Below, piece after piece: positions 1 through 64,000 of a DNA stretch of 64,000 nt; the first letter of the stretch is position 1; the number at the start of each line of letters is the position of its first letter. Source of the stretch: Mesonia sp. HuA40 (GTDB taxonomy: Bacteria; Bacteroidota; Bacteroidia; Flavobacteriales; Flavobacteriaceae); assembly GCF_008017835.1 (NCBI RefSeq), contig NZ_VRLT01000029.1, positions 62,001-126,000 of the forward strand. The letters run 5' to 3'. The translations under genes were made by a program, and so were the position numbers. Below the pieces are notes generated by a model. That model was not told the origin of the DNA. It searched no databases and worked only from the letters and a program-made list of their open reading frames with translations.

Positions 1-845
1 TCGCCAAAGCGATTAAAGATTTAGGTAAAACCACCATCCAAAAACGCTACGGTAATTTATTTGATATGTATGAGAAAATTACAGGGATAAATGCTTTTAA
101 AGAACCTATGAAAATATCTCCTTCTGCTCATTTTTCTATGGGCGGTCTTTGGGTAGATTATGATTTACAAACCAGCATTGCTGGGTTATTTGCTATAGGA
201 GAAGCCAATTTTTCAGACCACGGAGCCAATCGTTTAGGGGCCAATTCATTATTACAGGCTTGTGTAGATGGTTATTATATTTTACCCTATACCCTACAAA
301 ATTATCTCGCCACACAAATTGATAAGCCTAAACCAGTTACGCATAGCCAAGCATTTGTCGATGCTGAAGAGCGGGTAAAAACGCAGCTTCAAACTTACCT
401 CAACACCAACGGCACTAAGACACCAGATGAGTACCACAAAGAACTTGGTAAAATGTTGTATGATTATTGCGGGTTGTCTCGATCTCGCAAGGGCTTAACT
501 TATGTTATAAAAGAAATACAGAAGCTTCGAGAAGAATTTAAAACCAATCTTCTTGTTCTTGGTGATACCTATCAAATTAACAGTGAGTTGGAAAAAGCGG
601 GCCGTGTAGCAGACTATTTTGAGCTCGCCGAATTAATGTGCTTAGATGCGCTTAATAGAGAAGAGTCTTGCGGGGCTCATTTTAGAGAAGAATACCAGAG
701 TGACGAAGGTGAGGCGGTAAGAAATGATGATGATTATGCCTATACTGCTGCTTGGGAATGGACAGGAAATGCTAGCCAACCCGAATTGCATAAAGAAAAA
801 TTAGTGTTCAAAAATGTGTCTTTAAGTACACGGTCTTACAAATAA
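1..845 (+). CDS. sdhA: Succinate dehydrogenase/fumarate reductase flavoprotein subunit, C-terminal part
   Basis: The reading frame is open from the left edge (first full codon at base 3), so only about the last 280 residues are present. SdhA oxidises succinate to fumarate with covalent FAD in complex II of the cytoplasmic membrane. The motif HGANRLGANSLLQA, a hallmark of the FAD/capping region of SdhA/FrdA, is visible at about 223-265. The C-terminal helical domain and the Arg/Tyr-rich tail follow. Its stop codon overlaps the sdhB start (TAATG), which indicates translational coupling. The family assignment is secure; the N-terminus and the cytochrome b subunit lie outside the window. Confidence 0.95.
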   Translation, partial: AKAIKDLGKTTIQKRYGNLFDMYEKITGINAFKEPMKISPSAHFSMGGLWVDYDLQTSIAGLFAIGEANFSDHGANRLGANSLLQACVDGYYILPYTLQNYLATQIDKPKPVTHSQAFVDAEERVKTQLQTYLNTNGTKTPDEYHKELGKMLYDYCGLSRSRKGLTYVIKEIQKLREEFKTNLLVLGDTYQINSELEKAGRVADYFELAELMCLDALNREESCGAHFREEYQSDEGEAVRNDDDYAYTAAWEWTGNASQPELHKEKLVFKNVSLSTRSYK

Positions 846-1594
846 TGCCTATGAAACTTCAATTGAAAATATGGCGACAAAATAATCCTGATGATCTCGG
901 CAGGTTCAGAAACTATAAGCTAACCGAATTAAATCCCGCGATGTCTTTTTTAGAAATGTTAGACACGCTAAACTTACAATTAATAAAAAATAAAGAACAA
1001 CCTGTAGAATTTGACCACGATTGCCGCGAAGGTATTTGTGGCCAATGTGGCGTAATGATTAATGGTATAGCGCATGGTAAACCTAAGAATATTACCACTT
1101 GCCAGTTACATTTGCGAGAATTTAAAGACGGTGATACTATTGTTATTGAACCTTTTAGGGCCAAAGCCTTTCCTGTTTTAAAAGACCTTAAAGTTGACCG
1201 TAGTGCTTTTGACACCCTTATTGCGTCTGGCGGATATATTGGCGTTGAAACAGGACAAGCGCCAGAAGCAAATACCACTCCCGTACCTCAAGAAATAGCA
1301 GAGCAGGCTTTTGATGCAGCCGCTTGTATTGGCTGTGGTGCTTGCGTGGCCACTTGTAAAAATGAAAGTGCAGCACTATTTGTTGGCGCCAAAATTAGCC
1401 ACTTGGCTGCTTTACCCCAAGGAAAAGCAGAGCGAGAAAAAAGAGTGCTAAATATGGTGAACCGAATGGATGAACTTGAATTTGGTCATTGCACCAATAC
1501 AGAAGCTTGTCAAGTAGAATGCCCACAAGATATCAGCGTACTGCACATAGCAAAGATGAATTATGAATATTTAAGAGCCAAATTAAAAAAGTAA
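845..1594 (+). CDS. sdhB: Succinate dehydrogenase/fumarate reductase iron-sulfur subunit
   Basis: This is the electron-transfer subunit of complex II, 249 residues, normal length. The N-terminal ferredoxin domain has the 2Fe-2S pattern CREGICGQC followed by a later Cys (TTCQLH). The C-terminal domain has CIGCGACVATC for the 4Fe-4S centre and further Cys residues (CTNTEACQVEC) for the 3Fe-4S and 4Fe-4S centres. The start ATG overlaps the sdhA stop; a second Met two codons later is an alternative. A strong hairpin follows directly, so this is the last gene of the operon. Confidence 0.96.
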   Translation: MPMKLQLKIWRQNNPDDLGRFRNYKLTELNPAMSFLEMLDTLNLQLIKNKEQPVEFDHDCREGICGQCGVMINGIAHGKPKNITTCQLHLREFKDGDTIVIEPFRAKAFPVLKDLKVDRSAFDTLIASGGYIGVETGQAPEANTTPVPQEIAEQAFDAAACIGCGACVATCKNESAALFVGAKISHLAALPQGKAEREKRVLNMVNRMDELEFGHCTNTEACQVECPQDISVLHIAKMNYEYLRAKLKK

Positions 1595-1600
1595 ATTAAA

Positions 1601-1626
1601 AAAAGCTGCTCTTCCGAGCAGCTTTT
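1601..1626. terminator. Bidirectional intrinsic terminator between sdhB and the S9 peptidase
   Basis: A perfect 11-bp stem (AAAAGCTGCTC / GAGCAGCTTTT) with a TTCC loop lies in the short gap between two converging genes. Each strand ends in a T-run, so it can stop transcription from both sides. Confidence 0.85.
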
Positions 1627-1631
1627 GAATT

Positions 1632-3548
1632 TTATAAGGTCTCCTTTAACCAATTGAAAAATTCGTATTGCCAAACCAATGCGTTTTGCGGATTTAGCAC
1701 CCAATGATTTTCTTCTGGTAGATACAATAATTTACTCTTTACGCCCAACAATTGCGCCGCTTGGTAGGCGCTTAATCCTTGTTCAATGGGCACACGGTAA
1801 TCTTTTCCTCCTTGAATAATAAAAATGGGGGTATTCCAATTTTTAACGTGAGTAATAGGGTTAAAGTCATGGTAAGCGCGCTGCGCATCTTTATTTTCAG
1901 TTTCCCAGTAAGCGCCACCAAAATCGTGATTTACAAAAAATAGCTCTTCTGTAGTACCGTACATACTTCGGGTATCAAAAACACCGTCGTGCGCAATAAA
2001 AGATTTATACTTATTTTCGTGTATTCCAGCCAAATAAAAAACAGAATATCCTCCAAAACTAGCTCCTACTGCAGCTATTCGCTCTTCATCTATGTATGGT
2101 TCTTTTGCCAAAGCATCTGTAGCGCTAATGTAATCATTGATTACCTGCCCGCCCCAATCTTTACTAATGTCTTCATTCCATTTAACACCATGCCCAGGCA
2201 TTCCTCTACGATTAGGCGCAATTACAACGTAACCTTGAGAGGCCATTAATTGAAAATTCCATCGAAATGAATAGAATTGTGAGAGCGGAGATTGCGGTCC
2301 GCCTTGAGCATAAAGCAATGCCGGATATTTCTTGTTTTCATCAAAATTGGGAGGCAATATTACCCAAACCAACATTTTCTTACCATCAGAAGAGGTCACA
2401 TAACGCTTTTGAATTTCGGGCATAGCCATTTGAGCATACACCTCATCATTGATATGTGTCAATTGCTCAAAAGATTCCTTTTTCAAATCAAAAGCAAAAA
2501 TCTCGGCAGCGTGATTCATATCTGTCCTCGTCACGTAAAGCTTATTATCTTTTTCTAAAATAATGCTTTTTACATCAAAGATTCCTGAAGTTAATTGCGT
2601 CACCACTGGCATCTTTCTTTTTTTACCAGGAAAATCAACCTCAAATAATTGTATGGTTCCGCCTATTGGGGCTGTAAAATAAATTCTTTTCCCATCGTTT
2701 GCCCACTTATAGCTTGCCACAGTACCATCCCACTGCGCAGTTAAGTTTTGCTTCACGCCATTTGACAGTACAATCAGGTCATTTTTATCGGCTTCATAGC
2801 CGTCTTTTTTCATTTGCAAATAAGCCAAATCTCCATTTTTTGAAAATTGAGGCTGGGTATCGTATCCTTTATTATCTTGAGTGATATTTTTAGTCTCTTT
2901 GGTCTCAATAGCATACCTATAAATATCTGTATTGGTACTTTTGACATAACTTTTACCCTTTAATTTTTTACTTACATAGTAAATATGTTTACCCTCTGGA
3001 CCCCAGATATAGTCTTCGGCGCCACCAAAAGGCTTTTGAGGTGAATGGTAGGGTTCTTCTGCCATTATATCTATACCGTTGGCATCGCTATAGCCTTTAA
3101 CTTTATAAAACACGTGATTAAAACTACCGTAAGACCAGGTATCCCAGTGCCTAATATCTAGATCCGTGTAAACGTAAGCATTAGCTTTGGGCAACTGCTC
3201 ATATTTGTCTTTTGCCTTGATTTTCTCTATTGCCACGGGTTGGTGAAAAAGTTCATACTTACCATCTGGTGAGATTTTCTTATTGATAAACTCTGCTCTA
3301 TTTTTACTGATGCGTATAGGGTTTTTCCCGTCAAGCGGAATTTTATAATACTCCGAATCAAAATTGTCATTTTCAATATTAGGTATGCTCAATTTATAAT
3401 AAATGTAATTCTGGGCTTGATCTACTCCTATTACACTCAAACGCTTTAAACTCCATAAAGTTTCTGGGGTCATTTTTTCTTGACTCATCACAAGGTTTCC
3501 ACTAATCATTAGGCTTAAAAAAATTAAAATTTTCTTCATAATCAACAC
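1632..3548 (-). CDS. S9 family prolyl oligopeptidase-like serine peptidase, exported
   Basis: An exported peptidase of the DPP IV/acylaminoacyl peptidase group. The N-terminal hydrophobic segment is a signal peptide; the more likely start is the internal Met at 3539 (MKKILIFLSLM), giving 635 residues. Residues ~40-370 form a beta-propeller with repeated WGPEGKHIYY- and SKNGDLAYL-type blades. The alpha/beta hydrolase domain follows, with nucleophile Ser497 in GASFGGYS, Asp583 in GGKDYR and His615 in EENHW (numbered from the longer start). The catalytic triad is complete, so it should be active, probably in periplasmic oligopeptide degradation. It is transcribed alone and converges on sdhB. Confidence 0.93.
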   Translation of the reverse strand: MLIMKKILIFLSLMISGNLVMSQEKMTPETLWSLKRLSVIGVDQAQNYIYYKLSIPNIENDNFDSEYYKIPLDGKNPIRISKNRAEFINKKISPDGKYELFHQPVAIEKIKAKDKYEQLPKANAYVYTDLDIRHWDTWSYGSFNHVFYKVKGYSDANGIDIMAEEPYHSPQKPFGGAEDYIWGPEGKHIYYVSKKLKGKSYVKSTNTDIYRYAIETKETKNITQDNKGYDTQPQFSKNGDLAYLQMKKDGYEADKNDLIVLSNGVKQNLTAQWDGTVASYKWANDGKRIYFTAPIGGTIQLFEVDFPGKKRKMPVVTQLTSGIFDVKSIILEKDNKLYVTRTDMNHAAEIFAFDLKKESFEQLTHINDEVYAQMAMPEIQKRYVTSSDGKKMLVWVILPPNFDENKKYPALLYAQGGPQSPLSQFYSFRWNFQLMASQGYVVIAPNRRGMPGHGVKWNEDISKDWGGQVINDYISATDALAKEPYIDEERIAAVGASFGGYSVFYLAGIHENKYKSFIAHDGVFDTRSMYGTTEELFFVNHDFGGAYWETENKDAQRAYHDFNPITHVKNWNTPIFIIQGGKDYRVPIEQGLSAYQAAQLLGVKSKLLYLPEENHWVLNPQNALVWQYEFFNWLKETL

Positions 3549-3570
3549 TATTAATGTTTAAAAAGGATGT

Positions 3571-3603
3571 CAAAGATAATCATTTTAGCAGCGGAAAAAC
3601 CAA
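3571..3603 (-). promoter_or_regulatory. Putative promoter of the S9 peptidase gene
   Basis: Reading the minus strand, TATCTTTG (3571-3578) fits the Bacteroidota -7 box TAnnTTTG, with TTG about 22 bases upstream (3601-3603). The predicted transcript start falls just ahead of both candidate start codons. Confidence 0.45.
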
Positions 3604-3688
3604 GCTAGATTATGTTAAAATGTGTATCTTGTTAGTTCAATAATGGGCTACTTATTAGTGGTTTACAAATCCGTAAAGAAAAATTGCT

Positions 3689-4048
3689 ATGGCTACACAT
3701 AATGATTTAGGTAAAAAAGGAGAAGCACTTGCCTTAGAGCACTTGCTTAATGAAGGTTATACCATTTTAGCAAAAAATTACCGCTACTTAAAAGCAGAGG
3801 TAGATATTATTGCCCAAAAAGAGCAGAACCTTTGTGTTATAGAGGTAAAAACGCGTAGCACACCCGATTTTGGAAACCCGCAGGATTTTGTAAAACCCAA
3901 GCAAATACAGCTTTTGGTCACCGCTGTAGATCATTTTATTACCACTAATCAAATAGATTTAGAAGTACGCTTTGACATCATTGCAATTATTATGAATAAA
4001 CAGGGTACGCGCTTGGAGCATTTAAAAGATGCTTTTTATATTTTTTAG
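3689..4048 (+). CDS. yraN: YraN family protein (UPF0102), nuclease-fold
   Basis: A small protein of 119 residues, the usual length. It has the conserved N-terminus LGKKGEALALEHLLNEGY and the core VDIIAQKEQNLCVIEVKTR, which carries the D...E-x-K residues of a Holliday-junction-resolvase-like PD-(D/E)XK fold. The biochemical role of the family is not settled. It converges on mfd with a 4-bp overlap of the two stop regions. Confidence 0.92.
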   Translation: MATHNDLGKKGEALALEHLLNEGYTILAKNYRYLKAEVDIIAQKEQNLCVIEVKTRSTPDFGNPQDFVKPKQIQLLVTAVDHFITTNQIDLEVRFDIIAIIMNKQGTRLEHLKDAFYIF

Positions 4049-7000
4049 CTACCAAGAGGTTTTAATACTTCGTAAGCTGCTTTAACCGATTTAATTTTAT
4101 CAAAACTCAAAAGTAAACGCAAGCCGTTGCGGGTCTGTTTTTCTTTCATCTTACACAAATGAGCATGGGTTTGCACGTACTGCAATACCTTTGAGAAGGT
4201 TTTCGTCTGGTAGAATGAAGACTGTTGATCGGCAATAAAATAACCCACCATTTTTTCTTTCTTAAGAATTATTTTTTCGAGCCCTATTTTAGAAGCAATC
4301 CATTTTATACGTACACTATCTAATAAATCTTGAGCTTCCTCGGGTAAAGGTCCAAAACGATCTGTAAGTTCCTTTTCAAAATTTAGAAGTTGTTCTTCGC
4401 TAGTTAGCTCATTTAATTTGGTATATAAATTTAAACGTTCTGTAATATTATTGATATAATCATCGGGGAATAAGATTTCGAAATCGGTATCTATTTGGGT
4501 GTCTTTTACAAATATTTTATCCTCGGTTTCGTTTTCGTGCGCATACAAGTCTTTAAACTCGTTTTCTTTTAATTCTTCAATGGCCTCATTTAAAATCTTT
4601 TGATAGGTATCAAAACCTATTTCATTAATGAAACCACTTTGTTCGCCACCCAACAAATCACCTGCCCCGCGTATTTCTAAATCTTTCATGGCAATATTAA
4701 AGCCGCTACCCAGTTCAGAAAACTGTTCGAGTGCACTAATACGTTTTCGCGCATCATCTGTCATTGCCGAATAGGGTGGTGTGATAAAATAACAAAAGGC
4801 TTTTTTGTTGCTACGTCCCACCCGACCACGCATTTGGTGTAAATCTGATAAACCAAAATTATTGGCATTGTTTATAAAAATGGTATTGGCATTACTTACG
4901 TCTAAGCCGCTTTCTATAATGGTAGTCGAAACGAGCACATCAAATTCTCCATTCATAAAACTTAGCATAAGCTTTTCTAGCTTTTTACCTTCCATTTGGC
5001 CGTGGCCCACCCCTATTTTAGCATCGGGTACTAGACGTTGCAACATACCGGCTACTTCTTTGATATTCTCTATTCTATTGTGAATAAAAAACACTTGCCC
5101 ACCACGTTGTATTTCATACGCCACCGCATCCCGTATAACCTCCTCAGAGAAACGTATCACATGGCTTTCTATTGGGTATCTATTAGGAGGTGGTGTAGTA
5201 ATAGTGCTCAAATCTCGAGCGGCCATCAAACTAAATTGTAGCGTACGCGGTATAGGCGTAGCGGTTAGTGTAAGGGTGTCTACGTTTTCTTTGATGGTTT
5301 TGAGTTTATCTTTTACTGCTACCCCAAACTTTTGTTCTTCATCAACGATTAATAAGCCAAGATCTTTAAACTTAACGTTTTTATTCACCAATTGATGCGT
5401 ACCAATAACAATGTCTATTTTTCCGTTTTCTAAATCTTCTAAAACTTGCTTTTTTTCTTTAGCAGTTCTAAACCTATTCAAGTAATCTACACTAACGGGG
5501 AAGTCTTTGAGTCTTTCGCTAAAAGTTTGGTGGTGCTGAAAGGCCAAAATTGTGGTGGGTACGAGAACGGCTACTTGCTTACCGTTATCTACTGCTTTAA
5601 ATGCCGCCCGAATAGCTACCTCTGTTTTACCAAATCCTACATCACCACATACCAAACGGTCCATTGGTTGCTCACTCTCCATATCTTCTTTAACAGCTTG
5701 TGTTGCGGTACTTTGATCTGGGGTGTCTTCATAAATAAAAGAAGCCTCTAACTCATGCTGTAAGTAAGAGTCTGGCGCATAGGCATGCCCTTTTTCAAGA
5801 CGGCGTTTAGCGTATAATTCGATTAAATTATAAGCAATATGCTTTACGCGAGCCTTGGTTTTTTTCTTTAGGTTTTTCCATGCCTTACTTCCTAGTTTGT
5901 AGATTTTAGGAGCTTTGCCATCTTTACCGTTATACTTAGAAATTTTATGCAGCGAATGAATACTTACGTACAAAATATCGCGTTCGCCGTAAATCAATTT
6001 AATGGCCTCTTGTTTTTTACCTTCAACATCTATTTTTTGTAAGCCTCCAAACTTTCCAATTCCGTGATCGATATGAGTAACATAGTCTCCCACTTCAAGA
6101 TTGGAGAGTTCTTTAAGAGTTATGGCTTGCTTTTTAGCATATCCATTTTTTAAATGGAATTTATGGTAGCGCTCAAATATCTGATGGTCGGTATAGCAGA
6201 CTTGTTTTGTATCTTGATTGATAAACCCCTGAAATAAAGGCAAAACAACGGTTTGATAATGCACCTGTTGATCTTGGTTGATATCATCTGACTCAAATAT
6301 ATCGTGAAAACGTTTGGCCTGCTGCTCACTGCCGCAAAAAATATAATTTGTAAAACCCGCTTCATGATTCTTATTGAGATTCTCTACCAATAGATCGAAG
6401 TTTTTATTAAATGCAGGTTGCGGACTTGTATTAAATTGAATAAGCTGTTGCGGATTTAAAAAAGCTTGGGTACCAACTTCTACAACAAAAAATCCTAAAA
6501 GTTGTTTTTTAAAGGTCTTCGCATCACAAAACAATTCTTGCGGAGCTTGATGTTTTATTTCTTCAGATAGATTTTTAAAAGCCTCTTCTGCTTTACCAAA
6601 AAGCTTGTCTAATTGGGCAGACAGTAAATCTATATTCTTAACAAAAACAAGGGTCTTTTGCGCAATATAATCTAGAAAGCTAGCCCGTACTTCTTGTAGT
6701 TTTTTATTCTCTACATTGGGCATGATGGCTATCTTTTTCACCCTATCTGTAGATAATTGTGTTTCTACATCAAAACTCCGAATGCTATCTACTTCATCGC
6801 CAAAAAACTCAATACGATAAGGTTCATCATTGCTAAAGGAAAACACATCAATTATACCTCCTCGTACAGAGAAATCTCCAGGCTCGGTGACAAAATCTAC
6901 TCGTTTAAATTTATACTCAAAAAGCACCTCGTTTACAAAATCTATTGAAAGTTGATCTCCCAAACTAATTTTTAAAGTACTGCGGTCTAATTCTTTACGC

Positions 7001-7446
7001 GTAACTACTTTTTCAAAAAGCGCATCTGGATAGGTAACTATAACTGCCGGTTTTTTGCGAGAGTTGATTCTGTTAAGCACTTCTGCTCGTAACAGCACAT
7101 TAGCGTTATCAGTTTCTTCTAATTGGTAAGGTCTGCGATAACTACCAGGATAAAATAAAACGTTTTTATCACCTATGAGCTGCTCTAAATCGTTCAAGTA
7201 ATAAGCCGCTTCTTCTTTATCATTAAATATTAGTAAAAATGGCCTATCAAATTGCTTAAATGTATTCGCAATAACAAAAGATAAGGCTGATCCTACCAAT
7301 CCTTTGGCATGTATTTTAGCAAATAATTCCTCTGGCTGTTCTAAAGCATTTTGCAGATCGCTCATCTGCGAAAGCCCATTGAATTTTTGGGTAATTACAG
7401 GTACACTCATGCCCACAAAGATAAATGCTTGGGCCAAAGTAGGCAA
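4045..7446 (-). CDS. mfd: Transcription-repair coupling factor Mfd
   Basis: An ATP-dependent translocase that removes stalled RNA polymerase and recruits UvrA. Domains in order: UvrB-like N-terminal modules; RNA polymerase-interacting domain (around GDYVTHIDHGIGKFGGL); helicase core with Walker A GDVGFGKTE, DEEQ box and the TATPIPRTL motif; motif VI region QMRGRVGRS; and the C-terminal TRCF domain. The length (1133 residues) is normal. The annotated start adds a hydrophobic stretch; the Met at 7410 (MSVPVITQ) gives a more typical cytosolic N-terminus of 1121 residues and is preferred. Confidence 0.97.
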   Translation of the reverse strand: MPTLAQAFIFVGMSVPVITQKFNGLSQMSDLQNALEQPEELFAKIHAKGLVGSALSFVIANTFKQFDRPFLLIFNDKEEAAYYLNDLEQLIGDKNVLFYPGSYRRPYQLEETDNANVLLRAEVLNRINSRKKPAVIVTYPDALFEKVVTRKELDRSTLKISLGDQLSIDFVNEVLFEYKFKRVDFVTEPGDFSVRGGIIDVFSFSNDEPYRIEFFGDEVDSIRSFDVETQLSTDRVKKIAIMPNVENKKLQEVRASFLDYIAQKTLVFVKNIDLLSAQLDKLFGKAEEAFKNLSEEIKHQAPQELFCDAKTFKKQLLGFFVVEVGTQAFLNPQQLIQFNTSPQPAFNKNFDLLVENLNKNHEAGFTNYIFCGSEQQAKRFHDIFESDDINQDQQVHYQTVVLPLFQGFINQDTKQVCYTDHQIFERYHKFHLKNGYAKKQAITLKELSNLEVGDYVTHIDHGIGKFGGLQKIDVEGKKQEAIKLIYGERDILYVSIHSLHKISKYNGKDGKAPKIYKLGSKAWKNLKKKTKARVKHIAYNLIELYAKRRLEKGHAYAPDSYLQHELEASFIYEDTPDQSTATQAVKEDMESEQPMDRLVCGDVGFGKTEVAIRAAFKAVDNGKQVAVLVPTTILAFQHHQTFSERLKDFPVSVDYLNRFRTAKEKKQVLEDLENGKIDIVIGTHQLVNKNVKFKDLGLLIVDEEQKFGVAVKDKLKTIKENVDTLTLTATPIPRTLQFSLMAARDLSTITTPPPNRYPIESHVIRFSEEVIRDAVAYEIQRGGQVFFIHNRIENIKEVAGMLQRLVPDAKIGVGHGQMEGKKLEKLMLSFMNGEFDVLVSTTIIESGLDVSNANTIFINNANNFGLSDLHQMRGRVGRSNKKAFCYFITPPYSAMTDDARKRISALEQFSELGSGFNIAMKDLEIRGAGDLLGGEQSGFINEIGFDTYQKILNEAIEELKENEFKDLYAHENETEDKIFVKDTQIDTDFEILFPDDYINNITERLNLYTKLNELTSEEQLLNFEKELTDRFGPLPEEAQDLLDSVRIKWIASKIGLEKIILKKEKMVGYFIADQQSSFYQTKTFSKVLQYVQTHAHLCKMKEKQTRNGLRLLLSFDKIKSVKAAYEVLKPLGS

Positions 7447-7543
7447 TAGCTGATTTTTATTTAACGTGCTTTTAAACTATAACAATTTATCATTTTTCTA
7501 ACAGCGCTCTACACTAAAACCTTGTATCTTTTGTCAAAAAAAG

Positions 7544-8899
7544 ATGGGTATAAAAGAGTATGACGTATTTGTCATAGGTACAGGCACAGCAGGAAAAATG
7601 GTTGCTAAAGCTTGTGCTCAAGCGGGAAAAAAGGTTGGCATTGCAGATAACAAAGCCTTTGGAGGTACTTGTGCCCTTCGCGGTTGTGACCCTAAAAAGG
7701 TTTTGATGGGATTAAGTGAAATACTTGATCGTAGCAAACAAATGCAAGGTAAAGGAGTGAAAAGTTTACCCGCCATTAACTGGGAAGATTTGCAGTCTTT
7801 TAAAGAAACTTTTGTCGATGCTGTTCCTATGGCGACAGAAAAAGATCTTCGGGCACTTGGGATTAGTTTGTATCATCAATCTCCCTATTTTTTAGACGAA
7901 AATAGCCTTTCGGTAGAAGGTAAAACTATAAAAACCAAAAAAGTTGTAATTGCCACAGGAAACAAACCTATTCAACTTGATATTACGGGATGGGATTTAA
8001 CTCTAAATAGCGATGAATTCTTAAATTTAGAAAAACTACCCGAAAGTATGCTATTTATAGGGGCTGGTTATATTGGGATGGAGTTTGCCCATTTAGCTGC
8101 TAGCCTTGGTGTAAAAGTAACTTTAATAGAGGGAGTTGAAAGACCTTTAAGTCGTTTTGACGAAGATCTTGTCGCCTCTCTTGTCAAAGCTATGGAGGCC
8201 AATGGAGTACGCTTCATTTTTAATGCTGAGGTGTATAAAATTGAAAAATTACGAAAATATTTTCGCGTAAGCGCCAACCAAAACGATAAGGAAATAGAGG
8301 AGAAAGCTGAAATGGTAATCAATACGGCAGGAAGAGTCCCTGCTATTGACGAACTAAGTTTAGATCAAGGAAAAGTGGCATATTCTAAAGAAGGTGTCGC
8401 AGTGAATACCCATCTGCAAAATACAACGAATAGAAATGTTTATGCTTGTGGCGATGTAGCCGATTCTAGCGGTCTGCCGCTTACTCCGCTTTCTTCTTTT
8501 GAAGCTGAACTGGTGATTGATCAAATTTTAGAAAATAAAAAACCTAACAAAGTAGATTACCCTAATCAACCCTCTGTGGTTTTTACCCATCCGCAAATTG
8601 CTATGGTAGGTCTAACAGAAGAAGAGGCCAAGGAGAAAAACCTATCTTTTAGCGTTAAATGTAAAACTCAATTGGATTGGTACAATGCCAAACGTGAAAA
8701 CCATGCTTTTTATGGTTTTAAAACACTGGTAGATAAAAAAACAAATCAAATATTGGGAGCGCACATTATTGCACCGCAGGCCGCCGAAATGATCAATCTT
8801 TTTACTTTAGCCATGAATCTCAAGTTAGACACCCAAGCCCTTAAAAAAATGGTATTTAGTTATCCTAGTTGGGGGAATGACATTAAAAGTATGATTTAG
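7544..8899 (+). CDS. Pyridine nucleotide-disulfide oxidoreductase (glutathione reductase/LPD-like)
   Basis: An FAD- and NAD(P)H-binding enzyme of 451 residues. The FAD-binding GTGTAG motif is at residues 12-17 and the redox pair is Cys43 and Cys48 in GGTCALRGCDPKK. The NAD(P) Rossmann motif is GAGYIGMEFA, and the second FAD motif is NVYACGDVA. The dimerisation domain ends in YPSWGND, where true LPD, glutathione and mercuric reductases have an HPT...E active-site His-Glu pair; here Tyr440 takes the His position. The substrate is therefore unlikely to be dihydrolipoamide or glutathione and is unknown. It overlaps the converging downstream gene by 4 bp. Confidence 0.9.
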   Translation: MGIKEYDVFVIGTGTAGKMVAKACAQAGKKVGIADNKAFGGTCALRGCDPKKVLMGLSEILDRSKQMQGKGVKSLPAINWEDLQSFKETFVDAVPMATEKDLRALGISLYHQSPYFLDENSLSVEGKTIKTKKVVIATGNKPIQLDITGWDLTLNSDEFLNLEKLPESMLFIGAGYIGMEFAHLAASLGVKVTLIEGVERPLSRFDEDLVASLVKAMEANGVRFIFNAEVYKIEKLRKYFRVSANQNDKEIEEKAEMVINTAGRVPAIDELSLDQGKVAYSKEGVAVNTHLQNTTNRNVYACGDVADSSGLPLTPLSSFEAELVIDQILENKKPNKVDYPNQPSVVFTHPQIAMVGLTEEEAKEKNLSFSVKCKTQLDWYNAKRENHAFYGFKTLVDKKTNQILGAHIIAPQAAEMINLFTLAMNLKLDTQALKKMVFSYPSWGNDIKSMI

Positions 8900-9693
8900 T
8901 TATTCAAAATACGATATAAGGGATTAGTTTTTCTATTTTTAAAACCATGGTATGCCGCATATAAAGCAATTACAATTGCCCCTATGAGAGCGGTATAAGC
9001 TATACTATCTTGGTTGTTGATTTGTTTGAAATAAATTGCCACCAGCGCCCAAATACCCACCGCTGCAAATTCTCGCATGTTTCTATAAAAGATCATTGCT
9101 AAATTGATACTAGTGGCTACCATTATCATAATCAAAGTATACTGCACTTCATTAAATATAAAAGGTTGCCAATCTATCTTCACTAGAAAAGCAGCGGTAT
9201 TGGCAATAGAAGCAACGCTTAGCCAACCGGCATACAAGCATATTGGCCACCAATTAAAAGCAATAATAGGCAGGGGCGCATCCCAAACCTCCATACGTGT
9301 AGTAACCACTATGCGTAAAAGTGCCACTAGAGCAATAAACATTAAAACTACAGAAATAGCGGTATATTCATACAACCACGCCACCACCCATGCCGAAGTC
9401 GCTAAATTAGCAAGAATCAACTTACCTCCAGTTTGTAATAAAAAATTTTCTGTTTTGTCTTGTTTAAAAACGCGTATTAGGTGATACACAGTAAAAGCCA
9501 ACAGACTTAAATAGATGAGGCCCCAAATGGCGAAAGCGTAACCTGCTGGTGTAAATAAGTTAGCATATTCAGGTTGTTTACTAAGGCTACCAATCGTGTT
9601 TCCATTTAATTTAAATGCTTGGGTAAAATAGCTTGTTGCAATAGCAATTAACACCGAAATAAAGTTAAAAACGGCCAGTAATTTAGGTTTCAT
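8896..9693 (-). CDS. TspO/MBR-related (tryptophan-rich sensory protein-like) membrane protein
   Basis: 265 residues with about eight hydrophobic segments and many Trp residues. The region LFTPAGYAFAIWGLIYL resembles the conserved first loop of TspO-like proteins annotated as tryptophan-rich sensory protein, but the protein is longer than classic TspO (about 160 residues, five helices). Membrane location is clear; ligand and role are not. It ends in a 4-bp overlap with the converging oxidoreductase gene. Confidence 0.7.
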   Translation of the reverse strand: MKPKLLAVFNFISVLIAIATSYFTQAFKLNGNTIGSLSKQPEYANLFTPAGYAFAIWGLIYLSLLAFTVYHLIRVFKQDKTENFLLQTGGKLILANLATSAWVVAWLYEYTAISVVLMFIALVALLRIVVTTRMEVWDAPLPIIAFNWWPICLYAGWLSVASIANTAAFLVKIDWQPFIFNEVQYTLIMIMVATSINLAMIFYRNMREFAAVGIWALVAIYFKQINNQDSIAYTALIGAIVIALYAAYHGFKNRKTNPLYRILNN

Positions 9694-9756
9694 AGTTATG
9701 ATTTTATTAAAGATAAAAACAATGCGCTTATAAGCGCGATAGTAAAGCGTTAAAAT

Positions 9757-10383
9757 TTACTGCACTTTAATCACTTCATTTTGAGTACAAACATAAACCG
9801 ATTCATTTGGCATGGATTTCACCAAATACAAACCAGTAAATGTTCCAAAAGCAGGTAAAATCATTTGGTTCTCTGTTTGATAAAAACAAGGTAGTCTTAA
9901 TTTTTGCCTCCCTAATCCGCTTAAAGCGTAACCCGGATGAAGATGACCGCATAACGTAAATAAATTAGGTTTATGCTCAGGCTTGTGTGTAAGATAAAAA
10001 TCACCAATTATTAAGTGGGGCAGTACCTCTAAATTGGCTTTTTTAAAAAAGGACGGGTGCACAATATCGTGATTCCCCTTAATAAGGAGAATGCTACAAT
10101 TCTGGTGTTTGACCCAGTGCTCAAATAATTTAAACTCTTGATTATAATCACTATGAAATAAATCTCCTAGAAAGATTAGCTTTCGCGGATTGTACTTTTT
10201 AATTGCTTCATCTAGCTTTTTAAAATTGACAGTTATAGCTGAAGAAGGTACAGCACTGCCGTATTTTCTAAAGTGTGCAATTTTACCAAAATGCACATCG
10301 GCAACTAGTAAGATCTTATTATTTTCCCAAAATAAAACACCCGAAGCATCGGGTGTAAAGTGTTGGTCTTTTATTGTAATCAA
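9757..10383 (-). CDS. pdeM: Ligase-associated DNA damage response endonuclease PdeM (metallophosphoesterase)
   Basis: A calcineurin-like phosphoesterase of 208 residues with the metal-binding series DVHFGK, GDLFHSD, GNHD and GHLHPG. This small form is the phosphoesterase that travels with a DNA ligase, an Lhr-like helicase and a beta-CASP exonuclease in bacterial repair clusters (TIGR04123 type). It is the last gene of that cluster here, 2 bp behind a lipoprotein gene. It probably processes DNA ends as a metal-dependent nuclease/phosphodiesterase; that role is inferred from the family. Confidence 0.9.
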   Translation of the reverse strand: MITIKDQHFTPDASGVLFWENNKILLVADVHFGKIAHFRKYGSAVPSSAITVNFKKLDEAIKKYNPRKLIFLGDLFHSDYNQEFKLFEHWVKHQNCSILLIKGNHDIVHPSFFKKANLEVLPHLIIGDFYLTHKPEHKPNLFTLCGHLHPGYALSGLGRQKLRLPCFYQTENQMILPAFGTFTGLYLVKSMPNESVYVCTQNEVIKVQ

Positions 10384-10385
10384 GT

Positions 10386-10850
10386 TTATTTTTGTTTTAC
10401 AAAACGAACAGGCTTATCTCTTTTTGGAAGTTTAGCAACGTAGTAGGGCTGTGTCATGACAGTACTCGCCACGCCTTCTGGACGATGCATGGTATAATTT
10501 ATAATTATTTCTTCATCTTTTTCTTCAACTCCTAAAACATCTATAGCATAGCCTCCAGTAGTTTTTATATCGCTAATAATTGCCAGAACCATCTCATTCT
10601 CAAAGTTTACAGGAAGACCTTTAAAAGAACTGGTTGTGGCATTTATGGCATCCATCTTACGTTTAATTTGTTCCCACTCGGAACTTTGCCGAATAACTGT
10701 AGTGTTAGGTTCTAAATTTTCTTCGCCATTACCATATAAGTTTCCTGCTCCCACTAAGGCTAATGAATCTTGAGTAATGTGTGTGCGCTGCATGGTGTTA
10801 CAACTGATTAAAGAAAATGCCAAAATAAAGATACCTAAAGCTGCTTTCAT
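10386..10850 (-). CDS. Lipoprotein with a PrcB C-terminal-like domain
   Basis: 154 residues. The N-terminus ends in the lipobox LISC (Cys17), so the mature protein is probably lipid-anchored in the periplasm or outer membrane. The C-terminal half, around TGGYAIDVLGVEE and QPYYVAKLPK, matches the pattern of the PrcB_C domain, named after a protein that stabilises the PrtP protease of Treponema. It sits between the helicase and phosphoesterase genes of a cytosolic DNA-repair module and is only 2 bp from the latter. Its function here is unknown. Confidence 0.8.
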   Translation of the reverse strand: MKAALGIFILAFSLISCNTMQRTHITQDSLALVGAGNLYGNGEENLEPNTTVIRQSSEWEQIKRKMDAINATTSSFKGLPVNFENEMVLAIISDIKTTGGYAIDVLGVEEKDEEIIINYTMHRPEGVASTVMTQPYYVAKLPKRDKPVRFVKQK

Positions 10851-10926
10851 GTTATTTTTTGATGCAATATAAGGACTTTGAAACTGAATCTAAATTTATT
10901 AACAGAATTTTGAATATCTAAGCCAC

Positions 10927-13404
10927 TTAAGTAAAAGCTTTTATCATTCTTTTGATACGATCCTCTAATTTTTCTGAAGAAAGTTTCTCTCGAAGTCTGT
11001 CTGTAATGATAGGAAATGAGAACGGAGTTGGTTTTTCACATTTTTTCCAAACTATTTGTTGTTGCTCTATTCTTCTTAACGCCAATCGTAATCTTTCTTC
11101 TTGTAATTGGTGTTCAAAGGTCTCTGTAAAGGCTTGCAGAAACAATAGGTTTTCTGGCTCGTAATCTCTAAAAACATCAAATAACAATTGTGCACTAGAC
11201 TGCAAATGTTTGGTTTTGATTAACTGGCTGGGGTAACCGGTAAAAACCAAACCAGCTATTACGGCAATATCTCGAAACTTTCTTCGAGCCATCTCGGTAG
11301 CATTTAAGCTTTTATACAAATCATCCATTAAAAATTCACTCGTAAACAGCTCATTATCTAAGATTTGCTGTACGTCTATTTCTTGATCAGATAATAGTTC
11401 AAAACCATAATCATTAAAAGCTATACTTAATGATATTGGCGAAAGTAAGCTTAATCTATAAGCGATTAAACTTGATAGTGCCTCGTGAACAAAGCGTCCT
11501 TCAAAGGGATAAAAAACCGCATGGTAACCCTCTCGTGTTTTAAAAGTTTCTATTAAAAACTGATGGGGTCTTGGTATAATCGATTCTTGTACTTGCCTTT
11601 TAAGAATGGGTTTTAAAGCTTTTAACTCAGGGGTTAATTTTTGTCTCGGCCCATCACTATCCGGAAATGTTGAACTTGCCGCATACATTTCTTCCCTTAA
11701 CAACTCACTCATTTGCGACGAGAAACTCATTCTGCCTCCTGCCCAACTGGGTACCTTTGCTGTCTTCTTTTTAGATTTTCTTACGTGTACCTGCATACCT
11801 TTTATCCGTACAAATTCAAGATTTCTACCCGCAAACGTAAAAACATCGCCAGGAGTTAGTTTAGAAACAAAAAACTCTTCAATATTGCCAATAAATCCTC
11901 CCTTTACATATTTTACAGCCAACACCGCATCGCTTACAATTGTACCAATTTGCAACCGATGTCGCATAGCTACGCCACGATCATTTACTTTAAACAAGCC
12001 GTCTTCTTGAATTTCAACCTTACGGTATTCATCGTATGTTTTTAAACTTTCTCCACCAAAGCTGATAAAGTTCAAACACCATTGCCATTCTTTTTCACTA
12101 ATGCTTTGATAACAGAAGGTTTGTTTTATCTCGTTAAAAATGCTTTCAGGATAAAAACCATCAGAAACCGCTAAGGTGATAAGGTATTGAATTAAAACGT
12201 CATAGCTTAAAAAATAAGGAATGCGATTTTCTACCGCTTGATTCTTCACTGCCTTTTTCAAGGCTGAAGCTTCTATTAGCTCTATCCCGTGCGTAGGCAG
12301 AAAATGAATAACACTAGTTTCACGCGGCTGATGACCACTTCTACCGGCTCGTTGTAAAAATCTTGCAACCCCTTTTGGTCCTCCAATTTGTACGATTGTC
12401 TCTACAGGTGCAAAATCGACTCCTAAATCTAAACTTGAGGTACAGACAACAGCTTTTAAGGTTTCTTGACGAATGGCCTTTTCTACCCACAAACGGGTTT
12501 CTTTACTTATGCTACCGTGGTGCATCGCTAATTCTCCTGCAAGCTCAGGGTATCGCTCCAATAGTTTCTGAAACCACAATTCGCATTGGGAGCGGGTATT
12601 GGTGAAAATTAATGTAGTTTTTGAATGACGAATTATGCCCACCACCTCATCGAGCAAATGCAAACCTAAATGACCTCGCCATGGAAACTTTTCCATACTT
12701 TTAGGAATAATAGATTGTACCTTAATCTTCTTTTTAAGCCTAGCTTTAATAAGTACAGAATTCTTTAAATGATTTGATTGAGGTCCTAATAAAACCTCAC
12801 GCGCTTGTTCTAAATTACCAATAGTGGCAGATATACCCCAAATTTTTAAGGGAGGGCTCAGTGTTTTCAATCGGCTTAAAGCCAGTTCCATTTGCACGCC
12901 ACGTTTACTTCCTAGTAACTCGTGCCATTCGTCTACCACCACAGCATTAAGACTTGAAAAGATTTTATGGTATTTCTTTGAGGCTAAAAGCAGTTGTAAA
13001 CTTTCAGGCGTAGTAATGAGCAAATCTGGCATCTTTCTCTTTTGTGCTGCTCTTACTTTTTGAGGAGTGTCTCCGGTGCGAATACCCACCGTAATTTCTG
13101 GAAATACCTCCTGACTAAATCGCAAAGTGGCTTGTTCTATTTCGCTTGAAAGCGCTCTTAACGGCGTTATCCAAAGAGCCTTAATCCCCTTTTTTAGTTT
13201 ACCTTCTTTAGCCTTATTGTGTAGTAATTCTAGTACAATGGGCACCCATAAAGCATAAGTCTTACCGCTCCCAGTAGGCGCATTTAAAAGTCCGTTTTTG
13301 CCTTGCTCGTAAGCCTTCCAAGTATCTTTTTGAAATTTAAACGGTTTCCAGTTTTGCTTTGTAAACCAATCTTTTACTATGGCTAAAGATTCCTTTTTAT
13401 TCAT
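10927..13404 (-). CDS. Ligase-associated DNA damage response DEXH-box helicase (Lhr-core type)
   Basis: A superfamily 2 3'-5' DNA helicase of 825 residues. Walker A is NAPTGSGKT (Lys48), the Walker B box is DEWH, motif III is SATIG, and motif VI lies in FLQRAGRSGHQ. The winged-helix and Lhr-core C-terminal domains fill the second half. The length and the neighbours (ligase, MBL exonuclease, phosphoesterase) match the TIGR04121 family. It likely unwinds or remodels damaged duplexes for the partner nuclease and ligase. Confidence 0.94.
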   Translation of the reverse strand: MNKKESLAIVKDWFTKQNWKPFKFQKDTWKAYEQGKNGLLNAPTGSGKTYALWVPIVLELLHNKAKEGKLKKGIKALWITPLRALSSEIEQATLRFSQEVFPEITVGIRTGDTPQKVRAAQKRKMPDLLITTPESLQLLLASKKYHKIFSSLNAVVVDEWHELLGSKRGVQMELALSRLKTLSPPLKIWGISATIGNLEQAREVLLGPQSNHLKNSVLIKARLKKKIKVQSIIPKSMEKFPWRGHLGLHLLDEVVGIIRHSKTTLIFTNTRSQCELWFQKLLERYPELAGELAMHHGSISKETRLWVEKAIRQETLKAVVCTSSLDLGVDFAPVETIVQIGGPKGVARFLQRAGRSGHQPRETSVIHFLPTHGIELIEASALKKAVKNQAVENRIPYFLSYDVLIQYLITLAVSDGFYPESIFNEIKQTFCYQSISEKEWQWCLNFISFGGESLKTYDEYRKVEIQEDGLFKVNDRGVAMRHRLQIGTIVSDAVLAVKYVKGGFIGNIEEFFVSKLTPGDVFTFAGRNLEFVRIKGMQVHVRKSKKKTAKVPSWAGGRMSFSSQMSELLREEMYAASSTFPDSDGPRQKLTPELKALKPILKRQVQESIIPRPHQFLIETFKTREGYHAVFYPFEGRFVHEALSSLIAYRLSLLSPISLSIAFNDYGFELLSDQEIDVQQILDNELFTSEFLMDDLYKSLNATEMARRKFRDIAVIAGLVFTGYPSQLIKTKHLQSSAQLLFDVFRDYEPENLLFLQAFTETFEHQLQEERLRLALRRIEQQQIVWKKCEKPTPFSFPIITDRLREKLSSEKLEDRIKRMIKAFT

Positions 13405-13507
13405 TAAGCTTACCTTAATCTTAGTTGATTATATTTTAATATTATAAAAGATTTATAGAATTTATCTCAAGCACCTACGAGATCTTTATCAATTTCACCT
13501 TTCTAGA

Positions 13508-15100
13508 TTAGATTATTAAATTTTTGAGATCCTCTAGGGTGTTGGCCTCTTCAATCTTTTTATCCTGTCTCCAGCGTAAAATGCGCGGAAACCTTGTTGC
13601 CACACCACTTTTATGCCGATTTGATTGAGCAATACCTTCAAAAGCAATTTCGAAAACGTGAAATGGCTTAACACTTCGTACGGGTCCAAAACGCTCTAGG
13701 GTATTTTTTTTGATCCAAGCGTCAACCTTTCTAAATTCAGCATCGGTAAGGCCTGAATAGGCTTTTGCGAAGGTGACAAGTTCTTTTTTTTCTTTATCCC
13801 ATAACCCAAATGTATAATCGGTAAATAAGTTACTTCTTCTTCCGTGGCCTCGCATAGCGTAGGTTAAAACTGCATCTATGGTAAATGGGTCGACCTTCCA
13901 TTTCCACCAATCTCCTTTTTTTCGACCAACTAAGTAGGGAGAATCCCATCGTTTAAGCATTAACCCTTCAGATTTTACCGTTCTACTCCGTTCTCGTTCT
14001 TTTGCTGCTGCTTGCCAACTCTCAAACCGCATATTGCTTGAAAGCTGCAAAGGAATATTGGTGTAATCAGTTTGATTTATTAACTGCTCAAGCAGGTCTC
14101 TTCTCTTTTGGTAAGACTGCTCTCTTATATCTTTACCTTCCCATTCTAACAAATCATAAGCCTTAAGAATAACCGGTGTTTTCTCTAGCAATTTTTTACT
14201 TAGTGTTTTACGTCCTATACGGGTTTGTAAATTTTTAAAACTAGCGATTTTATGGTTGTTATAGGCTAATATTTCGCCATCGATAACCGTACCGTCTGGA
14301 ATTACAGATGTAAATTCTTCAAACTCGGGAAATTTATCGGTTACTAGCTCTTCTCCTCTACTCCACACAAACAACTCACTTTCTCGAACAATAATTTGAG
14401 CGCGAATACCATCCCATTTATGTTCGGCGGCCCAATTGGCTATATCGCCTAATTCTTGGGGTTCATTTTCTATGGCATAGGCCAAATAAAACGGATAAGG
14501 TTTAGAGAGAAAATCTGATTTGTTCTCTTCTAAAATTAATCGTTTAAAACTTGTTGTACTAGGGTCCCAATTTCCCATTAATTTGTAAGCCAAGATGTCT
14601 TCATCAATATCAGTGGCCTTTGCCAATGCACGGGTCATTAGTTTTTGACTTACTCCTATACGAAAACTACCCGTAAATAGTTTTGTAAAAACAAAGCGTT
14701 CGTAGTAATCTAAGCTTAACCAATTTTCTTTTAAATAGGCTTCTTTTTCTTGTTCGCTTTGCTTTTTAAGAGCAATCATTTCAGTTAAAAATTGATGTAA
14801 GCCTTTTTCTGATTTTTCTTGTGCTGCAGGTATTACCAGTGCAATAGTTTCGGCAAGATCGCCAACAATGTGATAAGATTCTTCAAATAGCCAGAGCGGT
14901 ATCTGAGCAAGTTCTGCCGCCCATTGCCGCATTAATTTTGTATTCACAGGTCGCGGAGGTCTACGATGAGATAAGATAGCAATTGTCCATACCTTATCTT
15001 TATCTTTAGCTTCTTTAAAATAGCTGGCAAGAGCTTTTACTTTAACCGTTGTTTTATTGGTGCTATCTAATGTTTTGATGAGTTGGGCAAATGCTTTCAT
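13508..15100 (-). CDS. ATP-dependent DNA ligase, repair-cluster type
   Basis: 530 residues, in three parts: an N-terminal DNA-binding domain, the nucleotidyltransferase domain with adenylated Lys228 in KWDGIR, and an OB-fold domain with the WWKWK motif. It seals nicks using ATP. This is distinct from the NAD-dependent replicative ligase LigA and belongs to the ligases found with Lhr-like helicases (TIGR04120 type). Its start overlaps the end of the exonuclease gene by 4 bp, which suggests coupled expression. Confidence 0.95.
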   Translation of the reverse strand: MKAFAQLIKTLDSTNKTTVKVKALASYFKEAKDKDKVWTIAILSHRRPPRPVNTKLMRQWAAELAQIPLWLFEESYHIVGDLAETIALVIPAAQEKSEKGLHQFLTEMIALKKQSEQEKEAYLKENWLSLDYYERFVFTKLFTGSFRIGVSQKLMTRALAKATDIDEDILAYKLMGNWDPSTTSFKRLILEENKSDFLSKPYPFYLAYAIENEPQELGDIANWAAEHKWDGIRAQIIVRESELFVWSRGEELVTDKFPEFEEFTSVIPDGTVIDGEILAYNNHKIASFKNLQTRIGRKTLSKKLLEKTPVILKAYDLLEWEGKDIREQSYQKRRDLLEQLINQTDYTNIPLQLSSNMRFESWQAAAKERERSRTVKSEGLMLKRWDSPYLVGRKKGDWWKWKVDPFTIDAVLTYAMRGHGRRSNLFTDYTFGLWDKEKKELVTFAKAYSGLTDAEFRKVDAWIKKNTLERFGPVRSVKPFHVFEIAFEGIAQSNRHKSGVATRFPRILRWRQDKKIEEANTLEDLKNLII

Positions 15101-16125
15101 TGTCTTTCAAGTTTGCTTGAGCTCAATTTCAATTCTTCTGCTGTTTCTTCCTCAAATTGGGTTTGTTCGGTGCGGGCATCATAACCTTGCTCATTTAAAA
15201 ATTGGGAGAAAATATCGGTATAACCGTGGGTACAAATTATTTTTTCTGCCCCAGTAGCTTTTATGGCACTTAGCAAACTTGACCAATCGCAGTGGTCTGA
15301 AAGTACAAAGCCTTTATCAATCGCTCGTCTTCTTCTTGCGCCTCTAAAGGTCATCCAACCGCTTGCCGACGCCGTCACATACGGCACCATTTTTCTAATC
15401 CAAGGTGAACCGTGAGCACTAGGTGGTGCCAGCACTAAATTACCTTTTATTTCTTCTTTTTTGGTGTCTTTTGTTATGCGCTTGGTTTGTGGTAAGCTTG
15501 CAATGTCGCGTACCACTTCATTCATATTTTCAATGGCTGCGTGGGTATAAATTTCTCCAATAGTTGCATCTATATTTTTAAGTAATCGCTGCGCCTTACC
15601 CAATGAGTAAGCAAACAATACAGAGGTATTACCCTCTTCTTTGTTTTCTTGCCACCACTGATTAATTTCTCGAAAAACTTCTTTTTGGGGTTGCCATTTA
15701 AACGCGGGTAAGCCAAAAGTGCACTCGGTAATAAAACTATGGCACTTAACGGGTTCGTAAGGAGTTGCGAGACCATCATCTTCTAGTTTATAGTCGCCCG
15801 TAAATACCCACACCTCACCTTTATACTCCACCCGAACTTGCGAAGAGCCAATTATATGGCCTGCGGGGTGTAAAGAAAATTTCACACCGTTTACCAAAAA
15901 CGTTTCTCCCCAATTTACGCCTGCCACTTGTATATCTCCCAAGCGGTGTTTGATGATTGGCACGTTGGTATGATGAGTAATGTATTGTTGATGTCCCCAA
16001 CGCGAATGGTCTGCGTGACCGTGGGTAATTATGGCCTTTTTTACTGGTTTCCACGGATCTAAATACACATCGGCTTGTTGACAATAGATTCCTTTGGCGT
16101 TAAAATGAAGTAAAGGCTTTTTCAT
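15097..16125 (-). CDS. Ligase-associated DNA damage response exonuclease (MBL/beta-CASP)
   Basis: 342 residues of the metallo-beta-lactamase fold, with the zinc motif HGHADH at 35-40 and further ligands in HPAGHIIGS, TGDYKLED and SDHCDW. The beta-CASP arrangement is shared with SNM1/Artemis and CPSF73 nucleases. It is the first gene of the repair module on the minus strand, upstream of and overlapping the ligase. The likely role is trimming damaged or crosslinked DNA ends. Confidence 0.92.
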   Translation of the reverse strand: MKKPLLHFNAKGIYCQQADVYLDPWKPVKKAIITHGHADHSRWGHQQYITHHTNVPIIKHRLGDIQVAGVNWGETFLVNGVKFSLHPAGHIIGSSQVRVEYKGEVWVFTGDYKLEDDGLATPYEPVKCHSFITECTFGLPAFKWQPQKEVFREINQWWQENKEEGNTSVLFAYSLGKAQRLLKNIDATIGEIYTHAAIENMNEVVRDIASLPQTKRITKDTKKEEIKGNLVLAPPSAHGSPWIRKMVPYVTASASGWMTFRGARRRRAIDKGFVLSDHCDWSSLLSAIKATGAEKIICTHGYTDIFSQFLNEQGYDARTEQTQFEEETAEELKLSSSKLERQ

Positions 16126-16237
16126 AAGCTTGAAGATACTTAAAATTATGTGCCGGAATTTTACTTTATAGAAATCTTAGCGGAATTTTAAGAGATTTAA
16201 AAGATTTTCCTAAATAATCTATGGCTAATTGAACTTG

Positions 16238-16335
16238 GCGTGAGGGATTGAATGGCATGTTTGAGCTCTTGCCTAAACTTAGTTTAGGCAAAGCGAGTAA
16301 TGAAAGCCCGACCCGTTTATATAAACGGGGCACGC
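16238..16335. repeat. Intergenic REP-like element with two perfect palindromes
   Basis: The gap between recO and the exonuclease gene holds a structured, locally GC-richer stretch. It has a 10-bp stem with a TTA loop (16269-16278 / 16282-16291) and an 18-bp perfect palindrome CCCGTTTATATAAACGGG (16312-16329), embedded in GCGAGTAATGAAAGCCCG and GGGGCACGCCCG. From memory, similar GAAAGCCCG...GGCACGCCC blocks occur repeatedly between flavobacterial genes. It may also act as the recO terminator. Confidence 0.55.
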
Positions 16336-16339
16336 CCGT

Positions 16340-17056
16340 CTAAAACAATTGATTGAGCACCTCTAGAGATTTAGGTTTTCTAAAACCTGACAAATGCAAT
16401 TGGTAGTATAAAAGCATCATTTGTATAAATTCTTGCCTTCGGTTTTGGTTGAGATTGAACTGCTGGGTTGTTTCCTTATTTTCTTGTAGCAGTTGTTGAA
16501 GCAATTTGGTATTTGCATTCTGCAAGCAATAGTTGTTGGTCTCTGTGGCTTGAAATTGCCCGTCTTCTAGATTAAAATAAGCTTCTTGAGGGTTTCCCTT
16601 TTGAGGTAGAAAGCCTAAGTATTTGGTGAAATCGACCATAAATTTGAGATGAAAATTGGCAAATTGGTCGCTTTGGTCTAAAGCTATAAATTGTTCTTCT
16701 AAAAAGTGATAAAGCGATGGGTTTTGTTCTTCTTCTTGTATACAAATACCAATTAACTCGGCTAGGAATAAGGCGATAGAAGATTTAAATATATTGGTAG
16801 AAATACTTTTGTAGGGGAAATCTATTTTAGCTTCTCTAAAGTAAGATAGTTTTCTGCCTTCTTTGTGTTGTACTACGGCATCTAACATATGTAGTGGTTG
16901 AAAAAGACTGCTTTTTAATTTTCCTTTTTTACTTTTGAGCACGCCCTTTAGTAAAAAAGAAAGGCTGCCTTTTTCTTTAGTAAAACAACGCACAATTAAA
17001 TCGGCTTCGCCAAAACGCAGACTATGTAAAACAATAAGTTTTGTTTTGATAAGCAT
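16340..17056 (-). CDS. recO: DNA repair protein RecO
   Basis: 238 residues, normal length. The N-terminal OB-fold opens with TKLIVLHSLRFGEADLIV and continues with KGSLSFLLKGV, typical of RecO; a helical domain follows. The four-Cys zinc motif of some RecO proteins is absent, as is common in this phylum. RecO loads RecA on SSB-coated single-stranded DNA in the RecFOR pathway. Its ATG overlaps the stop of the upstream propeller gene (TAATG). Confidence 0.93.
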   Translation of the reverse strand: MLIKTKLIVLHSLRFGEADLIVRCFTKEKGSLSFLLKGVLKSKKGKLKSSLFQPLHMLDAVVQHKEGRKLSYFREAKIDFPYKSISTNIFKSSIALFLAELIGICIQEEEQNPSLYHFLEEQFIALDQSDQFANFHLKFMVDFTKYLGFLPQKGNPQEAYFNLEDGQFQATETNNYCLQNANTKLLQQLLQENKETTQQFNLNQNRRQEFIQMMLLYYQLHLSGFRKPKSLEVLNQLF

Positions 17057-19350
17057 TAGCGAATAATCATTATTTTAGCCAATTTGGTTTCTAGTTGGTC
17101 TGCCGAGGTGAGCATCACAATATAAACTCCACTGGCTACCGCGTGTTTGCCAAAAGCACGCGTATCCCATTGCACACTTCCGCCTTGAGCGGTAGTTTCA
17201 AAAACCAAATTACCACTAATATCGGTTATTTTTACGTTTGCCCCCGCCATTAGTCCGTCTATGGTAACAGGGCCTTTGTAATTAGGTCTTACTGGATTTG
17301 GGTAAGCCTTAACTTGCTCAAAATTTTCTTGGCTTTTAGTGGCTGTTCCTCTAAAAGCGACGAGCCCGCTGCGGGTACCTATATAAACCTTAGCTGTTTC
17401 TGGATCTATTGCTATACTAGTTACCGAATTTGAAGGTAGTGGAGAATTGTCTGTAGTAAAATGATAAATGGTTTCTTGCCCGTTTGCCGAAACATAAAAT
17501 ACGCCGGCCTCGGTGGCGATCCATTTATTATTGTTACCGTCTACCGCGATGTCTTGTATACTGTTTTCTGCTAAGAGCTCTTGAGCCACACCATCTCCAT
17601 CCAATATAATAATTTGACTGGTGCTCGTGTCTGGATTGGTAAACATGCTTGAAGGATTAAAAAGAACCCGAAGGCCCAAGGTAGTTCCTATCCATAGTTG
17701 GTTATTGTTGTCTAAAGCTAAAGTTTTAACCGAGTTTCCTTCGGGTAAATTCCCTGCACTTTCTTGCCCGGTTACTTTGGTAAATTGCCCTGAAGCCGGA
17801 TTAAAACCAATAAGCCCATTGGCATAGCTACCAAAATAGATGAGGTTAGATTGATCTATAACTAAATCGCTCAAACCTAATTCGCCAGAGAAATAATTGG
17901 GAATAATTTCTGAAATATCAAAAAATTCAAGAGCACCTGAGCTTGGTGTAAGTTTAAAAAGTCCGTTTTTTACTAAACTAATCGTACCCCAAAGGTTGCC
18001 CGTTGAGTCAAAATCTAAACCATTTACCCGTACATCGCCCATCACGGTATTGCCGTTAGGATCTAGTGTTTCGGGTAGATTTGCGGTATTTTCATCATAT
18101 TTAAAAACAATTTCATTGTTTACCAATTCTAAAAATCCGTCTACGTAGCTGCTTATAAATACTTGATTGGTTTGTTTGGGGTTTATTATGGGTCTTACCA
18201 ATACACGAGTATCTTGTAAATCATCATAGGTCATGTTGATCCAGCGTTCATTTTTTAAATGACTTACCCCGCGCTGGTTTAGTGGGTAGGGATCTAAGGC
18301 TCCTGTATATTCGCCATATACCGCCCATAATTCGTTGGCTACGGCATCTAACCCAAACACATCATTTCTTATAGGTCCCAACGGACTTAAATATTTTGGT
18401 TCATCAAACGCATTTATAAACGAAAGCAGACCTAAATTAAAATCGCCAGTATAGAATCGTGCGTTATGATAAATGGCACAAGTGAATTGTGGAGAGAAAG
18501 TGGAAAAATTATTTAAATTCTGAACTTCACTTAAATTTTGATCATAGATTTTAATGGTTTGACTACCGGTTAATAAAATTTGTTTATTACTTACACGAAA
18601 GTCAACCACATCAAAATTTACATTCACCTGCTGGGTAATATTATTGTTTTGCACTTTTTGTAAAACATTATTTGCAGTAAGTGCAAGCAATTGGTTATCA
18701 ACCAAGGCTACGCCTTTGTATTCTGTACTATTTATGGCATTCCACTCGTTAAAATCTATAAGATTAGGATTGTTCTTATCTGCATAGCGCAATCCGGCCT
18801 GGGTAGCTGCGTATAGGTTATCGTTTTGTATTGCCAGTTGATTGACCTGTAAATTTGCACCAGCGTTACCGATAAAATAGGTGTCACCGAATTTAAGCTC
18901 GTTTAATCTAAAGACCGTTATACCATAGTTGGTAGCGAGGTACAATTTACCTTCATCTTCAAGCATATAGTTAATTCTACGCTCAGATGGCGGTATACCG
19001 GTTTTATTAGGAATATCAACTATTTTGAAAACACTTTTATTTTGTAGGTTGTAAACGTCAATCAATCCTGTTTCATAACCTATAAATAGTAAATTATAGG
19101 AGGCACTAAAATGAATTTTGCTAATGTTTTGACTCGACAACCCTTGAATTGATGATATTTTTTCAACCCTACTTGTGGTTTGGTTGTAGATAAAAACAGT
19201 ATTCTGAGCTCCAACAAAAAAAGTACTCCCCGACCTGGCTATATCTTGAATTTGATAATAAGAAAAATGATCTTCCCAATCTAGCTCGCTTTGCGCTTTA
19301 CTTGGGGTAAAGCTAAACAAAATAAGTATAATTGTTAAAAATTTATACAC
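17056..19350 (-). CDS. porZ: PorZ-like beta-propeller protein with type IX secretion C-terminal domain
   Basis: 764 residues. Residues 1-19 form a signal peptide ending in AQ. Residues ~25-660 contain two-component-regulator-type propeller repeats (for example YLATNYGITVF, LWIGTTLGLRV, VYIGTRSGLVAF), consistent with two beta-propellers. Residues ~680-764 form a type IX sorting domain starting at VKAYPNPV and ending in KIMIIR. Size and architecture match PorZ, a surface component of the type IX attachment complex that delivers anionic LPS to the PorU sortase in Porphyromonas. Orthology is inferred; another secreted propeller protein is possible. It is coupled to recO. Confidence 0.68.
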   Translation of the reverse strand: MYKFLTIILILFSFTPSKAQSELDWEDHFSYYQIQDIARSGSTFFVGAQNTVFIYNQTTSRVEKISSIQGLSSQNISKIHFSASYNLLFIGYETGLIDVYNLQNKSVFKIVDIPNKTGIPPSERRINYMLEDEGKLYLATNYGITVFRLNELKFGDTYFIGNAGANLQVNQLAIQNDNLYAATQAGLRYADKNNPNLIDFNEWNAINSTEYKGVALVDNQLLALTANNVLQKVQNNNITQQVNVNFDVVDFRVSNKQILLTGSQTIKIYDQNLSEVQNLNNFSTFSPQFTCAIYHNARFYTGDFNLGLLSFINAFDEPKYLSPLGPIRNDVFGLDAVANELWAVYGEYTGALDPYPLNQRGVSHLKNERWINMTYDDLQDTRVLVRPIINPKQTNQVFISSYVDGFLELVNNEIVFKYDENTANLPETLDPNGNTVMGDVRVNGLDFDSTGNLWGTISLVKNGLFKLTPSSGALEFFDISEIIPNYFSGELGLSDLVIDQSNLIYFGSYANGLIGFNPASGQFTKVTGQESAGNLPEGNSVKTLALDNNNQLWIGTTLGLRVLFNPSSMFTNPDTSTSQIIILDGDGVAQELLAENSIQDIAVDGNNNKWIATEAGVFYVSANGQETIYHFTTDNSPLPSNSVTSIAIDPETAKVYIGTRSGLVAFRGTATKSQENFEQVKAYPNPVRPNYKGPVTIDGLMAGANVKITDISGNLVFETTAQGGSVQWDTRAFGKHAVASGVYIVMLTSADQLETKLAKIMIIR

Positions 19351-19524
19351 GATAGTATTTTTAAGGTTGTTAACTCTAATTTTCTGATTTCTAGTATAAA
19401 CAAATTAAAAAAACTTGTCTTATACCCTACGTTTCGCTTACTATGCCAAATATCTGTTTAGCAATACTGCTACAAATATATTTGTTTATTGCTATCTTCT
19501 TAGATGAATTGTATATTTTCGGGG

Positions 19525-19553
19525 TTTGTATTTGCAAGGTTTTTATATATTTG
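19525..19553 (+). promoter_or_regulatory. Strong flavobacterial-type promoter of the outer-membrane protein gene
   Basis: TTTG (19525-19528) and TATATTTG (19546-19553), separated by 17 bases, match the Bacteroidota -33/-7 consensus fully. The predicted start of transcription is about 15 bases before the ATG at 19577. A second TATATTTG, inside a palindrome, lies at 19477-19484 without a clear upstream box. Confidence 0.65.
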
Positions 19554-19576
19554 TTTATCTAACAAGATAATACCTA

Positions 19577-20371
19577 ATGAAATTACATTATATCTTACTT
19601 CTTTTTATAGGTTTCTTTTGGGCGCCTCAAACCCTAGAGGCCCAATCTTTTTCTCAAGAAATAGGTATTACCACAGGTCCTGTCTTCTTTAAATCAGATT
19701 ACGGTTTACGAAAAAATAGGGAGACCAATTTTGGAAATGTAGGATTGGGCGTAGGTCTCGTGCATTATATTAATTTTGCTTACAGCGCAGATTGTCAATG
19801 TTACCATAGTATTAGGTATTTCAATAATCACTTTAAATTAAGAACCGAGTTAACTTATACCGAAACCAATCTAAATCACTTTGGTAAAGAAGCCGATAAA
19901 AATACCCTTGGCGGATTGCAATTGCGATCTATGCATGGTAAAGCAACTACATTAGAGATAGGTCCTAGTTTAGAGTGGTACCCTTTTCTTATTAGAATTT
20001 CTGAGCGTGCTAGAGACCGAAAAATTGCACCTTATCTAAATCTAGGGATAAACTTAGTGCTTTATAACCCCGAGGTGGCAACCGATTTACCTGGTCGTAT
20101 TGGGGCCATCAACAATACATTTAATGAATTTTTGGCTCCTTTTGGAGAAGAGTCGTATATAGACCCGAGCTCTGGAACCACCTATGCTTTAAAAGGTGGT
20201 GCTGGTGCCCGATACAATATTACCAGAAGAAGTAGTGTATTAATTGACTTACGCTGGACCTATTACGGTAATGATTTTATTGATGGTCTAGACCACGATA
20301 ACCCGCAAAACAAATACAATGATTGGGCTTTTTGGATAAATGTAGGTTATGTTTTCTACCTTAATATGTAG
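19577..20371 (+). CDS. Outer-membrane beta-barrel protein of the THC0290_0291-like group
   Basis: 264 residues with a signal peptide ending at ~22 (LEAQS). Alternating amphipathic strands, Tyr/Gly-rich turns and a terminal strand ending in FYLNM suggest an outer-membrane beta-barrel. Proteins like this (QSFSQEIGITTGPVFFKSDYG opening) are widespread in flavobacteria and are sometimes mislabelled as glutamate dehydrogenase. No enzyme motif is visible. It is a single gene with its own strong promoter. Confidence 0.7.
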   Translation: MKLHYILLLFIGFFWAPQTLEAQSFSQEIGITTGPVFFKSDYGLRKNRETNFGNVGLGVGLVHYINFAYSADCQCYHSIRYFNNHFKLRTELTYTETNLNHFGKEADKNTLGGLQLRSMHGKATTLEIGPSLEWYPFLIRISERARDRKIAPYLNLGINLVLYNPEVATDLPGRIGAINNTFNEFLAPFGEESYIDPSSGTTYALKGGAGARYNITRRSSVLIDLRWTYYGNDFIDGLDHDNPQNKYNDWAFWINVGYVFYLNM

Positions 20372-20406
20372 TACCAATAACTTCAATCAATACCATATAT
20401 ACCAAC

Positions 20407-21549
20407 CTAATCTAGGGCTTGTTTTAAATCGAATATAAGGTCTTCTTGATCTTCTATGCCTAGACTTAACCGAATTAAAGTATCCACTACTCCCATTTTT
20501 TCTCGCTCTTCTTTTGGGATTGAAGCATGGGTCATACTTGCAGGATGCCCCACTAAAGATTCTACCCCGCCTAATGATTCCGCCAAGGAGAAAATTTTTA
20601 AGTTTTCAAGTACCTGTAGTGCTTTTTCTCGTTGGTTACCTATTATGGTAAATGCAATCATGCCGCCATAATCTGTCATTTGTTTTTCTGCGATATGGTG
20701 GTTAGGATGCGACTTGAACCCAGGCCAATAAACTTGGTCTACTGCAGGATGCTGTTCTAGAAATAATGCTATGGCTTTTGCATTCTCGCAATGCCTTTGC
20801 ATACGCAAGTGCAGCGTTTTTATGCCTCTTAAAACCAAAAAACAATCCTGCGGACCCGGTATAGCTCCACTGGCCTTTTGAATAAAATACAGTTTTTCGG
20901 CTAAATCTAATTCATTTACCACCAGTGCTCCCAAAATCACATCGCTGTGACCTCCTAAATATTTAGTTGCACTGTGCATAACAATATCTGCACCCAAAGC
21001 CAAAGGTTGCTGTAAATAAGGGGTAGCAAATGTATTATCTACCGCCAACAGTATATTATGCCTTTTAGCTATTTGAGCCACAGCCTGTATATCAATAAGA
21101 TGTAATAACGGATTTGTAGGTGTTTCTATCCAAATCAATTTTGTGTTTTGATTGATAAACCTTTCCATATTCCGGGCTTCTTGCATCGATATAAATGTGA
21201 ATTTTATACCTAGATCTGCAAAAATCTGTGTAAATAACCGATGTGTGCCACCGTAAATATCTGTAGAAGTGAGCACCTCATCACCAGATTTGAGCAACTT
21301 CATTACTGCATCAATAGCGGCAACACCAGAGCCAAACCCCATTCCATATTTACCATTTTCTAGGCTTGCAATAGCTTTTTCTAATGCTGTCCTTGTAGGG
21401 TTAGCACTTCTTGCATAAGCAAAACCCTTATGATCACCAGGGCTTGATTGCACAAAGGTTGAAGTTTGGTAAATGGGAGGCATCACTGCATTATATGCCG
21501 GATCAACATTTTTTTGCCCACCGTGCACAACTTTGGTATTGAATTTCAT
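20407..21549 (-). CDS. metB: Cystathionine gamma-synthase / trans-sulfuration PLP enzyme
   Basis: 380 residues of the Cys/Met metabolism PLP family. The PLP lysine is Lys196 in SATKYLGGHSDV, the ring-binding Asp is Asp171 in AVDNTFATP, and the tetramer motif YARSANPTR is at 45-53. It makes or cleaves cystathionine; synthase, gamma-lyase and methionine gamma-lyase cannot be told apart by eye, and synthase is the usual call in this lineage. It is a single gene, divergent from the ArsC-like gene. Confidence 0.88.
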   Translation of the reverse strand: MKFNTKVVHGGQKNVDPAYNAVMPPIYQTSTFVQSSPGDHKGFAYARSANPTRTALEKAIASLENGKYGMGFGSGVAAIDAVMKLLKSGDEVLTSTDIYGGTHRLFTQIFADLGIKFTFISMQEARNMERFINQNTKLIWIETPTNPLLHLIDIQAVAQIAKRHNILLAVDNTFATPYLQQPLALGADIVMHSATKYLGGHSDVILGALVVNELDLAEKLYFIQKASGAIPGPQDCFLVLRGIKTLHLRMQRHCENAKAIALFLEQHPAVDQVYWPGFKSHPNHHIAEKQMTDYGGMIAFTIIGNQREKALQVLENLKIFSLAESLGGVESLVGHPASMTHASIPKEEREKMGVVDTLIRLSLGIEDQEDLIFDLKQALD

Positions 21550-21569
21550 TGGTATTTATTTAGCTCTAT

Positions 21570-21601
21570 CAAAGTTAAGCTGAGCAACATAAAGAAGCAA
21601 A
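21570..21601 (-). promoter_or_regulatory. Putative metB promoter
   Basis: On the minus strand TAACTTTG (21570-21577) fits TAnnTTTG, with TTTG (21598-21601) 20 bases upstream. The predicted transcript start is about 14 bases before the ATG. Confidence 0.5.
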
Positions 21602-21698
21602 AAGAATAAGTGATAATTAAAATTTAATATGTATCAAAATAAGGCAAAGACTTTCTCTTTACTAACCATAATTACTATTTTAGCGTGAAAAAATTGAT

Positions 21699-22046
21699 AT
21701 GAAAAAAGTTTTTTATTTATCGAGTTGTAGTACGTGTAAGCGTATTTTAAAAGAATTAGATTTGCCCTCAGAATTTGTACTGCAAGACATAAAAAAACAG
21801 CCGCTCGATGAAGAAGATTTAGATGTGCTTTATCAAGGCACCAAAAGTTATGAGAAGTTATTTAATAAACGAGCTCAATTATATAAATTGAGAGAGCTTA
21901 AAAACAAGCAACTAACCGAAGCTGATTACGCCGAACTTTTACTCGAACATTACACTTTTTTAAAGCGTCCGGTATTTATAATTAATGATGATATTTTTGT
22001 GGGTAACCACAAAAATACAATAGCTCAAGTTAAGGCAACATTATAA
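21699..22046 (+). CDS. ArsC/Spx-family thioredoxin-fold protein
   Basis: 115 residues with the thioredoxin-like opening YLSSCSTCKRI, where Cys10 and Cys13 form a CxxC pair, and the ArsC-type end LKRPVFIINDDIFVG. The family holds glutaredoxin-dependent arsenate reductases and Spx-like redox regulators. No arsenic-resistance gene is adjacent, so arsenate reduction is not supported by context. A strong terminator follows. Confidence 0.85.
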   Translation: MKKVFYLSSCSTCKRILKELDLPSEFVLQDIKKQPLDEEDLDVLYQGTKSYEKLFNKRAQLYKLRELKNKQLTEADYAELLLEHYTFLKRPVFIINDDIFVGNHKNTIAQVKATL

Positions 22047-22078
22047 AAAAGCGCTGCCTAAAGCGAGCGCTTTTTTAT
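22043..22078. terminator. Intrinsic terminator after the ArsC-like gene
   Basis: A 13-bp stem (ATAAAAAAGCGCT / AGCGCTTTTTTAT) with a 10-base loop starts at the stop codon. Its T-runs face both ways, so it can also end the converging thioesterase transcript. Confidence 0.8.
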
Positions 22079-22090
22079 ATGATTATATAC

Positions 22091-22579
22091 TTATATCGCC
22101 ATGCTAGGATTATTCTCGGGTCGCTTACCAAATTTTCGGGTATCTTCTTGTGTTAAGACTTTAAAGTCTTCGGTTTTTTCTAATTGATGAATGCCTTTGA
22201 TTAAATCATCTGGTAAAGCGGTAATTTTACGCGTTTTTAAGTCTATCCAAGAGCCCAAAATTTCACAATGGGCTGCATGTTCTCCCTTGGCGTTGTAAAT
22301 ATTGTGAGTAAACTCAAAGTACTTGCCATCATCAGACAAGCCTTTTAAAGCCATTGTTACTGTTACGGGTTCATTAGAAAATACTTCTTTAAAGTAGTAA
22401 ATGTGCTCATAAAAAACCACCGGACCTACATTATAACGCGCCAGATCGTTTTGACCTAAGCCGTGCTCTAACATAAAACTCATTCGAGTATGACTCATAA
22501 AGTTTAAGTAGGCTGAATTAGCCAAATGCCTATTCGCATCAATATCACTCCATCTAATTTCAAATTGCTTGGTATACAT
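22091..22579 (-). CDS. Acyl-CoA thioesterase, 4HBT hotdog family
   Basis: 162 residues with the hotdog-fold signature EIRWSDIDANRHLANSAYL, including the Asp typical of 4-hydroxybenzoyl-CoA thioesterase-type active sites, then the long central helix and sheet. It probably hydrolyses acyl-CoA or acyl-ACP; the natural substrate cannot be read from sequence. A TATTTTTG box (22593-22600) on the minus strand lies just upstream and may be its promoter. Confidence 0.88.
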   Translation of the reverse strand: MYTKQFEIRWSDIDANRHLANSAYLNFMSHTRMSFMLEHGLGQNDLARYNVGPVVFYEHIYYFKEVFSNEPVTVTMALKGLSDDGKYFEFTHNIYNAKGEHAAHCEILGSWIDLKTRKITALPDDLIKGIHQLEKTEDFKVLTQEDTRKFGKRPENNPSMAI

Positions 22580-22682
22580 TCTTTTTTTGTTTCAAAAATA
22601 AAGCTTGTTATTATGCAAGCATACTAATTTGTGTTTTTTTTAAGCCTTCTTGAAAGATAGCTAGTATACGCTATGTTTTTCT

Positions 22683-22690
22683 TAACTTTG
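22683..22690 (+). promoter_or_regulatory. Putative -7 box for the yicC-gmk-nadD operon
   Basis: TAACTTTG matches TAnnTTTG and lies 24 bases before the yicC ATG. No well-spaced TTTG is visible upstream, so this is tentative. Confidence 0.4.
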
Positions 22691-22714
22691 CGCAACTTTA
22701 TAAAAAAAGCCTAG

Positions 22715-23590
22715 ATGATACAATCTATGACCGGGTTTGGGAAACATGTTGTTAACCTGCCAAACAAGAAAATAAACATCGAGATTAAATCGCTTAATAG
22801 TAAAAATCTTGATATCAACGCTCGTATGCCTTCACAGTACCGTGAAAAAGAGTTAAGCTTACGCGGATTAATAGGAAAGACTCTAACACGCGGAAAGATT
22901 GATTTTTCTTTATACGTAGAAAACACAGGAAATGAAACCGCTTCTAGCATTAACCCGGCCGTGGTAAAAAACTATATAAATTCACTAAAGTTGATCATTA
23001 GCCCAGGTGAATCGAAACCCCAGGAGGAACTTGCCTATTTGCAAATGGCTATGCGTCTTCCCGATGCTTTAAAAACCGAAAAAGAAGAAATTGACGAGCA
23101 AGAATACCAAGCTATAGAGCTGGCTGTAAATCAGGCTTTAGCCGAATTATTACAGTTTAGAAAAGATGAGGGTCTGGCACTAGAAAAAGATTTTAAGCAA
23201 CGCATTAAAACCCTTCACCAACTACTAGATGAGGTGTTGCGTATAGATCCCGAAAGAGTTCGAGCGGTAAAAGATCGCTTACAAAAAAGCATATCTGAAT
23301 TAAAAGAGCAAGTTGACGAAAACCGTTTTGAACAAGAACTGATTTATTATATAGAAAAATATGATATAACCGAAGAAAAAATCAGGCTCGAAAATCATCT
23401 TGAATATTTCACCAAAACTTTAGATAGCCCCGACTCAAACGGTAAGAAATTAGGTTTTATCACACAAGAAATCGGCCGGGAGATAAACACCATTGGCAGT
23501 AAATCTAATTATGCTCCTATGCAAAAATTGGTAGTTCAAATGAAAGATGAATTAGAAAAAATTAAAGAGCAACTTTTAAACGTATTGTAA
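22715..23590 (+). CDS. yicC: YicC family endoribonuclease
   Basis: 291 residues, normal length. It opens with the signature MIQSMTGFGK and has the YicC_N region (EIKSLNSKNLDINARMPS) followed by the DUF1732 C-terminus ending in EIGREINTIGSKSNY. YicC proteins are conserved RNases; the Escherichia coli member is implicated in small-RNA turnover. It is the first gene of an operon and overlaps the gmk start by one base (TAATG). Confidence 0.95.
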   Translation: MIQSMTGFGKHVVNLPNKKINIEIKSLNSKNLDINARMPSQYREKELSLRGLIGKTLTRGKIDFSLYVENTGNETASSINPAVVKNYINSLKLIISPGESKPQEELAYLQMAMRLPDALKTEKEEIDEQEYQAIELAVNQALAELLQFRKDEGLALEKDFKQRIKTLHQLLDEVLRIDPERVRAVKDRLQKSISELKEQVDENRFEQELIYYIEKYDITEEKIRLENHLEYFTKTLDSPDSNGKKLGFITQEIGREINTIGSKSNYAPMQKLVVQMKDELEKIKEQLLNVL

Positions 23591-24165
23591 TGGTAGAAGG
23601 AAAACTTATAGTATTTTCTGCACCTTCAGGTTCTGGAAAAACCACAATTGTTCAGCATTTATTAAAACAAAAAGATTTAAATCTAGATTTTTCAATATCG
23701 GCTACCTCTCGCGCTCCCAGACCAAATGAAGTTGATGGCAAAGATTATTATTTTATGTCATTAAAGGAGTTTAAGCATCACATCAAAAACGATGACTTTT
23801 TAGAATGGGAAGAGGTTTACCGAGACAATTTTTACGGCACACTTAAAAGCGAGGTAGAACGCATTTGGGCAAAAGGAAAACATGTAGTTTTTGATATTGA
23901 TGTTGTAGGCGGTCTAGACATCAAACGTATTTACCCAGAAAGAACCTTAGCCGTTTTTGTGCAACCTCCAAGCATCGAAGAACTAAAAATAAGATTAAAA
24001 AAGCGTAAAACAGAAACCGAAGAACGCATAAGTATGCGGGTTGCAAAAGCTTCAATAGAGATGGCTACTGCTCCGCAGTTTGATTTTATCATCATAAATA
24101 ACAACCTTGAAGAAGCGCTAGAGGAATCTTATCAATTGGTTAAATCATTTATTCAAAACTCATAA
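23590..24165 (+). CDS. gmk: Guanylate kinase
   Basis: 191 residues. The P-loop APSGSGKTT is at 11-19, the GMP-binding region is SATSRAPRPNEVDGKDYYF, and the lid/LID-Arg region follows. It phosphorylates GMP to GDP in the cytosol. It lies in a yicC-gmk-nadD operon, an order common in this phylum. Confidence 0.97.
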   Translation: MVEGKLIVFSAPSGSGKTTIVQHLLKQKDLNLDFSISATSRAPRPNEVDGKDYYFMSLKEFKHHIKNDDFLEWEEVYRDNFYGTLKSEVERIWAKGKHVVFDIDVVGGLDIKRIYPERTLAVFVQPPSIEELKIRLKKRKTETEERISMRVAKASIEMATAPQFDFIIINNNLEEALEESYQLVKSFIQNS

Positions 24166-24167
24166 TT

Positions 24168-24752
24168 TTGAAAAAGAGCATAGGTTTATTTTTTGGCACT
24201 TTTAACCCAATACATTTGGGCCATTTGGCCATTGCCAATCACATCGCTGAGTTTGGGCCTGTAGATGAAGTTTGGATGGTAGTTACCCCACATAATCCGC
24301 ATAAAAAGAAAAAGACTTTATTGCCTGATTATGACCGATTAGAAATGGTTGAATTGGCTACCGCCAATTACGATAAAATTAAACCCAGTGCTATTGAATT
24401 TGGGCTACCCCAACCCAATTATACTATTAACACCTTAGTGCATCTAGAAGAGAAACACAAGCACTATGATTTTCATCTTATAATGGGCGAAGATAATTTA
24501 CAGAGTTTTCCTAAATGGAAAAATAGTGAAGTGATTTTAGAGCGATTTAAAATATTGGTTTACCCACGAATCTATGATTTAAAAAAGGAGGCAAAGCTAA
24601 AAGATCACCCCAAGGTTACTTTTATCAAAGCTCCTATAATGGAAATATCCTCAACATTTATTCGTCAGTGTTTAAAAGAAGAAAAAGAAATAAGGCCGCT
24701 ATTGGCCCCAGAGGTATTTAAATATATAGATAAGCTAGGTTTGTATCAATAG
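24168..24752 (+). CDS. nadD: Nicotinate-nucleotide adenylyltransferase
   Basis: 194 residues. The nucleotidyltransferase motif GTFNPIHLGHL is at 10-20 and the C-terminal ISSTFIR motif follows. It converts nicotinate mononucleotide to deamido-NAD. The start codon is TTG at 24168, two bases after the gmk stop; no ATG fits because the catalytic motif begins only nine codons in. The rare start and tight spacing suggest translational coupling to gmk. Confidence 0.95.
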   Translation: MKKSIGLFFGTFNPIHLGHLAIANHIAEFGPVDEVWMVVTPHNPHKKKKTLLPDYDRLEMVELATANYDKIKPSAIEFGLPQPNYTINTLVHLEEKHKHYDFHLIMGEDNLQSFPKWKNSEVILERFKILVYPRIYDLKKEAKLKDHPKVTFIKAPIMEISSTFIRQCLKEEKEIRPLLAPEVFKYIDKLGLYQ

Positions 24753-24765
24753 CACAACGTATAAA

Positions 24766-24804
24766 AAAAGTCACTCAAACCTTAAAAAAGGAAGAATGAC
24801 TTTT
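24766..24804 (+). terminator. Likely terminator after nadD
   Basis: An 8-bp arm AAAAGTCA / TGACTTTT encloses a 23-base loop with an inner CCTT/AAGG pairing, and ends in a T-run. The remaining 145 bases to gpsA hold no gene that I can see. Confidence 0.55.
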
Positions 24805-24949
24805 ATCAACTAAATAACCAACTAAAATAATCTACTTCAAGAACGCAGTCATCTGCCTTAGATTGCACTGCAAGCCTTATAAAAATGTTAAAAGTGCAAG
24901 TTGTTGCTTGAGAGGTTTAAAAAATATTATTTTGTACTTTAGCTAAAGA

Positions 24950-25960
24950 ATGAAGCAAATGAGTAAAGAAATACAATTTGCCGTTATTGGCGGTGGGAGC
25001 TGGGCAACAGCCCTAGTTAAAATGCTATGTGAAAACGTAACCCGTTTAAATTGGTATATGCGAAATGATGATGCAATAGCCCACATTAAAAAAGAACAAC
25101 ACAATCCCAACTATTTAAGTTCTGTAGAGTTTAATACGCAACAATTAAATTTGACCAGCGATATCAATGAAGCGGTAAGAGATGCAGATTATGTCATTTT
25201 TGCTATTCCATCGGCGTTTTTAAAATCTAGTTTAGATACACTCAAGGTTTCCTTAATCGACAAAACAATTTTTAGTGCTATAAAAGGCATTGTTCCCGAA
25301 TCGAGTCTTATTGTCGGCGAACATTTTAATCAATATCACAATATACCTTTTGAGCAAATTGGTGTGATTACGGGGCCTTGTCACGCAGAAGAAGTAGCGT
25401 TAGAACGTCTATCTTATCTTACTATTGCTTGCGCGGATGAAGATAGAGCTAAGATTATGGCCAATCACTTGAGTAACCATTACATCACCTGTAAAACTAC
25501 AGAAGATGTAATTGGTACAGAATATGCCGCAGTACTAAAGAATATTTATGCCATCGCGGCGGGAATAGCACATGGCCTTGGTTACGGAGACAATTTTCAG
25601 AGTGTTTTAATGAGCAATGCCATACGTGAAATGAAGCGTTTCATTAAAAAACGATATAAAATGAAACGTAATATTAACGATTCGGCTTATTTAGGCGATT
25701 TATTGGTTACTGGTTACTCCGTATTTAGCAGAAATAGAATGTTTGGTAATATGATAGGAAAAGGTTACACCGTTAAAAGCGCTCAAATGGAAATGAGTAT
25801 GATTGCCGAAGGGTACTACGCTGCAAAAAGCGCTTACCAAATTAACAAACAAAGTGAGAAGAAAGCACGAACGCCAATTATCAATTCGGTTTATGCCATT
25901 CTTTATGAAAATAAAAATCCTAAAAAGGTATTTTTGAAATTAGTCGATAAATTAGACTGA
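24950..25960 (+). CDS. gpsA: NAD(P)H-dependent glycerol-3-phosphate dehydrogenase
   Basis: 336 residues. The N-terminal Rossmann motif is GGGSWATALVKML and the substrate/catalytic region is KNIYAIAAGIAHGLGYGDN with its Lys. It reduces dihydroxyacetone phosphate to sn-glycerol 3-phosphate for phospholipid synthesis. The Met at 24959 (MSKEIQF) is an equally plausible start. A 30-base gap separates it from the EamA transporter gene. Confidence 0.95.
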   Translation: MKQMSKEIQFAVIGGGSWATALVKMLCENVTRLNWYMRNDDAIAHIKKEQHNPNYLSSVEFNTQQLNLTSDINEAVRDADYVIFAIPSAFLKSSLDTLKVSLIDKTIFSAIKGIVPESSLIVGEHFNQYHNIPFEQIGVITGPCHAEEVALERLSYLTIACADEDRAKIMANHLSNHYITCKTTEDVIGTEYAAVLKNIYAIAAGIAHGLGYGDNFQSVLMSNAIREMKRFIKKRYKMKRNINDSAYLGDLLVTGYSVFSRNRMFGNMIGKGYTVKSAQMEMSMIAEGYYAAKSAYQINKQSEKKARTPIINSVYAILYENKNPKKVFLKLVDKLD

Positions 25961-25990
25961 TCTTTTTCAATTATTTAAAAATAGTTTCCA

Positions 25991-26878
25991 GTGAAGAACA
26001 ATGTATTAAAGGGAGGCCTGCTCGTAGCACTAGGCGCTTCAAGTTATGGCGTGCTTACCACATTTGTCAAAATGGCTTATGAAAAAGGATTTACTACCTA
26101 CGAAGTTACCTTTGCTCAACTACTTCTAGGAGTTTTGGGATTAACCTTACTTTCTAGTATCTATAAGGGTAAAAAACAGAAAAAAGAAGGAGAAACTTCA
26201 AAATTCAAATTATTACTGGCGGGTACTTCTTTAGGTTTAACCAGTATCTTTTACTATTTAGCAGTGCAATACATCAGCGTATCTATGGGTATTGTGTTAT
26301 TGATGCAAAGTGTGTGGATTGGTGTTATTCTAGACAGTATTTTAACCAAAAGCAAACCCAGCCCCATGAAAATTATTGCGGTTTTGGTCATTTTAACTGG
26401 AACTTTATTAGCCACCAACCTAATTTTTCAGGATATAACTTTTGATTTACGTGGCATTGGATACGGATTATTAGCTGCCTGCTCCTACACAGTAACCATT
26501 TATACTTCTAACACGGTCTCATTGGGTTTACCAGCGTTAGAACGCAGTAAATACATGGTTATCGGCGGGTTGTTGATAGTAAGTTTAATCACCTTGCCCT
26601 CTTTTATTGTAAATAAGAATTTTAATGTCGAAGTATTTTATTTGTGGGGGCCTATCTTAGCCTTATTTGGCACCATTCTCCCGCCTTTGTTTCTTACTAC
26701 CGGTATGCCAAAACTAAATGTGGGTCTTGGGGTAATAATTACAAGTATTGAATTACCCGTAGCGGTGTTAATGGCGAAGTTTTTATTAGATGAGAGCGTA
26801 AATGCATGGCAATGGCTAGGCATTGTATTTATTCTAACCGCCATTGTGTTAATGAACTTAAGAAAACTTAATAAATAG
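25991..26878 (+). CDS. EamA/DMT-family transporter
   Basis: 295 residues with about ten transmembrane helices in two EamA halves; the internal repeat is visible in the helices around residues 12-140 and 150-290. This is a drug/metabolite transporter of unknown substrate. The start is a GTG at 25991. It follows gpsA in the same direction and may be co-transcribed. Confidence 0.87.
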   Translation: MKNNVLKGGLLVALGASSYGVLTTFVKMAYEKGFTTYEVTFAQLLLGVLGLTLLSSIYKGKKQKKEGETSKFKLLLAGTSLGLTSIFYYLAVQYISVSMGIVLLMQSVWIGVILDSILTKSKPSPMKIIAVLVILTGTLLATNLIFQDITFDLRGIGYGLLAACSYTVTIYTSNTVSLGLPALERSKYMVIGGLLIVSLITLPSFIVNKNFNVEVFYLWGPILALFGTILPPLFLTTGMPKLNVGLGVIITSIELPVAVLMAKFLLDESVNAWQWLGIVFILTAIVLMNLRKLNK

Positions 26879-26881
26879 CCC

Positions 26882-27328
26882 TTACTCAGCTAAAACTCCT
26901 TTCTTATTGATAACGGGGAGCTTTGTAATTTTTGAAGGTTGTGCCGAATTTTTTTTCAATATAAAGTTTTTGTGCATAAAATCATTTGCTTCAAAAAAAG
27001 AAACTGAAAATAAGTTATCTATTTGAAGTACTTCGGGTTGAATCAGTTCTATTTTGGCATAAGATTTTGCCGGTAACATCTTTAAACTCCTTCTAAAAAC
27101 CGAAGTTTTTACTTTTTCGTCCTTTCCTTCAGAAACGATGAGAATGGTTTCAATGGCGTGATCTAAGGTATTGATTAAATAGATATTCCAATCGTCTGTA
27201 TGGTATTCTGGATGCTTTTCATAAATGGCCGCTATTTGTACCCCTTTAACTTGATTTATCTTTATATCTTTTTTCATTTTAAATTCTTTATTCTTATCTA
27301 TACTAATAAGGCCCTCAAAAGAGCTCAA
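26882..27328 (-). CDS. Conserved flavobacterial protein next to pheS, function unknown
   Basis: The likely start is the Met at 27277 (MKKDIKINQVKGVQ), giving 131 residues; the 17 extra codons upstream look unlike the rest. The protein is soluble, mixed alpha/beta, with no signal peptide or known motif. Similar small proteins beside pheS are sometimes mislabelled phenylalanyl-tRNA synthetase subunit alpha; nothing here resembles a synthetase. Confidence 0.65.
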   Translation of the reverse strand: MSSFEGLISIDKNKEFKMKKDIKINQVKGVQIAAIYEKHPEYHTDDWNIYLINTLDHAIETILIVSEGKDEKVKTSVFRRSLKMLPAKSYAKIELIQPEVLQIDNLFSVSFFEANDFMHKNFILKKNSAQPSKITKLPVINKKGVLAE

Positions 27329-27433
27329 TTGGCCATGAAAATCGTTTTAAAAATGATTATACTTGTAGAAAGAAAACTATGAATAAACCCACTCAAATTA
27401 AAAAAAGAGTAAGCTTAGTTTAGTAAAAACAAC

Positions 27434-28456
27434 CTATAAAACCGACTTAAACTGTTTTAAAAAGCGAACATCGTTTTCATAAAACAAGCGAATATCATCT
27501 ATTTGATGTAATAACATCGCAATACGCTCAATACCCATACCAAAAGCAAAGCCAGAGTATTCTTGCGGATCTATATTGCAATTGTTTAATACATTCGGGT
27601 CAACCATACCACAGCCCATAATTTCGAGCCAGCCGGTACCTTTTGTGATTCTATAATCGGTCTCTGTTTCTAAGCCCCAATAGATATCTACCTCTGCACT
27701 AGGTTCTGTAAAGGGGAAATAAGAAGGTCTAAGACGAATTTTTGATTTTCCAAAAAGTTGCTTTGTAAAGTAAAGCAAGGTTTGCTTTAAATCTGCAAAA
27801 CTTACATCTTTGTCTATATACAAGCCTTCTACTTGATGAAAAATACAATGTGAGCGTGCAGAAATGGCTTCATTTCTAAATACTCTACCTGGTGAAATGG
27901 TTCTAATAGGAGGCTTTTGATTTTCCATATACCTTACCTGAACGCTTGAAGTATGCGTTCTCAACAAAATTTCTTCGGGATTGGTTTGTATAAAAAAGGT
28001 ATCCTGCATATCTCGTGCAGGATGATATTCTGGTAGATTCAATGCCGAAAAGTTATGCCAATCGTCTTCTATTTCTGGACCCTCAGAGACGTTAAAACCT
28101 ATATTAGAAAAAATCTCTATAATTTGATTTTTGACCAATGATATTGGATGTCTACTCCCTATGCTAAGTTTTTCGCCTGGACGTGTTAAATCACCATAAA
28201 CTCCTCGCTCCTCTAGCCTACTCTCTAAATCTTGTTTTAAGGCCGTCACCTTTTCTTGTGCGGCATTCTTTAATTCATTTATCGTTTGGCCAAAGGCTTT
28301 CTTCTGCTCGTTAGGGACATTTTTAAATTCGGCAAAAAATCCATTTAAGATTCCTTTTTTTCCTAGAAACTTAATACGAAACTTCTCTATCTCCTCAGTC
28401 GAGTCTGATTTGAAGTTCTCTACCTCAACAATATATTCCTTAATTTTATCAATCAT
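27434..28456 (-). CDS. pheS: Phenylalanine--tRNA ligase alpha subunit
   Basis: 340 residues. An N-terminal coiled coil (residues ~1-90) precedes the class II core: motif 2 in [25 protein letters not shown] and motif 3 in [16 protein letters not shown]. It charges tRNA-Phe as an alpha2-beta2 enzyme; the beta subunit gene is not in the window, so pheS and pheT are unlinked, as is usual in this group. Confidence 0.96.
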
Positions 28457-28562
28457 AGCTATAGCTTAATGCAGCCGCAAATTTAAGAAAAAAGATTCCG
28501 TAAAGAATATTTTTTAAAATTATTAAATTTTGCATTTGTGGGTTTGGCTTAAAATCCAAGGT

Positions 28563-28946
28563 TTAACGTATGTACTCTTTTTCTAAAAAATAATTAACCA
28601 GGGCCTCTTTCATCATTAGACTTTGTTCTCCAGGCTTTAAATGAGGTAAGCTTTCGAGTGCCGTATAATGCGGCCATCCATCTTCATCGATATAATCAAA
28701 AGCATAGTAACCATAGGGCTCTAAAAGTCTGCAAATGGCAATGTGCATTAAATCTATCTTGTGATCTTTCTTAAATCTTCTATGCAATTGCCCTAATTCT
28801 TGAACCCCTACAAGATAAATAATAGCATCAAGTTCTAGGGTTTCCCCGTCACCAAATTGGATAGCCAATTGTTTTTGTAATTGCTGCCAACGTTCTTTTA
28901 AAATTTCATCATTTACCATACTGCAAAGATAATAAGATGTGAACAC
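28563..28946 (-). CDS. Conserved hypothetical protein
   Basis: The start at Met 28919 (MVNDEILKERWQQLQ) gives 118 residues and is preferred, since the nine extra codons run into the AT-rich gap. It is acidic, soluble and largely helical, with LDAIIYLVGVQELGQ and a Trp/Tyr-rich centre (YGYYAFDYIDEDGWPHY). I do not recognise a family with a known function. It is divergent from the CvpA gene. Confidence 0.65.
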   Translation of the reverse strand: MFTSYYLCSMVNDEILKERWQQLQKQLAIQFGDGETLELDAIIYLVGVQELGQLHRRFKKDHKIDLMHIAICRLLEPYGYYAFDYIDEDGWPHYTALESLPHLKPGEQSLMMKEALVNYFLEKEYIR

Positions 28947-28988
28947 TTTTAATCACTGGTATCTGATTCATTTTTTTATATTTGATTT

Positions 28989-29483
28989 ATGGAAATAATA
29001 GACATCATTTTAATTCTATTTTTAGGTTTTGGTCTTATTCGAGGTTTGATGAAGGGCTTTATTAGAGAATTAGCCGCATTAGCTGCGTTAATTTTAGGGC
29101 TTTATGGCGCTGTTTATTTTAGTCATTTTGCCTATACCTTTATCGAAGAACAATTTAACTTATCGCCTGCATATTGCCAGTGGTTGGCATATGCTGCTAC
29201 TTTTTTACTTATTGCTGTGGGTATTCTTTTTGTTGGTAAACTGCTTACTAAGTTTGCGAGTGCATTAGCACTTGGTTTGCTAAATCGTGTACTTGGCGGA
29301 ATTTTTGGACTTTTGAAAGTAGCCTTTATTCTAAGCGCAATAATATATTTTTTCAATCAAGCCGTGCTACCTAATGAAAAAATTTTGTTTGATGCAAAGC
29401 AAAGTGTGCTTTACCCTAAAATAAAAATGTTGGCTCCTGCTATTTTACCAGATTTAGCCACTTGGGTGATAGATGCTGATTAG
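28989..29483 (+). CDS. CvpA family membrane protein
   Basis: 164 residues with four transmembrane helices and the CvpA signature IDIILILFLGFGLIRGLMKG. E. coli CvpA is linked to colicin V production and envelope stress tolerance. It converges on the carbonic anhydrase gene with a gap of only 4 bases. Confidence 0.9.
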   Translation: MEIIDIILILFLGFGLIRGLMKGFIRELAALAALILGLYGAVYFSHFAYTFIEEQFNLSPAYCQWLAYAATFLLIAVGILFVGKLLTKFASALALGLLNRVLGGIFGLLKVAFILSAIIYFFNQAVLPNEKILFDAKQSVLYPKIKMLAPAILPDLATWVIDAD

Positions 29484-29487
29484 ACCA

Positions 29488-30126
29488 TTAAAAATTAAGT
29501 CTATAGATTTCATCTAAGTCGTTATTACTACTTAGGTTTACATCAAGATCTTTAACTATACCTGTGCCTACCCCATAAGCCCAACCGTGTAGGGTTAGTT
29601 GCTGTCCGTTTTTCCAGGCATTTTGCACAATTGAAGTTTCGGCTAAATCGGTCACTTGCTCTTTTACATTTAATTCTACAAAAATATCCCAGCGTTCTTG
29701 AAAATCTGTAATACTTTCGAGCTGCTTCTTATGCATTCTATAAACATCTTTGATGTGTCTGATCCAATTATCTATTAAACCAATAGAGTTGTTCTGCATC
29801 GCTGCTTTTACCCCTCCGCAACCGTAGTGCCCACAAACAATAATGTGTTCTATTTTTAACGCATTAACCGAGTAATCTAAAACGCTTAGCATATTCATAT
29901 CGGTGTGAACCACTACATTGGCAATATTTCTATGTACAAAAACCTCACCGGGTTGAGCTCCAATAATTTGGTTGGCTGGTACACGGCTATCGGCACAACC
30001 AATCCAAAGCAGAGGTGGTTGCTGTCCGTTTTCTAGTCTTTTGAAAAAGTTCTTATCTTCGGTTAGTTTTTGTTCAACCCACTTCTTATTGTTTTCTAAT
30101 ATCTTTTTGTAATAGGCTTTTCCCAT
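29488..30126 (-). CDS. can: Beta-class carbonic anhydrase
   Basis: 212 residues. The zinc ligands Cys44, His100 and Cys103 and the Asp46-Arg48 dyad are all present (GCADSRVP, CGHYGCGG). It interconverts CO2 and bicarbonate in the cytosol. It is probably a single gene between the Bat operon end and cvpA. Confidence 0.95.
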   Translation of the reverse strand: MGKAYYKKILENNKKWVEQKLTEDKNFFKRLENGQQPPLLWIGCADSRVPANQIIGAQPGEVFVHRNIANVVVHTDMNMLSVLDYSVNALKIEHIIVCGHYGCGGVKAAMQNNSIGLIDNWIRHIKDVYRMHKKQLESITDFQERWDIFVELNVKEQVTDLAETSIVQNAWKNGQQLTLHGWAYGVGTGIVKDLDVNLSSNNDLDEIYRLNF

Positions 30127-30140
30127 GGAGGTTTGGTATT

Positions 30141-30178
30141 AGCTAATTATTTTTAACGAAAGTATAAAATAATTAGCT
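30141..30178. terminator. AT-rich hairpin between batE and can
   Basis: A perfect 13-bp inverted repeat AGCTAATTATTTT / AAAATAATTAGCT with a 12-base loop lies downstream of batE and just upstream of can. The weak base composition makes a terminator possible but not certain; it could be a regulatory site for can. Confidence 0.4.
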
Positions 30179-30206
30179 TCATCTATTTAACTTTCTCAAA
30201 AACAAA

Positions 30207-30965
30207 TCAAAGATTTTTTAAATCTCCTTGAGAAAGCCAACCCTGTTGATCATTGGGTAATTCAATTTTCACATAAGAATTAAAAGAATCGAGCACCTTA
30301 ACCTTTGTCCCCGCATGTAGCTGAATACTCGAGGTCGAATTCTTATTTGGTTCTGCAAGCAAAGCGGTTTTTTCGGCAAAAATAACCGCATATTCATTAT
30401 CACTTATTTCCGCATACCGCAAATGCGCAAACCAAAATAGAATTAAACTTGCCAATACAAAGAGAACACCAAAACTAAAACTTAGACGCTTCACACTACT
30501 TTTGCTGTTAAAAAAATAAAACACTCCACACAAAACTACTAGCAATGCTGAAATTATACTTAGCCAAGCCCAGAAAGAAAGCGGGAACTTGTTGATGGTT
30601 CTTTGCTTTATTTTTTCCATTCCAGTTAATTCGGCTTCTTGAATAACATCTATTCGCATCTGCTTTGCATATTCTAAATTATGTAGAACGTCTTGATCAT
30701 TAGGAGCCAATTGCAAAGCTTTCTCATAGTAATAAATACTCTCGGCTACATTTTCTAGTTTATAATGGGCGTTAGCCAAATTGTAATATACACTCACCGA
30801 TTCTATTTCCTGATCTAAAATAGATTCATACAATTTTATAGCTTGTTTGTAATCTTCCTGGCTATAAGCAGTTGCCGCTTGTTTAAAAAGCGCTGTAGGC
30901 TCTTGAGCCAAACCAATATAACTAAAGCCAATCACCCATACCAAAATACTTAAGAATCTCTTCAT
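30207..30965 (-). CDS. batE: BatE: TPR and SH3-domain membrane protein
   Basis: 252 residues. A signal peptide (to ~20) is followed by TPR repeats at ~25-105 (YNLANAHYKLENVAESIYYYEKAL), two transmembrane helices near 135-185, and a C-terminal bacterial SH3-like domain (LHAGTKVKVLDSFNSYVKIEL). This is the last gene of the Bacteroides aerotolerance-type operon, 2 bases behind batD. It probably scaffolds the periplasmic Bat complex. Confidence 0.88.
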   Translation of the reverse strand: MKRFLSILVWVIGFSYIGLAQEPTALFKQAATAYSQEDYKQAIKLYESILDQEIESVSVYYNLANAHYKLENVAESIYYYEKALQLAPNDQDVLHNLEYAKQMRIDVIQEAELTGMEKIKQRTINKFPLSFWAWLSIISALLVVLCGVFYFFNSKSSVKRLSFSFGVLFVLASLILFWFAHLRYAEISDNEYAVIFAEKTALLAEPNKNSTSSIQLHAGTKVKVLDSFNSYVKIELPNDQQGWLSQGDLKNL

Positions 30966-30967
30966 AA

Positions 30968-32731
30968 TTATAATTTTTTATCTAAGTGGGTAACAATGCG
31001 TTTTGCCTCTTCAAAATCGTGGTCAACATTAGCCTGAGCTAACGGAGTATAACGTGCCATTTCACAATTTTTAAGCAAGGTTATAAACTGTTCAATAATT
31101 TTATCTTCTACCTTATGCTGCTCTAGCACTTGAATCACTTTTTCCTTGTTTAAATCGCTATTGGCAATCTTTAATTTTGTTCGTATAAATCCGTAAAGCG
31201 CTCGTTCTAGATGAACATAAAAAGAATCGGGGCGCTTTTTATGCTGGTGTGCTTCATTTAAATACTTCCTCACCAATTTACTTGCGTTTCCTTCGCCAGC
31301 GTTAAGGCTAGAGTTGGCTCTTTTCTTTTTAAGAAAAACTAGTAAAGGTAAAATATAAAGTGGCGTTAGAAATAGCAACCAATACCCTAAAGATCTAAAG
31401 AAGCGATTTGCATTTGCCTCATGAAAAGCTGGATTTAATTTAAGAAACCGAAAAGGCTCTCGGCTTTGGGTAATGTTGTTTTTTTGAATCCCTATATTTT
31501 GATTGGTTGTAACCGATGTTTGTGATGTCATTCCAACTCCCCCTTCAACTTCGATTAAGGTTTCTTGGGCGGTCAAAGTTTTATAGGTACGCTGTTGCGG
31601 ATCAAAATACGAAAAAGAAAGCGCTGGGATAGGATATTTACCCTTTGTTTGTGGCACCAAAGTATAATTATCAAAGATTTTACCTTGCATTCCGTTTTGA
31701 GTTGTTCTCACTTCCTCAATATGCTCTGGCTCATAAACCTCTAAGGAAGAAGGAGTCACCAGTTTTGGCAATTGAAAAAGTTTTAAATTACCTTTACCAA
31801 ATACTTGCACTTTCGCCTCAAGAGACTCGCCTACTTGCAGGCTTTTCTTATTTACTAAAACATTAAATTTAAAATCGCCCACGGCTCCGTTAAAATTAGC
31901 CGGTCTATTTTCTGTAGGAAGTGGCTTAACTTTAATCGTTCTGGTCTTGGCCGATACACGCTGATCAATGGTCTCATATAACCTTCTACCAAAAAAATCT
32001 CTTCGATCAGATAGAACGTCTACAGAAAGCGATAAAGTGAGCGGTTCAATGCTTAACTCTCCTGTCTTTTGAGGATAAAGAACGGTTTTTCTTAAAGTTA
32101 CATAACGATATGGCTCTCCTAAATAAGTCCCCTCTTTTACTTCTAAACGTTTAATATCTATATTTTGACTCCAAAAATCGGCAAATTTAGGGTTGTCAAT
32201 TGGGCGCCAATTGCTAATATTTACCGACGGACTGATATACAATACATATTCTACACTTATACCTTCATTTAGGTAGGGTTGTTCATTAGATATGCGCGTA
32301 ACCAAGTGTATGCCTTGACTAGCGCGTTTGTTGGCGGTATTTTCCTGGTTAGGCTGATCTACTGCTGCCGAAACTGTTATGGTTACTGGCGAAGTTTTAT
32401 AGGTTTGCCCGTTTATTAAAACTTCGGCTTGACCGATTTCTAATTTCCCACGGCTGTTGGGTTCTAAATAATAACCATACGACTTTTTAAAGCTGCGTTT
32501 ACCATTGATGTAGCTATTGCTGATTGATTGATATGGCCCCCCTACTACGGTGAAATTCTTAAAAGCTGGTGGTTTGAAGTTATCGCCTTCTTGATTCATC
32601 ACAAAATCTACTCGTAAACGCTCGTTTAGGCCTAAAGAATTTCTACTTACCTCGGCTTCAAACTTAACTTGAGACCAAGCTACCGATATAAAAAGGAACT
32701 GAAATATAAATAAAACTAATTTTGCTCTCAT
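30968..32731 (-). CDS. batD: BatD: oxygen-tolerance family protein
   Basis: 587 residues. A signal peptide ends at ~20, several periplasmic beta-sandwich repeats (typical opening FEAEVSRNSLGLNERLRVDFVM) run to about 430, and one transmembrane helix near 447-467 leads to a cytosolic tail. It matches the BatD family. The stop and start junctions with batC and batE are 0-2 bases, so the genes are translated together. Confidence 0.92.
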   Translation of the reverse strand: MRAKLVLFIFQFLFISVAWSQVKFEAEVSRNSLGLNERLRVDFVMNQEGDNFKPPAFKNFTVVGGPYQSISNSYINGKRSFKKSYGYYLEPNSRGKLEIGQAEVLINGQTYKTSPVTITVSAAVDQPNQENTANKRASQGIHLVTRISNEQPYLNEGISVEYVLYISPSVNISNWRPIDNPKFADFWSQNIDIKRLEVKEGTYLGEPYRYVTLRKTVLYPQKTGELSIEPLTLSLSVDVLSDRRDFFGRRLYETIDQRVSAKTRTIKVKPLPTENRPANFNGAVGDFKFNVLVNKKSLQVGESLEAKVQVFGKGNLKLFQLPKLVTPSSLEVYEPEHIEEVRTTQNGMQGKIFDNYTLVPQTKGKYPIPALSFSYFDPQQRTYKTLTAQETLIEVEGGVGMTSQTSVTTNQNIGIQKNNITQSREPFRFLKLNPAFHEANANRFFRSLGYWLLFLTPLYILPLLVFLKKKRANSSLNAGEGNASKLVRKYLNEAHQHKKRPDSFYVHLERALYGFIRTKLKIANSDLNKEKVIQVLEQHKVEDKIIEQFITLLKNCEMARYTPLAQANVDHDFEEAKRIVTHLDKKL

Positions 32732-33613
32732 CTACCAATCTTTATCTGTTTGAACTTTTTTACCTTTTACTCTCTTGGCGTTTATTTTATCTTGAATTTC
32801 TTTTTCTTGATTCTCCATTGCTTCTAACAAATTCTTGATTTGCTGAGGAGAAAGTTTTCCTTCGCTAGGCTGCGGCTCTTTTTGTCCATCGCCTTCTTCA
32901 GGTTTTGCTGACTCATCCTTTTGATCTTGATCTTTGGGTTTTTGGCTATCTTGTTTTTTATCTCCTTCGTCTTGGGGCTTGTCTTTATTCTTAGAATCGT
33001 CTTGATCTTGATTGTTTTGGCTGTTTTGATTTTCTTGATCTTGATTATCTTTACTCTGATTATCCTTACTCTCTTGATTATCTTTTTTATTCTGGTTGTC
33101 TTGATCGTCTTGATTGTCTTGGTTCTGTTGCTCTTTTTCTTGCATTTTTTTAGCCAAAGCTAAGTTATATCGGGTTTGATCATCGTTAGGATTATTACGT
33201 AAGGCTTGTTTATAAGCCTCGACTGCAGCAGCATAATTTTTTTGACTCATAAACATATTGCCTTGGTTATGAAATGCTTTATGCTTTAAATCTTTTGTAC
33301 TGGCTTTTTGACCTGCTTCAAAAAAGCGCGTACTGGCTTCTATTGGTTTTGAATTATTAGAGTACAGATTGCCTATATTATATCGAGCTTCGGCAAGATC
33401 TGGATCTTTAGCAATGGCTTTTCGATAAGCGGCTTCGGCTGCAGGGAAATCTTCTTCTTCAATGGCCTGCTGTGCTTCAGAAAGATAAGATTGGGCTTGT
33501 TTTTGCTCTTCAGATAAGAGTTCTTGCCCTTGTACGGTTACAAATCCGAAAAGGAATAAAAGCACAAAGCTAAAATATACTTTATTTATTATCATGCCTA
33601 TTATCTTTATCAT
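32732..33613 (-). CDS. batC: BatC: TPR protein with a long Asn/Gln/Asp/Lys linker
   Basis: A signal peptide (probable start at the Met at 33595) is followed by three TPR units at ~40-165 (YRKAIAKDPDLAEARYNIGNLY). A low-complexity segment at ~170-250 is built almost only from Q, N, D, K and E in short DNQ-type repeats. The end, LSPQQIKNLLEAMENQEKEIQDK, is conserved in BatC. The linker is strongly charged and probably disordered. Its first codons overlap batB by about 30 bases. Confidence 0.9.
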   Translation of the reverse strand: MIKIIGMIINKVYFSFVLLFLFGFVTVQGQELLSEEQKQAQSYLSEAQQAIEEEDFPAAEAAYRKAIAKDPDLAEARYNIGNLYSNNSKPIEASTRFFEAGQKASTKDLKHKAFHNQGNMFMSQKNYAAAVEAYKQALRNNPNDDQTRYNLALAKKMQEKEQQNQDNQDDQDNQNKKDNQESKDNQSKDNQDQENQNSQNNQDQDDSKNKDKPQDEGDKKQDSQKPKDQDQKDESAKPEEGDGQKEPQPSEGKLSPQQIKNLLEAMENQEKEIQDKINAKRVKGKKVQTDKDW

Positions 33614-34637
33614 TAAACAAATTTAAACGTTTTACCCACGCTGTTTTTTTATCGAACATCAACAGTTCAAGTATAACCAAAAGTAGCGCTAGACCTACAA
33701 ACCATTGGAATTGATCTTTGTAACTGGCGAATTGCTTGGTTTCAAATTCTGTTTTTTCAATTTTACTCAATGCTTCACTTACTTGAGTTATTACTTGCTG
33801 AGTATTTGTACCATCAATGTATGTGCCATTTGTAGCTGCCGCAATTTGTTTTAAAGTACTAGGATCTAGACGGGTAATAACCGTTTCTCCATTCTTATCT
33901 TTTTTATATTGCTTTACTCTACCGTTCTCTTTTAGAGGGATTGTGCTCCCTTTAAGCGTTCCCACTCCAATGGTAATAATCGTTAAATCATTTTCTTTAG
34001 CATCTGCGAGAATTTCGGTTATTTGATGGTCGTGGTTCTCACCATCGCTTAAAATAATTAACACCTTACTGGTCTTACTGTTTTCTGGATAATAGCTTTG
34101 AGCCAATTGTATAGCCTCCCCAATGGCGGTTCCTTGGCTAGAGACCATGTTGGTGTTTAAGGCTTGTAAAAACAACTTAGCCGAACTATAATCTGTGGTT
34201 ATAGGCAATTGTGGGAAAGCACTCCCCGCGTAAGCAATAATTCCAATACGATCACTGGCCAAATTGTTGATGATTTGGTTTACAATTTGCTTGCTTTTAT
34301 CAAGTCGGTTGGGTGCTATATCTTCGGCCAACATGGATTTTGAAACATCCATGGCAAAAACTATATCTACTCCTTCTCTTTTTATGGTTTCGGTTTTTGA
34401 TCCTATTTTAAGATTGACTAAAGCGAAGGCAATGGCGCCAAAAATAAAACACCACAATATTAATTTTATAGTAGGTTTTATTACACTTTTATCTGGACTT
34501 AATTTTTGCAGAAATTGTTTTTCGGCAAATAGGTTTTGCTTGCGTTTACGCCACCACATATTGAGCAAAAAAACCATTATAAGAATGGGGATTAATGCCA
34601 ATAACCAAAAATATATTTTCTCTTCTAATACAAACAT
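33582..34637 (-). CDS. batB: BatB: VWA-domain membrane protein
   Basis: 351 residues. Two N-terminal transmembrane helices precede a von Willebrand A domain with the MIDAS motif DVSKSM at ~96-101 and its partner Thr and Asp residues (SDGENHDH), then a C-terminal helix. It pairs with BatA in a membrane complex thought to act with the MoxR ATPase. It overlaps batC. Confidence 0.93.
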   Translation of the reverse strand: MFVLEEKIYFWLLALIPILIMVFLLNMWWRKRKQNLFAEKQFLQKLSPDKSVIKPTIKLILWCFIFGAIAFALVNLKIGSKTETIKREGVDIVFAMDVSKSMLAEDIAPNRLDKSKQIVNQIINNLASDRIGIIAYAGSAFPQLPITTDYSSAKLFLQALNTNMVSSQGTAIGEAIQLAQSYYPENSKTSKVLIILSDGENHDHQITEILADAKENDLTIITIGVGTLKGSTIPLKENGRVKQYKKDKNGETVITRLDPSTLKQIAAATNGTYIDGTNTQQVITQVSEALSKIEKTEFETKQFASYKDQFQWFVGLALLLVILELLMFDKKTAWVKRLNLFNDKDNRHDNK

Positions 34638-35651
34638 TTACACAAAGCTTCTTAATAAGGTATTCTTAATCAATACTTCTAACAGCAATAAGAAAGCCGC
34701 TATAAGCACCAAAACACGATACTTTTCGTCGTAATTGTAAAACTTAAACTCTTCTATCTCTGTTGTTTCTAACTTATTTATTTCTTCATAAATTTTTTCG
34801 AGTTTATCATTATCTGTTGCTCTAAAGTACTGCCCACCTGTTTTATTAGCAATCTCTTTTAGCAAGGTTTCATCGATTTCAACGGGCACACGACCGTAAT
34901 TAAAATTACCTTGACGGTCAATTGATACCGGCCCGAGAGCCATACCGTTACTGCCTAGGCCTATGGTGTAGGTTTTAATATCGTACTCCAAAGCTAATTC
35001 GGTAGCAATTTTAGGATCTATAAAGCCAGCGTTATTTACCCCATCAGTTAAAAGTATAATTACTTTACTTTTCGCTTCGCTATCTTTTAATCGGTTAACC
35101 GAGGTAGCTAACCCCATACCAATCGCGGTTCCGCTTTCTATTAAGGTGTTGTATTCAATATCGTTTAAGGCATTGAGCACAATGCGTTTATCACTGGTAA
35201 TAGGGGTCTTGGTAAAACTCTCACCGGCATAAACCACAAGTCCTATTCGATCTGTTGGTCGCGCTTGGACAAAATCTGAAGCTACTTCTTTTAAAGCTTC
35301 TAAGCGATTTGGTTTTAAATCTCTTGCCAACATACTGGCCGAAACATCAATGGCCATTACAATATCAACTCCTTGGGTTGTATTGGTCTGGGTAGAAACA
35401 TCAACGGTACGTGGACGAGCCATGGCCGTGATTAATAAACCTATAGCCAGAAGTCTAAAAACCATTAAAATTGGTTTAAGTTTTGAAAGCCAACCTTGAT
35501 CTCCCGAAAATCCAGATAGGCTCGATAATTTTACCGTTGCATTTTGCTTGTTATAGGTATAAAATTGCCAAGCAATTAAAAACGGGAAAATCAAAAATAG
35601 CCAAAACCATTGCGGGTGTTCAAATGTAATATCGTTTAATGCTGTAATCAT
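34638..35651 (-). CDS. batA: BatA: VWA-domain membrane protein
   Basis: 337 residues with the BatA layout: transmembrane helices at ~15-30 and ~60-80, a VWA domain with MIDAS DVSASM (~103) and LTDGVNNAG, and a terminal helix. Directly abutting batB (1 base) and overlapping the upstream gene by 4 bases, it is a core part of the operon. Confidence 0.94.
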   Translation of the reverse strand: MITALNDITFEHPQWFWLFLIFPFLIAWQFYTYNKQNATVKLSSLSGFSGDQGWLSKLKPILMVFRLLAIGLLITAMARPRTVDVSTQTNTTQGVDIVMAIDVSASMLARDLKPNRLEALKEVASDFVQARPTDRIGLVVYAGESFTKTPITSDKRIVLNALNDIEYNTLIESGTAIGMGLATSVNRLKDSEAKSKVIILLTDGVNNAGFIDPKIATELALEYDIKTYTIGLGSNGMALGPVSIDRQGNFNYGRVPVEIDETLLKEIANKTGGQYFRATDNDKLEKIYEEINKLETTEIEEFKFYNYDEKYRVLVLIAAFLLLLEVLIKNTLLRSFV

Positions 35652-37279
35652 TTTTTGGCCGTATTTAATTCAACAGAATTAACAATGCGTGAGGTAATCT
35701 CCTGTGCATAGCTATCTTGATCTGGATAAATTAATATAATTTGTTGGAAAGCTCCTTGATAACCAAAATTTAAAATTTGATAGCTTTTTCTTATCGTTTG
35801 CTCCTTCTTTTCTAGTGAATAGCTAAAGCTCCCAAAAACTTTCTTGCCCTTTATGCCATCTATAGTTGTGAAATCTTCATCTTTTACAAGAATATTTTTA
35901 GCGCCTATTTTTTCTAAATCCTGTTGAATAGCGGCAATACTTTGATCTAGGTTGAATTGGGTCTTTTCAGGATAAACCATAGTACGCACTACAATATGAT
36001 AAGGTGCGCTCATAGTTCCATAATAAAACTCTTCTACGCTACCGCCTTGAGGTACATCGGCTTTGTTGATTTGGTTTTCTAGCCTTCTGGTGAGCACCTT
36101 GGGCGTGATGATCTTAACTTCAGGATAACCGTATTTACTGCTTATCCATTCTTGGTTAAGAAGTTCTTTATTAGAATCATACACTAATAAATCACGCACA
36201 AAGTCGCTTCCTTTAAAAGCCGTAAACGCTACTCCACTAGCAATCGCCACACCCAAAACAATTAAACCGGCATAAATAATTTGTCTTTTTTTCTGTTTCT
36301 TTCTTTGGGCTGCAAGGTAGGCTTCGTCTTGTTGGAGCTCTTCTAAGGTAGGCGCTGGTATGGCATTCTTTAAATTTTGTATATATTTTTCTGTTCTTTT
36401 TCGATCTTCTTGAGCGGCTAACTTGCCTTGTTTAAATCCGGCAAATTTTACTAGATCTGCTCGCTTTAGAAAAAGCTCAAATTCATCTATTAACTCATTT
36501 TCAAGCAGCAATTTACCTTGTTTTTGTTTGGCTTTTAATAAAGCGATAAACTCTGAAGTAGTACTTTCTAATGCTCGCGCATCGATCTCCTGGTCTACAT
36601 ATCCCTTTAATGCTTCGGTTAAGACCGTGTAAAATCTTTTTTCTTCTCCTTGAGCTAACAAATCTTGCTGGTCGAGTTCTTTTAATCTGAATAAAGCTTG
36701 TTCAAAAGGTGGTAATTTGGCTTTTTGACTACTTTTTTTCTTCCGTAAATAAATACCTAAAACTAGCAATATCAAAACCAGTACTAAAATACCTACAAGA
36801 ACCCAATAATTAAAAGATAGTGGGGGTTCATAGTAAATGGATTCTTTAACCGGAAATAGTTTTTGTTTGGTAGTATCTACCTCAACGTCCAAGACCTTAA
36901 CAGCTAAAGAATCGGTGTAAAAATTATAGTTATTAACGCTCACCGTCTGGCCTGGCAAAATATATTCACCGGCATCAAAAGAAGTAATAATATAATTTTT
37001 TATAAATTTTAATTTCTCTTTTGCTGTTAAAGTGTCTAAGCTAGTTTCTACCACCTCTAGGGGTAAAAAACTTTGGCCTTCTGTAAATTTAATTTGGGCA
37101 GAGCTATCGGCAACCACTTCAATTTTATAATTAATTTGTTCGCCAATTTTTATTTGATTGGTATCTAAGCTTGCGCGGATTTCTTGCGCGACGGAGTCAT
37201 GGTTAACACAAAATAGACTAAGCGCAAGAATGAACAAAGCCCTATTATTAAAAAAACTGAATGCTTTATAATTACCCAT
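35648..37279 (-). CDS. BatD-like / Bat operon membrane protein
   Basis: 543 residues. A signal peptide (~1-31) precedes a periplasmic beta-sandwich like the BatD repeat (SLDTNQIKIGEQINYKIEV), a transmembrane helix near 158-180, and a cytosolic helical region. A second helix near 333-355 leads to a C-terminal domain of about 180 residues. This is the usual gene between DUF58 and batA in flavobacteria. Compared with BatD it is a different build, with a second membrane span and an extra exported domain. The function of that domain is not known to me. Confidence 0.75.
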   Translation of the reverse strand: MGNYKAFSFFNNRALFILALSLFCVNHDSVAQEIRASLDTNQIKIGEQINYKIEVVADSSAQIKFTEGQSFLPLEVVETSLDTLTAKEKLKFIKNYIITSFDAGEYILPGQTVSVNNYNFYTDSLAVKVLDVEVDTTKQKLFPVKESIYYEPPLSFNYWVLVGILVLVLILLVLGIYLRKKKSSQKAKLPPFEQALFRLKELDQQDLLAQGEEKRFYTVLTEALKGYVDQEIDARALESTTSEFIALLKAKQKQGKLLLENELIDEFELFLKRADLVKFAGFKQGKLAAQEDRKRTEKYIQNLKNAIPAPTLEELQQDEAYLAAQRKKQKKRQIIYAGLIVLGVAIASGVAFTAFKGSDFVRDLLVYDSNKELLNQEWISSKYGYPEVKIITPKVLTRRLENQINKADVPQGGSVEEFYYGTMSAPYHIVVRTMVYPEKTQFNLDQSIAAIQQDLEKIGAKNILVKDEDFTTIDGIKGKKVFGSFSYSLEKKEQTIRKSYQILNFGYQGAFQQIILIYPDQDSYAQEITSRIVNSVELNTAKK

Positions 37280-37280
37280 A

Positions 37281-38147
37281 TTAGCCTCTCTGTTTAAAAT
37301 AACCCAACAATTTTCTCACATAACTCTCGTCTACGCGTGTTTGTAAAACACCAGCCCCACTTGCTTTAAATGCTTTTTTAAAATAATCTACTTGTTTAAG
37401 GTAATGCGCCTTGTAGGATTTTCGTACTCTAGCAGAACCTGTATTCACCAGTTTTATATTGCTGGTTTCGGCATCTTGCATTTGCACCAAACCTACATTT
37501 GGCATTTCAAATTCACGTTCGTCGTACACCCTGATTCCCGTTACATCGTGCTTCTTGCTTAATATTTTTAGCGGTTTTTCGTAGCTACCGCTCATAAAAT
37601 CCGATAAGATGAAAAGAATAGCGCTTTTACGCAACATATTTTGTAAATACTGTAAAGCCTGATTGATATCTGTTTGGTTTTTCTGGGGTTCAAACTCAAT
37701 TAATTCCCGAATGATGCGCAAAACATGTGAGCGGCCTTTTTTGGGCGGAATATACAATTCAACTTTATCTGTAAAGAGCAGTAATCCTATTTTATCATTG
37801 TTTTGGGTAGCCGAAAAGGCTAAGGTAGCCGCAATTTCTGTTAGTATATCGCGTTTAAATGCGGCTCGTGTACCAAAGTTTGCCGAAGAAGAAACATCAA
37901 CCGCTAGCATCATAGTAAGTTCGCGCTCTTCTTCAAAGACCTTTACAAAGGGTTCATTATAACGAGCTGTTACATTCCAATCTATAGCTCTTACATCATC
38001 TCCAAATTGATATTGCCTTACTTCGCTAAAAGTCATTCCTCTGCCTTTAAAAGCAGAGTGGTATTCCCCACCAAAGAGATGATTACTCAGCCGGCGGGTT
38101 TTAATTTCAATTTTTCTAACTTTTTTTAATAATTCCTTTGTTTCCAT
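37281..38147 (-). CDS. DUF58 domain protein of the MoxR-Bat operon
   Basis: 288 residues, cytosolic. The DUF58 signature RQYQFGDDVRAIDWNVTAR is at ~44-62, and a VWA-like fold with DVSSSA follows. It is found after moxR in nearly all Bat operons and is presumed to bridge the AAA ATPase to the membrane VWA proteins. Confidence 0.93.
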   Translation of the reverse strand: METKELLKKVRKIEIKTRRLSNHLFGGEYHSAFKGRGMTFSEVRQYQFGDDVRAIDWNVTARYNEPFVKVFEEERELTMMLAVDVSSSANFGTRAAFKRDILTEIAATLAFSATQNNDKIGLLLFTDKVELYIPPKKGRSHVLRIIRELIEFEPQKNQTDINQALQYLQNMLRKSAILFILSDFMSGSYEKPLKILSKKHDVTGIRVYDEREFEMPNVGLVQMQDAETSNIKLVNTGSARVRKSYKAHYLKQVDYFKKAFKASGAGVLQTRVDESYVRKLLGYFKQRG

Positions 38148-38194
38148 ACTATAAATTCAGCTCACACAATACCTCTTCTGCCTACCGCTCCTAT

Positions 38195-39199
38195 TTAAGG
38201 TACTTCAATCACGTTTACAATTTTATGAATAATATCTTCAGAGGTGATATTTTCGGCTTCAGCTTCATAGGTAATACCTATACGGTGTCGCAACACGTCG
38301 AGTACAACCGCCCGAACATCCTCGGGAATCACATAACCACGGCGCTTAATAAAGGCGTAACATTTGGCTGCGGTTGCCAAGTTAATACTTCCCCTTGGAG
38401 AGGCACCAAATGAAATAAGCGGTTTAAGGCTATCTAACTTATATTTTTCTGGGTATCGAGTGGCGAAAATAATGTCTAGAATGTATTTTTCAATTTTTTC
38501 ATCCATATACACCTCGCGTACCGTCTGCTGGGCCTGTAAAATTTGCTGAGTACTAATTACCGGATTTACCTTTGCAAAACTACCTTTTAGATTGGCGCGT
38601 ACCACTTTTTGTTCATCTTCAATACTGGGATAGTCGATAACCGTTTTTAGCATAAAACGGTCAACTTGAGCTTCGGGAAGCGGATAAGTACCTTCTTGCT
38701 CGACTGGGTTTTGAGTAGCCATAACCAAGAAAGGCTTATCAAGAACAAAAGTCTCATCGCCAATAGTAACTTGTTTTTCTTGCATAGCCTCGAGCAGGGC
38801 AGACTGCACTTTTGCTGGTGCACGGTTAATCTCATCGGCTAAAACAAAATTGGCAAATATGGGTCCCTTTTTTATGCTAAAATCATTGATTTTCATATTA
38901 TAAATCATGGTACCTATTACATCTGCAGGTAATAAGTCTGGTGTAAACTGTATACGACTAAAACTAGCTTGAATTGCTTTAGACAAGGTATTAATAGCTA
39001 AGGTTTTTGCCAATCCGGGAACCCCCTCTAATAAGATATGGCCCTGACCCAACAAACCAATAAGCAAACGCTCTACCATATGCTTCTGGCCAACTATAAC
39101 TTTATCCATCTCGGCCATTAAAACACTCACAAAAGCGCTTTCACGTTCTATTTTTTCATTGATGCTCGCTATATCTATTGTTTGATTTTCTTGCTCCAT
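38195..39199 (-). CDS. moxR: MoxR-family AAA ATPase
   Basis: 334 residues. Walker A is EGVPGLAKT, Walker B is LADEINRAP, and sensor 1 (ATQNPVEQEGTYPLPEAQ) and the C-terminal lid follow. MoxR ATPases act as chaperone-like remodellers of metal-dependent or VWA-containing complexes. It is the first gene of the operon, followed by DUF58 and the Bat genes. Confidence 0.95.
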   Translation of the reverse strand: MEQENQTIDIASINEKIERESAFVSVLMAEMDKVIVGQKHMVERLLIGLLGQGHILLEGVPGLAKTLAINTLSKAIQASFSRIQFTPDLLPADVIGTMIYNMKINDFSIKKGPIFANFVLADEINRAPAKVQSALLEAMQEKQVTIGDETFVLDKPFLVMATQNPVEQEGTYPLPEAQVDRFMLKTVIDYPSIEDEQKVVRANLKGSFAKVNPVISTQQILQAQQTVREVYMDEKIEKYILDIIFATRYPEKYKLDSLKPLISFGASPRGSINLATAAKCYAFIKRRGYVIPEDVRAVVLDVLRHRIGITYEAEAENITSEDIIHKIVNVIEVP

Positions 39200-39387
39200 A
39201 TTTTATTATTTTAAATCGTAAAATTAGCTTTTTATATAACATCGCAAAATCATAAAATTATTCATGAATCCTTGTTAAGAATTGGTTAAAAGCCTTATGA
39301 TTTCGCATCTCTTTTTAGGCTTTATTACTTAGACGAAAAATAATAGCGGCTGTTGCAGTAATCTACATTTTTAAAGCCGAATTAACT

Positions 39388-39415
39388 TTTGTTTTTAAAA
39401 TTTCGGCTAACTTTA
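39388..39415 (+). promoter_or_regulatory. Putative promoter of the SDR operon
   Basis: TTTG (39388-39391) and TAACTTTA (39408-39415), 16 bases apart, are close to the consensus with one mismatch in the last base. The ATG is 15 bases further on. Confidence 0.4.
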
Positions 39416-39429
39416 TTAAAAATAAGAAT

Positions 39430-40185
39430 ATGCAAGATAAAACAGTACTCATTACAGGTGCCTCTAGTGGTATTGGTAGAGCCACAGCCATTTGCTTAAG
39501 CAAAGAATTTGCTCGTTTAATTTTATGTGGACGAAATCATGAAGCCTTAAATAAGTTGCAAAAAGAATTAACCGGTTGTAAAACGCATGTATTAAATTTT
39601 GATGTACGTAGTCGTGAAGCAGTTAATACATCCGTAAAGCAACTTCCGAAGCGTTTTTCTACTATAGATATTTTAATAAACAATGCTGGAAATGCACACG
39701 GTTTAGATTTTTTGCAAGATGGCGATCCTGAGGATTGGGATGCTATGCTTGATATAAATGTTAAAGGTTTACTTAATGTAACCCAAGCTATATTACCTCA
39801 AATGGTTGAGAGAAAATCGGGGCATATTATCAACGTAGGATCTACCGCAGCCAAGGAAGTTTACCCAAAAGGCAATGTGTATTGTGCCAGTAAGCACGCA
39901 GTAGATGCGCTAAATCACGGCATGCGTTTAGATTTGAACGGTACAGGGGTTAAAGTGGGAGCCGTGCACCCCGGATTGGTAGCCACTAATTTTAGTGAAG
40001 TGCGATTTAAAAATGATACCGAAAGGGCAAAACAAGTATATACAGGATACAAAGCCCTAGAAGCTGAGGACGTAGCCCGTACTATTTTGTATATGCTGCA
40101 ACAACCCGAACATGTTAATATTACCGAATTGGTAGTAATGCCAAGCGCGCAAGCGAGCTCGACTATTATTGATAAACATGATTAA
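39430..40185 (+). CDS. SDR-family oxidoreductase (YdfG-like)
   Basis: 251 residues of the classical short-chain dehydrogenase fold. The cofactor motif TGASSGIG is at 10-17, the NNAG motif is present, and the catalytic Ser...YxxxK is in STAAKEV/YCASKH. The Arg near the second strand (CGRN) suggests NADPH. It resembles NADP-dependent 3-hydroxy acid (serine) dehydrogenase YdfG. The next gene overlaps its end, so the three following genes are probably one operon. Confidence 0.92.
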   Translation: MQDKTVLITGASSGIGRATAICLSKEFARLILCGRNHEALNKLQKELTGCKTHVLNFDVRSREAVNTSVKQLPKRFSTIDILINNAGNAHGLDFLQDGDPEDWDAMLDINVKGLLNVTQAILPQMVERKSGHIINVGSTAAKEVYPKGNVYCASKHAVDALNHGMRLDLNGTGVKVGAVHPGLVATNFSEVRFKNDTERAKQVYTGYKALEAEDVARTILYMLQQPEHVNITELVVMPSAQASSTIIDKHD

Positions 40186-41317
40186 TAAACGCTTACTCAT
40201 AAAAAACTTATTGGCCCACAGCTCTGAGAATAGCTTTTATGATAAAAAATTAAAACTAAATCTTAACCAGCGCGAGGGTAAAGCTAAATTGCTAAAGCAT
40301 ATTTGTGCCATGGCAAATGCAAACCCGCATAATACAAGCTATATTGTGGTAGGAGTAGATGACCAAAACAACCATTTAATAGGGGTAGATTTTTACGACG
40401 ATAGTAAAATACAAAACCTTATCAACGCTTATCTGAACCATCCGCCTTTTGTGATTTATGAAAACATTCCTTTTGCTCATCTTAAACGTGGTAAAGTAAT
40501 AGGATTGATAAGCATTAAAGCTCAAAAAGATAAAGTTTGCTCTTTTAAGCGCAGTATTTGGAAATATAAAAAGACAAGTGTTTTTATACGAGAAGGCAGC
40601 ATTAGTAAGCCACAACATGAAATTAAGAGCATTGTAGACAATAAAGACGCATTAGAAAGTATTGAGAAACAAGCACAAAACAACATTAAACTCACGCTTG
40701 ATGGTGTTTTTGATTTTTATGAAAGCAACAATTTATACAACCCTAATTATTTGGTATTTAGAGAGTACTTTGTGTTGTGCTGGGCAGGAAAGAAAAAGGT
40801 AAATAACCGTGGTACATTTTACTCTAGAGTGAATATCGAACTTATCAACGAACAGGTAAAATTGTTTTATTCTGATTTAGATGAAGTAACCATAGCGCAT
40901 AATGAGCAAGGCTTTAAAATTACCGAGTTTGTTCATTTAGGTCTTAATAAAAATTATCGTTACTACCCTCTTGAAGAAGTGCATATTTTCTTTTCTCCCA
41001 ATATGACCTATACCATAAATCGTAAAATGCTTTTTGAACCTCCGCAATACAACCAATCTAATTTAATTCATATATTAAATAGTCAATATGATTTGATAAA
41101 GAAAATTAAAGAACAGGATAAATTAACTTTAACCGAGCAAGAAAACTTAAAGCGTTTACCTGTCACCGCTCTTTTGTGCTATTTTAATCAATTACCACAA
41201 GCCATTGACCAATTGGAAGAGATAAGACACCTTTTAAAAGAAAATTATCCCGATATTTATGCGCGATACAAAGACAGCATGCGCATTTTAAGAAAAGTAA
41301 ATTACAGCAACACATGA
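40169..41317 (+). CDS. AlbA_2 (Schlafen AAA-like) domain ATP-binding protein
   Basis: 382 residues. The N-terminal ~150 residues show the AlbA_2 pattern: LNQREGKAKLLKHICAMAN, then YIVVGVDDQNNHLIGVDF. The rest is mixed alpha/beta without a motif I know. The Met at 40178 (MINKRLLIKN) may be the true start and would shorten the overlap with the SDR gene from 17 to 8 bases. AlbA_2 domains occur in nucleic-acid-linked regulators and some defence proteins; no specific role can be read here. Confidence 0.75.
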   Translation: MINMINKRLLIKNLLAHSSENSFYDKKLKLNLNQREGKAKLLKHICAMANANPHNTSYIVVGVDDQNNHLIGVDFYDDSKIQNLINAYLNHPPFVIYENIPFAHLKRGKVIGLISIKAQKDKVCSFKRSIWKYKKTSVFIREGSISKPQHEIKSIVDNKDALESIEKQAQNNIKLTLDGVFDFYESNNLYNPNYLVFREYFVLCWAGKKKVNNRGTFYSRVNIELINEQVKLFYSDLDEVTIAHNEQGFKITEFVHLGLNKNYRYYPLEEVHIFFSPNMTYTINRKMLFEPPQYNQSNLIHILNSQYDLIKKIKEQDKLTLTEQENLKRLPVTALLCYFNQLPQAIDQLEEIRHLLKENYPDIYARYKDSMRILRKVNYSNT

Positions 41318-42045
41318 GTCAACGAATTTTTGCCATAGGAGATATTCATGGCGGCTTAAAAGCACTTCAACAAATTTTAAAAAAAGCAGCTATCACCTCA
41401 GATGACTTACTAATATTTTTGGGCGATTATGTAGATGGCTGGAGCGATTCTGCCCATGTGGTAAGTTATTTAATCGAACTAGAAAAAAAGCAGCCCTGTG
41501 TTTTTATTCGAGGTAATCATGACGATTTGGTTCACCAATGGCTTATCACCCGTGAAATGAACAATCAGTGGTTACAACACGGGGGGGAGTCTACCATAAA
41601 ATCATATGCCGAGCTTTCCGAAAAGGAAATCAACACACATATTGCTTTTTTTGAACGCATGAAAAATTACTATATTTTAAACGAGGAGACCTTATTTTTG
41701 CACGCCGGTTTCACCAATATGCATGGGCCTTATAATGAGTACGAAGCTTATATGTGCTTTTGGGACAGAACCCTATGGGAAACCGCTTTATCGCTCGACT
41801 CTAATTTACCTCAAGATCATATTTACTACCCCAAAAGATTAAAACTATTTAAAGAGATTTATATTGGGCATACACCGGTTACCCGAATTAATAAAGATAA
41901 GCCTCACCAAGCTGCCAATGTAATAAATGTAGATACCGGTGCCGCATTTAAAGGTAAACTCTCTATGATCGAAATAAACACTAAAGAAGTGTATCAAAGT
42001 GAGCCCGTTTACCAAATCTATAAAGATGAAAAAGGCAGAAATTAA
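41314..42045 (+). CDS. Calcineurin-like metallophosphoesterase (protein phosphatase type)
   Basis: 243 residues with the PPP-type metal motifs GDIHGG (8-13), GDYVDGW, RGNHDD and a late GHTPV. This set is typical of bacterial serine/threonine phosphatases and diadenosine tetraphosphatases. It overlaps the AlbA_2 gene by 4 bases (ATGA), so the two are translated together and may work together. Confidence 0.9.
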   Translation: MSQRIFAIGDIHGGLKALQQILKKAAITSDDLLIFLGDYVDGWSDSAHVVSYLIELEKKQPCVFIRGNHDDLVHQWLITREMNNQWLQHGGESTIKSYAELSEKEINTHIAFFERMKNYYILNEETLFLHAGFTNMHGPYNEYEAYMCFWDRTLWETALSLDSNLPQDHIYYPKRLKLFKEIYIGHTPVTRINKDKPHQAANVINVDTGAAFKGKLSMIEINTKEVYQSEPVYQIYKDEKGRN

Positions 42046-42071
42046 TGTATATTTGCTAGAAATAAATAATT

Positions 42072-42635
42072 ATGAAAAAAATTCTTACCGCCGGTTTGGC
42101 TTTATTTTTAAGTTTAAGTGCTTGGGCACAAGAAGAAGACTTTAAACATAGCGAAGTAAAGCTAAATATTGCAAACACCATCGCCATTGCTTCTGTAGAA
42201 GTTGGTTACGAGTATTTTTTTGGTTATGATCAAGCCATAGATGTAGAAGTGCTTATCAATGATAGAATAAATTACCATAGCGAGAAAGGCTCTAGAGATT
42301 TTAATACCAATAGCTTAAAACTAGGTTATGTGTATTACTTTGGATTAGAAATGCCTGGATCTGGTGTTTATATCAATCCGTTTTTAAAATACCGTTTTGG
42401 CGAATTTGAAGAGAAAGTTACCAAAGCCGTAGAAGGAAACGATATAAGGGTAAAACAAGTTACCGATATGGATAGCTTTATGATTGGTATTGGCGCTGGT
42501 TATAAATGGAATTTTAATGACCGCTTTGTTATTGGACCCTATGCCAATATTGCCAGGAATTTTAGCGACGAAGTAAAAGACCGCTTCTCTTCTGTTGAGT
42601 TTAATGCAGGTCTAAGCATTGGCTACCGTTTTTAA
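42072..42635 (+). CDS. Small outer-membrane beta-barrel protein
   Basis: 187 residues with a signal peptide ending at AWAQ (~19). Alternating hydrophobic strands and a final strand ending in GYRF (aromatic C-terminus) indicate an eight-stranded OmpW/OmpA-like barrel. It is 26 bases behind the phosphoesterase gene, and a terminator follows. Confidence 0.8.
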   Translation: MKKILTAGLALFLSLSAWAQEEDFKHSEVKLNIANTIAIASVEVGYEYFFGYDQAIDVEVLINDRINYHSEKGSRDFNTNSLKLGYVYYFGLEMPGSGVYINPFLKYRFGEFEEKVTKAVEGNDIRVKQVTDMDSFMIGIGAGYKWNFNDRFVIGPYANIARNFSDEVKDRFSSVEFNAGLSIGYRF

Positions 42636-42697
42636 TACCTTTTTTTAAGCCTTTACGGATTTCAATCCCTTTAAGAAGACTAATGAAAATCTAAAAT

Positions 42698-42725
42698 AAA
42701 ACCCTCACGTGAATGTGAGGGTTTT
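42698..42725. terminator. Intrinsic terminator after the barrel protein gene
   Basis: A perfect 11-bp stem AAAACCCTCAC / GTGAGGGTTTT with a 6-base loop and flanking A/T runs. It lies between converging genes and can serve both strands. Confidence 0.85.
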
Positions 42726-42792
42726 TAATTTAAAACCTTTAAAGGTGAAATCGGATCAAAATCAGGTTTAACCTTAAATCGATACCTTTACC

Positions 42793-42898
42793 TTATAAGT
42801 CAAATTTTATTCCTTGTGCCCCTGCATCCGACGAGTGAGACACGAACGAGAGGAATGCACTAATTTCAATTTATAAGTCGAATTTTATTCCTTGTGCC
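42793..42898. repeat. Direct repeat of the ALDH gene 3' end (28 bp, one mismatch, 78-bp period)
   Basis: Bases 42793-42820 repeat 42871-42898 with a single difference. The downstream copy again spells AQGIKFDL-stop on the minus strand. The 50 bases between them are in frame with both copies, so readthrough of the aldehyde dehydrogenase stop would give 17 extra residues, then the same C-terminal tail and a second stop. This is a tandem tail duplication. Confidence 0.85.
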
Positions 42899-44427
42899 AA
42901 AGGCAACTCGGTGGTATAGTTTATCGTGTTGGTTTGTCTTCTCATATAGATTTTCCAAGCATCAGAACCCGATTCGCGACCTCCACCAGTTTCTTTCTCT
43001 CCGCCAAAGGCACCACCAATCTCGGCTCCAGAAGTACCAATATTTACGTTGGCAATTCCGCAATCAGATCCTTCTACAGACAAGAAGCGCTCTGCTTCAT
43101 GCAAGTTGTTGGTCATTATAGCAGAAGACAATCCTTGACGCACGCCATTTTGTAACTCTAAAGCATTGGCAACATCTCCTTTATACTTCATCAAATACAG
43201 TACAGGTGCAAAAGTTTCGTGTTGAACGATTTCAAAATGATTTTCGGCTTCGGCGATAGCTGGTTTTACATAGCATCCGCTCTCATAACCTTCACCTTCA
43301 AGAACACCACCTTCAACCAAAATATTTCCGCCTTCTTCAACTACTTTATCCAAGGCATTTTGGTAATTTTTTACCGCATCTTTATCGATTAACGGCCCCA
43401 CGTGATTATTCTCATCTAAAGGATTACCAATTTTGATTTGTTTGTAGGCGTCTACAATAGCATTTTTTACTTTATCATACACCTCTTCGTGCACAATTAA
43501 TCTTCTAGTCGAAGTACAACGCTGTCCGCAAGTACCTACTGCTCCAAATACAGCACCAATTACGGTATTTTTAATATTGGCATCTGGCGTTACAATTATA
43601 GCATTATTACCTCCTAGCTCCAATAGGGTTTTTCCTAAACGCCCTGCAACTTCTTTGGCTACAATTTTTCCCATTCTGGTAGATCCTGTTGCCGAGATTA
43701 AAGGAATTCGCTCATCTTTAGTCATAAATTCACCAACTTTGTAGTCTCCTGTAATTAAACAAGAAATACCAGCCGGTACATTATTGCTAGCAAATACGCG
43801 TGCAGCAATGTTTTGACAAGCAACAGAAGTTAATGGTGTTTTTTCTGAACCTTTCCAGATACAAGCATCGCCACAAACCCAAGCTAATGCGGTATTCCAA
43901 GACCAAACCGCTACTGGGAAGTTGAACGCTGAGATAATACCTACCACGCCAAGTGGATGGTATTGTTCGTACATTCTATGACCAGGACGCTCAGAGTGCA
44001 TGGTTAAACCGTGCAACTGTCGCGAAAGACCAACTGCAAAGTCGCAGATATCTATCATTTCCTGCACTTCACCTAATCCTTCTTGGTAGGATTTACCCAT
44101 CTCATAAGAAACCAATTTCCCTAAAGGCTCTTTTAATCTTCGCAGTTCATCATTAAACTGTCTTACGATTTCACCACGTTGTGGTGCAGGCATTGTGCGC
44201 CATTCTTTAAATCCAGCTGTGGCAGCCGCTATAACTTTATCATAATCTTCTTTTGTAGTAGCGCGCACCTTACCAATTAAAGCACCATCTACCGGTGAGT
44301 AAGACTCGATAACCTCACCGCTACTAAAAAAATCTTCGCCAGTAGAAGTACCGTTATTAATATCTTGATTTAAGCCCAATTCTTCCAAGGCCTTGTCGAT
44401 TCCAAATTCTTTTGCAATTTGACTCAT
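42871..44427 (-). CDS. Aldehyde dehydrogenase, ALDH7 (aminoadipate-semialdehyde) type
   Basis: 518 residues with catalytic Cys304 in CGQRCTSTRR and general base Glu270 in LELGGNN. The C-terminus (GGAFGGEKETGGGRESGSD, then LPLAQGIKF) closely resembles ALDH7A1/antiquitin, which oxidises alpha-aminoadipic semialdehyde in lysine breakdown. The nearest intact gene on the same strand is HAAO, so a role in kynurenine or tryptophan breakdown is an alternative. Its 3' end is duplicated downstream. Confidence 0.93.
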   Translation of the reverse strand: MSQIAKEFGIDKALEELGLNQDINNGTSTGEDFFSSGEVIESYSPVDGALIGKVRATTKEDYDKVIAAATAGFKEWRTMPAPQRGEIVRQFNDELRRLKEPLGKLVSYEMGKSYQEGLGEVQEMIDICDFAVGLSRQLHGLTMHSERPGHRMYEQYHPLGVVGIISAFNFPVAVWSWNTALAWVCGDACIWKGSEKTPLTSVACQNIAARVFASNNVPAGISCLITGDYKVGEFMTKDERIPLISATGSTRMGKIVAKEVAGRLGKTLLELGGNNAIIVTPDANIKNTVIGAVFGAVGTCGQRCTSTRRLIVHEEVYDKVKNAIVDAYKQIKIGNPLDENNHVGPLIDKDAVKNYQNALDKVVEEGGNILVEGGVLEGEGYESGCYVKPAIAEAENHFEIVQHETFAPVLYLMKYKGDVANALELQNGVRQGLSSAIMTNNLHEAERFLSVEGSDCGIANVNIGTSGAEIGGAFGGEKETGGGRESGSDAWKIYMRRQTNTINYTTELPLAQGIKFDL

Positions 44428-44584
44428 AATAAAATTTCTGTTTAGATTATTTATTTTTAGGCAAAACTTGCCTCCCCAATTTAATTCGCCTAAAATAAGA
44501 TTTTAAAGAGAAAATTTAGCCTAAAAACCAGTGAAAATTGATTTAGATAATAAAAGTAGCCGATAAAAGCTTAGCTACCGTAAT

Positions 44585-44744
44585 CAATTTTATGTAATCT
44601 GATGCAGCTTTCTAGCACTAGGAATAAAATTGGCTAAGATTAGGATATAGTTTGTTTAAAGAAATTCTTTCGCTGATTGAAAAGACTTAATTAGTCTTTA
44701 CCCACAAAGCGCTCATCTACCGGCATCACTTCGCCGCAATTGTT
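44585..44744. repeat. Left 160-bp direct repeat flanking the peptide cassette
   Basis: This segment aligns without gaps to 47754-47913, with 8 differences by my count (about 95% identity). It includes the last 17 codons of the dioxygenase gene plus about 107 bases downstream of it. Immediately inside both ends the similarity stops. Confidence 0.93.
44691..44744 (-). pseudogene. Truncated 3' remnant of the HAAO gene
   Basis: On the minus strand these bases read NNCGEVMPVDERFVGKD and a stop, matching the end of the intact dioxygenase except that it ends in EE instead of KD. The remnant has no promoter or start and cannot make protein. It shows that the repeat derives from a dioxygenase tail that has diverged. 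Confidence 0.9.
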
Positions 44745-44763
44745 TGAGGTTTTTAAAGTACCA

Positions 44764-45111
44764 TTAATCAATAATCTTGTTTTCTGTAAGTTTTCTTAGA
44801 AAAGCAATTTCGCTCCTTAAGGTTTCGATATGTTCCTTGTCTGCATTGATCACGCTATCTACATAAGCATTGGGACGTTGGCTATTTTGCTGATTGATAA
44901 CATTTTGGTTTTTTTCATCGACCAGATCTGCAACCGTTGTTTTTAATATACGGGCTATTTGTATAAGCCGAACAATGTTTAATCTATGATCATCTTTTTC
45001 TAATCGAGCGTAACTGGGTTGTGTGATTCCTAATTGTAAGGCAAGGTAATCTTGAGAAAGTTCTTTAGTCTTTCTTAAGCACCTTATTTTATTTCCTACA
45101 TTATTTATTAT
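44764..45111 (-). CDS. XRE-family HTH regulator without a canonical start codon (possible pseudogene)
   Basis: A frame of 115 codons on the minus strand encodes a helix-turn-helix of the XRE type: KIRCLRKTKELSQDYLALQL, then GITQPSYARLEKD and LIQIARILKTTVADLVD. A Gln/Asn linker and a short C-terminal coiled coil (HIETLRSEIAFLRKL) follow. No ATG, GTG or TTG lies in frame before the domain; the frame begins ATA-ATA-AAT where relatives usually have a Met. Either ATA/ATT is used or the start has been lost. It is divergent from the peptide gene and a palindrome lies just upstream, which suggests a cassette regulator. Confidence 0.7.
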   Translation of the reverse strand: MINNVGNKIRCLRKTKELSQDYLALQLGITQPSYARLEKDDHRLNIVRLIQIARILKTTVADLVDEKNQNVINQQNSQRPNAYVDSVINADKEHIETLRSEIAFLRKLTENKIID

Positions 45112-45117
45112 ATAAAA

Positions 45118-45134
45118 ATATTTATCATAAATAT
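45118..45134. promoter_or_regulatory. Perfect 17-bp palindrome, candidate operator
   Basis: ATATTTATCATAAATAT has 8-bp arms around a central C and lies between the HTH frame and the peptide gene. Its 13-base core ATTTATCATAAAT recurs at 47667-47679, beyond the last gene of the cassette. It is a plausible binding site for the adjacent XRE protein; the AT-rich background raises the chance of coincidence. Confidence 0.5.
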
Positions 45135-45193
45135 AACTGTATTAGTTACTTTACAAATGATATCTAATTTATTTTTAACATTTCTTTGACATG

Positions 45194-45225
45194 TTGAAAT
45201 TAAATTACTTTTCTTTCTATATTTA
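45194..45225 (+). promoter_or_regulatory. Putative promoter of the peptide operon
   Basis: TTG (45194-45196) and TATATTTA (45218-45225) lie 21 bases apart, near the Bacteroidota consensus with one mismatch in the -7 box. It would give a leader of about 70 bases before the peptide ATG. Confidence 0.35.
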
Positions 45226-45304
45226 CAGTGCACGGTATTTATAGCTTTAAAGTTATGCTGGTTTTAACAAAAACATTTTATAAACCATTTTAATACTTTA
45301 AATT

Positions 45305-45499
45305 ATGAGTAAATTAACTTTAGATGCTTTAAAGAGCAGAGCAGAAGCTACAGCTTCAAATGAATTATTGGCCACGATTTCTGGAGGGACTGAGAATGAT
45401 TGTCACCCTCCCTGTGAAGATTGCATAAGAGATCAAGCATTAGCACAGGGGACACATCAACCGATTTTCACAGCTTTGAAACATTTGATTTTTCATTAA
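45305..45499 (+). CDS. Double-glycine leader peptide, candidate RiPP/bacteriocin precursor
   Basis: 64 residues. Residues 1-28 resemble a secretion leader: an amphipathic Lys/Leu/Ala helix (LTLDALKSRAEAT) and a helix end ELLATISGG with Gly27-Gly28. The 36-residue core has Cys33, Cys37 and Cys40 (DCHPPCEDC) and a hydrophobic His-rich tail ending in LIFH. GG leaders are cut by C39-type ABC exporters, but no such exporter or modifying enzyme is in the window. The peptide is 30 bases upstream of a CPBP protease gene. Its activity (antimicrobial, signal or other) is inferred only from architecture. Confidence 0.72.
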   Translation: MSKLTLDALKSRAEATASNELLATISGGTENDCHPPCEDCIRDQALAQGTHQPIFTALKHLIFH

Positions 45500-45529
45500 A
45501 CAGTTATAAACTAAAGCAGATTTTTAAGT

Positions 45530-46294
45530 ATGAAGAAGATTAGGAATATTTTAAATCTTGCTTTAGTTTTTTTATTACCTTTCATAATAGTTACGCTATT
45601 TTCATTAATCATCAAATTGTTTTTTAAGGATAACAAAACAATTGATTTTTTATTCACACTTAGCATCACTATCAGTTATTTAATAACAATATTGATTCTT
45701 AAATATTTATGGAGAGTTGACTTGACACTAAAAAAAAATATTAGTGTGAAATTTATACTTGTTTCATTCGTAATTGGTTTGATAATTTTCATAGCATTCC
45801 CTATAACTAACCTTTTTTTATTTGTAAGAAATTTTAGGTTAAATAGCATGTCTATCCCAGCGTTTGAAAATTCACTATTTTTTCAAAATATTAGTTTACA
45901 AAATCTTTTTATCATCATTAACACCATTGTTATTATGCCCATATTAGAAGAGTTTTTATATAGGGGTCTTGTAATGAAAAAGTTATTAATCAAAACCAAT
46001 TATAAGGTTGCTATTTTAGTAAGTTCTATATTGTTTGGCCTAGGACATTTAGATTTTGAAAAATCTTTGGTAACTTTTTTTAGTGGATTGATTATAGGAT
46101 ATGTTTTTTGGAAATCAAAAAACCTTTTCTACCCTATAATTATTCACATAGTAATTAATTTACTGTTTAGTTTTTTCAAGTATAATAGCGTGGAAATTAC
46201 CTTTAATTTGATGTCCATCTACATCATTATCTATACCATCTCGATTTACGTTTTAATTTTTAAAATACCGAAAATTCTAAAAAATGAAAATTGA
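45530..46294 (+). CDS. CPBP-family intramembrane metalloprotease (Abi/CAAX)
   Basis: 254 residues with about eight transmembrane helices. All three CPBP motifs are intact: Glu140-Glu141-x3-Arg145 (EEFLYRG), FxxxH ending at His173 (FGLGH), and His206...Asn210. Members linked to bacteriocin loci provide self-immunity or process the peptide; others process prenylated-like substrates. The gene follows the GG-leader peptide by 30 bases, and its AT content is visibly higher than neighbouring housekeeping genes (13 G/C in 45541-45600). Confidence 0.9.
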   Translation: MKKIRNILNLALVFLLPFIIVTLFSLIIKLFFKDNKTIDFLFTLSITISYLITILILKYLWRVDLTLKKNISVKFILVSFVIGLIIFIAFPITNLFLFVRNFRLNSMSIPAFENSLFFQNISLQNLFIIINTIVIMPILEEFLYRGLVMKKLLIKTNYKVAILVSSILFGLGHLDFEKSLVTFFSGLIIGYVFWKSKNLFYPIIIHIVINLLFSFFKYNSVEITFNLMSIYIIIYTISIYVLIFKIPKILKNEN

Positions 46295-46367
46295 AAAATT
46301 AGTAAAAAATGGACCGAAAAGTTATAATTTGACCTATTTCTATACGGTCTAAATATATTCAGATAAG

Positions 46368-47528
46368 ATGCCAAAAATCACCTTTTTTTTATTCTTTACT
46401 TTTGTTTTAAATTGTAAGTCACAAAGCTTTAACGAGGTAAATTTAAACCTTAACCCCACTATAGAATACAATGATAAATCAAAAGATGAATTTAAAGATT
46501 TAATTTCAGTCTTAAAGCGTTTTTTTAAAACAAAAAATAATTCATATTCTGAAAATCAATATTGGTTACCTCACGATAATCAATTTTATAACTACCCTTT
46601 TTTTGAACTTTATAAAATAGAAAATTACGGTCATTCGCTGTTGTCACCGAATCTTCTTACATTAAACAAGATAACTAATGAACGTTATATTGCTAAGATT
46701 GGTTGGTTTGACAATAGTAATGGACAATCTTCTTTAATTTATATTTACAATATTTTAATCGTTAAATATCAGAATGAATTTAAACTGAAAAATATTCTAA
46801 GCTATAATTTGAGGAATTGGAAAAATGAAAAATTTGATAAAATAACGTATTGGACTCCGAAAAACATTGAAGTGAATAAAAAACAAGCAGAAATTTATAA
46901 TAATATCAATAAGAAGATAGGTGTGTTTTTTGAGCTTCAACCTATCAGTTTTACTTATTTTCTGTGTGAATCTAACTTTGACTTGATGAAGCTAATTGGT
47001 TATGATTTTGAAGAATCTATGTTTTTTTCTAATCAAAATGGTGCTTTGACCTATCCACACGATCGTTTAATTTTTTCTGGAAATAATCAAGAAATAAACA
47101 TCCACGAACTTGTTCATCTTTATGTTTATGAGAAATTTACCGAAATACACCCCTATATGAATGAAGGTCTCGCTACGTTATTTGGTGGATCAAAAGGTTT
47201 TACCTATGAAAACCACTTATCAAAGCTCAAGCAACATCTAAAATCAAATAAAGTTGATTTATTTAAGGAGTTTTTTAAAGATAATTATGTTTTGGACTAC
47301 GATACTTCTTTACAATACACGTTGAGCGCTTTTCTATGCGATCTAGCATATAAAAAAGGAGGAAAAAAATCTTTATTTAAATTAATGAAGAGCGGAAAAT
47401 CCATTAAAAAATTACAGAATACTATTGAAGAAGTACTTATGATTGATATTCAGCAATTTGACAGCTATATCAGAAACGAATTAGAGAGTTATGACTTTGA
47501 ACAAAAATCCCAAGGATTCAATTATTAA
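46368..47528 (+). CDS. Exported HExxH (gluzincin-like) metallopeptidase
   Basis: 386 residues. The N-terminus MPKITFFLFFTFVLNCKSQS is a signal sequence; Cys16 could be lipidated, although LNC is a loose lipobox. The zinc motif HELVH is at 246-250, with a candidate third ligand Glu266 in MNEGLATLFGG, the arrangement of gluzincins. A helical C-terminus follows. I do not recognise a named family for the first 230 residues. It ends the cassette, 73 bases after the CPBP gene. It may mature, destroy or resist the peptide, but that is speculation. Confidence 0.72.
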   Translation: MPKITFFLFFTFVLNCKSQSFNEVNLNLNPTIEYNDKSKDEFKDLISVLKRFFKTKNNSYSENQYWLPHDNQFYNYPFFELYKIENYGHSLLSPNLLTLNKITNERYIAKIGWFDNSNGQSSLIYIYNILIVKYQNEFKLKNILSYNLRNWKNEKFDKITYWTPKNIEVNKKQAEIYNNINKKIGVFFELQPISFTYFLCESNFDLMKLIGYDFEESMFFSNQNGALTYPHDRLIFSGNNQEINIHELVHLYVYEKFTEIHPYMNEGLATLFGGSKGFTYENHLSKLKQHLKSNKVDLFKEFFKDNYVLDYDTSLQYTLSAFLCDLAYKKGGKKSLFKLMKSGKSIKKLQNTIEEVLMIDIQQFDSYIRNELESYDFEQKSQGFNY

Positions 47529-47753
47529 CACATTGTAGCTCCTAATTTATAAAACTAATCGAAGTATTTTAGAGAAAATAAACTTAGAAAATGATAAATT
47601 ATTTCTTGAACCATTTAAATTTCATTTAACAAGTATAGCATTATTGTAAATTAATTTTAAGCGATAATTTATCATAAATTTTTATACTGCAATCTAACAA
47701 TTGCACTAAGTTCAAATTAGATCTATACAATTAAGCCAATTACCTACTAGAAG
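47529..47753. other. Gene-free AT-rich stretch at the cassette end
   Basis: No gene is visible. It contains a perfect 12-bp inverted repeat, ATGATAAATTAT (47591-47602) and ATAATTTATCAT (47664-47675), and a 15-bp palindrome AATTTATCATAAATT (47666-47680) that shares 13 bases with the operator-like palindrome at 45118-45134. Confidence 0.6.
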
Positions 47754-47913
47754 CAATTTTGTGTAATCTGATGCAGCTTTCTAGCACTAATAATAAAATT
47801 GGCTAAGATTAGGATATAGTTTGTTTAAAGAAAATTTTTCACTGATTGAAAAGACTTAATTACTCTTCACCCACAAAGCGCTCATCTACCGGCATCACTT
47901 CGCCGCAATTGTT
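47754..47913. repeat. Right 160-bp direct repeat flanking the peptide cassette
   Basis: This is the partner of 44585-44744, same orientation. Its right-hand 54 bases are the true 3' end of the intact dioxygenase gene; the rest is the region downstream of that gene. The start-to-start distance of the two repeats is 3169 bp. Confidence 0.93.
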
Positions 47914-48399
47914 GCAAGTGCGCAATTCTTTGCTAGTATAAAAATGTTTAAAATGCTTTAAAAAATCTTTTTCTATATCCTCTAAGGGGAAGTACACTTC
48001 ATACAATTTATGATTACAGTTATCGCAAAACCACAGTAAGCCGTCTTTGCCTGTTAAATCTTTACGTTTGCGTTCGATTACCAAACCAATCGAGTTTTCA
48101 GCTCTCGCTGGCGAATGCGGTACCTTTGCTGGATGCAAATACATATCTCCTGGTCCTAATTGCATTGTCTTTTTTTCCCCATTTTCTTGAATATGTACTT
48201 CGATATTTCCTTCTAATTGATAAAACAATTCTTCGGTTTCATTATAATGATAATCTTTACGAGCGTTTGGCCCTGCTACAATCATTACAATATAATCGCC
48301 AGATTCTTTGTATAGATTTTTATTGCCTACGGGAGGTTTTAAAAATGCGCGATTTTCTGTAATCCATTTCTGTAAATTAAAAGGTTTTGCAATAGCCAT
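47860..48399 (-). CDS. nbaC: 3-hydroxyanthranilate 3,4-dioxygenase
   Basis: 179 residues. A cupin fold carries the catalytic Fe(II) ligands His51, Glu57 and His95, the same numbers as in the Cupriavidus enzyme. The C-terminal rubredoxin-like site has Cys125, Cys128, Cys162 and Cys165. It opens the ring of 3-hydroxyanthranilate to 2-amino-3-carboxymuconate semialdehyde in tryptophan catabolism. Its last 17 codons are duplicated 3.2 kb away. No other kynurenine-pathway gene is in the window. Confidence 0.95.
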   Translation of the reverse strand: MAIAKPFNLQKWITENRAFLKPPVGNKNLYKESGDYIVMIVAGPNARKDYHYNETEELFYQLEGNIEVHIQENGEKKTMQLGPGDMYLHPAKVPHSPARAENSIGLVIERKRKDLTGKDGLLWFCDNCNHKLYEVYFPLEDIEKDFLKHFKHFYTSKELRTCNNCGEVMPVDERFVGEE

Positions 48400-48712
48400 A
48401 GGTCATAGTTTTATCGGTTTAAATTTAGTAATTTCAAATCATTCACCCTAATTATTTTTAATTGTTGAAACCAAAACCGCGCTATTGGCTACAACTCCGT
48501 TTGTGTTTCTATTTTTTACCAATAATTTCTTCCGTCAAGGTGAACCTTGTATTAAACTTTTTTCAAACTCAAAACGCGCAATCCGGGGTTATAAATACAG
48601 ATTTATAAACTCAATTCTAAGGTATATTTATTTTTACTATAGTCCATTACTAATTTTGTTTTTTTGCTGCTGCTAAGTCAGTTTGTTAAATTGTAGTACA
48701 TTTGCTAACGCT
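48400..48712. other. Intergenic region between HAAO and lpxH
   Basis: No gene is supported. Reading to the right it holds TACATTTG (48697-48704), which fits the -7 box and lies 8 bases before the lpxH ATG at 48713. This would give a nearly leaderless transcript; no correctly spaced -33 box is visible. Confidence 0.4.
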
Positions 48713-49483
48713 ATGAAAACGATTCAAATACTGCCTAATAAAAAAGTTTATTTTACCAGTGACCATCACTTGGGAGCGCCTACTGAAGAGCAAAGTAGGC
48801 CACGCGAAATGCACCTGCTTAAATGGTTGACTACTATTCAAAAAGATGCTGCTGCTCTCTTTGTGCTGGGCGATTTATTTGACTTTTGGTTTGAGTATAA
48901 ACAGGTAGTTCCTAAGGGCTTTGTTCGTATTCTGGGGAAGTTAGCCGAGTTTACCGACCAGGGTATACCGGTTTATTTCTTTGTAGGCAATCACGATTTA
49001 TGGATGAATGATTATTTTCAAAAAGAATTGAATATACCCGTTTATCACGAGCCACAGGTTTTTCAACTGGGAAATGAAAAGTTTTTTATTGGTCACGGTG
49101 ACGGTTTGGGTCCGGGCGACTTAGGGTATAAACGTATGAAAAAAGTATTTGTGCATCCGTTATCAAAATGGTTTTACCGGTGGTTGCACCCCGATATTGG
49201 TGTGCGTTTAGCCAAGCATTTATCGGTTAAAAATAAGCTGATTTCGGGAGATGAAGATGCAAAATTTTTAGGTGAAGAAAAGGAATGGTTGGTGCAATAT
49301 GCCAAACGAAAATTAGCTCAAGAGCATTATGATTATTTTATTTTTGGGCATAGACACTTACCTTTAGATATCGCTTTAAGCGAATCAAGCCGATATGTAA
49401 ATTTAGGCGACTGGATACAGTACTATACCTATGCTAGTTATGACGGAGAAAAATTGTTGCTTAACGAATTCCCTATAACTTAA
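48683..49483 (+). CDS. lpxH: UDP-2,3-diacylglucosamine diphosphatase
   Basis: The likely start is ATG 48713 (MKTIQILPNKK), giving 256 residues; the upstream ten codons are unusual and overlap the promoter box. The phosphoesterase motifs are DHHLGAP, GDLFDFW, GNHDLWM and GHRHLP, with the LpxH-specific HGDGLGPGDLGY. It removes UMP from UDP-diacylglucosamine to make lipid X in lipid A synthesis. It converges on the ATP synthase accessory gene with a 4-bp overlap. Confidence 0.93.
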   Translation: MLNCSTFANAMKTIQILPNKKVYFTSDHHLGAPTEEQSRPREMHLLKWLTTIQKDAAALFVLGDLFDFWFEYKQVVPKGFVRILGKLAEFTDQGIPVYFFVGNHDLWMNDYFQKELNIPVYHEPQVFQLGNEKFFIGHGDGLGPGDLGYKRMKKVFVHPLSKWFYRWLHPDIGVRLAKHLSVKNKLISGDEDAKFLGEEKEWLVQYAKRKLAQEHYDYFIFGHRHLPLDIALSESSRYVNLGDWIQYYTYASYDGEKLLLNEFPIT

Positions 49484-49884
49484 TCGTTCATCTTTATAAG
49501 CTTTACGGCGTGTAAGGTTTCGAAGCCTAAATAAAAAAGATATGGCACAAAAAAGGAGAATACGCTAGCCATTACATTTACATCATCTTTCTTATAGAGC
49601 ATTATAGGTATTAGAAAAGCAACGGCAATAAACATTTTTAGCATTCCTAATCCCATAAAAGTAAAGCCAGCCTTATCGGGAAAGTTGTTTGCAATCCATA
49701 ACACACATACATAGACGATTAGAGTAAGTAGGCTTAAAAAAAGGTACATTACCGGTATGCTATAATACAAATCAAATTGTAAAACTGTAAATGCTAATAA
49801 ATAATGTAATCCTCCCAAAATTAAGGTGAACAACAACAACTTTTTAAGGAACACCCTTAGGGATTGTCCGAAATTTTCTTTCAT
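49480..49884 (-). CDS. Small membrane protein of the ATP synthase accessory group
   Basis: 134 residues with four transmembrane helices and no catalytic motif. In flavobacteria a protein of this kind (I believe the DUF6168 group) usually sits between atpZ and atpB. Here it follows atpZ without a gap, but the ATP synthase genes themselves are absent. Assignment is based on position and topology. Confidence 0.6.
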   Translation of the reverse strand: MKENFGQSLRVFLKKLLLFTLILGGLHYLLAFTVLQFDLYYSIPVMYLFLSLLTLIVYVCVLWIANNFPDKAGFTFMGLGMLKMFIAVAFLIPIMLYKKDDVNVMASVFSFFVPYLFYLGFETLHAVKLIKMND

Positions 49885-50106
49885 CTATTTATCTTTTAAG
49901 CTGGAGTAAACTTGATACAAGGCGATGAAAACGCCTAGCAATGAACAGGCAATAGTAAAGCCCGAAAACTTATTAGGAAACTGTTCATCCAACCAAATAC
50001 CACCAAAAACGCCAATACCAATAACTACCCCCATTTGAAAGGCTAGACCGGTATAAACCACCCATTGGTTAAGCGGTTTTTCCTTCTTTGGTTTGTTTTT
50101 TGTCAT
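49885..50106 (-). CDS. AtpZ/AtpI family protein
   Basis: 73 residues with two transmembrane helices and the pattern YTGLAFQMGVVIGIGVFGGIW followed by FPNKFSGFTIACSLLGVFIALYQ, typical of AtpZ/AtpI proteins that aid F1Fo assembly or carry ions. Its start lies 38 bases inside the end of the bactofilin gene, so expression is probably coupled. Confidence 0.87.
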   Translation of the reverse strand: MTKNKPKKEKPLNQWVVYTGLAFQMGVVIGIGVFGGIWLDEQFPNKFSGFTIACSLLGVFIALYQVYSSLKDK

Positions 50107-50494
50107 TATGCATAGATTTTACGGCTCCTTTCATAGTACAAGTGGCGTTAAAATCGGCGCCTGGTTCAATAGCTAATTTGCCGGTAATCACTTCGCCCTC
50201 AACCACAGCACTCGATTTCAAAGTTAGCGTGTTATTTACTTCAATATTGCCTTTTACCAATCCTTCTAAATCCGCATCCTCGCAGGTTATCTCGCCTTCA
50301 ATCACGCCATTTTTACCTAAAACAATCTTACCAGCAGTTTTAACGGTACCAATAATCTTTCCGTCAATTCTAAAACTGCCTTGACCTTCTAAATCTCCTT
50401 TAATAGTAGTTCCCTCTGCAATTTTATTCTGCTCTTTACTCAGGTGATTCATTTCTTTTTTCGATTTTTTATCTCTTTTATTTTCTGAAAACAT
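50069..50494 (-). CDS. Bactofilin (polymer-forming cytoskeletal protein)
   Basis: 141 residues with a central beta-helix of six-residue repeats (EGTTIKGDLEGQGSFRIDGKI ... IEGEITCEDADLEG) and short charged ends. Bactofilins polymerise without nucleotide into filaments that place envelope machinery. It lies one base after sprE and overlaps atpZ, so it is part of the same operon. Confidence 0.92.
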   Translation of the reverse strand: MFSENKRDKKSKKEMNHLSKEQNKIAEGTTIKGDLEGQGSFRIDGKIIGTVKTAGKIVLGKNGVIEGEITCEDADLEGLVKGNIEVNNTLTLKSSAVVEGEVITGKLAIEPGADFNATCTMKGAVKSMHNDKKQTKEGKTA

Positions 50495-50495
50495 C

Positions 50496-53048
50496 TTATT
50501 TTAATTTTTCTAGGTATATATCAAAATTCTTCTTCATCTGTATAAGCTTATAGTTCTTAGCAGCCACACTATAAGGTTGACGATCATAAGTCAGGTCTGT
50601 TTCTTTTTTCAATTTTTCTAAAAACCCAAGTGCTCCTTGTTCACTTTTTAAACCGTGCACCACTAAAAACTTCTGACCTGGGATATAAGGATCTTCCGAT
50701 ACACTTAAATCACTGGCTTGCACGTGGCCTATACCAGCAAGCAGCTGTTCTTTTAATGTGGTTAATGCTTGCTCTTCTTGCGTATTAAACACAAAAACAA
50801 TTTTATAATGTGTATCTGTTCGCTTAAAATCGAATTGCTTTTGCTCTAAAGCCGGTATGGCCGTTTGTAATAAATTTTCGGCGGTTTTACCTTCTTCGCT
50901 TTGCGGATAGGTTAAAGCTAAATAATTCAAAGCTTTTTTATAGGCTGAAAGCCCGTTAACTCTTGCCTGTACATAAGCTTTTAAAAGTTCTAATTTGGGT
51001 ACAATATCATTCCCTGTAAAAAGCTCAATTTCTTGCTGTATTTGCGCAATCAAGCCATCAAACTCTTCATTTTGATAGGCCAGATAAAGTTGTTTATACA
51101 CGGCTTGCGGACTGTTTTGATCGCCTATTAATCCTTGTGGGTTGCGCAAAATAGTAGCATATCTTGAGTCGGGGTGATTAGCAAGAATATCTTCTTTCCA
51201 AAACCGTTGTCGTTGGGCATTGCCCGTAATCTCATAAATCTTATATAAGTTGTATTTAGAAGGTAATATCAATCGCTCTTCCGGATTGTTTTTCAATAAA
51301 GCCTCTAGCTTATTGGCTGCCAATTGATATTCTTTAAATTTTTCTTTGTAGATAACACCAAGTTGATAGTAGGCAAAATTGCGGTCTTTAGCCAAGCTAT
51401 CTAAAACCACCTGATCTTTGGGAATCTGACTGATATAGGTTTCTGGTTGATAAATAGGGTCTTCTTCAATGGCTTCAAAAATGGCTTCTTCTTGCTGTTT
51501 TTTGCTGTCTTTCTTGGCTTGTTTTACATCTTCATAGCGCCAATTATCTACCAAAGGAATATCTCCCCATTGCTTTTTAAATTTCTGGATTCCTTTTTGT
51601 ACTTGGTTATTATCATAAAAATAAAAACTAGCTCCACCTCCTAATCCACGTCGGTTAGACACCATACTGGCCTGCGTTTTAAATAGGTCTTTGGGTTGAG
51701 CATTTTTTTCTTTTAATTGCTGTTTTGCTTGGGCGATGGCTTTTTCTTTTTGCTTCTGCGTAAAATCTGTAAAGAAACTGAGTTGCTCTTCGGCCGACAT
51801 ATCGGCTATGCGCAGAATACTATCGTTTTTTACCGCAATATCTTCGTACAAAATGACGTCATCTAAATTTTCTCTTTTCTTTAAAATGCTACGGTACTCG
51901 CGGGTGCTTTTGTCTAATTGCACCAAGGTAGAATCATAGTATTTACCAGCGGTTTTATATTGTGCCGCATCAAAATTGATCACCGCCAAATTCAGATAAT
52001 TTCGAGAAACTAAATACTTATCTCTTGAATCTTCGCGCAAAGACTTGTTATAGAAATCTACTGCCGCTGGGAGTGTATCTTTTTGCTTGTAAACCTCGGC
52101 AAATTGATAATAAATTCGATCTAGATAAGGCCTGTTCTCTCTGTTTTCGGCTAGTTCATTTAGCAGCTCCATAGTAGCTAGCGTATCCTGTTGGGTGAAA
52201 TCAAGGTTTTGAATTTGCTGCATATACGCATTGATCATATATTCACGAGGCGATTTGCGGTTTAGAGCGATTACCCGATCAAAAGCGGCATTGGCCGAAT
52301 CTATCTGATTTAGCGATTTATGCAACTGCCCCTTGATGAACAAGTACCTGCCTTGGTCTGCGTGCGACTTAGCATAAGCGGCAGCATTTTCAATGGCCGC
52401 TAGCGCCTGCTCTTCTTGTTCTAAATTTAAGTAAGCTTGCGCTAAGGTAGCATAAGCATGCGTATAATCTTCTTCTGAAAAGGCTATTCCCGAACTTAAA
52501 AGGGCTTCAATATTTTTAATAGCCGTTTCGTGATTCCCCATTCGCATATTGGTCTTTTCTCGCCAAATGCGCGCGGTTGCCAGTTGATCGCTTTCGGGGT
52601 AGTCTGTTATGATGTAATTAAAGGCCTCTAATGCAGGAAAAAAACGCTGATCGTAATACCGGGCTTTACCTAACAAAATGAAGGCTTTATCCATTTGCGG
52701 ATTATACTCGGTGCCCGCAATATGCATATTGTGTTTTTGTATGGCTTTGGCAGCCTTTTCCTCGGCACGTTCAAAATGCTGATTCTTGGCTTGCTCGTCT
52801 TTTTCGGATGCCTCGATAATCTCAAGCCGTTCTACAGGTAAAATTTTCCAGTAATCATCTACATAAGTTTGTGCAATTTCTTGCTTACCCTCTTCTAATG
52901 CAAGGTTACCGTTGTATATAATATTGTAGTAGGCACCCATTGCGTGAAAGTTGCGGTTGAGCCACTTGTTCCTTTTACGAGAACAAGAAACCAAACTTAA
53001 ACCCACTAGCAACAAGGTGATTAGTTGAACGCTTTTGTGTTTATTCAT
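50496..53048 (-). CDS. sprE: SprE/PorW: type IX secretion and gliding lipoprotein
   Basis: 850 residues. The N-terminus ends in lipobox LVSC (Cys22). Many TPR-like helical repeats fill the first two thirds and more follow near 560-740 (YQLGVIYKEKFKEYQLAANKLEALL). Length and the opening RKRNKWLNRNFHAMGAYYN match SprE/PorW, a periplasmic lipoprotein needed for type IX secretion. A strong Shine-Dalgarno-like sequence precedes the ATG. Confidence 0.92.
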   Translation of the reverse strand: MNKHKSVQLITLLLVGLSLVSCSRKRNKWLNRNFHAMGAYYNIIYNGNLALEEGKQEIAQTYVDDYWKILPVERLEIIEASEKDEQAKNQHFERAEEKAAKAIQKHNMHIAGTEYNPQMDKAFILLGKARYYDQRFFPALEAFNYIITDYPESDQLATARIWREKTNMRMGNHETAIKNIEALLSSGIAFSEEDYTHAYATLAQAYLNLEQEEQALAAIENAAAYAKSHADQGRYLFIKGQLHKSLNQIDSANAAFDRVIALNRKSPREYMINAYMQQIQNLDFTQQDTLATMELLNELAENRENRPYLDRIYYQFAEVYKQKDTLPAAVDFYNKSLREDSRDKYLVSRNYLNLAVINFDAAQYKTAGKYYDSTLVQLDKSTREYRSILKKRENLDDVILYEDIAVKNDSILRIADMSAEEQLSFFTDFTQKQKEKAIAQAKQQLKEKNAQPKDLFKTQASMVSNRRGLGGGASFYFYDNNQVQKGIQKFKKQWGDIPLVDNWRYEDVKQAKKDSKKQQEEAIFEAIEEDPIYQPETYISQIPKDQVVLDSLAKDRNFAYYQLGVIYKEKFKEYQLAANKLEALLKNNPEERLILPSKYNLYKIYEITGNAQRQRFWKEDILANHPDSRYATILRNPQGLIGDQNSPQAVYKQLYLAYQNEEFDGLIAQIQQEIELFTGNDIVPKLELLKAYVQARVNGLSAYKKALNYLALTYPQSEEGKTAENLLQTAIPALEQKQFDFKRTDTHYKIVFVFNTQEEQALTTLKEQLLAGIGHVQASDLSVSEDPYIPGQKFLVVHGLKSEQGALGFLEKLKKETDLTYDRQPYSVAAKNYKLIQMKKNFDIYLEKLK

Positions 53049-53057
53049 AAATTGTTT

Positions 53058-53065
53058 ACCTCCTC
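53058..53065 (-). promoter_or_regulatory. Unusual strong Shine-Dalgarno sequence of sprE
   Basis: On the minus strand GAGGAGGT lies 9 bases before the sprE ATG. Bacteroidota genes seldom carry such a site; the other genes in this window that I checked lack one. Confidence 0.7.
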
Positions 53066-53130
53066 TAAAAATAACTCCGTAAAGGTATTTTTAGTATCAT
53101 TGGCAGTAAAAATACGGTCTTTTTTTCATT

Positions 53131-53162
53131 AAAAAAACCTGCACCCTAAAAAGCACAGGTTT
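53131..53162 (-). terminator. Terminator of the ABC exporter operon
   Basis: On the minus strand a 7-bp stem AAACCTG / CAGGTTT with a 14-base loop is followed by a T-run. It lies between the ABC ATPase gene and sprE, separating the two transcripts. Confidence 0.7.
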
Positions 53163-53239
53163 GTGGTAATATATTTTTTTTAAACGTATATGGTGACTAG
53201 AAAAACAAAATTATGAAAGCTCTTTTAAAGAAAAATAGG

Positions 53240-53935
53240 TTATTTATTGAAATAGGCTTCTAATTCTTCTAAAGTAGCTTGACTGGTTTGAATGTCTTTT
53301 ACCGGTTCCCCTTTGTCTAAAACCACAATGCGCTCACAAACTTCGGTTACATGAATCAAATCGTGACTCGAAATTAAAATGGTGGTTTCGGTGTTTTCAT
53401 CTAAATCTTTTATAATCTTCTTTAAGCGTATTTGTGTAGTGGGATCTAAATTGGCAAAAGGTTCATCTAAAATCACCACATCTGGTTGACCAATAAGTGC
53501 AGCGATGATGCCAACTTTCTTCTGGTTCCCTTTAGATAGGTCGCGCAAATATTTCTTTTTTTGTAGAATTTCATCCTGAAAAAAATCTTCAAACTCAGCT
53601 AATAGCGCATCTACCGCCGTTTTACTTTGGCCGCGCAACTCTCCTATAAAGTAAAAGTATTCTTCAGCGGTTAGGTAGCCTATTAAAAAAGACTCGTCTA
53701 TAAAAGCAGCAGTAAAGGGTTTCCAATCTTCACTGGCATCTATGCGTATCGTATTGCTTACAATATGCCCAGTGGTAGGTTGTATCAAATCGAGCAAAAG
53801 GCTAAAAAAAGTGGTTTTACCAGCGCCATTATTTCCTACCAAACCAAAGCTTTGACCTTTAGGAATTTCTAGATGCTCAATATGCAACACCTCATCTTGA
53901 TTGTATTTTTTGGATAAGTTTTCTACGCGAATCAT
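53240..53935 (-). CDS. ABC transporter ATP-binding protein
   Basis: 231 residues. Walker A is GNNGAGKTT, the signature is LRDLSKGNQKK, Walker B is VVILDEPFANLD, and the H-loop is ISSHD. It powers the neighbouring DUF5687 permease, which starts 3 bases upstream. The cargo is unknown. Confidence 0.94.
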   Translation of the reverse strand: MIRVENLSKKYNQDEVLHIEHLEIPKGQSFGLVGNNGAGKTTFFSLLLDLIQPTTGHIVSNTIRIDASEDWKPFTAAFIDESFLIGYLTAEEYFYFIGELRGQSKTAVDALLAEFEDFFQDEILQKKKYLRDLSKGNQKKVGIIAALIGQPDVVILDEPFANLDPTTQIRLKKIIKDLDENTETTILISSHDLIHVTEVCERIVVLDKGEPVKDIQTSQATLEELEAYFNK

Positions 53936-53938
53936 AGT

Positions 53939-55414
53939 TTATTTTTTTTCATTAAAAGCCGCAATGGTTTTGTATTTTCCTTTTTGGTATATGGATTCTA
54001 TTTTGTTTAAGAAAAATGATTTAAGCATCAAGCCAATCAATCCGCTTAAAGCTAAAGCCAATAAACCTGCATTAAAATTTATCAGTTTATAAGGTATGTA
54101 AAAAATAAGCATTGGGCCAAGCATTTTAGGTAGTGCAATAAGCAATTGAGTCGGGTTAAAGCCTTGTGTATTACCAAAGGCTTTTGCTTTAACATTTAGC
54201 TCTACTGGTACTCGGTTTAAAGCACCTCCAAAAAGCGTAATAAACGAATTTAAACCAATATTAAAAATTGCCCCTGCTGCTATCATCGCATAAATATCCC
54301 AGCCAAAATAAATGTACGGCGTAGCAAGAATAAATGAAATAATTACAGCTACCAGCATAAGGTACCATTTAGACTCGAGGTATTGACGGTAAGGTATATT
54401 TTGACTCATAAGTAGCTTATAATATTCGCTGTCCCAAGAAGGTACCAATTGCCCGTAAGAGAGTAAAAAGCCACCCGTAATAAACACAGAAGCAAATACT
54501 AAAAAGGCGGGACTATCGCTATATGTTTCTTGTGTGTAAAAAATAAGACCATAAAACAAAAACAGAAAAGACATAAATAAAACTTGCTTTGGTCGTGCGT
54601 TACGAAGGATGAGTTTGAGGTCGTTTTTTAAAAATGGTGCCATTTTTCCGAACCGATTTAAAAAGGAGAATTCTTGGGTTTTCACCAATTTCTTTTCTTT
54701 ACGGATTGCATCATCTAAATAAAAACTTTTTCGTACAAATGCATAGTTTCTGCGGTATAAGAGCACTAACAACAGTAAGGGGATAAGAAAGGCATACCAT
54801 AGGCTGTACATTTTATTAAAAAACTCTCCTGCCAAAACGGTGATGTCATAAATATTAAAATAACGCAGCGCAGCAAAACTGAAGATAATACTCACTAAGC
54901 CATAAAAATAAGTGTTGTTTTTATTGATGAGAAAGTTTAAATAATTCAGCGAAAGCGTGAAAAGAATCATAGCTACCAACCAGCCCATCACTTGTATTAA
55001 CGGGTAAGCTTCTACTAGTAAAATTATGGCAAAAGGAATAAAAAAGAAGAGCGGCAACCAATTAAAGAACGACCAACTGGTTTTGGCCAATAAATAATGT
55101 ATTATGGTAGACCTTTTAACCGGAACAAGCATAAAGGGTTTAATATTCATTACCGGTAATTGTTGTAAAAAAAAGCGATAGGTTAAATCTAATAAAAACC
55201 AAAAAATTAGATAATTGTTTACAACGACTATAGGGTCTAACTGAGGAAATGACTTTTGTATTAAATAATAAGCAACCAATCCTAAACTGGTAAAAGCAGC
55301 TATAAAATAAAGAGCTGCTAAAAGGAGTACTATTTTAATACCAATGCCTTTTTGAAAAGAAGACGAGCGTTTAAACTGCTTCCATTCAAAAGATAAAAAT
55401 TGTGAATACCGCAT
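53939..55414 (-). CDS. DUF5687 family ABC exporter membrane protein
   Basis: 491 residues with about twelve hydrophobic segments. The opening (RYSQFLSFEWKQFKRSSSF) and the motif LPVMNIKPFMLVPVKRSTI match DUF5687, the membrane partner of ABC ATPases in flavobacteria. No substrate-specific feature is visible. It forms an operon with the ATPase and the HAAS-like genes. Confidence 0.87.
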   Translation of the reverse strand: MRYSQFLSFEWKQFKRSSSFQKGIGIKIVLLLAALYFIAAFTSLGLVAYYLIQKSFPQLDPIVVVNNYLIFWFLLDLTYRFFLQQLPVMNIKPFMLVPVKRSTIIHYLLAKTSWSFFNWLPLFFFIPFAIILLVEAYPLIQVMGWLVAMILFTLSLNYLNFLINKNNTYFYGLVSIIFSFAALRYFNIYDITVLAGEFFNKMYSLWYAFLIPLLLLVLLYRRNYAFVRKSFYLDDAIRKEKKLVKTQEFSFLNRFGKMAPFLKNDLKLILRNARPKQVLFMSFLFLFYGLIFYTQETYSDSPAFLVFASVFITGGFLLSYGQLVPSWDSEYYKLLMSQNIPYRQYLESKWYLMLVAVIISFILATPYIYFGWDIYAMIAAGAIFNIGLNSFITLFGGALNRVPVELNVKAKAFGNTQGFNPTQLLIALPKMLGPMLIFYIPYKLINFNAGLLALALSGLIGLMLKSFFLNKIESIYQKGKYKTIAAFNEKK

Positions 55415-55465
55415 AGTGAATGATTTACAGTATTAGTATAAAATTTGTGATAATGTTACAATTTT

Positions 55466-56152
55466 CTAAACGATTTCTGGATAAACTTCGCGTAAAATTT
55501 TATTTTTCTGCTTGGGGATTATCACCAGAACAATATAATGCACTAAGGATACAAGACTTATAATTAGCGATGTAGCCAGAGCCACATATAAGTTAGAAAA
55601 AACCTGAGCATCTACAATCAGAAATTGATAAAACCATATGTAACTAAAAGACCCTATTTGTCCGCTTCTATTAATAATCACCTCTAGAAGCAATGGTTGC
55701 TTAGCGGATTGATTTTTCTTTAATTGACGTGAGCGTTTTCCTAGCAGAAAAACATATAAAAAGAATTCTATAACTAAAAAGGTGGCTACCCCGTAGAAAC
55801 CATAAGGCAATTGAAAAAGCATGGTGAATATAAAGAGGAAAAACGCCATACTAAACCAAACCTTTGGAATTTTACAAAATTGATAAACTTCATTCCTGAT
55901 CAATTTCCAATATCGTTTGGTCATTTGTTTTTCGCGTTCTTCTACCACCTCTAGAAAGCCAAAAACCCCAAATTTCTTAAACTCTATATCTAAAGCCTGC
56001 TCGAAATCTAAGTCAGGATTTGCTGCCCATTGCGCTTCTATGCCATTGGCCAAATGATCAACGAGCTCGGTTTGTACATCGTAATAATCGACAAAATGTG
56101 CTCGGGTAAACGCATAAAGCTGTTCGATATGTGTTGCTCTTAGCTTTTTCAT
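55466..56152 (-). CDS. HAAS-like membrane protein A
   Basis: 228 residues. Residues ~1-68 form a helical domain (HIEQLYAFTRAHFVDYYDVQ, then TELVDHLANGIEAQW), and four transmembrane helices follow. The first ~62 residues are nearly identical to those of the next gene, while the membrane part differs. The helical domain resembles the HAAS/permease-prefix type found beside PadR regulators. Its start overlaps the next gene by 4 bases. Confidence 0.75.
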   Translation of the reverse strand: MKKLRATHIEQLYAFTRAHFVDYYDVQTELVDHLANGIEAQWAANPDLDFEQALDIEFKKFGVFGFLEVVEEREKQMTKRYWKLIRNEVYQFCKIPKVWFSMAFFLFIFTMLFQLPYGFYGVATFLVIEFFLYVFLLGKRSRQLKKNQSAKQPLLLEVIINRSGQIGSFSYIWFYQFLIVDAQVFSNLYVALATSLIISLVSLVHYIVLVIIPKQKNKILREVYPEIV

Positions 56153-56853
56153 ACCTTTTTCAAATTTAAAAATGAACTTAGTTCAAGCGTATGTTTTTTC
56201 GCTATTTGATACCAGTAATAATGACGATAACACAACCAAAAAAAGAGCTGTATACTAACAATCCACCCTAATTGTGCCACCCATAGACCAGAGAAAAAAT
56301 TATAGGCCCCTATGATTCCGAATAATAAACTATGCAACCAACTGAATGCGCTTACACGATGGGTTAAAAGCATTTGTAAACAGGCTAATTTATCTTGTTG
56401 CTTAACTAGTTTTTTATGTTGAAAGATTTTATTTTGATTGTACAAAAACCCCAAAAAAGTGAACAATAGTACTATAGGTACTAGCATTAATAACAATATA
56501 TAATCTAACCAGTTTATAAAAATAAAAGCAAAACCACTTAGCATAATGTTAAGCAGTAGTACACCCCTGATTTGCATAAATTTTAAAAAACCTTGTTGCT
56601 GTAGCTTTTTGAATTTTTGCGTATAATGATTCTGGGTTTCCTGTACAATTTCGGCAAAACCCATCACCCCAAATTTCTTAAACTCTATATTTAAAGCCTG
56701 CTCAAAATCTAAGTCAGGATTTGCTGTCCATTGTGCTTCTATGCCATTGGCCAAATGATCAACGAGCTCGGTTTGTACATCGTAATAATCGACAAAATGT
56801 GCTCGGGTAAAGGCATAAAGCTGCTCAATATGTGCGGCACTTAGCTTTTTCAT
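56149..56853 (-). CDS. HAAS-like membrane protein B
   Basis: 234 residues, a paralogue of the gene just downstream. The N-terminal domain differs from it by about five residues in 62, whereas the four-helix membrane part shows little likeness. That contrast suggests recent gene conversion or duplication of only the N-terminal part. It overlaps its neighbours by 4 bases on each side. Confidence 0.75.
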   Translation of the reverse strand: MKKLSAAHIEQLYAFTRAHFVDYYDVQTELVDHLANGIEAQWTANPDLDFEQALNIEFKKFGVMGFAEIVQETQNHYTQKFKKLQQQGFLKFMQIRGVLLLNIMLSGFAFIFINWLDYILLLMLVPIVLLFTFLGFLYNQNKIFQHKKLVKQQDKLACLQMLLTHRVSAFSWLHSLLFGIIGAYNFFSGLWVAQLGWIVSIQLFFWLCYRHYYWYQIAKKHTLELSSFLNLKKV

Positions 56854-57455
56854 GATACGCTTTCTATAAATTTCATACGTTGCGTTTGTTGGTAGTAGAG
56901 ATATAGTCCCGAAACATTAAACCAAATGTAAAAGCCCAATAAGTAAAGGTTCCAATTACTGGCATTAGGGTTGAAAAATTGAAGCGAAAAATAATCAAAA
57001 GCGAAGATAAGCATCATTAACTTATACTGATACAATGTTTTTTTACCGATGTTTTTTCTACCCCAGACCATCCAAAAAACAGAAAATAAAGCCAACAGTA
57101 ATATCGGGAGAATCAGATACTGTTTTATGGTGTAATGTATCCCAAAATAACTAAACGCATAAACTACTGCGCTCACGAAAATGACCCTTACGTTAAATGC
57201 CTTTTTTAATAACTGGCTTAAGACTAACCAAAATGCACGGGTTTCAGATTTTTCGTAACGCTTAAGCAAATCAGTTTTATGTTTGATCATGTAATTTTTA
57301 AAGTGGTTATAAAAATCGAATGAACCGCTTTCTTTTTCCGCTTCAAGCGAACTGGCGATATGATCTACATACTCTGCACGTACATCATCATAAAGCACCC
57401 CAGAATTCTTGAGGTAGCGGTCTATAAATTGTATTTGCTCTAAATTTAAAGGCAT
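56850..57455 (-). CDS. HAAS-like membrane protein C
   Basis: 201 residues with the same layout: an N-terminal helical domain (LEQIQFIDRYLKNSGVLYDD, then VRAEYVDHIASSLEAE) and four transmembrane helices. It is more distant from A and B. It starts one base before the end of the PadR gene. Such proteins may pass signals between PadR and the ABC exporter, but this is inferred from context. Confidence 0.72.
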   Translation of the reverse strand: MPLNLEQIQFIDRYLKNSGVLYDDVRAEYVDHIASSLEAEKESGSFDFYNHFKNYMIKHKTDLLKRYEKSETRAFWLVLSQLLKKAFNVRVIFVSAVVYAFSYFGIHYTIKQYLILPILLLALFSVFWMVWGRKNIGKKTLYQYKLMMLIFAFDYFSLQFFNPNASNWNLYLLGFYIWFNVSGLYLYYQQTQRMKFIESVS

Positions 57456-57820
57456 TAAGAACTCAATTTGGTTTTGGGCAATAGTAAAGCCTGCATGGTT
57501 GATAAGTATCGTTCTAATTCGGCTAATTTGCCAATACTTTCTTGAGTTCCTTTTTCGGTGAGTTTATAGTATTTTCGCAAACGATTATCTACCTTTTTCA
57601 CCTCTATATCAAGTAAACCATCTGCTTCCAACTTATGCAAAGCCGGGTAAAGCGCCCCTTCTTTAATTTGCAATTCATCTTGTGTAAGTTGTTTTACTTT
57701 TTGAGTAATTTCATACCCATACATCTTGCCTTCATCGGCTAAGAGCTTTAGAATGATGGTTGACAAACTGCCTTTATATAGCTTAGAGTTACTCATAAAA
57801 CCAATTAACTTGAATAACAA
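57455..57820 (-). CDS. PadR-family transcriptional regulator
   Basis: The preferred start is the Met at 57796 (MSNSKLYKGSLS), giving 113 residues, because the -7 box at 57818-57825 places the transcript start after the longer start. The winged helix is LSTIILKLLADEGKMYGYEI and the basic wing is KEGALYPALHKLEADGLL. It heads the operon of HAAS-like proteins and the ABC exporter and probably represses it. Confidence 0.92.
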   Translation of the reverse strand: MLFKLIGFMSNSKLYKGSLSTIILKLLADEGKMYGYEITQKVKQLTQDELQIKEGALYPALHKLEADGLLDIEVKKVDNRLRKYYKLTEKGTQESIGKLAELERYLSTMQALLLPKTKLSS

Positions 57821-57825
57821 AAATA
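57818..57825 (-). promoter_or_regulatory. -7 box of the PadR operon
   Basis: On the minus strand TATTTTTG matches TAnnTTTG about 22 bases before the preferred ATG. Just upstream TTAC...GTAA half-sites (in TTACATACATAAGTAAC) could be a PadR site; this is weak. Confidence 0.45.
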
Positions 57826-57926
57826 TAAAATTATTACATACATAAGTAACTTAGGTATAAAATTTTGATTGCTTTAGGTTTATTAAGCCAATGTATATTG
57901 TATTTTTACGGAAAAAATAGAATACC

Positions 57927-58979
57927 GTGAAAAACTTTCATTCGCTACCTGTAAAAGAAATCATTAGAGAAACACCCCGAGCCGTGAGTCTTGTTTTTGA
58001 GATTCCCGAAGCCTTAAAAAATGTTTTTTACTTTGAATCGGGGCAATACATCACCATAAAAAAAGAGTTTGATGGGCAAGAAATAAGAAGGTCCTACTCT
58101 ATTGCATCTGTGCCCGGAAGAGATTATATTAAGGTGAGTGTTAAAGAAGTAGCCGGCGGTTTATTTTCTACCTATGCCAACAGAGAACTTCAAGAAGGTG
58201 ATGTGTTAGATGTTTTTCCGCCAGAAGGTAAATTTGTCTACCATCCCCCCACCGATGATAAACCTAACGAGTATGCTGCTTTTGTCGCTGGAAGCGGAAT
58301 TACTCCCGTTATTTCTATTTTAAAAAGTGTACTTAAAAAAGAAGCGCACAGTAAGTTTGTGTTGGTTTACGGGAATAAAACCCCTCAAGAAACCATCTAT
58401 TTCAAAGAGCTGTTGGCCATTCAGCAAGAGTTCCCCGATCGGGTTTTTATCGAGTTTGTTTACAGTCAAGCCAAAGACAAAGATTCATTTTTTGGGCGAA
58501 TAGAACGCAGTACCGTTAATTTCGTGCTGAATAACAAATTTAAAAACCACCAGTTTAAAGATATTTATTTGTGCGGTCCCGAGCCCATGATCGATTTGGT
58601 TAAAGGCGTATTGCTAGAGCATGAAATTGAAGAAGAACGCATTCATTTTGAACTCTTTACCTCTACCGAAACCGGAGAAATTGAGGCCAACTTAGACGGT
58701 AAAACCAAAATAAAGGTTATTGTAGATGATGAGGAGTTTGAGTTTGAAATGGACCAAAAAGAAAGTATTCTCGATGCCGCATTAGATGAAGATATCGATG
58801 CGCCTTATTCTTGTCAAGGTGGAATTTGTAGTAGCTGCATCGCTCGTATAAAAGAAGGAAAGGCAGAAATGATGAAAAATCAAATTCTTACCGATGAAGA
58901 AATCGAAGAAGGCCTTACCTTAACTTGTCAAGCCCACCCTACCACAGCCAAAATCATTATAGATTTTGATGATGTTTAA
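57927..58979 (+). CDS. PaaE-like ferredoxin-NADP reductase with C-terminal 2Fe-2S domain
   Basis: 350 residues. An FAD domain (RRSYSIASVP) and an NAD(P) domain (FVAGSGITPVISIL) are followed by a plant-type 2Fe-2S domain with Cys296, Cys301, Cys304 and Cys334. This is the layout of PaaE and related oxygenase reductases. No phenylacetate genes are nearby, so the electron acceptor is unknown. It starts with GTG at 57927. Confidence 0.9.
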   Translation: MKNFHSLPVKEIIRETPRAVSLVFEIPEALKNVFYFESGQYITIKKEFDGQEIRRSYSIASVPGRDYIKVSVKEVAGGLFSTYANRELQEGDVLDVFPPEGKFVYHPPTDDKPNEYAAFVAGSGITPVISILKSVLKKEAHSKFVLVYGNKTPQETIYFKELLAIQQEFPDRVFIEFVYSQAKDKDSFFGRIERSTVNFVLNNKFKNHQFKDIYLCGPEPMIDLVKGVLLEHEIEEERIHFELFTSTETGEIEANLDGKTKIKVIVDDEEFEFEMDQKESILDAALDEDIDAPYSCQGGICSSCIARIKEGKAEMMKNQILTDEEIEEGLTLTCQAHPTTAKIIIDFDDV

Positions 58980-58992
58980 TAGTGGTAATTAA

Positions 58993-59040
58993 ATCATAAA
59001 AAATAGGCTACCTTCTTTTAGGTAGCCTATTTTTTATGAT
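58993..59040. terminator. Long intrinsic terminator after the PaaE-like gene
   Basis: A perfect 21-bp stem (58993-59013 / 59020-59040) with a 6-base loop, GC-rich in the centre (TAGGCTACCT), is flanked by A- and T-runs. It can act on both strands. Confidence 0.88.
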
Positions 59041-59073
59041 TCAAATTGGTGTTCGGTGTTCATCTTACCGCTT

Positions 59074-59289
59074 CTACGCTTCAAGGGGTTTAGCCTTCTT
59101 ATTTAAAGCCATATTACCAAAATAAATAAGGCTTCCTAAAATAGCAAACATCAGCGCCACCAAAACCCAAAGTACTTTAGCAATACTATTCTTTTCGTTT
59201 TTAAGAATAAAAAATAAACTAACTCCAAGACAGAGTACATAGAAAAGTAAAAAAAGTGAAATTGTTGTTGAAGAAATTATATTCATCAT
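59074..59289 (-). CDS. Small two-helix membrane protein, PLDc_N-like
   Basis: 71 residues with two transmembrane helices separated by a short polar loop (ILKNEKNSIAKVLWVLVAL), resembling the PLDc_N domain found alone or ahead of phospholipase D. No catalytic residues. The role is unknown. It lies 30 bases downstream of another small membrane protein gene. Confidence 0.6.
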   Translation of the reverse strand: MMNIISSTTISLFLLFYVLCLGVSLFFILKNEKNSIAKVLWVLVALMFAILGSLIYFGNMALNKKAKPLEA

Positions 59290-59318
59290 TGTTTATTTTA
59301 AAATATCAACATACATTA

Positions 59319-59495
59319 TTAGAGTAAAACACGATAAAATTTCGCAATTACATAGATAACAAATACTACGCTTATGATGGCCAAGCGTCGTTTTTGATTG
59401 GCATCTAATTCTTTATAACGCCAAAGATTAATGGCGATATAAAGTACAGAAATGCCAAGTATTAGATAGGTTAAAATCGGGTTTGAAAAATCCAT
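59319..59495 (-). CDS. Small membrane protein of 58 residues
   Basis: A frame opening MDFSNPILTYLILGISVLY, with two hydrophobic segments around a charged KELDANQKRR turn and ending RVLL. Its ATG overlaps the stop of the glycosyltransferase gene (TAATG), which argues that it is a real, translationally coupled gene. Function unknown. Confidence 0.7.
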   Translation of the reverse strand: MDFSNPILTYLILGISVLYIAINLWRYKELDANQKRRLAIISVVFVIYVIAKFYRVLL

Positions 59496-60538
59496 TAGTT
59501 TAGCTTTACCACTTGTAGCAGTGTTTTAATTAATTGGTTTTGATCAATATCATGCATGACTTGCTCATAGCCCGGCAATATTTTATTTCCGTAAATAGAG
59601 GTAGGCAAGAGCGGATACTTTTCTAAGCTAGGGGTAAACTGAAGTTGCTCAGTTTGTTTAAATGGTGCAAATCCTGCGAAAGGATGAGTAGCGCCCCATA
59701 GCGTGATCACCGGCACTTCATAAAGCGCTGCTAAATGACCATTACCACTATCCATCGCAAGCATAGCATCTAAATGCGCTATAATGGCTAATTCTTCGCT
59801 AAAAACCTGTTTTCCTGCCAAATTTATGGTGTTTGGTATTTCTTTTTCCCATTGGTCAAGTTGCTCAATTTCCTTTTTACCTCCTCCAAAAAGCAATACG
59901 CTAAACCGATTGGTTTTTGCTATTTTCAGCAATAATTCACGCATTAAATGTATAGGGTACATCTTGGCCTCGTGAGCTGCAAATGGAGCCACACCAATCA
60001 CCTTTTTATCGCTTTCGCTGAAATATTCTTGTGCAGCAGCAGATAGACTTGGTTTTATTACTGGTAAATCGGTATTTAAGTCGATAGGAAAACCCAAATC
60101 AGCAAATACATCGGCATAACGCTGATGCGTTGTTTTTAGGGGCTTAATCTGTTTTTTTTGGTGTTGGATTAGCTTTTTCTTCTCTGCCCTGCCTTTATCA
60201 ATTCTAGCTACTTTTATTCCGTAAGTTTTTAAAAAAAAATCTATAATCTGCGTTCGCAATACTTGGTGTAAATCGGCTACAGCATAAGGCTTAAGCTCTT
60301 TTAACTGCTTAGCCAAACGTCTCAAACCTAAAATTCCTTTGTGCTCTTGCTTAACTTTTGCCGCAATAACTTGTGTATGCGGCAGCTGATTAAAAATTGG
60401 GGCAAAAAAGCTTTTAGTAACCACGCTAAGCCTTACTTCTGGGTATTGCTGCAGCAATCTACCCAAAACCGGCACGCTCATAGCAACATCTCCCATGGCC
60501 GACAGCCGCAAAACCAATATGTGCTTTTCTTTGCTCAA
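59495..60538 (-). CDS. Glycosyltransferase family 9 (heptosyltransferase-like)
   Basis: 347 residues of the ADP-heptose:LPS heptosyltransferase fold: an N-terminal LRLSAMGDVAMSVPVL region and a C-terminal donor site region (MDSGNGHLAALYEVPVITLWG). It probably adds a sugar to the LPS core. It follows the DUF4254 gene by 48 bases, a pairing common in flavobacteria. Confidence 0.92.
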   Translation of the reverse strand: MSKEKHILVLRLSAMGDVAMSVPVLGRLLQQYPEVRLSVVTKSFFAPIFNQLPHTQVIAAKVKQEHKGILGLRRLAKQLKELKPYAVADLHQVLRTQIIDFFLKTYGIKVARIDKGRAEKKKLIQHQKKQIKPLKTTHQRYADVFADLGFPIDLNTDLPVIKPSLSAAAQEYFSESDKKVIGVAPFAAHEAKMYPIHLMRELLLKIAKTNRFSVLLFGGGKKEIEQLDQWEKEIPNTINLAGKQVFSEELAIIAHLDAMLAMDSGNGHLAALYEVPVITLWGATHPFAGFAPFKQTEQLQFTPSLEKYPLLPTSIYGNKILPGYEQVMHDIDQNQLIKTLLQVVKLN

Positions 60539-60586
60539 AATATTCTTTGTGGAACTGAATAAATCCGTGAAAACGGCATTGCAGCT

Positions 60587-61195
60587 TTACTTTTTACCGC
60601 GCAAGACCGGATTTAACTCCTCGTCATTGTACATTTTCATCTGCTTGTATACCTTCATATACTTGTCGCCTTTTTCAATATCAGACAAAAGTTGGTTAAT
60701 GGCTGTAGACAAATCTACGCGTTGCTCTAAAAGCACATCTAATTTTGCCTTACAAGCCATTTGATGCTCTTGTGAAGCGTCTGTACGATTGGCTTCCTCG
60801 TTCATATGGTATATTTTTAAGGCTAAAATAGACAAGCGATCTACACCCCAAGCCGGGCTCTCGGTATTAATCGTGGCATCTGGTTTAGGGGTTACTTCTT
60901 TGTATTTTTCTAAGAAGTAAGAATCAATATACTCTACCATATCGGTACGATCTTGGTTAGAGGCATCAATTTGCCTTTTTAGTTTTAAGGCAGAAACGGG
61001 ATCAATTTCTGGATCGCGAATAATGTCTTCATAATGCCACTGTACCGTATCTATCCAACATTTGCGGTATAACAAGTGCGCTAGCAAATCATCTTTTTCA
61101 TCATACGGGTTGGTAAATGGTTGATCTACAGTATTTATCTCGTGGTATTTTTCTATAACTTCCTGAAAAATAGCGTTGGCTTTGTCTGAAAACAT
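60587..61195 (-). CDS. DUF4254 family protein
   Basis: 202 residues, soluble and helical. The regions NPYDEKDDLLAHLLYRKCW and DTVQWHYEDIIRDPEIDP match DUF4254. The fold and role are unknown, but its steady pairing with a GT9 gene suggests a part in lipopolysaccharide assembly. Confidence 0.9.
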   Translation of the reverse strand: MFSDKANAIFQEVIEKYHEINTVDQPFTNPYDEKDDLLAHLLYRKCWIDTVQWHYEDIIRDPEIDPVSALKLKRQIDASNQDRTDMVEYIDSYFLEKYKEVTPKPDATINTESPAWGVDRLSILALKIYHMNEEANRTDASQEHQMACKAKLDVLLEQRVDLSTAINQLLSDIEKGDKYMKVYKQMKMYNDEELNPVLRGKK

Positions 61196-61296
61196 ATTCT
61201 AAGTTTTTACTTTTATTAAAAGCGCAAAAATACGCAATATTTAACAAACCTACTGCAATTTTAATGAAAAGCCCCTATCGCCAATTTTATAAGAAT

Positions 61297-62289
61297 TTAT
61301 TTTACCAAAATATGCAGATATTCTTCTGTTGCGGTAGCTTTATGATTTCTGTTTTGCGTTTTATCGGCTTTAAAGCGTTGGTATTGTTTGGCAACCAAAC
61401 GATATGTGCCGTACTTCTGCATAATCTCTTTTACCTGATCGCTGGGCATAAGGCCTTCATTATTATAACTTAAAAAGATGTAGTTAAAGTTGGCTTGTGC
61501 TATTAAGGCTTCAAACTCTTGCGCTACCTTTGATTTCTTACAGTAATTCGATTTGTAGTATTCTCGTAGCCCGGTCTTGCCTTTCGGCTCAAAGCGATCA
61601 TAGCGAGCAATGGTGTTAAGCAAGTGGTAATTGGCCCCATATTGCCGCGCATTATAAGGCGGATCTAAATACAAAATATCGCCAGAAATTCGCTTAATCA
61701 AAACATTGGCATCTTCTTGAAATACCTGATGTTGCCGGGTTGTTTTATCAAAATCTGCTGGTTCTAGAACCAAAGGCTTGGCAGCCGATTTTTTAATTTT
61801 TTTGAGAAAAGCACCATACACCGATGCCGTATTGGCTACTTTATCTGCACTTTCTAGCAAACTCGCTAGTAAAAAGAAATAGGTAGAGGCATCTAATTGC
61901 GACTCTAATTGCTGAAGTTGCAGCCGCATACCATCTATTTTTTGTGCGTTTGCCTGCGTAAAAAACAACCGATTACCCGAACCATTTTCTCCATATTCTT
62001 CGGCAATAAATCCATTTACTGGAGTCGCCTGCTGTAAGCTTTCAATTAGTTCACGCTTTCGCGGAATTTCTTGATGGTTGCCAATATAATTTTGCAACAA
62101 AACATAGCTGTAATATTCTACATCATTGGCAATAATTTGTTTTACCAAAGGTTTAAAGCTACGTCCTACCCTTCCTGTACCCGCAAACAAATCGCAGAGT
62201 ATCATATCATCTATTGCTCCTTCAACTGTATTTTTAACCTGCTCTACAATCCAGGCTGAGAGTCTATTTTTAGAACCGATGTAATTCAC
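61297..62289 (-). CDS. N6-adenine DNA methyltransferase, D12 class
   Basis: 330 residues. The N-terminal NYIGSK motif, the SAM-binding region DLFAGTGRVGRSF (33-45) and the catalytic DPPYNARQY (209-217) are those of MethyltransfD12 enzymes. It methylates adenine in an unknown site. No clear restriction gene is adjacent, so it may be an orphan; a PD-(D/E)XK candidate lies 560 bases upstream on the same strand. Confidence 0.93.
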   Translation of the reverse strand: MNYIGSKNRLSAWIVEQVKNTVEGAIDDMILCDLFAGTGRVGRSFKPLVKQIIANDVEYYSYVLLQNYIGNHQEIPRKRELIESLQQATPVNGFIAEEYGENGSGNRLFFTQANAQKIDGMRLQLQQLESQLDASTYFFLLASLLESADKVANTASVYGAFLKKIKKSAAKPLVLEPADFDKTTRQHQVFQEDANVLIKRISGDILYLDPPYNARQYGANYHLLNTIARYDRFEPKGKTGLREYYKSNYCKKSKVAQEFEALIAQANFNYIFLSYNNEGLMPSDQVKEIMQKYGTYRLVAKQYQRFKADKTQNRNHKATATEEYLHILVK

Positions 62290-62564
62290 GCATCAAAAAT
62301 TTAAATGCAAAAATACCCGATCAATTCTAAAACTTGGGTTTAAACCAAAATTTGTTTTGTTTAATCTTAATTTAATGCCCAACCTAGTTCAAATTCAGAA
62401 TCTAATTATATAACTAATTGTAGCTGAACTATTTTCTTCAAATTGAATTTTTTCCATTTTTTGTTTGAGGAAACTGCTTGAATTACCAAATAATGGTATG
62501 ATTGCTATTTTGTTGGATATTTAAAGCCAGCAGACAACATACCAACTACTAAGAAAACCCGTAC

Positions 62565-62605
62565 TGAGTCCACAGTGAGTCTACCATGAGTCCACTAAAT
62601 AGTGG
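62565..62605. repeat. Three 9-bp direct repeats with 11-bp period, plus a palindrome
   Basis: TGAGTCCAC, TGAGTCTAC and TGAGTCCAC begin at 62565, 62576 and 62587, exactly one helical turn apart. The last runs into the palindrome CCACTAAATAGTGG (62592-62605). The spacing resembles iterons or a cooperative operator. Confidence 0.6.
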
Positions 62606-62776
62606 AGAAAGGTACATTCGCCATAGATTCAATATAGAATGAGGCTTGCGCCAGTACGCTTTAGTATTGGTTTGACTGGGAGTATGTATATTTAAACACT
62701 AAAGTAGTAATACAGATGCTTCAGATATTTTTTTGTTAGTAAGAAAACAGCATTACTATGGTAAGGGTTGGCAGGT

Positions 62777-62841
62777 TACTCGCTGTAAAACCAAATTCGG
62801 TAAGCGCTACACTCTATCTATCCATTGAGCTATAGCCTATT
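62777..62841 (-). other. tRNA-like fragment (D-arm resembling tRNA-Arg)
   Basis: On the minus strand GGCTATAGCTCAATGGATAG looks like an acceptor/D-arm start of a tRNA-Arg-type gene, but no matching anticodon arm, T-loop or 3' acceptor strand follows. It is at best a degenerate tRNA remnant. Confidence 0.3.
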
Positions 62842-62848
62842 GGATAGT

Positions 62849-63484
62849 TTATGCCGTAACCCAAATAATATCTGACCAAGCTTTATGATTTTCCAGCTCT
62901 ACCAATACTAAGTTCTCTTTTGAGAATGTACTTAAGTACTTAAAAACTGCTTTTTTAAGTTTAGGTAAATCAGCTTTGAGTTTCCAGTGTTCACCATCTT
63001 GATTATGCACTACTATAAACAATCGGTTGGCAAGATGTTTTCGCTGTTGCTGACTTTGATTTTGGTACAGCCAATAAATTAAATCTGCTTTATGCTTTTG
63101 GGCGTAATACAAGGTTGATTTGTATTTTTTAGGAAAAATACTGGTTTTGTGGTCAAAATCTATTCCGTAAAGGCTAAAATCGACCAATCTGTTTTTGTGA
63201 TTTAATGCTGGAACTACAAATTCTGATTGGCAAAATAAGCGTTCTACTAGCATTGCACTCCAGAAATTATACCAGCGATTAGCGGCGTAGTAAAACAACT
63301 CGCGCTTATCCACCTCATAAGCGTCTACACTAAGTTTTATAAGCTCTATAAGCTCCTGCCAAACTGGTGTTTTATAAATAAAATTGGTCATGGCGTCCCA
63401 CTGGTCATTTTGTTTGCGTAACCACTGGTAGGGGTAATCCCATCGATTTTTTAACTGCTCGGCAACGAAAGCCTCGTCGATCAT
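62849..63484 (-). CDS. Uncharacterised protein, possible PD-(D/E)XK nuclease fold
   Basis: 211 residues, soluble, rich in Trp and Tyr. The middle reads like a PD-(D/E)XK core: Glu81 in a helix (MLVERLF), Asp102 (LVDFSLYG) and Asp111-x-Lys113 (DFDHKTS), then a helix with YYAQKHK. I know no named family for it. It overlaps the next gene upstream by 4 bases, so it belongs with that membrane protein gene and not obviously with the methylase. Confidence 0.6.
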   Translation of the reverse strand: MIDEAFVAEQLKNRWDYPYQWLRKQNDQWDAMTNFIYKTPVWQELIELIKLSVDAYEVDKRELFYYAANRWYNFWSAMLVERLFCQSEFVVPALNHKNRLVDFSLYGIDFDHKTSIFPKKYKSTLYYAQKHKADLIYWLYQNQSQQQRKHLANRLFIVVHNQDGEHWKLKADLPKLKKAVFKYLSTFSKENLVLVELENHKAWSDIIWVTA

Positions 63485-64000
63485 ATTAAGAAATTATAAG
63501 CCAAGCCTAATATAGTTAAAAAAAGGAGCACACTTTCACTTTTCCACTTGGTTTTTGTTTGGGTAACCCAAATTGATGCCATTAAAACCAAGGGTAAAAA
63601 CAAATAGATAAAATTCTGGATAAGAAATTGCTCTTGGAAAACCGCCATAAATCCACCAAACATCAAAAGCAATAAGACCAATCGATAATATATTTTTTGA
63701 CTACTCTGACTCTTCTGTATGGCAGCCAGCAGACCAAAAAATCCTAGCAATAGTAAAAAACCCATCAAACCTAGTGGGAAGATAAAGTTTAAATCATTAT
63801 TCCAATCAAAATTGATAGTCCATTCAGGCCACAATAGCAATCGGGTATCATCATACCCCAATAAAGAAATGGCCATTACAATTAGCCAGACTGCTAAGCA
63901 AGCCAAGATTGGAATAAAATAATGGGTAATTTGGTTGGGACTAAAAAACAGAATACTCAAATAAGCAAAAAGTAAATAAATATAAAGCTGTGGATTAAAA
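63481..64000 (-). CDS. Membrane protein, partial at the right edge
   Basis: The frame is open to the window end (FNPQLYIYLLFAYLSILFF continues upstream of any start), so the 5' part is missing. About 173 residues are visible with five or six transmembrane helices. It resembles the DUF6427 group of flavobacterial membrane proteins in its hydrophobic layout, though I am not certain. No catalytic motif. It is coupled to the downstream gene by a 4-bp overlap. Confidence 0.65.
   Translation of the reverse strand, partial: FNPQLYIYLLFAYLSILFFSPNQITHYFIPILACLAVWLIVMAISLLGYDDTRLLLWPEWTINFDWNNDLNFIFPLGLMGFLLLLGFFGLLAAIQKSQSSQKIYYRLVLLLLMFGGFMAVFQEQFLIQNFIYLFLPLVLMASIWVTQTKTKWKSESVLLFLTILGLAYNFLI

Follow-up and report, generated by a model that had tools for sequence, protein, structure and literature searches.

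The closest described systems are the alpha-ketoglutarate HExxH enzymes of RiPP pathways (ChlBH, PflC/PosC and BpmH; TIGR04267/IPR026337), the class II bacteriocins and bacteroidetocins with C39 (PCAT) exporters, and the SilX-type CAAX/CPBP proteins of S. anginosus. The available part of PMC12636437 reports PflA without a typical double-Gly site, and bacteroidetocins are included here by description only (PMC6671954). RiPP clusters of Kordia are called proteusin-like in PMC10734526, and neither 'double-glycine' nor 'CAAX' occurs in the available portion of that text. A paper on F. columnare (PMC5524665) was rejected as a precedent, the relevant term being confined to its reference list. The insert described here lies in the window, the whole 64,000-nucleotide stretch of Mesonia sp. 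HuA40 DNA that was analysed, and derives, with a probability of about 0.85, by truncation from an RiPP-type locus that occurs sporadically among flavobacteria (Table 1). This locus type is apparently undescribed: no description was found in the open-access literature searched, and no Pfam or NCBIfam models were found for the members scanned.

Table 1. Features of the insert and its flanking repeats, in window positions.
Feature	Position	Strand	Basis or remark
Left direct-repeat copy	44571..44744	.	Carries 3' HAAO remnant
HTH (XRE-type) regulator	44764..45108	-	HTH_3 match; stop-to-stop frame 44764-45141
Precursor-like peptide, 64 aa, GG leader, core starts TENDCH	45305..45499	+	ORF and family alignment
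CPBP (Rce1-like) intramembrane protease, 254 aa, motifs intact	45530..46294	+	PF02517
HELVH metallopeptidase-like protein, 386 aa	46368..47528	+	Motif; homologue in L117 peptide locus
N-terminal stub of alpha-ketoglutarate-HExxH-like enzyme gene, 44 codons, one internal TAG, truncated	47491..47622	+	Profile and tblastn
Right direct-repeat copy	47740..47913	.	Includes 3' end of intact HAAO gene (47860-48399, minus)

As the original prediction had it, an AT-rich cassette is inserted between direct repeats, with a G+C content of 24–29% inside vs 31–43% in flanking intervals. In the window sequence each repeat copy measures 174 bp, the two are 93% identical with a spacing of 3169 bp, and the start first given for the left copy (44585) was 14 bp late. 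The repeat comprises the final 54 nt of the HAAO gene and the adjoining 120 nt, the HAAO tail in the left copy being dead. When the right copy plus 100 bp of adjacent sequence was searched against the whole genome, only the two copies gave long matches, the rest being 16–52 bp with E values of 0.03 or worse, and a dispersed repeat is thus ruled out as the source of the bracket. Relatives without the cassette, for which a comparison had been proposed, were found in the same genus: genomes G001 and G012 have a single repeat copy and no insert, that is, an empty site. The pattern of the insert exceeds chance because of this empty site and because the peptide leader recurs in eight other genomes (397 family genomes searched, E ≤ 0.05). 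Repeat identity is an ambiguous guide to whether the insertion is recent, since the copies, which differ at 11 of 120 noncoding sites, diverge from each other as much as the species do. Three sites unite both copies against G001 and G012, all of them inside the 54 nt of HAAO, with no such site among the 120 noncoding nt. The divergence between the copies may stem from a foreign source instead of age.

The predicted 64-residue peptide with a GG leader was recovered with its Gly-Gly at residues 27-28, giving a predicted core of 36 residues. Its description as Cys-rich stands as far as the three Cys among those 36 residues are concerned, but invariance is limited to C33 (followed by H34), the sole invariant Cys across eight aligned members. 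Ten positions are invariant in this alignment, and the family pattern, which the window peptide displays, is GG-x(4-9)-Cys-His (hereafter GG-CH). An earlier peptide search of 99 relatives gave chance-level matches only, apart from the peptide's own, and the true ones came from the family sample. NCBIfam scanning of six family peptides, reported at E ≤ 1 or for some at E ≤ 0.05, gave one match well under cut-off (E 0.34) and otherwise none.

The full loci of other flavobacteria contain the peptide, an enzyme of ∼378 residues (the helper), a C39 ABC exporter, and HlyD, and often a CPBP gene directly after the peptide; conservation of the peptide next to CPBP genes, a point on which the original prediction turned, is found in these relatives. 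Searches of a family sample (397 genomes) and an order sample (395 genomes) found the helper in 8 and 6 genomes, respectively, the two samples being draws that possibly overlap; one genome (G229) is in both, leaving 13 distinct genomes, and in every one of them a GG-CH ORF lies in the same locus. The comparison covered 23 loci (window, G176, G223, G380, G398, G339, G441, G232, G312, G229, G651, G685, G604, G503, G523, L107, L109–L114, and L117), with L108, L115, and L116 excluded because equal length and range mark them as the same contigs as G380, G223, and G441. A full C39 ABC gene is present in 14 of the 23 and a CPBP gene in 15, three of these CPBP assignments (L107, G441, and G651) being under the Pfam cut-off. 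The home-made profiles include some sequences that they detect and overlook five CPBP genes (L107, L112, G651, G685, and G523) seen by blastp and Pfam. No C39 was found in the examined stretch of the window, G176, G523, G232, G223, or L112, L117 has a C39 fragment, and the sequence of L109 and L110 stops too soon past the peptide for C39 to be judged. The match in G223 has an internal stop, and the 7.3-kb contig that bears it carries none of the partner genes.

The model of the helper (mean pLDDT 76.8) has a predicted fold that matches the alpha-ketoglutarate HExxH oxygenase ChlBH: the best Foldseek match is 8s5f (E 5.8e-5, probability 1.00), the first match outside 8s5f being at E 1.6, and VIA gives Z scores of 16.1 for 8s5f, 15.4 for 22ob (SjiH), and 6.0 for the next. 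From the third VIA match down (Z of at most 6.0, headed mostly by other metalloproteases), the results were treated as background. One of eight helpers matches TIGR04267 (E 7e-4); Pfam scans and most NCBIfam scans of helpers gave no match. Sequence comparison of the helper with solved structures gave only four matches (E 0.009 to 0.4), none of them an HExxH oxygenase. The modeled fold suggests that the helper may oxidise the precursor. Among 20 helper ORFs spanning the site, 16 carry HQxxH, two HExxH (G503 and G604), and two neither motif (the second helpers of G232 and G312); oxygenase activity is therefore not assured.

In the window, the enzyme is represented by a stub placed behind the peptidase gene. 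The helper profile matches at 47503-47622 (E 1.7e-8, one TAG), and by tblastn six of seven helper queries match the stub (E 9e-9 to 8e-4, 41–52% identity); the remaining query is a C-terminal piece only. With nothing left of the enzyme but a stub containing one stop, the window locus is classed as a truncated derivative and not as an intact member of the family. It also lacks the C39 ABC exporter and HlyD of the full loci; a search of the 16 kb surrounding the insert found no C39 ABC exporter, only an unrelated ABC match. The view of the insert as a compact system devoid by design of enzyme and exporter is not supported, given the stub and the full loci in other flavobacteria. A C39 ABC exporter elsewhere in the host genome, also proposed at the outset, does exist, one being found on another contig. 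This exporter, together with the three open frames within the insert, is compatible with a minimal system working in trans, in which the unmodified peptide leaves via the exporter and is trimmed by the CPBP protease and the peptidase, and the G176 and G523 genomes likewise have C39 genes away from the peptide locus. The exporter's own locus encodes a GG peptide scoring 21.4 against the class IIb bacteriocin cut-off of 21.5, and since no C39 match was found in the G001 and G012 drafts (99% and 90% complete) the host lineage may have acquired the exporter. However, it is merely 30–31% identical to four GG-CH-family exporters, which share 52–78% among themselves, it belongs to that other GG-peptide locus, whose peptide has a different leader, and the insert has lost the enzyme that the peptide accompanies in all 13 helper-bearing genomes, so that export in trans appears unlikely.

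The CPBP protease of the original prediction belongs to PF02517 (E 9e-21, 74.4 bits against a Pfam cut-off of 22.4) and carries EEFLYR, FGLGH, and HIVIN, which we take to be the catalytic motifs of that family. Together with the HELVH peptidase, it represents in the window the protease that frequently, not universally, follows the precursor. The predicted HExxH peptidase is likewise present and is probably exported, judging by its N-terminus alone; H246 and H250 are invariant in 10 aligned homologues, and Pfam and NCBIfam gave no match at E ≤ 1. A structure model of poor quality (pLDDT 42.5) was left out of the analysis. Homologues occur in 7 of 98 other relatives, and the surrounding 9–13 kb in each contain no GG-CH peptide, CPBP, helper, C39, or HlyD; by itself the peptidase is therefore a broad, scattered family, and it is ruled out as the core of the system. 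The first contig scan, which used the peptidase alone, found zero relatives. The peptide system does include such a peptidase elsewhere, a homologue holding the post-peptide slot in a Capnocytophaga MAG (L117); in F. soli this slot is held by an aspartyl protease.

The intact protease genes with their retained motifs might be explained if the CPBP protease, the peptidase, or both were kept to destroy or block the peptide of competitors, the precursor being a passenger. At 4.6% change, which assumes an insert as old as the repeat divergence (11/120 noncoding sites) suggests, all three ORFs stay open in just 1.5% of 1000 neutral simulations; at 1% change, however, they do so in 37% of neutral simulations, and a foreign source, not age, may account for how far the repeats have diverged. 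In the available part of PMC9298176, moreover, the bacteriocin of S. anginosus requires SilX for its activity, and immunity is not removed when SilX is deleted; retention for immunity only seems improbable to us.

The divergent XRE regulator stands as a reading frame (HTH_3, E 3.3e-9). No ATG, GTG, or TTG occurs in the frame 44764-45141; a candidate start is the ATA at 45106-45108, which aligns by eye with an ATG in the L109 regulator (51% identical). Self-regulation, as originally proposed, is doubtful because the frame has no ordinary start codon. This regulator, the stopped enzyme stub, and the insert without an exporter would also be expected of a dead relic in decay with no present function, and comparable cut-down loci exist in G523 (helper and HlyD fragments) and L117. 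The 1.16-kb peptidase and 0.76-kb CPBP frames are still open, however, and the peptide, CPBP, and peptidase frames are all intact, which a pure relic does not need; complete loss of function is a serious possibility to which we give slightly less than even odds.

Taken as a truncated derivative of the RiPP-type locus, the insert can be related to a proposed pathway. Where the locus is complete, the alpha-ketoglutarate HExxH-type enzyme would oxidise a precursor that has a GG leader and, shortly past the cleavage site, the conserved Cys-His; the C39 ABC exporter and its HlyD partner would cut at Gly-Gly and export the product; and a second cleavage, or protection of the producer, would fall to the protease encoded next to the precursor (CPBP as a rule, HExxH or aspartyl in some loci). 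The window's enzyme gene is down to about 44 codons and carries a stop, and the insert has no exporter gene, so that formation of the modified product is very improbable. The ancestor of the window copy would have had a complete enzyme and exporter, to judge from the relatives only, since no intact locus ordered peptide, CPBP, peptidase was found among the loci compared. A wider proposal, which we offer as speculation with little expectation that it holds in full, is a mobile flavobacterial RiPP locus with an exchangeable protease (glutamic CPBP, HExxH metallo, or aspartyl) beside the precursor, which would enter without an integrase, duplicating host DNA, and whose cut-down copies would be kept for resistance to the modified peptide.

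These loci point to apparently undescribed, exported, and probably modified flavobacterial peptides with a conserved Cys-His and, within a young family of RiPP enzymes, to a branch that mostly has HQxxH; their chemistry is open to testing in Kordia aestuariivivens YSTF-M3 and Flavobacterium soli DSM 19725. The protease slot bears on the question of whether neighbouring proteases act in product maturation or in protecting the cell.

The GG-CH loci resemble those of the alpha-ketoglutarate HExxH RiPP enzymes in the predicted fold of the helper, in the one weak profile match, and in the small adjoining precursor, but differ in the predominance of HQxxH among the relatives' helpers and, compared with PflA, in the GG leader and C39 exporter; the window differs further in having an enzyme stub only. 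The GG leader, and the C39 ABC and HlyD genes of complete loci, are shared with class II bacteriocins and bacteroidetocins, whereas the conserved Cys-His after the GG and the dedicated oxygenase-like enzyme are particular to the GG-CH family. As described in the available part of PMC9298176, the CPBP gene of the SilX-type locus also adjoins an exported small peptide, but the post-peptide slot of the GG-CH loci may hold an HExxH or aspartyl protease instead.

The repeat-bracketed GG-peptide cassette of the original prediction is confirmed. The insert between the HAAO and ALDH genes encodes a divergent HTH regulator (HTH_3), a 64-aa GG-leader peptide, a protease of the CPBP family (PF02517) and a HELVH protein of 386 aa that matches no family in Pfam and NCBIfam scans, and its G+C content is 24-29%, compared with 31-43% in the flanking windows. 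The repeat unit comprises the 3'-terminal 54 nt of HAAO plus the 120 nt behind it, hence the dead HAAO tail in the left copy, and only two long copies are present in the window's genome. All insert ORFs are assigned to the regulator, peptide, CPBP protease and peptidase, with no integrase-like gene seen among them.

Positions of features in the window and in related stretches
Feature	Stretch	Position	Remark
Direct repeat, left copy	window	44571-44744	174 bp, 93% identical to right copy; holds dead HAAO tail
Direct repeat, right copy	window	47740-47913	174 bp, 93% identical to left copy
Helper profile match	window	47503-47622	E 1.7e-8; one TAG
Enzyme stub (tblastn with helpers)	window	47491-47622	44 codons of helper N-terminus, including one internal stop
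Separate GG-peptide locus, G000:C61	L105	5384-10036
ThiF-family and alpha/beta-hydrolase genes, G651	L150	8256-10062
Direct repeat, G339	L101	6662-7360; 14714-15412	~700 bp, 72-74%
Two GG-CH precursor-like ORFs, G604	L152	2583-2783; 4664-4843	80% identical over 141 bp
Two GG-CH precursor-like ORFs, G229	L145	3794-3982; 8729-8941

Comparison of HAAO-ALDH junctions lacking the cassette, as the original prediction had suggested, identified an empty site in two relatives of the same genus: G001, with an HAAO protein 100% identical to that of the window, and G012, with one 99% identical. A single copy of the 174-bp unit leads directly into an ALDH flank 97.5-98% identical to the window's across 200 bp; the insert with its duplication would therefore be either the derived state or cleanly lost in both relatives. 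Since divergence between the left and right repeat copies is close to that between G001 and G012 (11/120 versus 13/120 noncoding sites), the duplication may be either roughly as old as these species or brought in with foreign DNA. Among the 15 same-genus relatives searched, none has a peptide or CPBP match (E <= 1e-5), and one (G007) has a peptidase 28% identical to the window's, located elsewhere.

The window's peptide is present in 9 of 397 family genomes including its own (E <= 0.05). Eight aligned peptides share invariant K3, L4, L9, A13, L21, L22, G27, G28, C33 and H34, the conserved features being the leader and a Cys-His 4-9 residues past Gly-Gly (GG-CH), and the Kordia aestuariivivens peptide aligns with the window's over its full length (48% over 75 columns). 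The 64-aa peptide is a real member of a family, not a chance ORF. Two loci, in G604 and G229, contain two precursor-like ORFs each.

Neighbours of GG-CH peptides are a CPBP gene, a ~378-aa protein (helper), a TPR lipoprotein or amidohydrolase, a C39 ABC exporter and HlyD, in an order and completeness that differ between loci; divergent HTH regulators occur in 8 of 23 loci, the window among them. The helper family was found in 8/397 family and 6/395 order genomes, 13 distinct in total, and a GG-CH ORF lies in the same locus in all 13. A helper structure model predicted from seven sequences (mean pLDDT 76.8) matches the HExxH domain of the alpha-ketoglutarate oxygenase ChlBH (Foldseek E 5.8e-5; best match outside that entry, E 1.6), and VIA gave Z scores of 16.1 for ChlBH, 15.4 for SjiH and 6.0 for the next match. 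Pfam scans of helper proteins gave no match, and one of eight members reached TIGR04267 (E 7e-4). Of 20 helper ORFs spanning the motif site, 16 have HQxxH, two HExxH (G503, G604) and two neither. The precursor of G232 and G312 (L103, L104) lies between two helper genes, the second of which lacks H[EQ]xxH and is perhaps a non-catalytic partner. In G651, the precursor and helper genes are separated by ThiF-family and alpha/beta-hydrolase genes, which may carry out additional modification steps. The G339 locus is bracketed by a direct repeat that has no further long copy in that genome. Among 22 loci checked for direct repeats out to about 8 kb (G223 left out), two are bracketed, those of the window and G339, and five further loci have shorter direct repeats that do not enclose the locus; entry by a duplication-linked route is conceivable.

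The predicted pairing of peptide with CPBP holds widely, a CPBP gene lying directly 3' of the peptide in 13 of 23 loci. It follows the second GG-CH ORF in G229 and lies further downstream in G651, where a peptidase homologue with HDLWH replacing HELVH is also present. In a Capnocytophaga MAG (L117) the position just 3' of the peptide is taken by a peptidase homologous to the window's (25%, E 9e-37), with pieces of broken helper, amidohydrolase and C39 genes behind it, although some of these breaks could be assembly errors; the HELVH peptidase is best regarded as belonging to this locus type. The corresponding gene in F. soli encodes a PDZ-containing aspartyl protease (PF13650, E 2.6e-10). The protease slot is frequent and not universal, since no protease of these kinds was recognised beside the peptide in six loci (G398, G232, G312, G604, G503, G223).

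A complete locus would constitute a RiPP pathway starting from the GG-leader precursor: an HExxH-type enzyme would oxidise it at or near Cys-His (a putative chemistry), a C39 exporter would cleave and export the product, and the locus protease would make a second cut or protect the producer. The cassette had been described as lacking its own exporter and modifying enzyme; the insert indeed has no exporter, and of the enzyme it retains an interrupted stub. Its ATG overlaps the 3' end of the peptidase gene, no recognisable helper sequence lies between its end and the right repeat, and the genome yields no second helper match (E <= 1). The simplest reading is that a modifying enzyme was once present in the insert and has since been lost.

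The C39 exporter anticipated elsewhere in the genome was found as one C39 ABC gene (G000:C61), in a separate GG-peptide locus that also comprises a divergent HTH gene, a HlyD-like gene identified by eye and a class IIb-like peptide just below the NCBIfam cut-off; neither G001 nor G012 gave a C39 match. This exporter shares 30-31% identity with four exporters of GG-CH loci, and the window's peptide could possibly use it. None of the ordinary start codons occurs in the regulator frame, which has ATA where a 51% identical relative has ATG (by-eye alignment), and the peptide, CPBP and peptidase frames are open. Neutral simulations (n=1000 histories, indels ignored) kept the three frames free of stops together in 37%, 9.5%, 2.6% and 1.5% of histories at 1, 2, 3.5 and 4.6% substitution; the outcome depends on the age of the insert, and the open frames are only a hint of selection.

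Searches of the open-access literature uncovered no account of a GG-CH precursor combined with an HQxxH-type enzyme, a C39 exporter and an exchangeable protease, and scans against NCBIfam and Pfam returned no model for this combination. Neither CPBP nor CAAX is mentioned in a review of RiPP leader proteases (PMC10885120) or in a Bacteroidales RiPP mining paper (PMC10352776). The components themselves are of known kinds. Deletion of SilX, a CAAX protease adjoining a bacteriocin, is reported to abolish activity and leave immunity intact, and synthetic signal peptide to rescue the loss (PMC9298176); GG-CH loci likewise often have CPBP after the peptide. Their helpers share the predicted fold of the ChlBH domain, mostly with HQxxH in place of HExxH.
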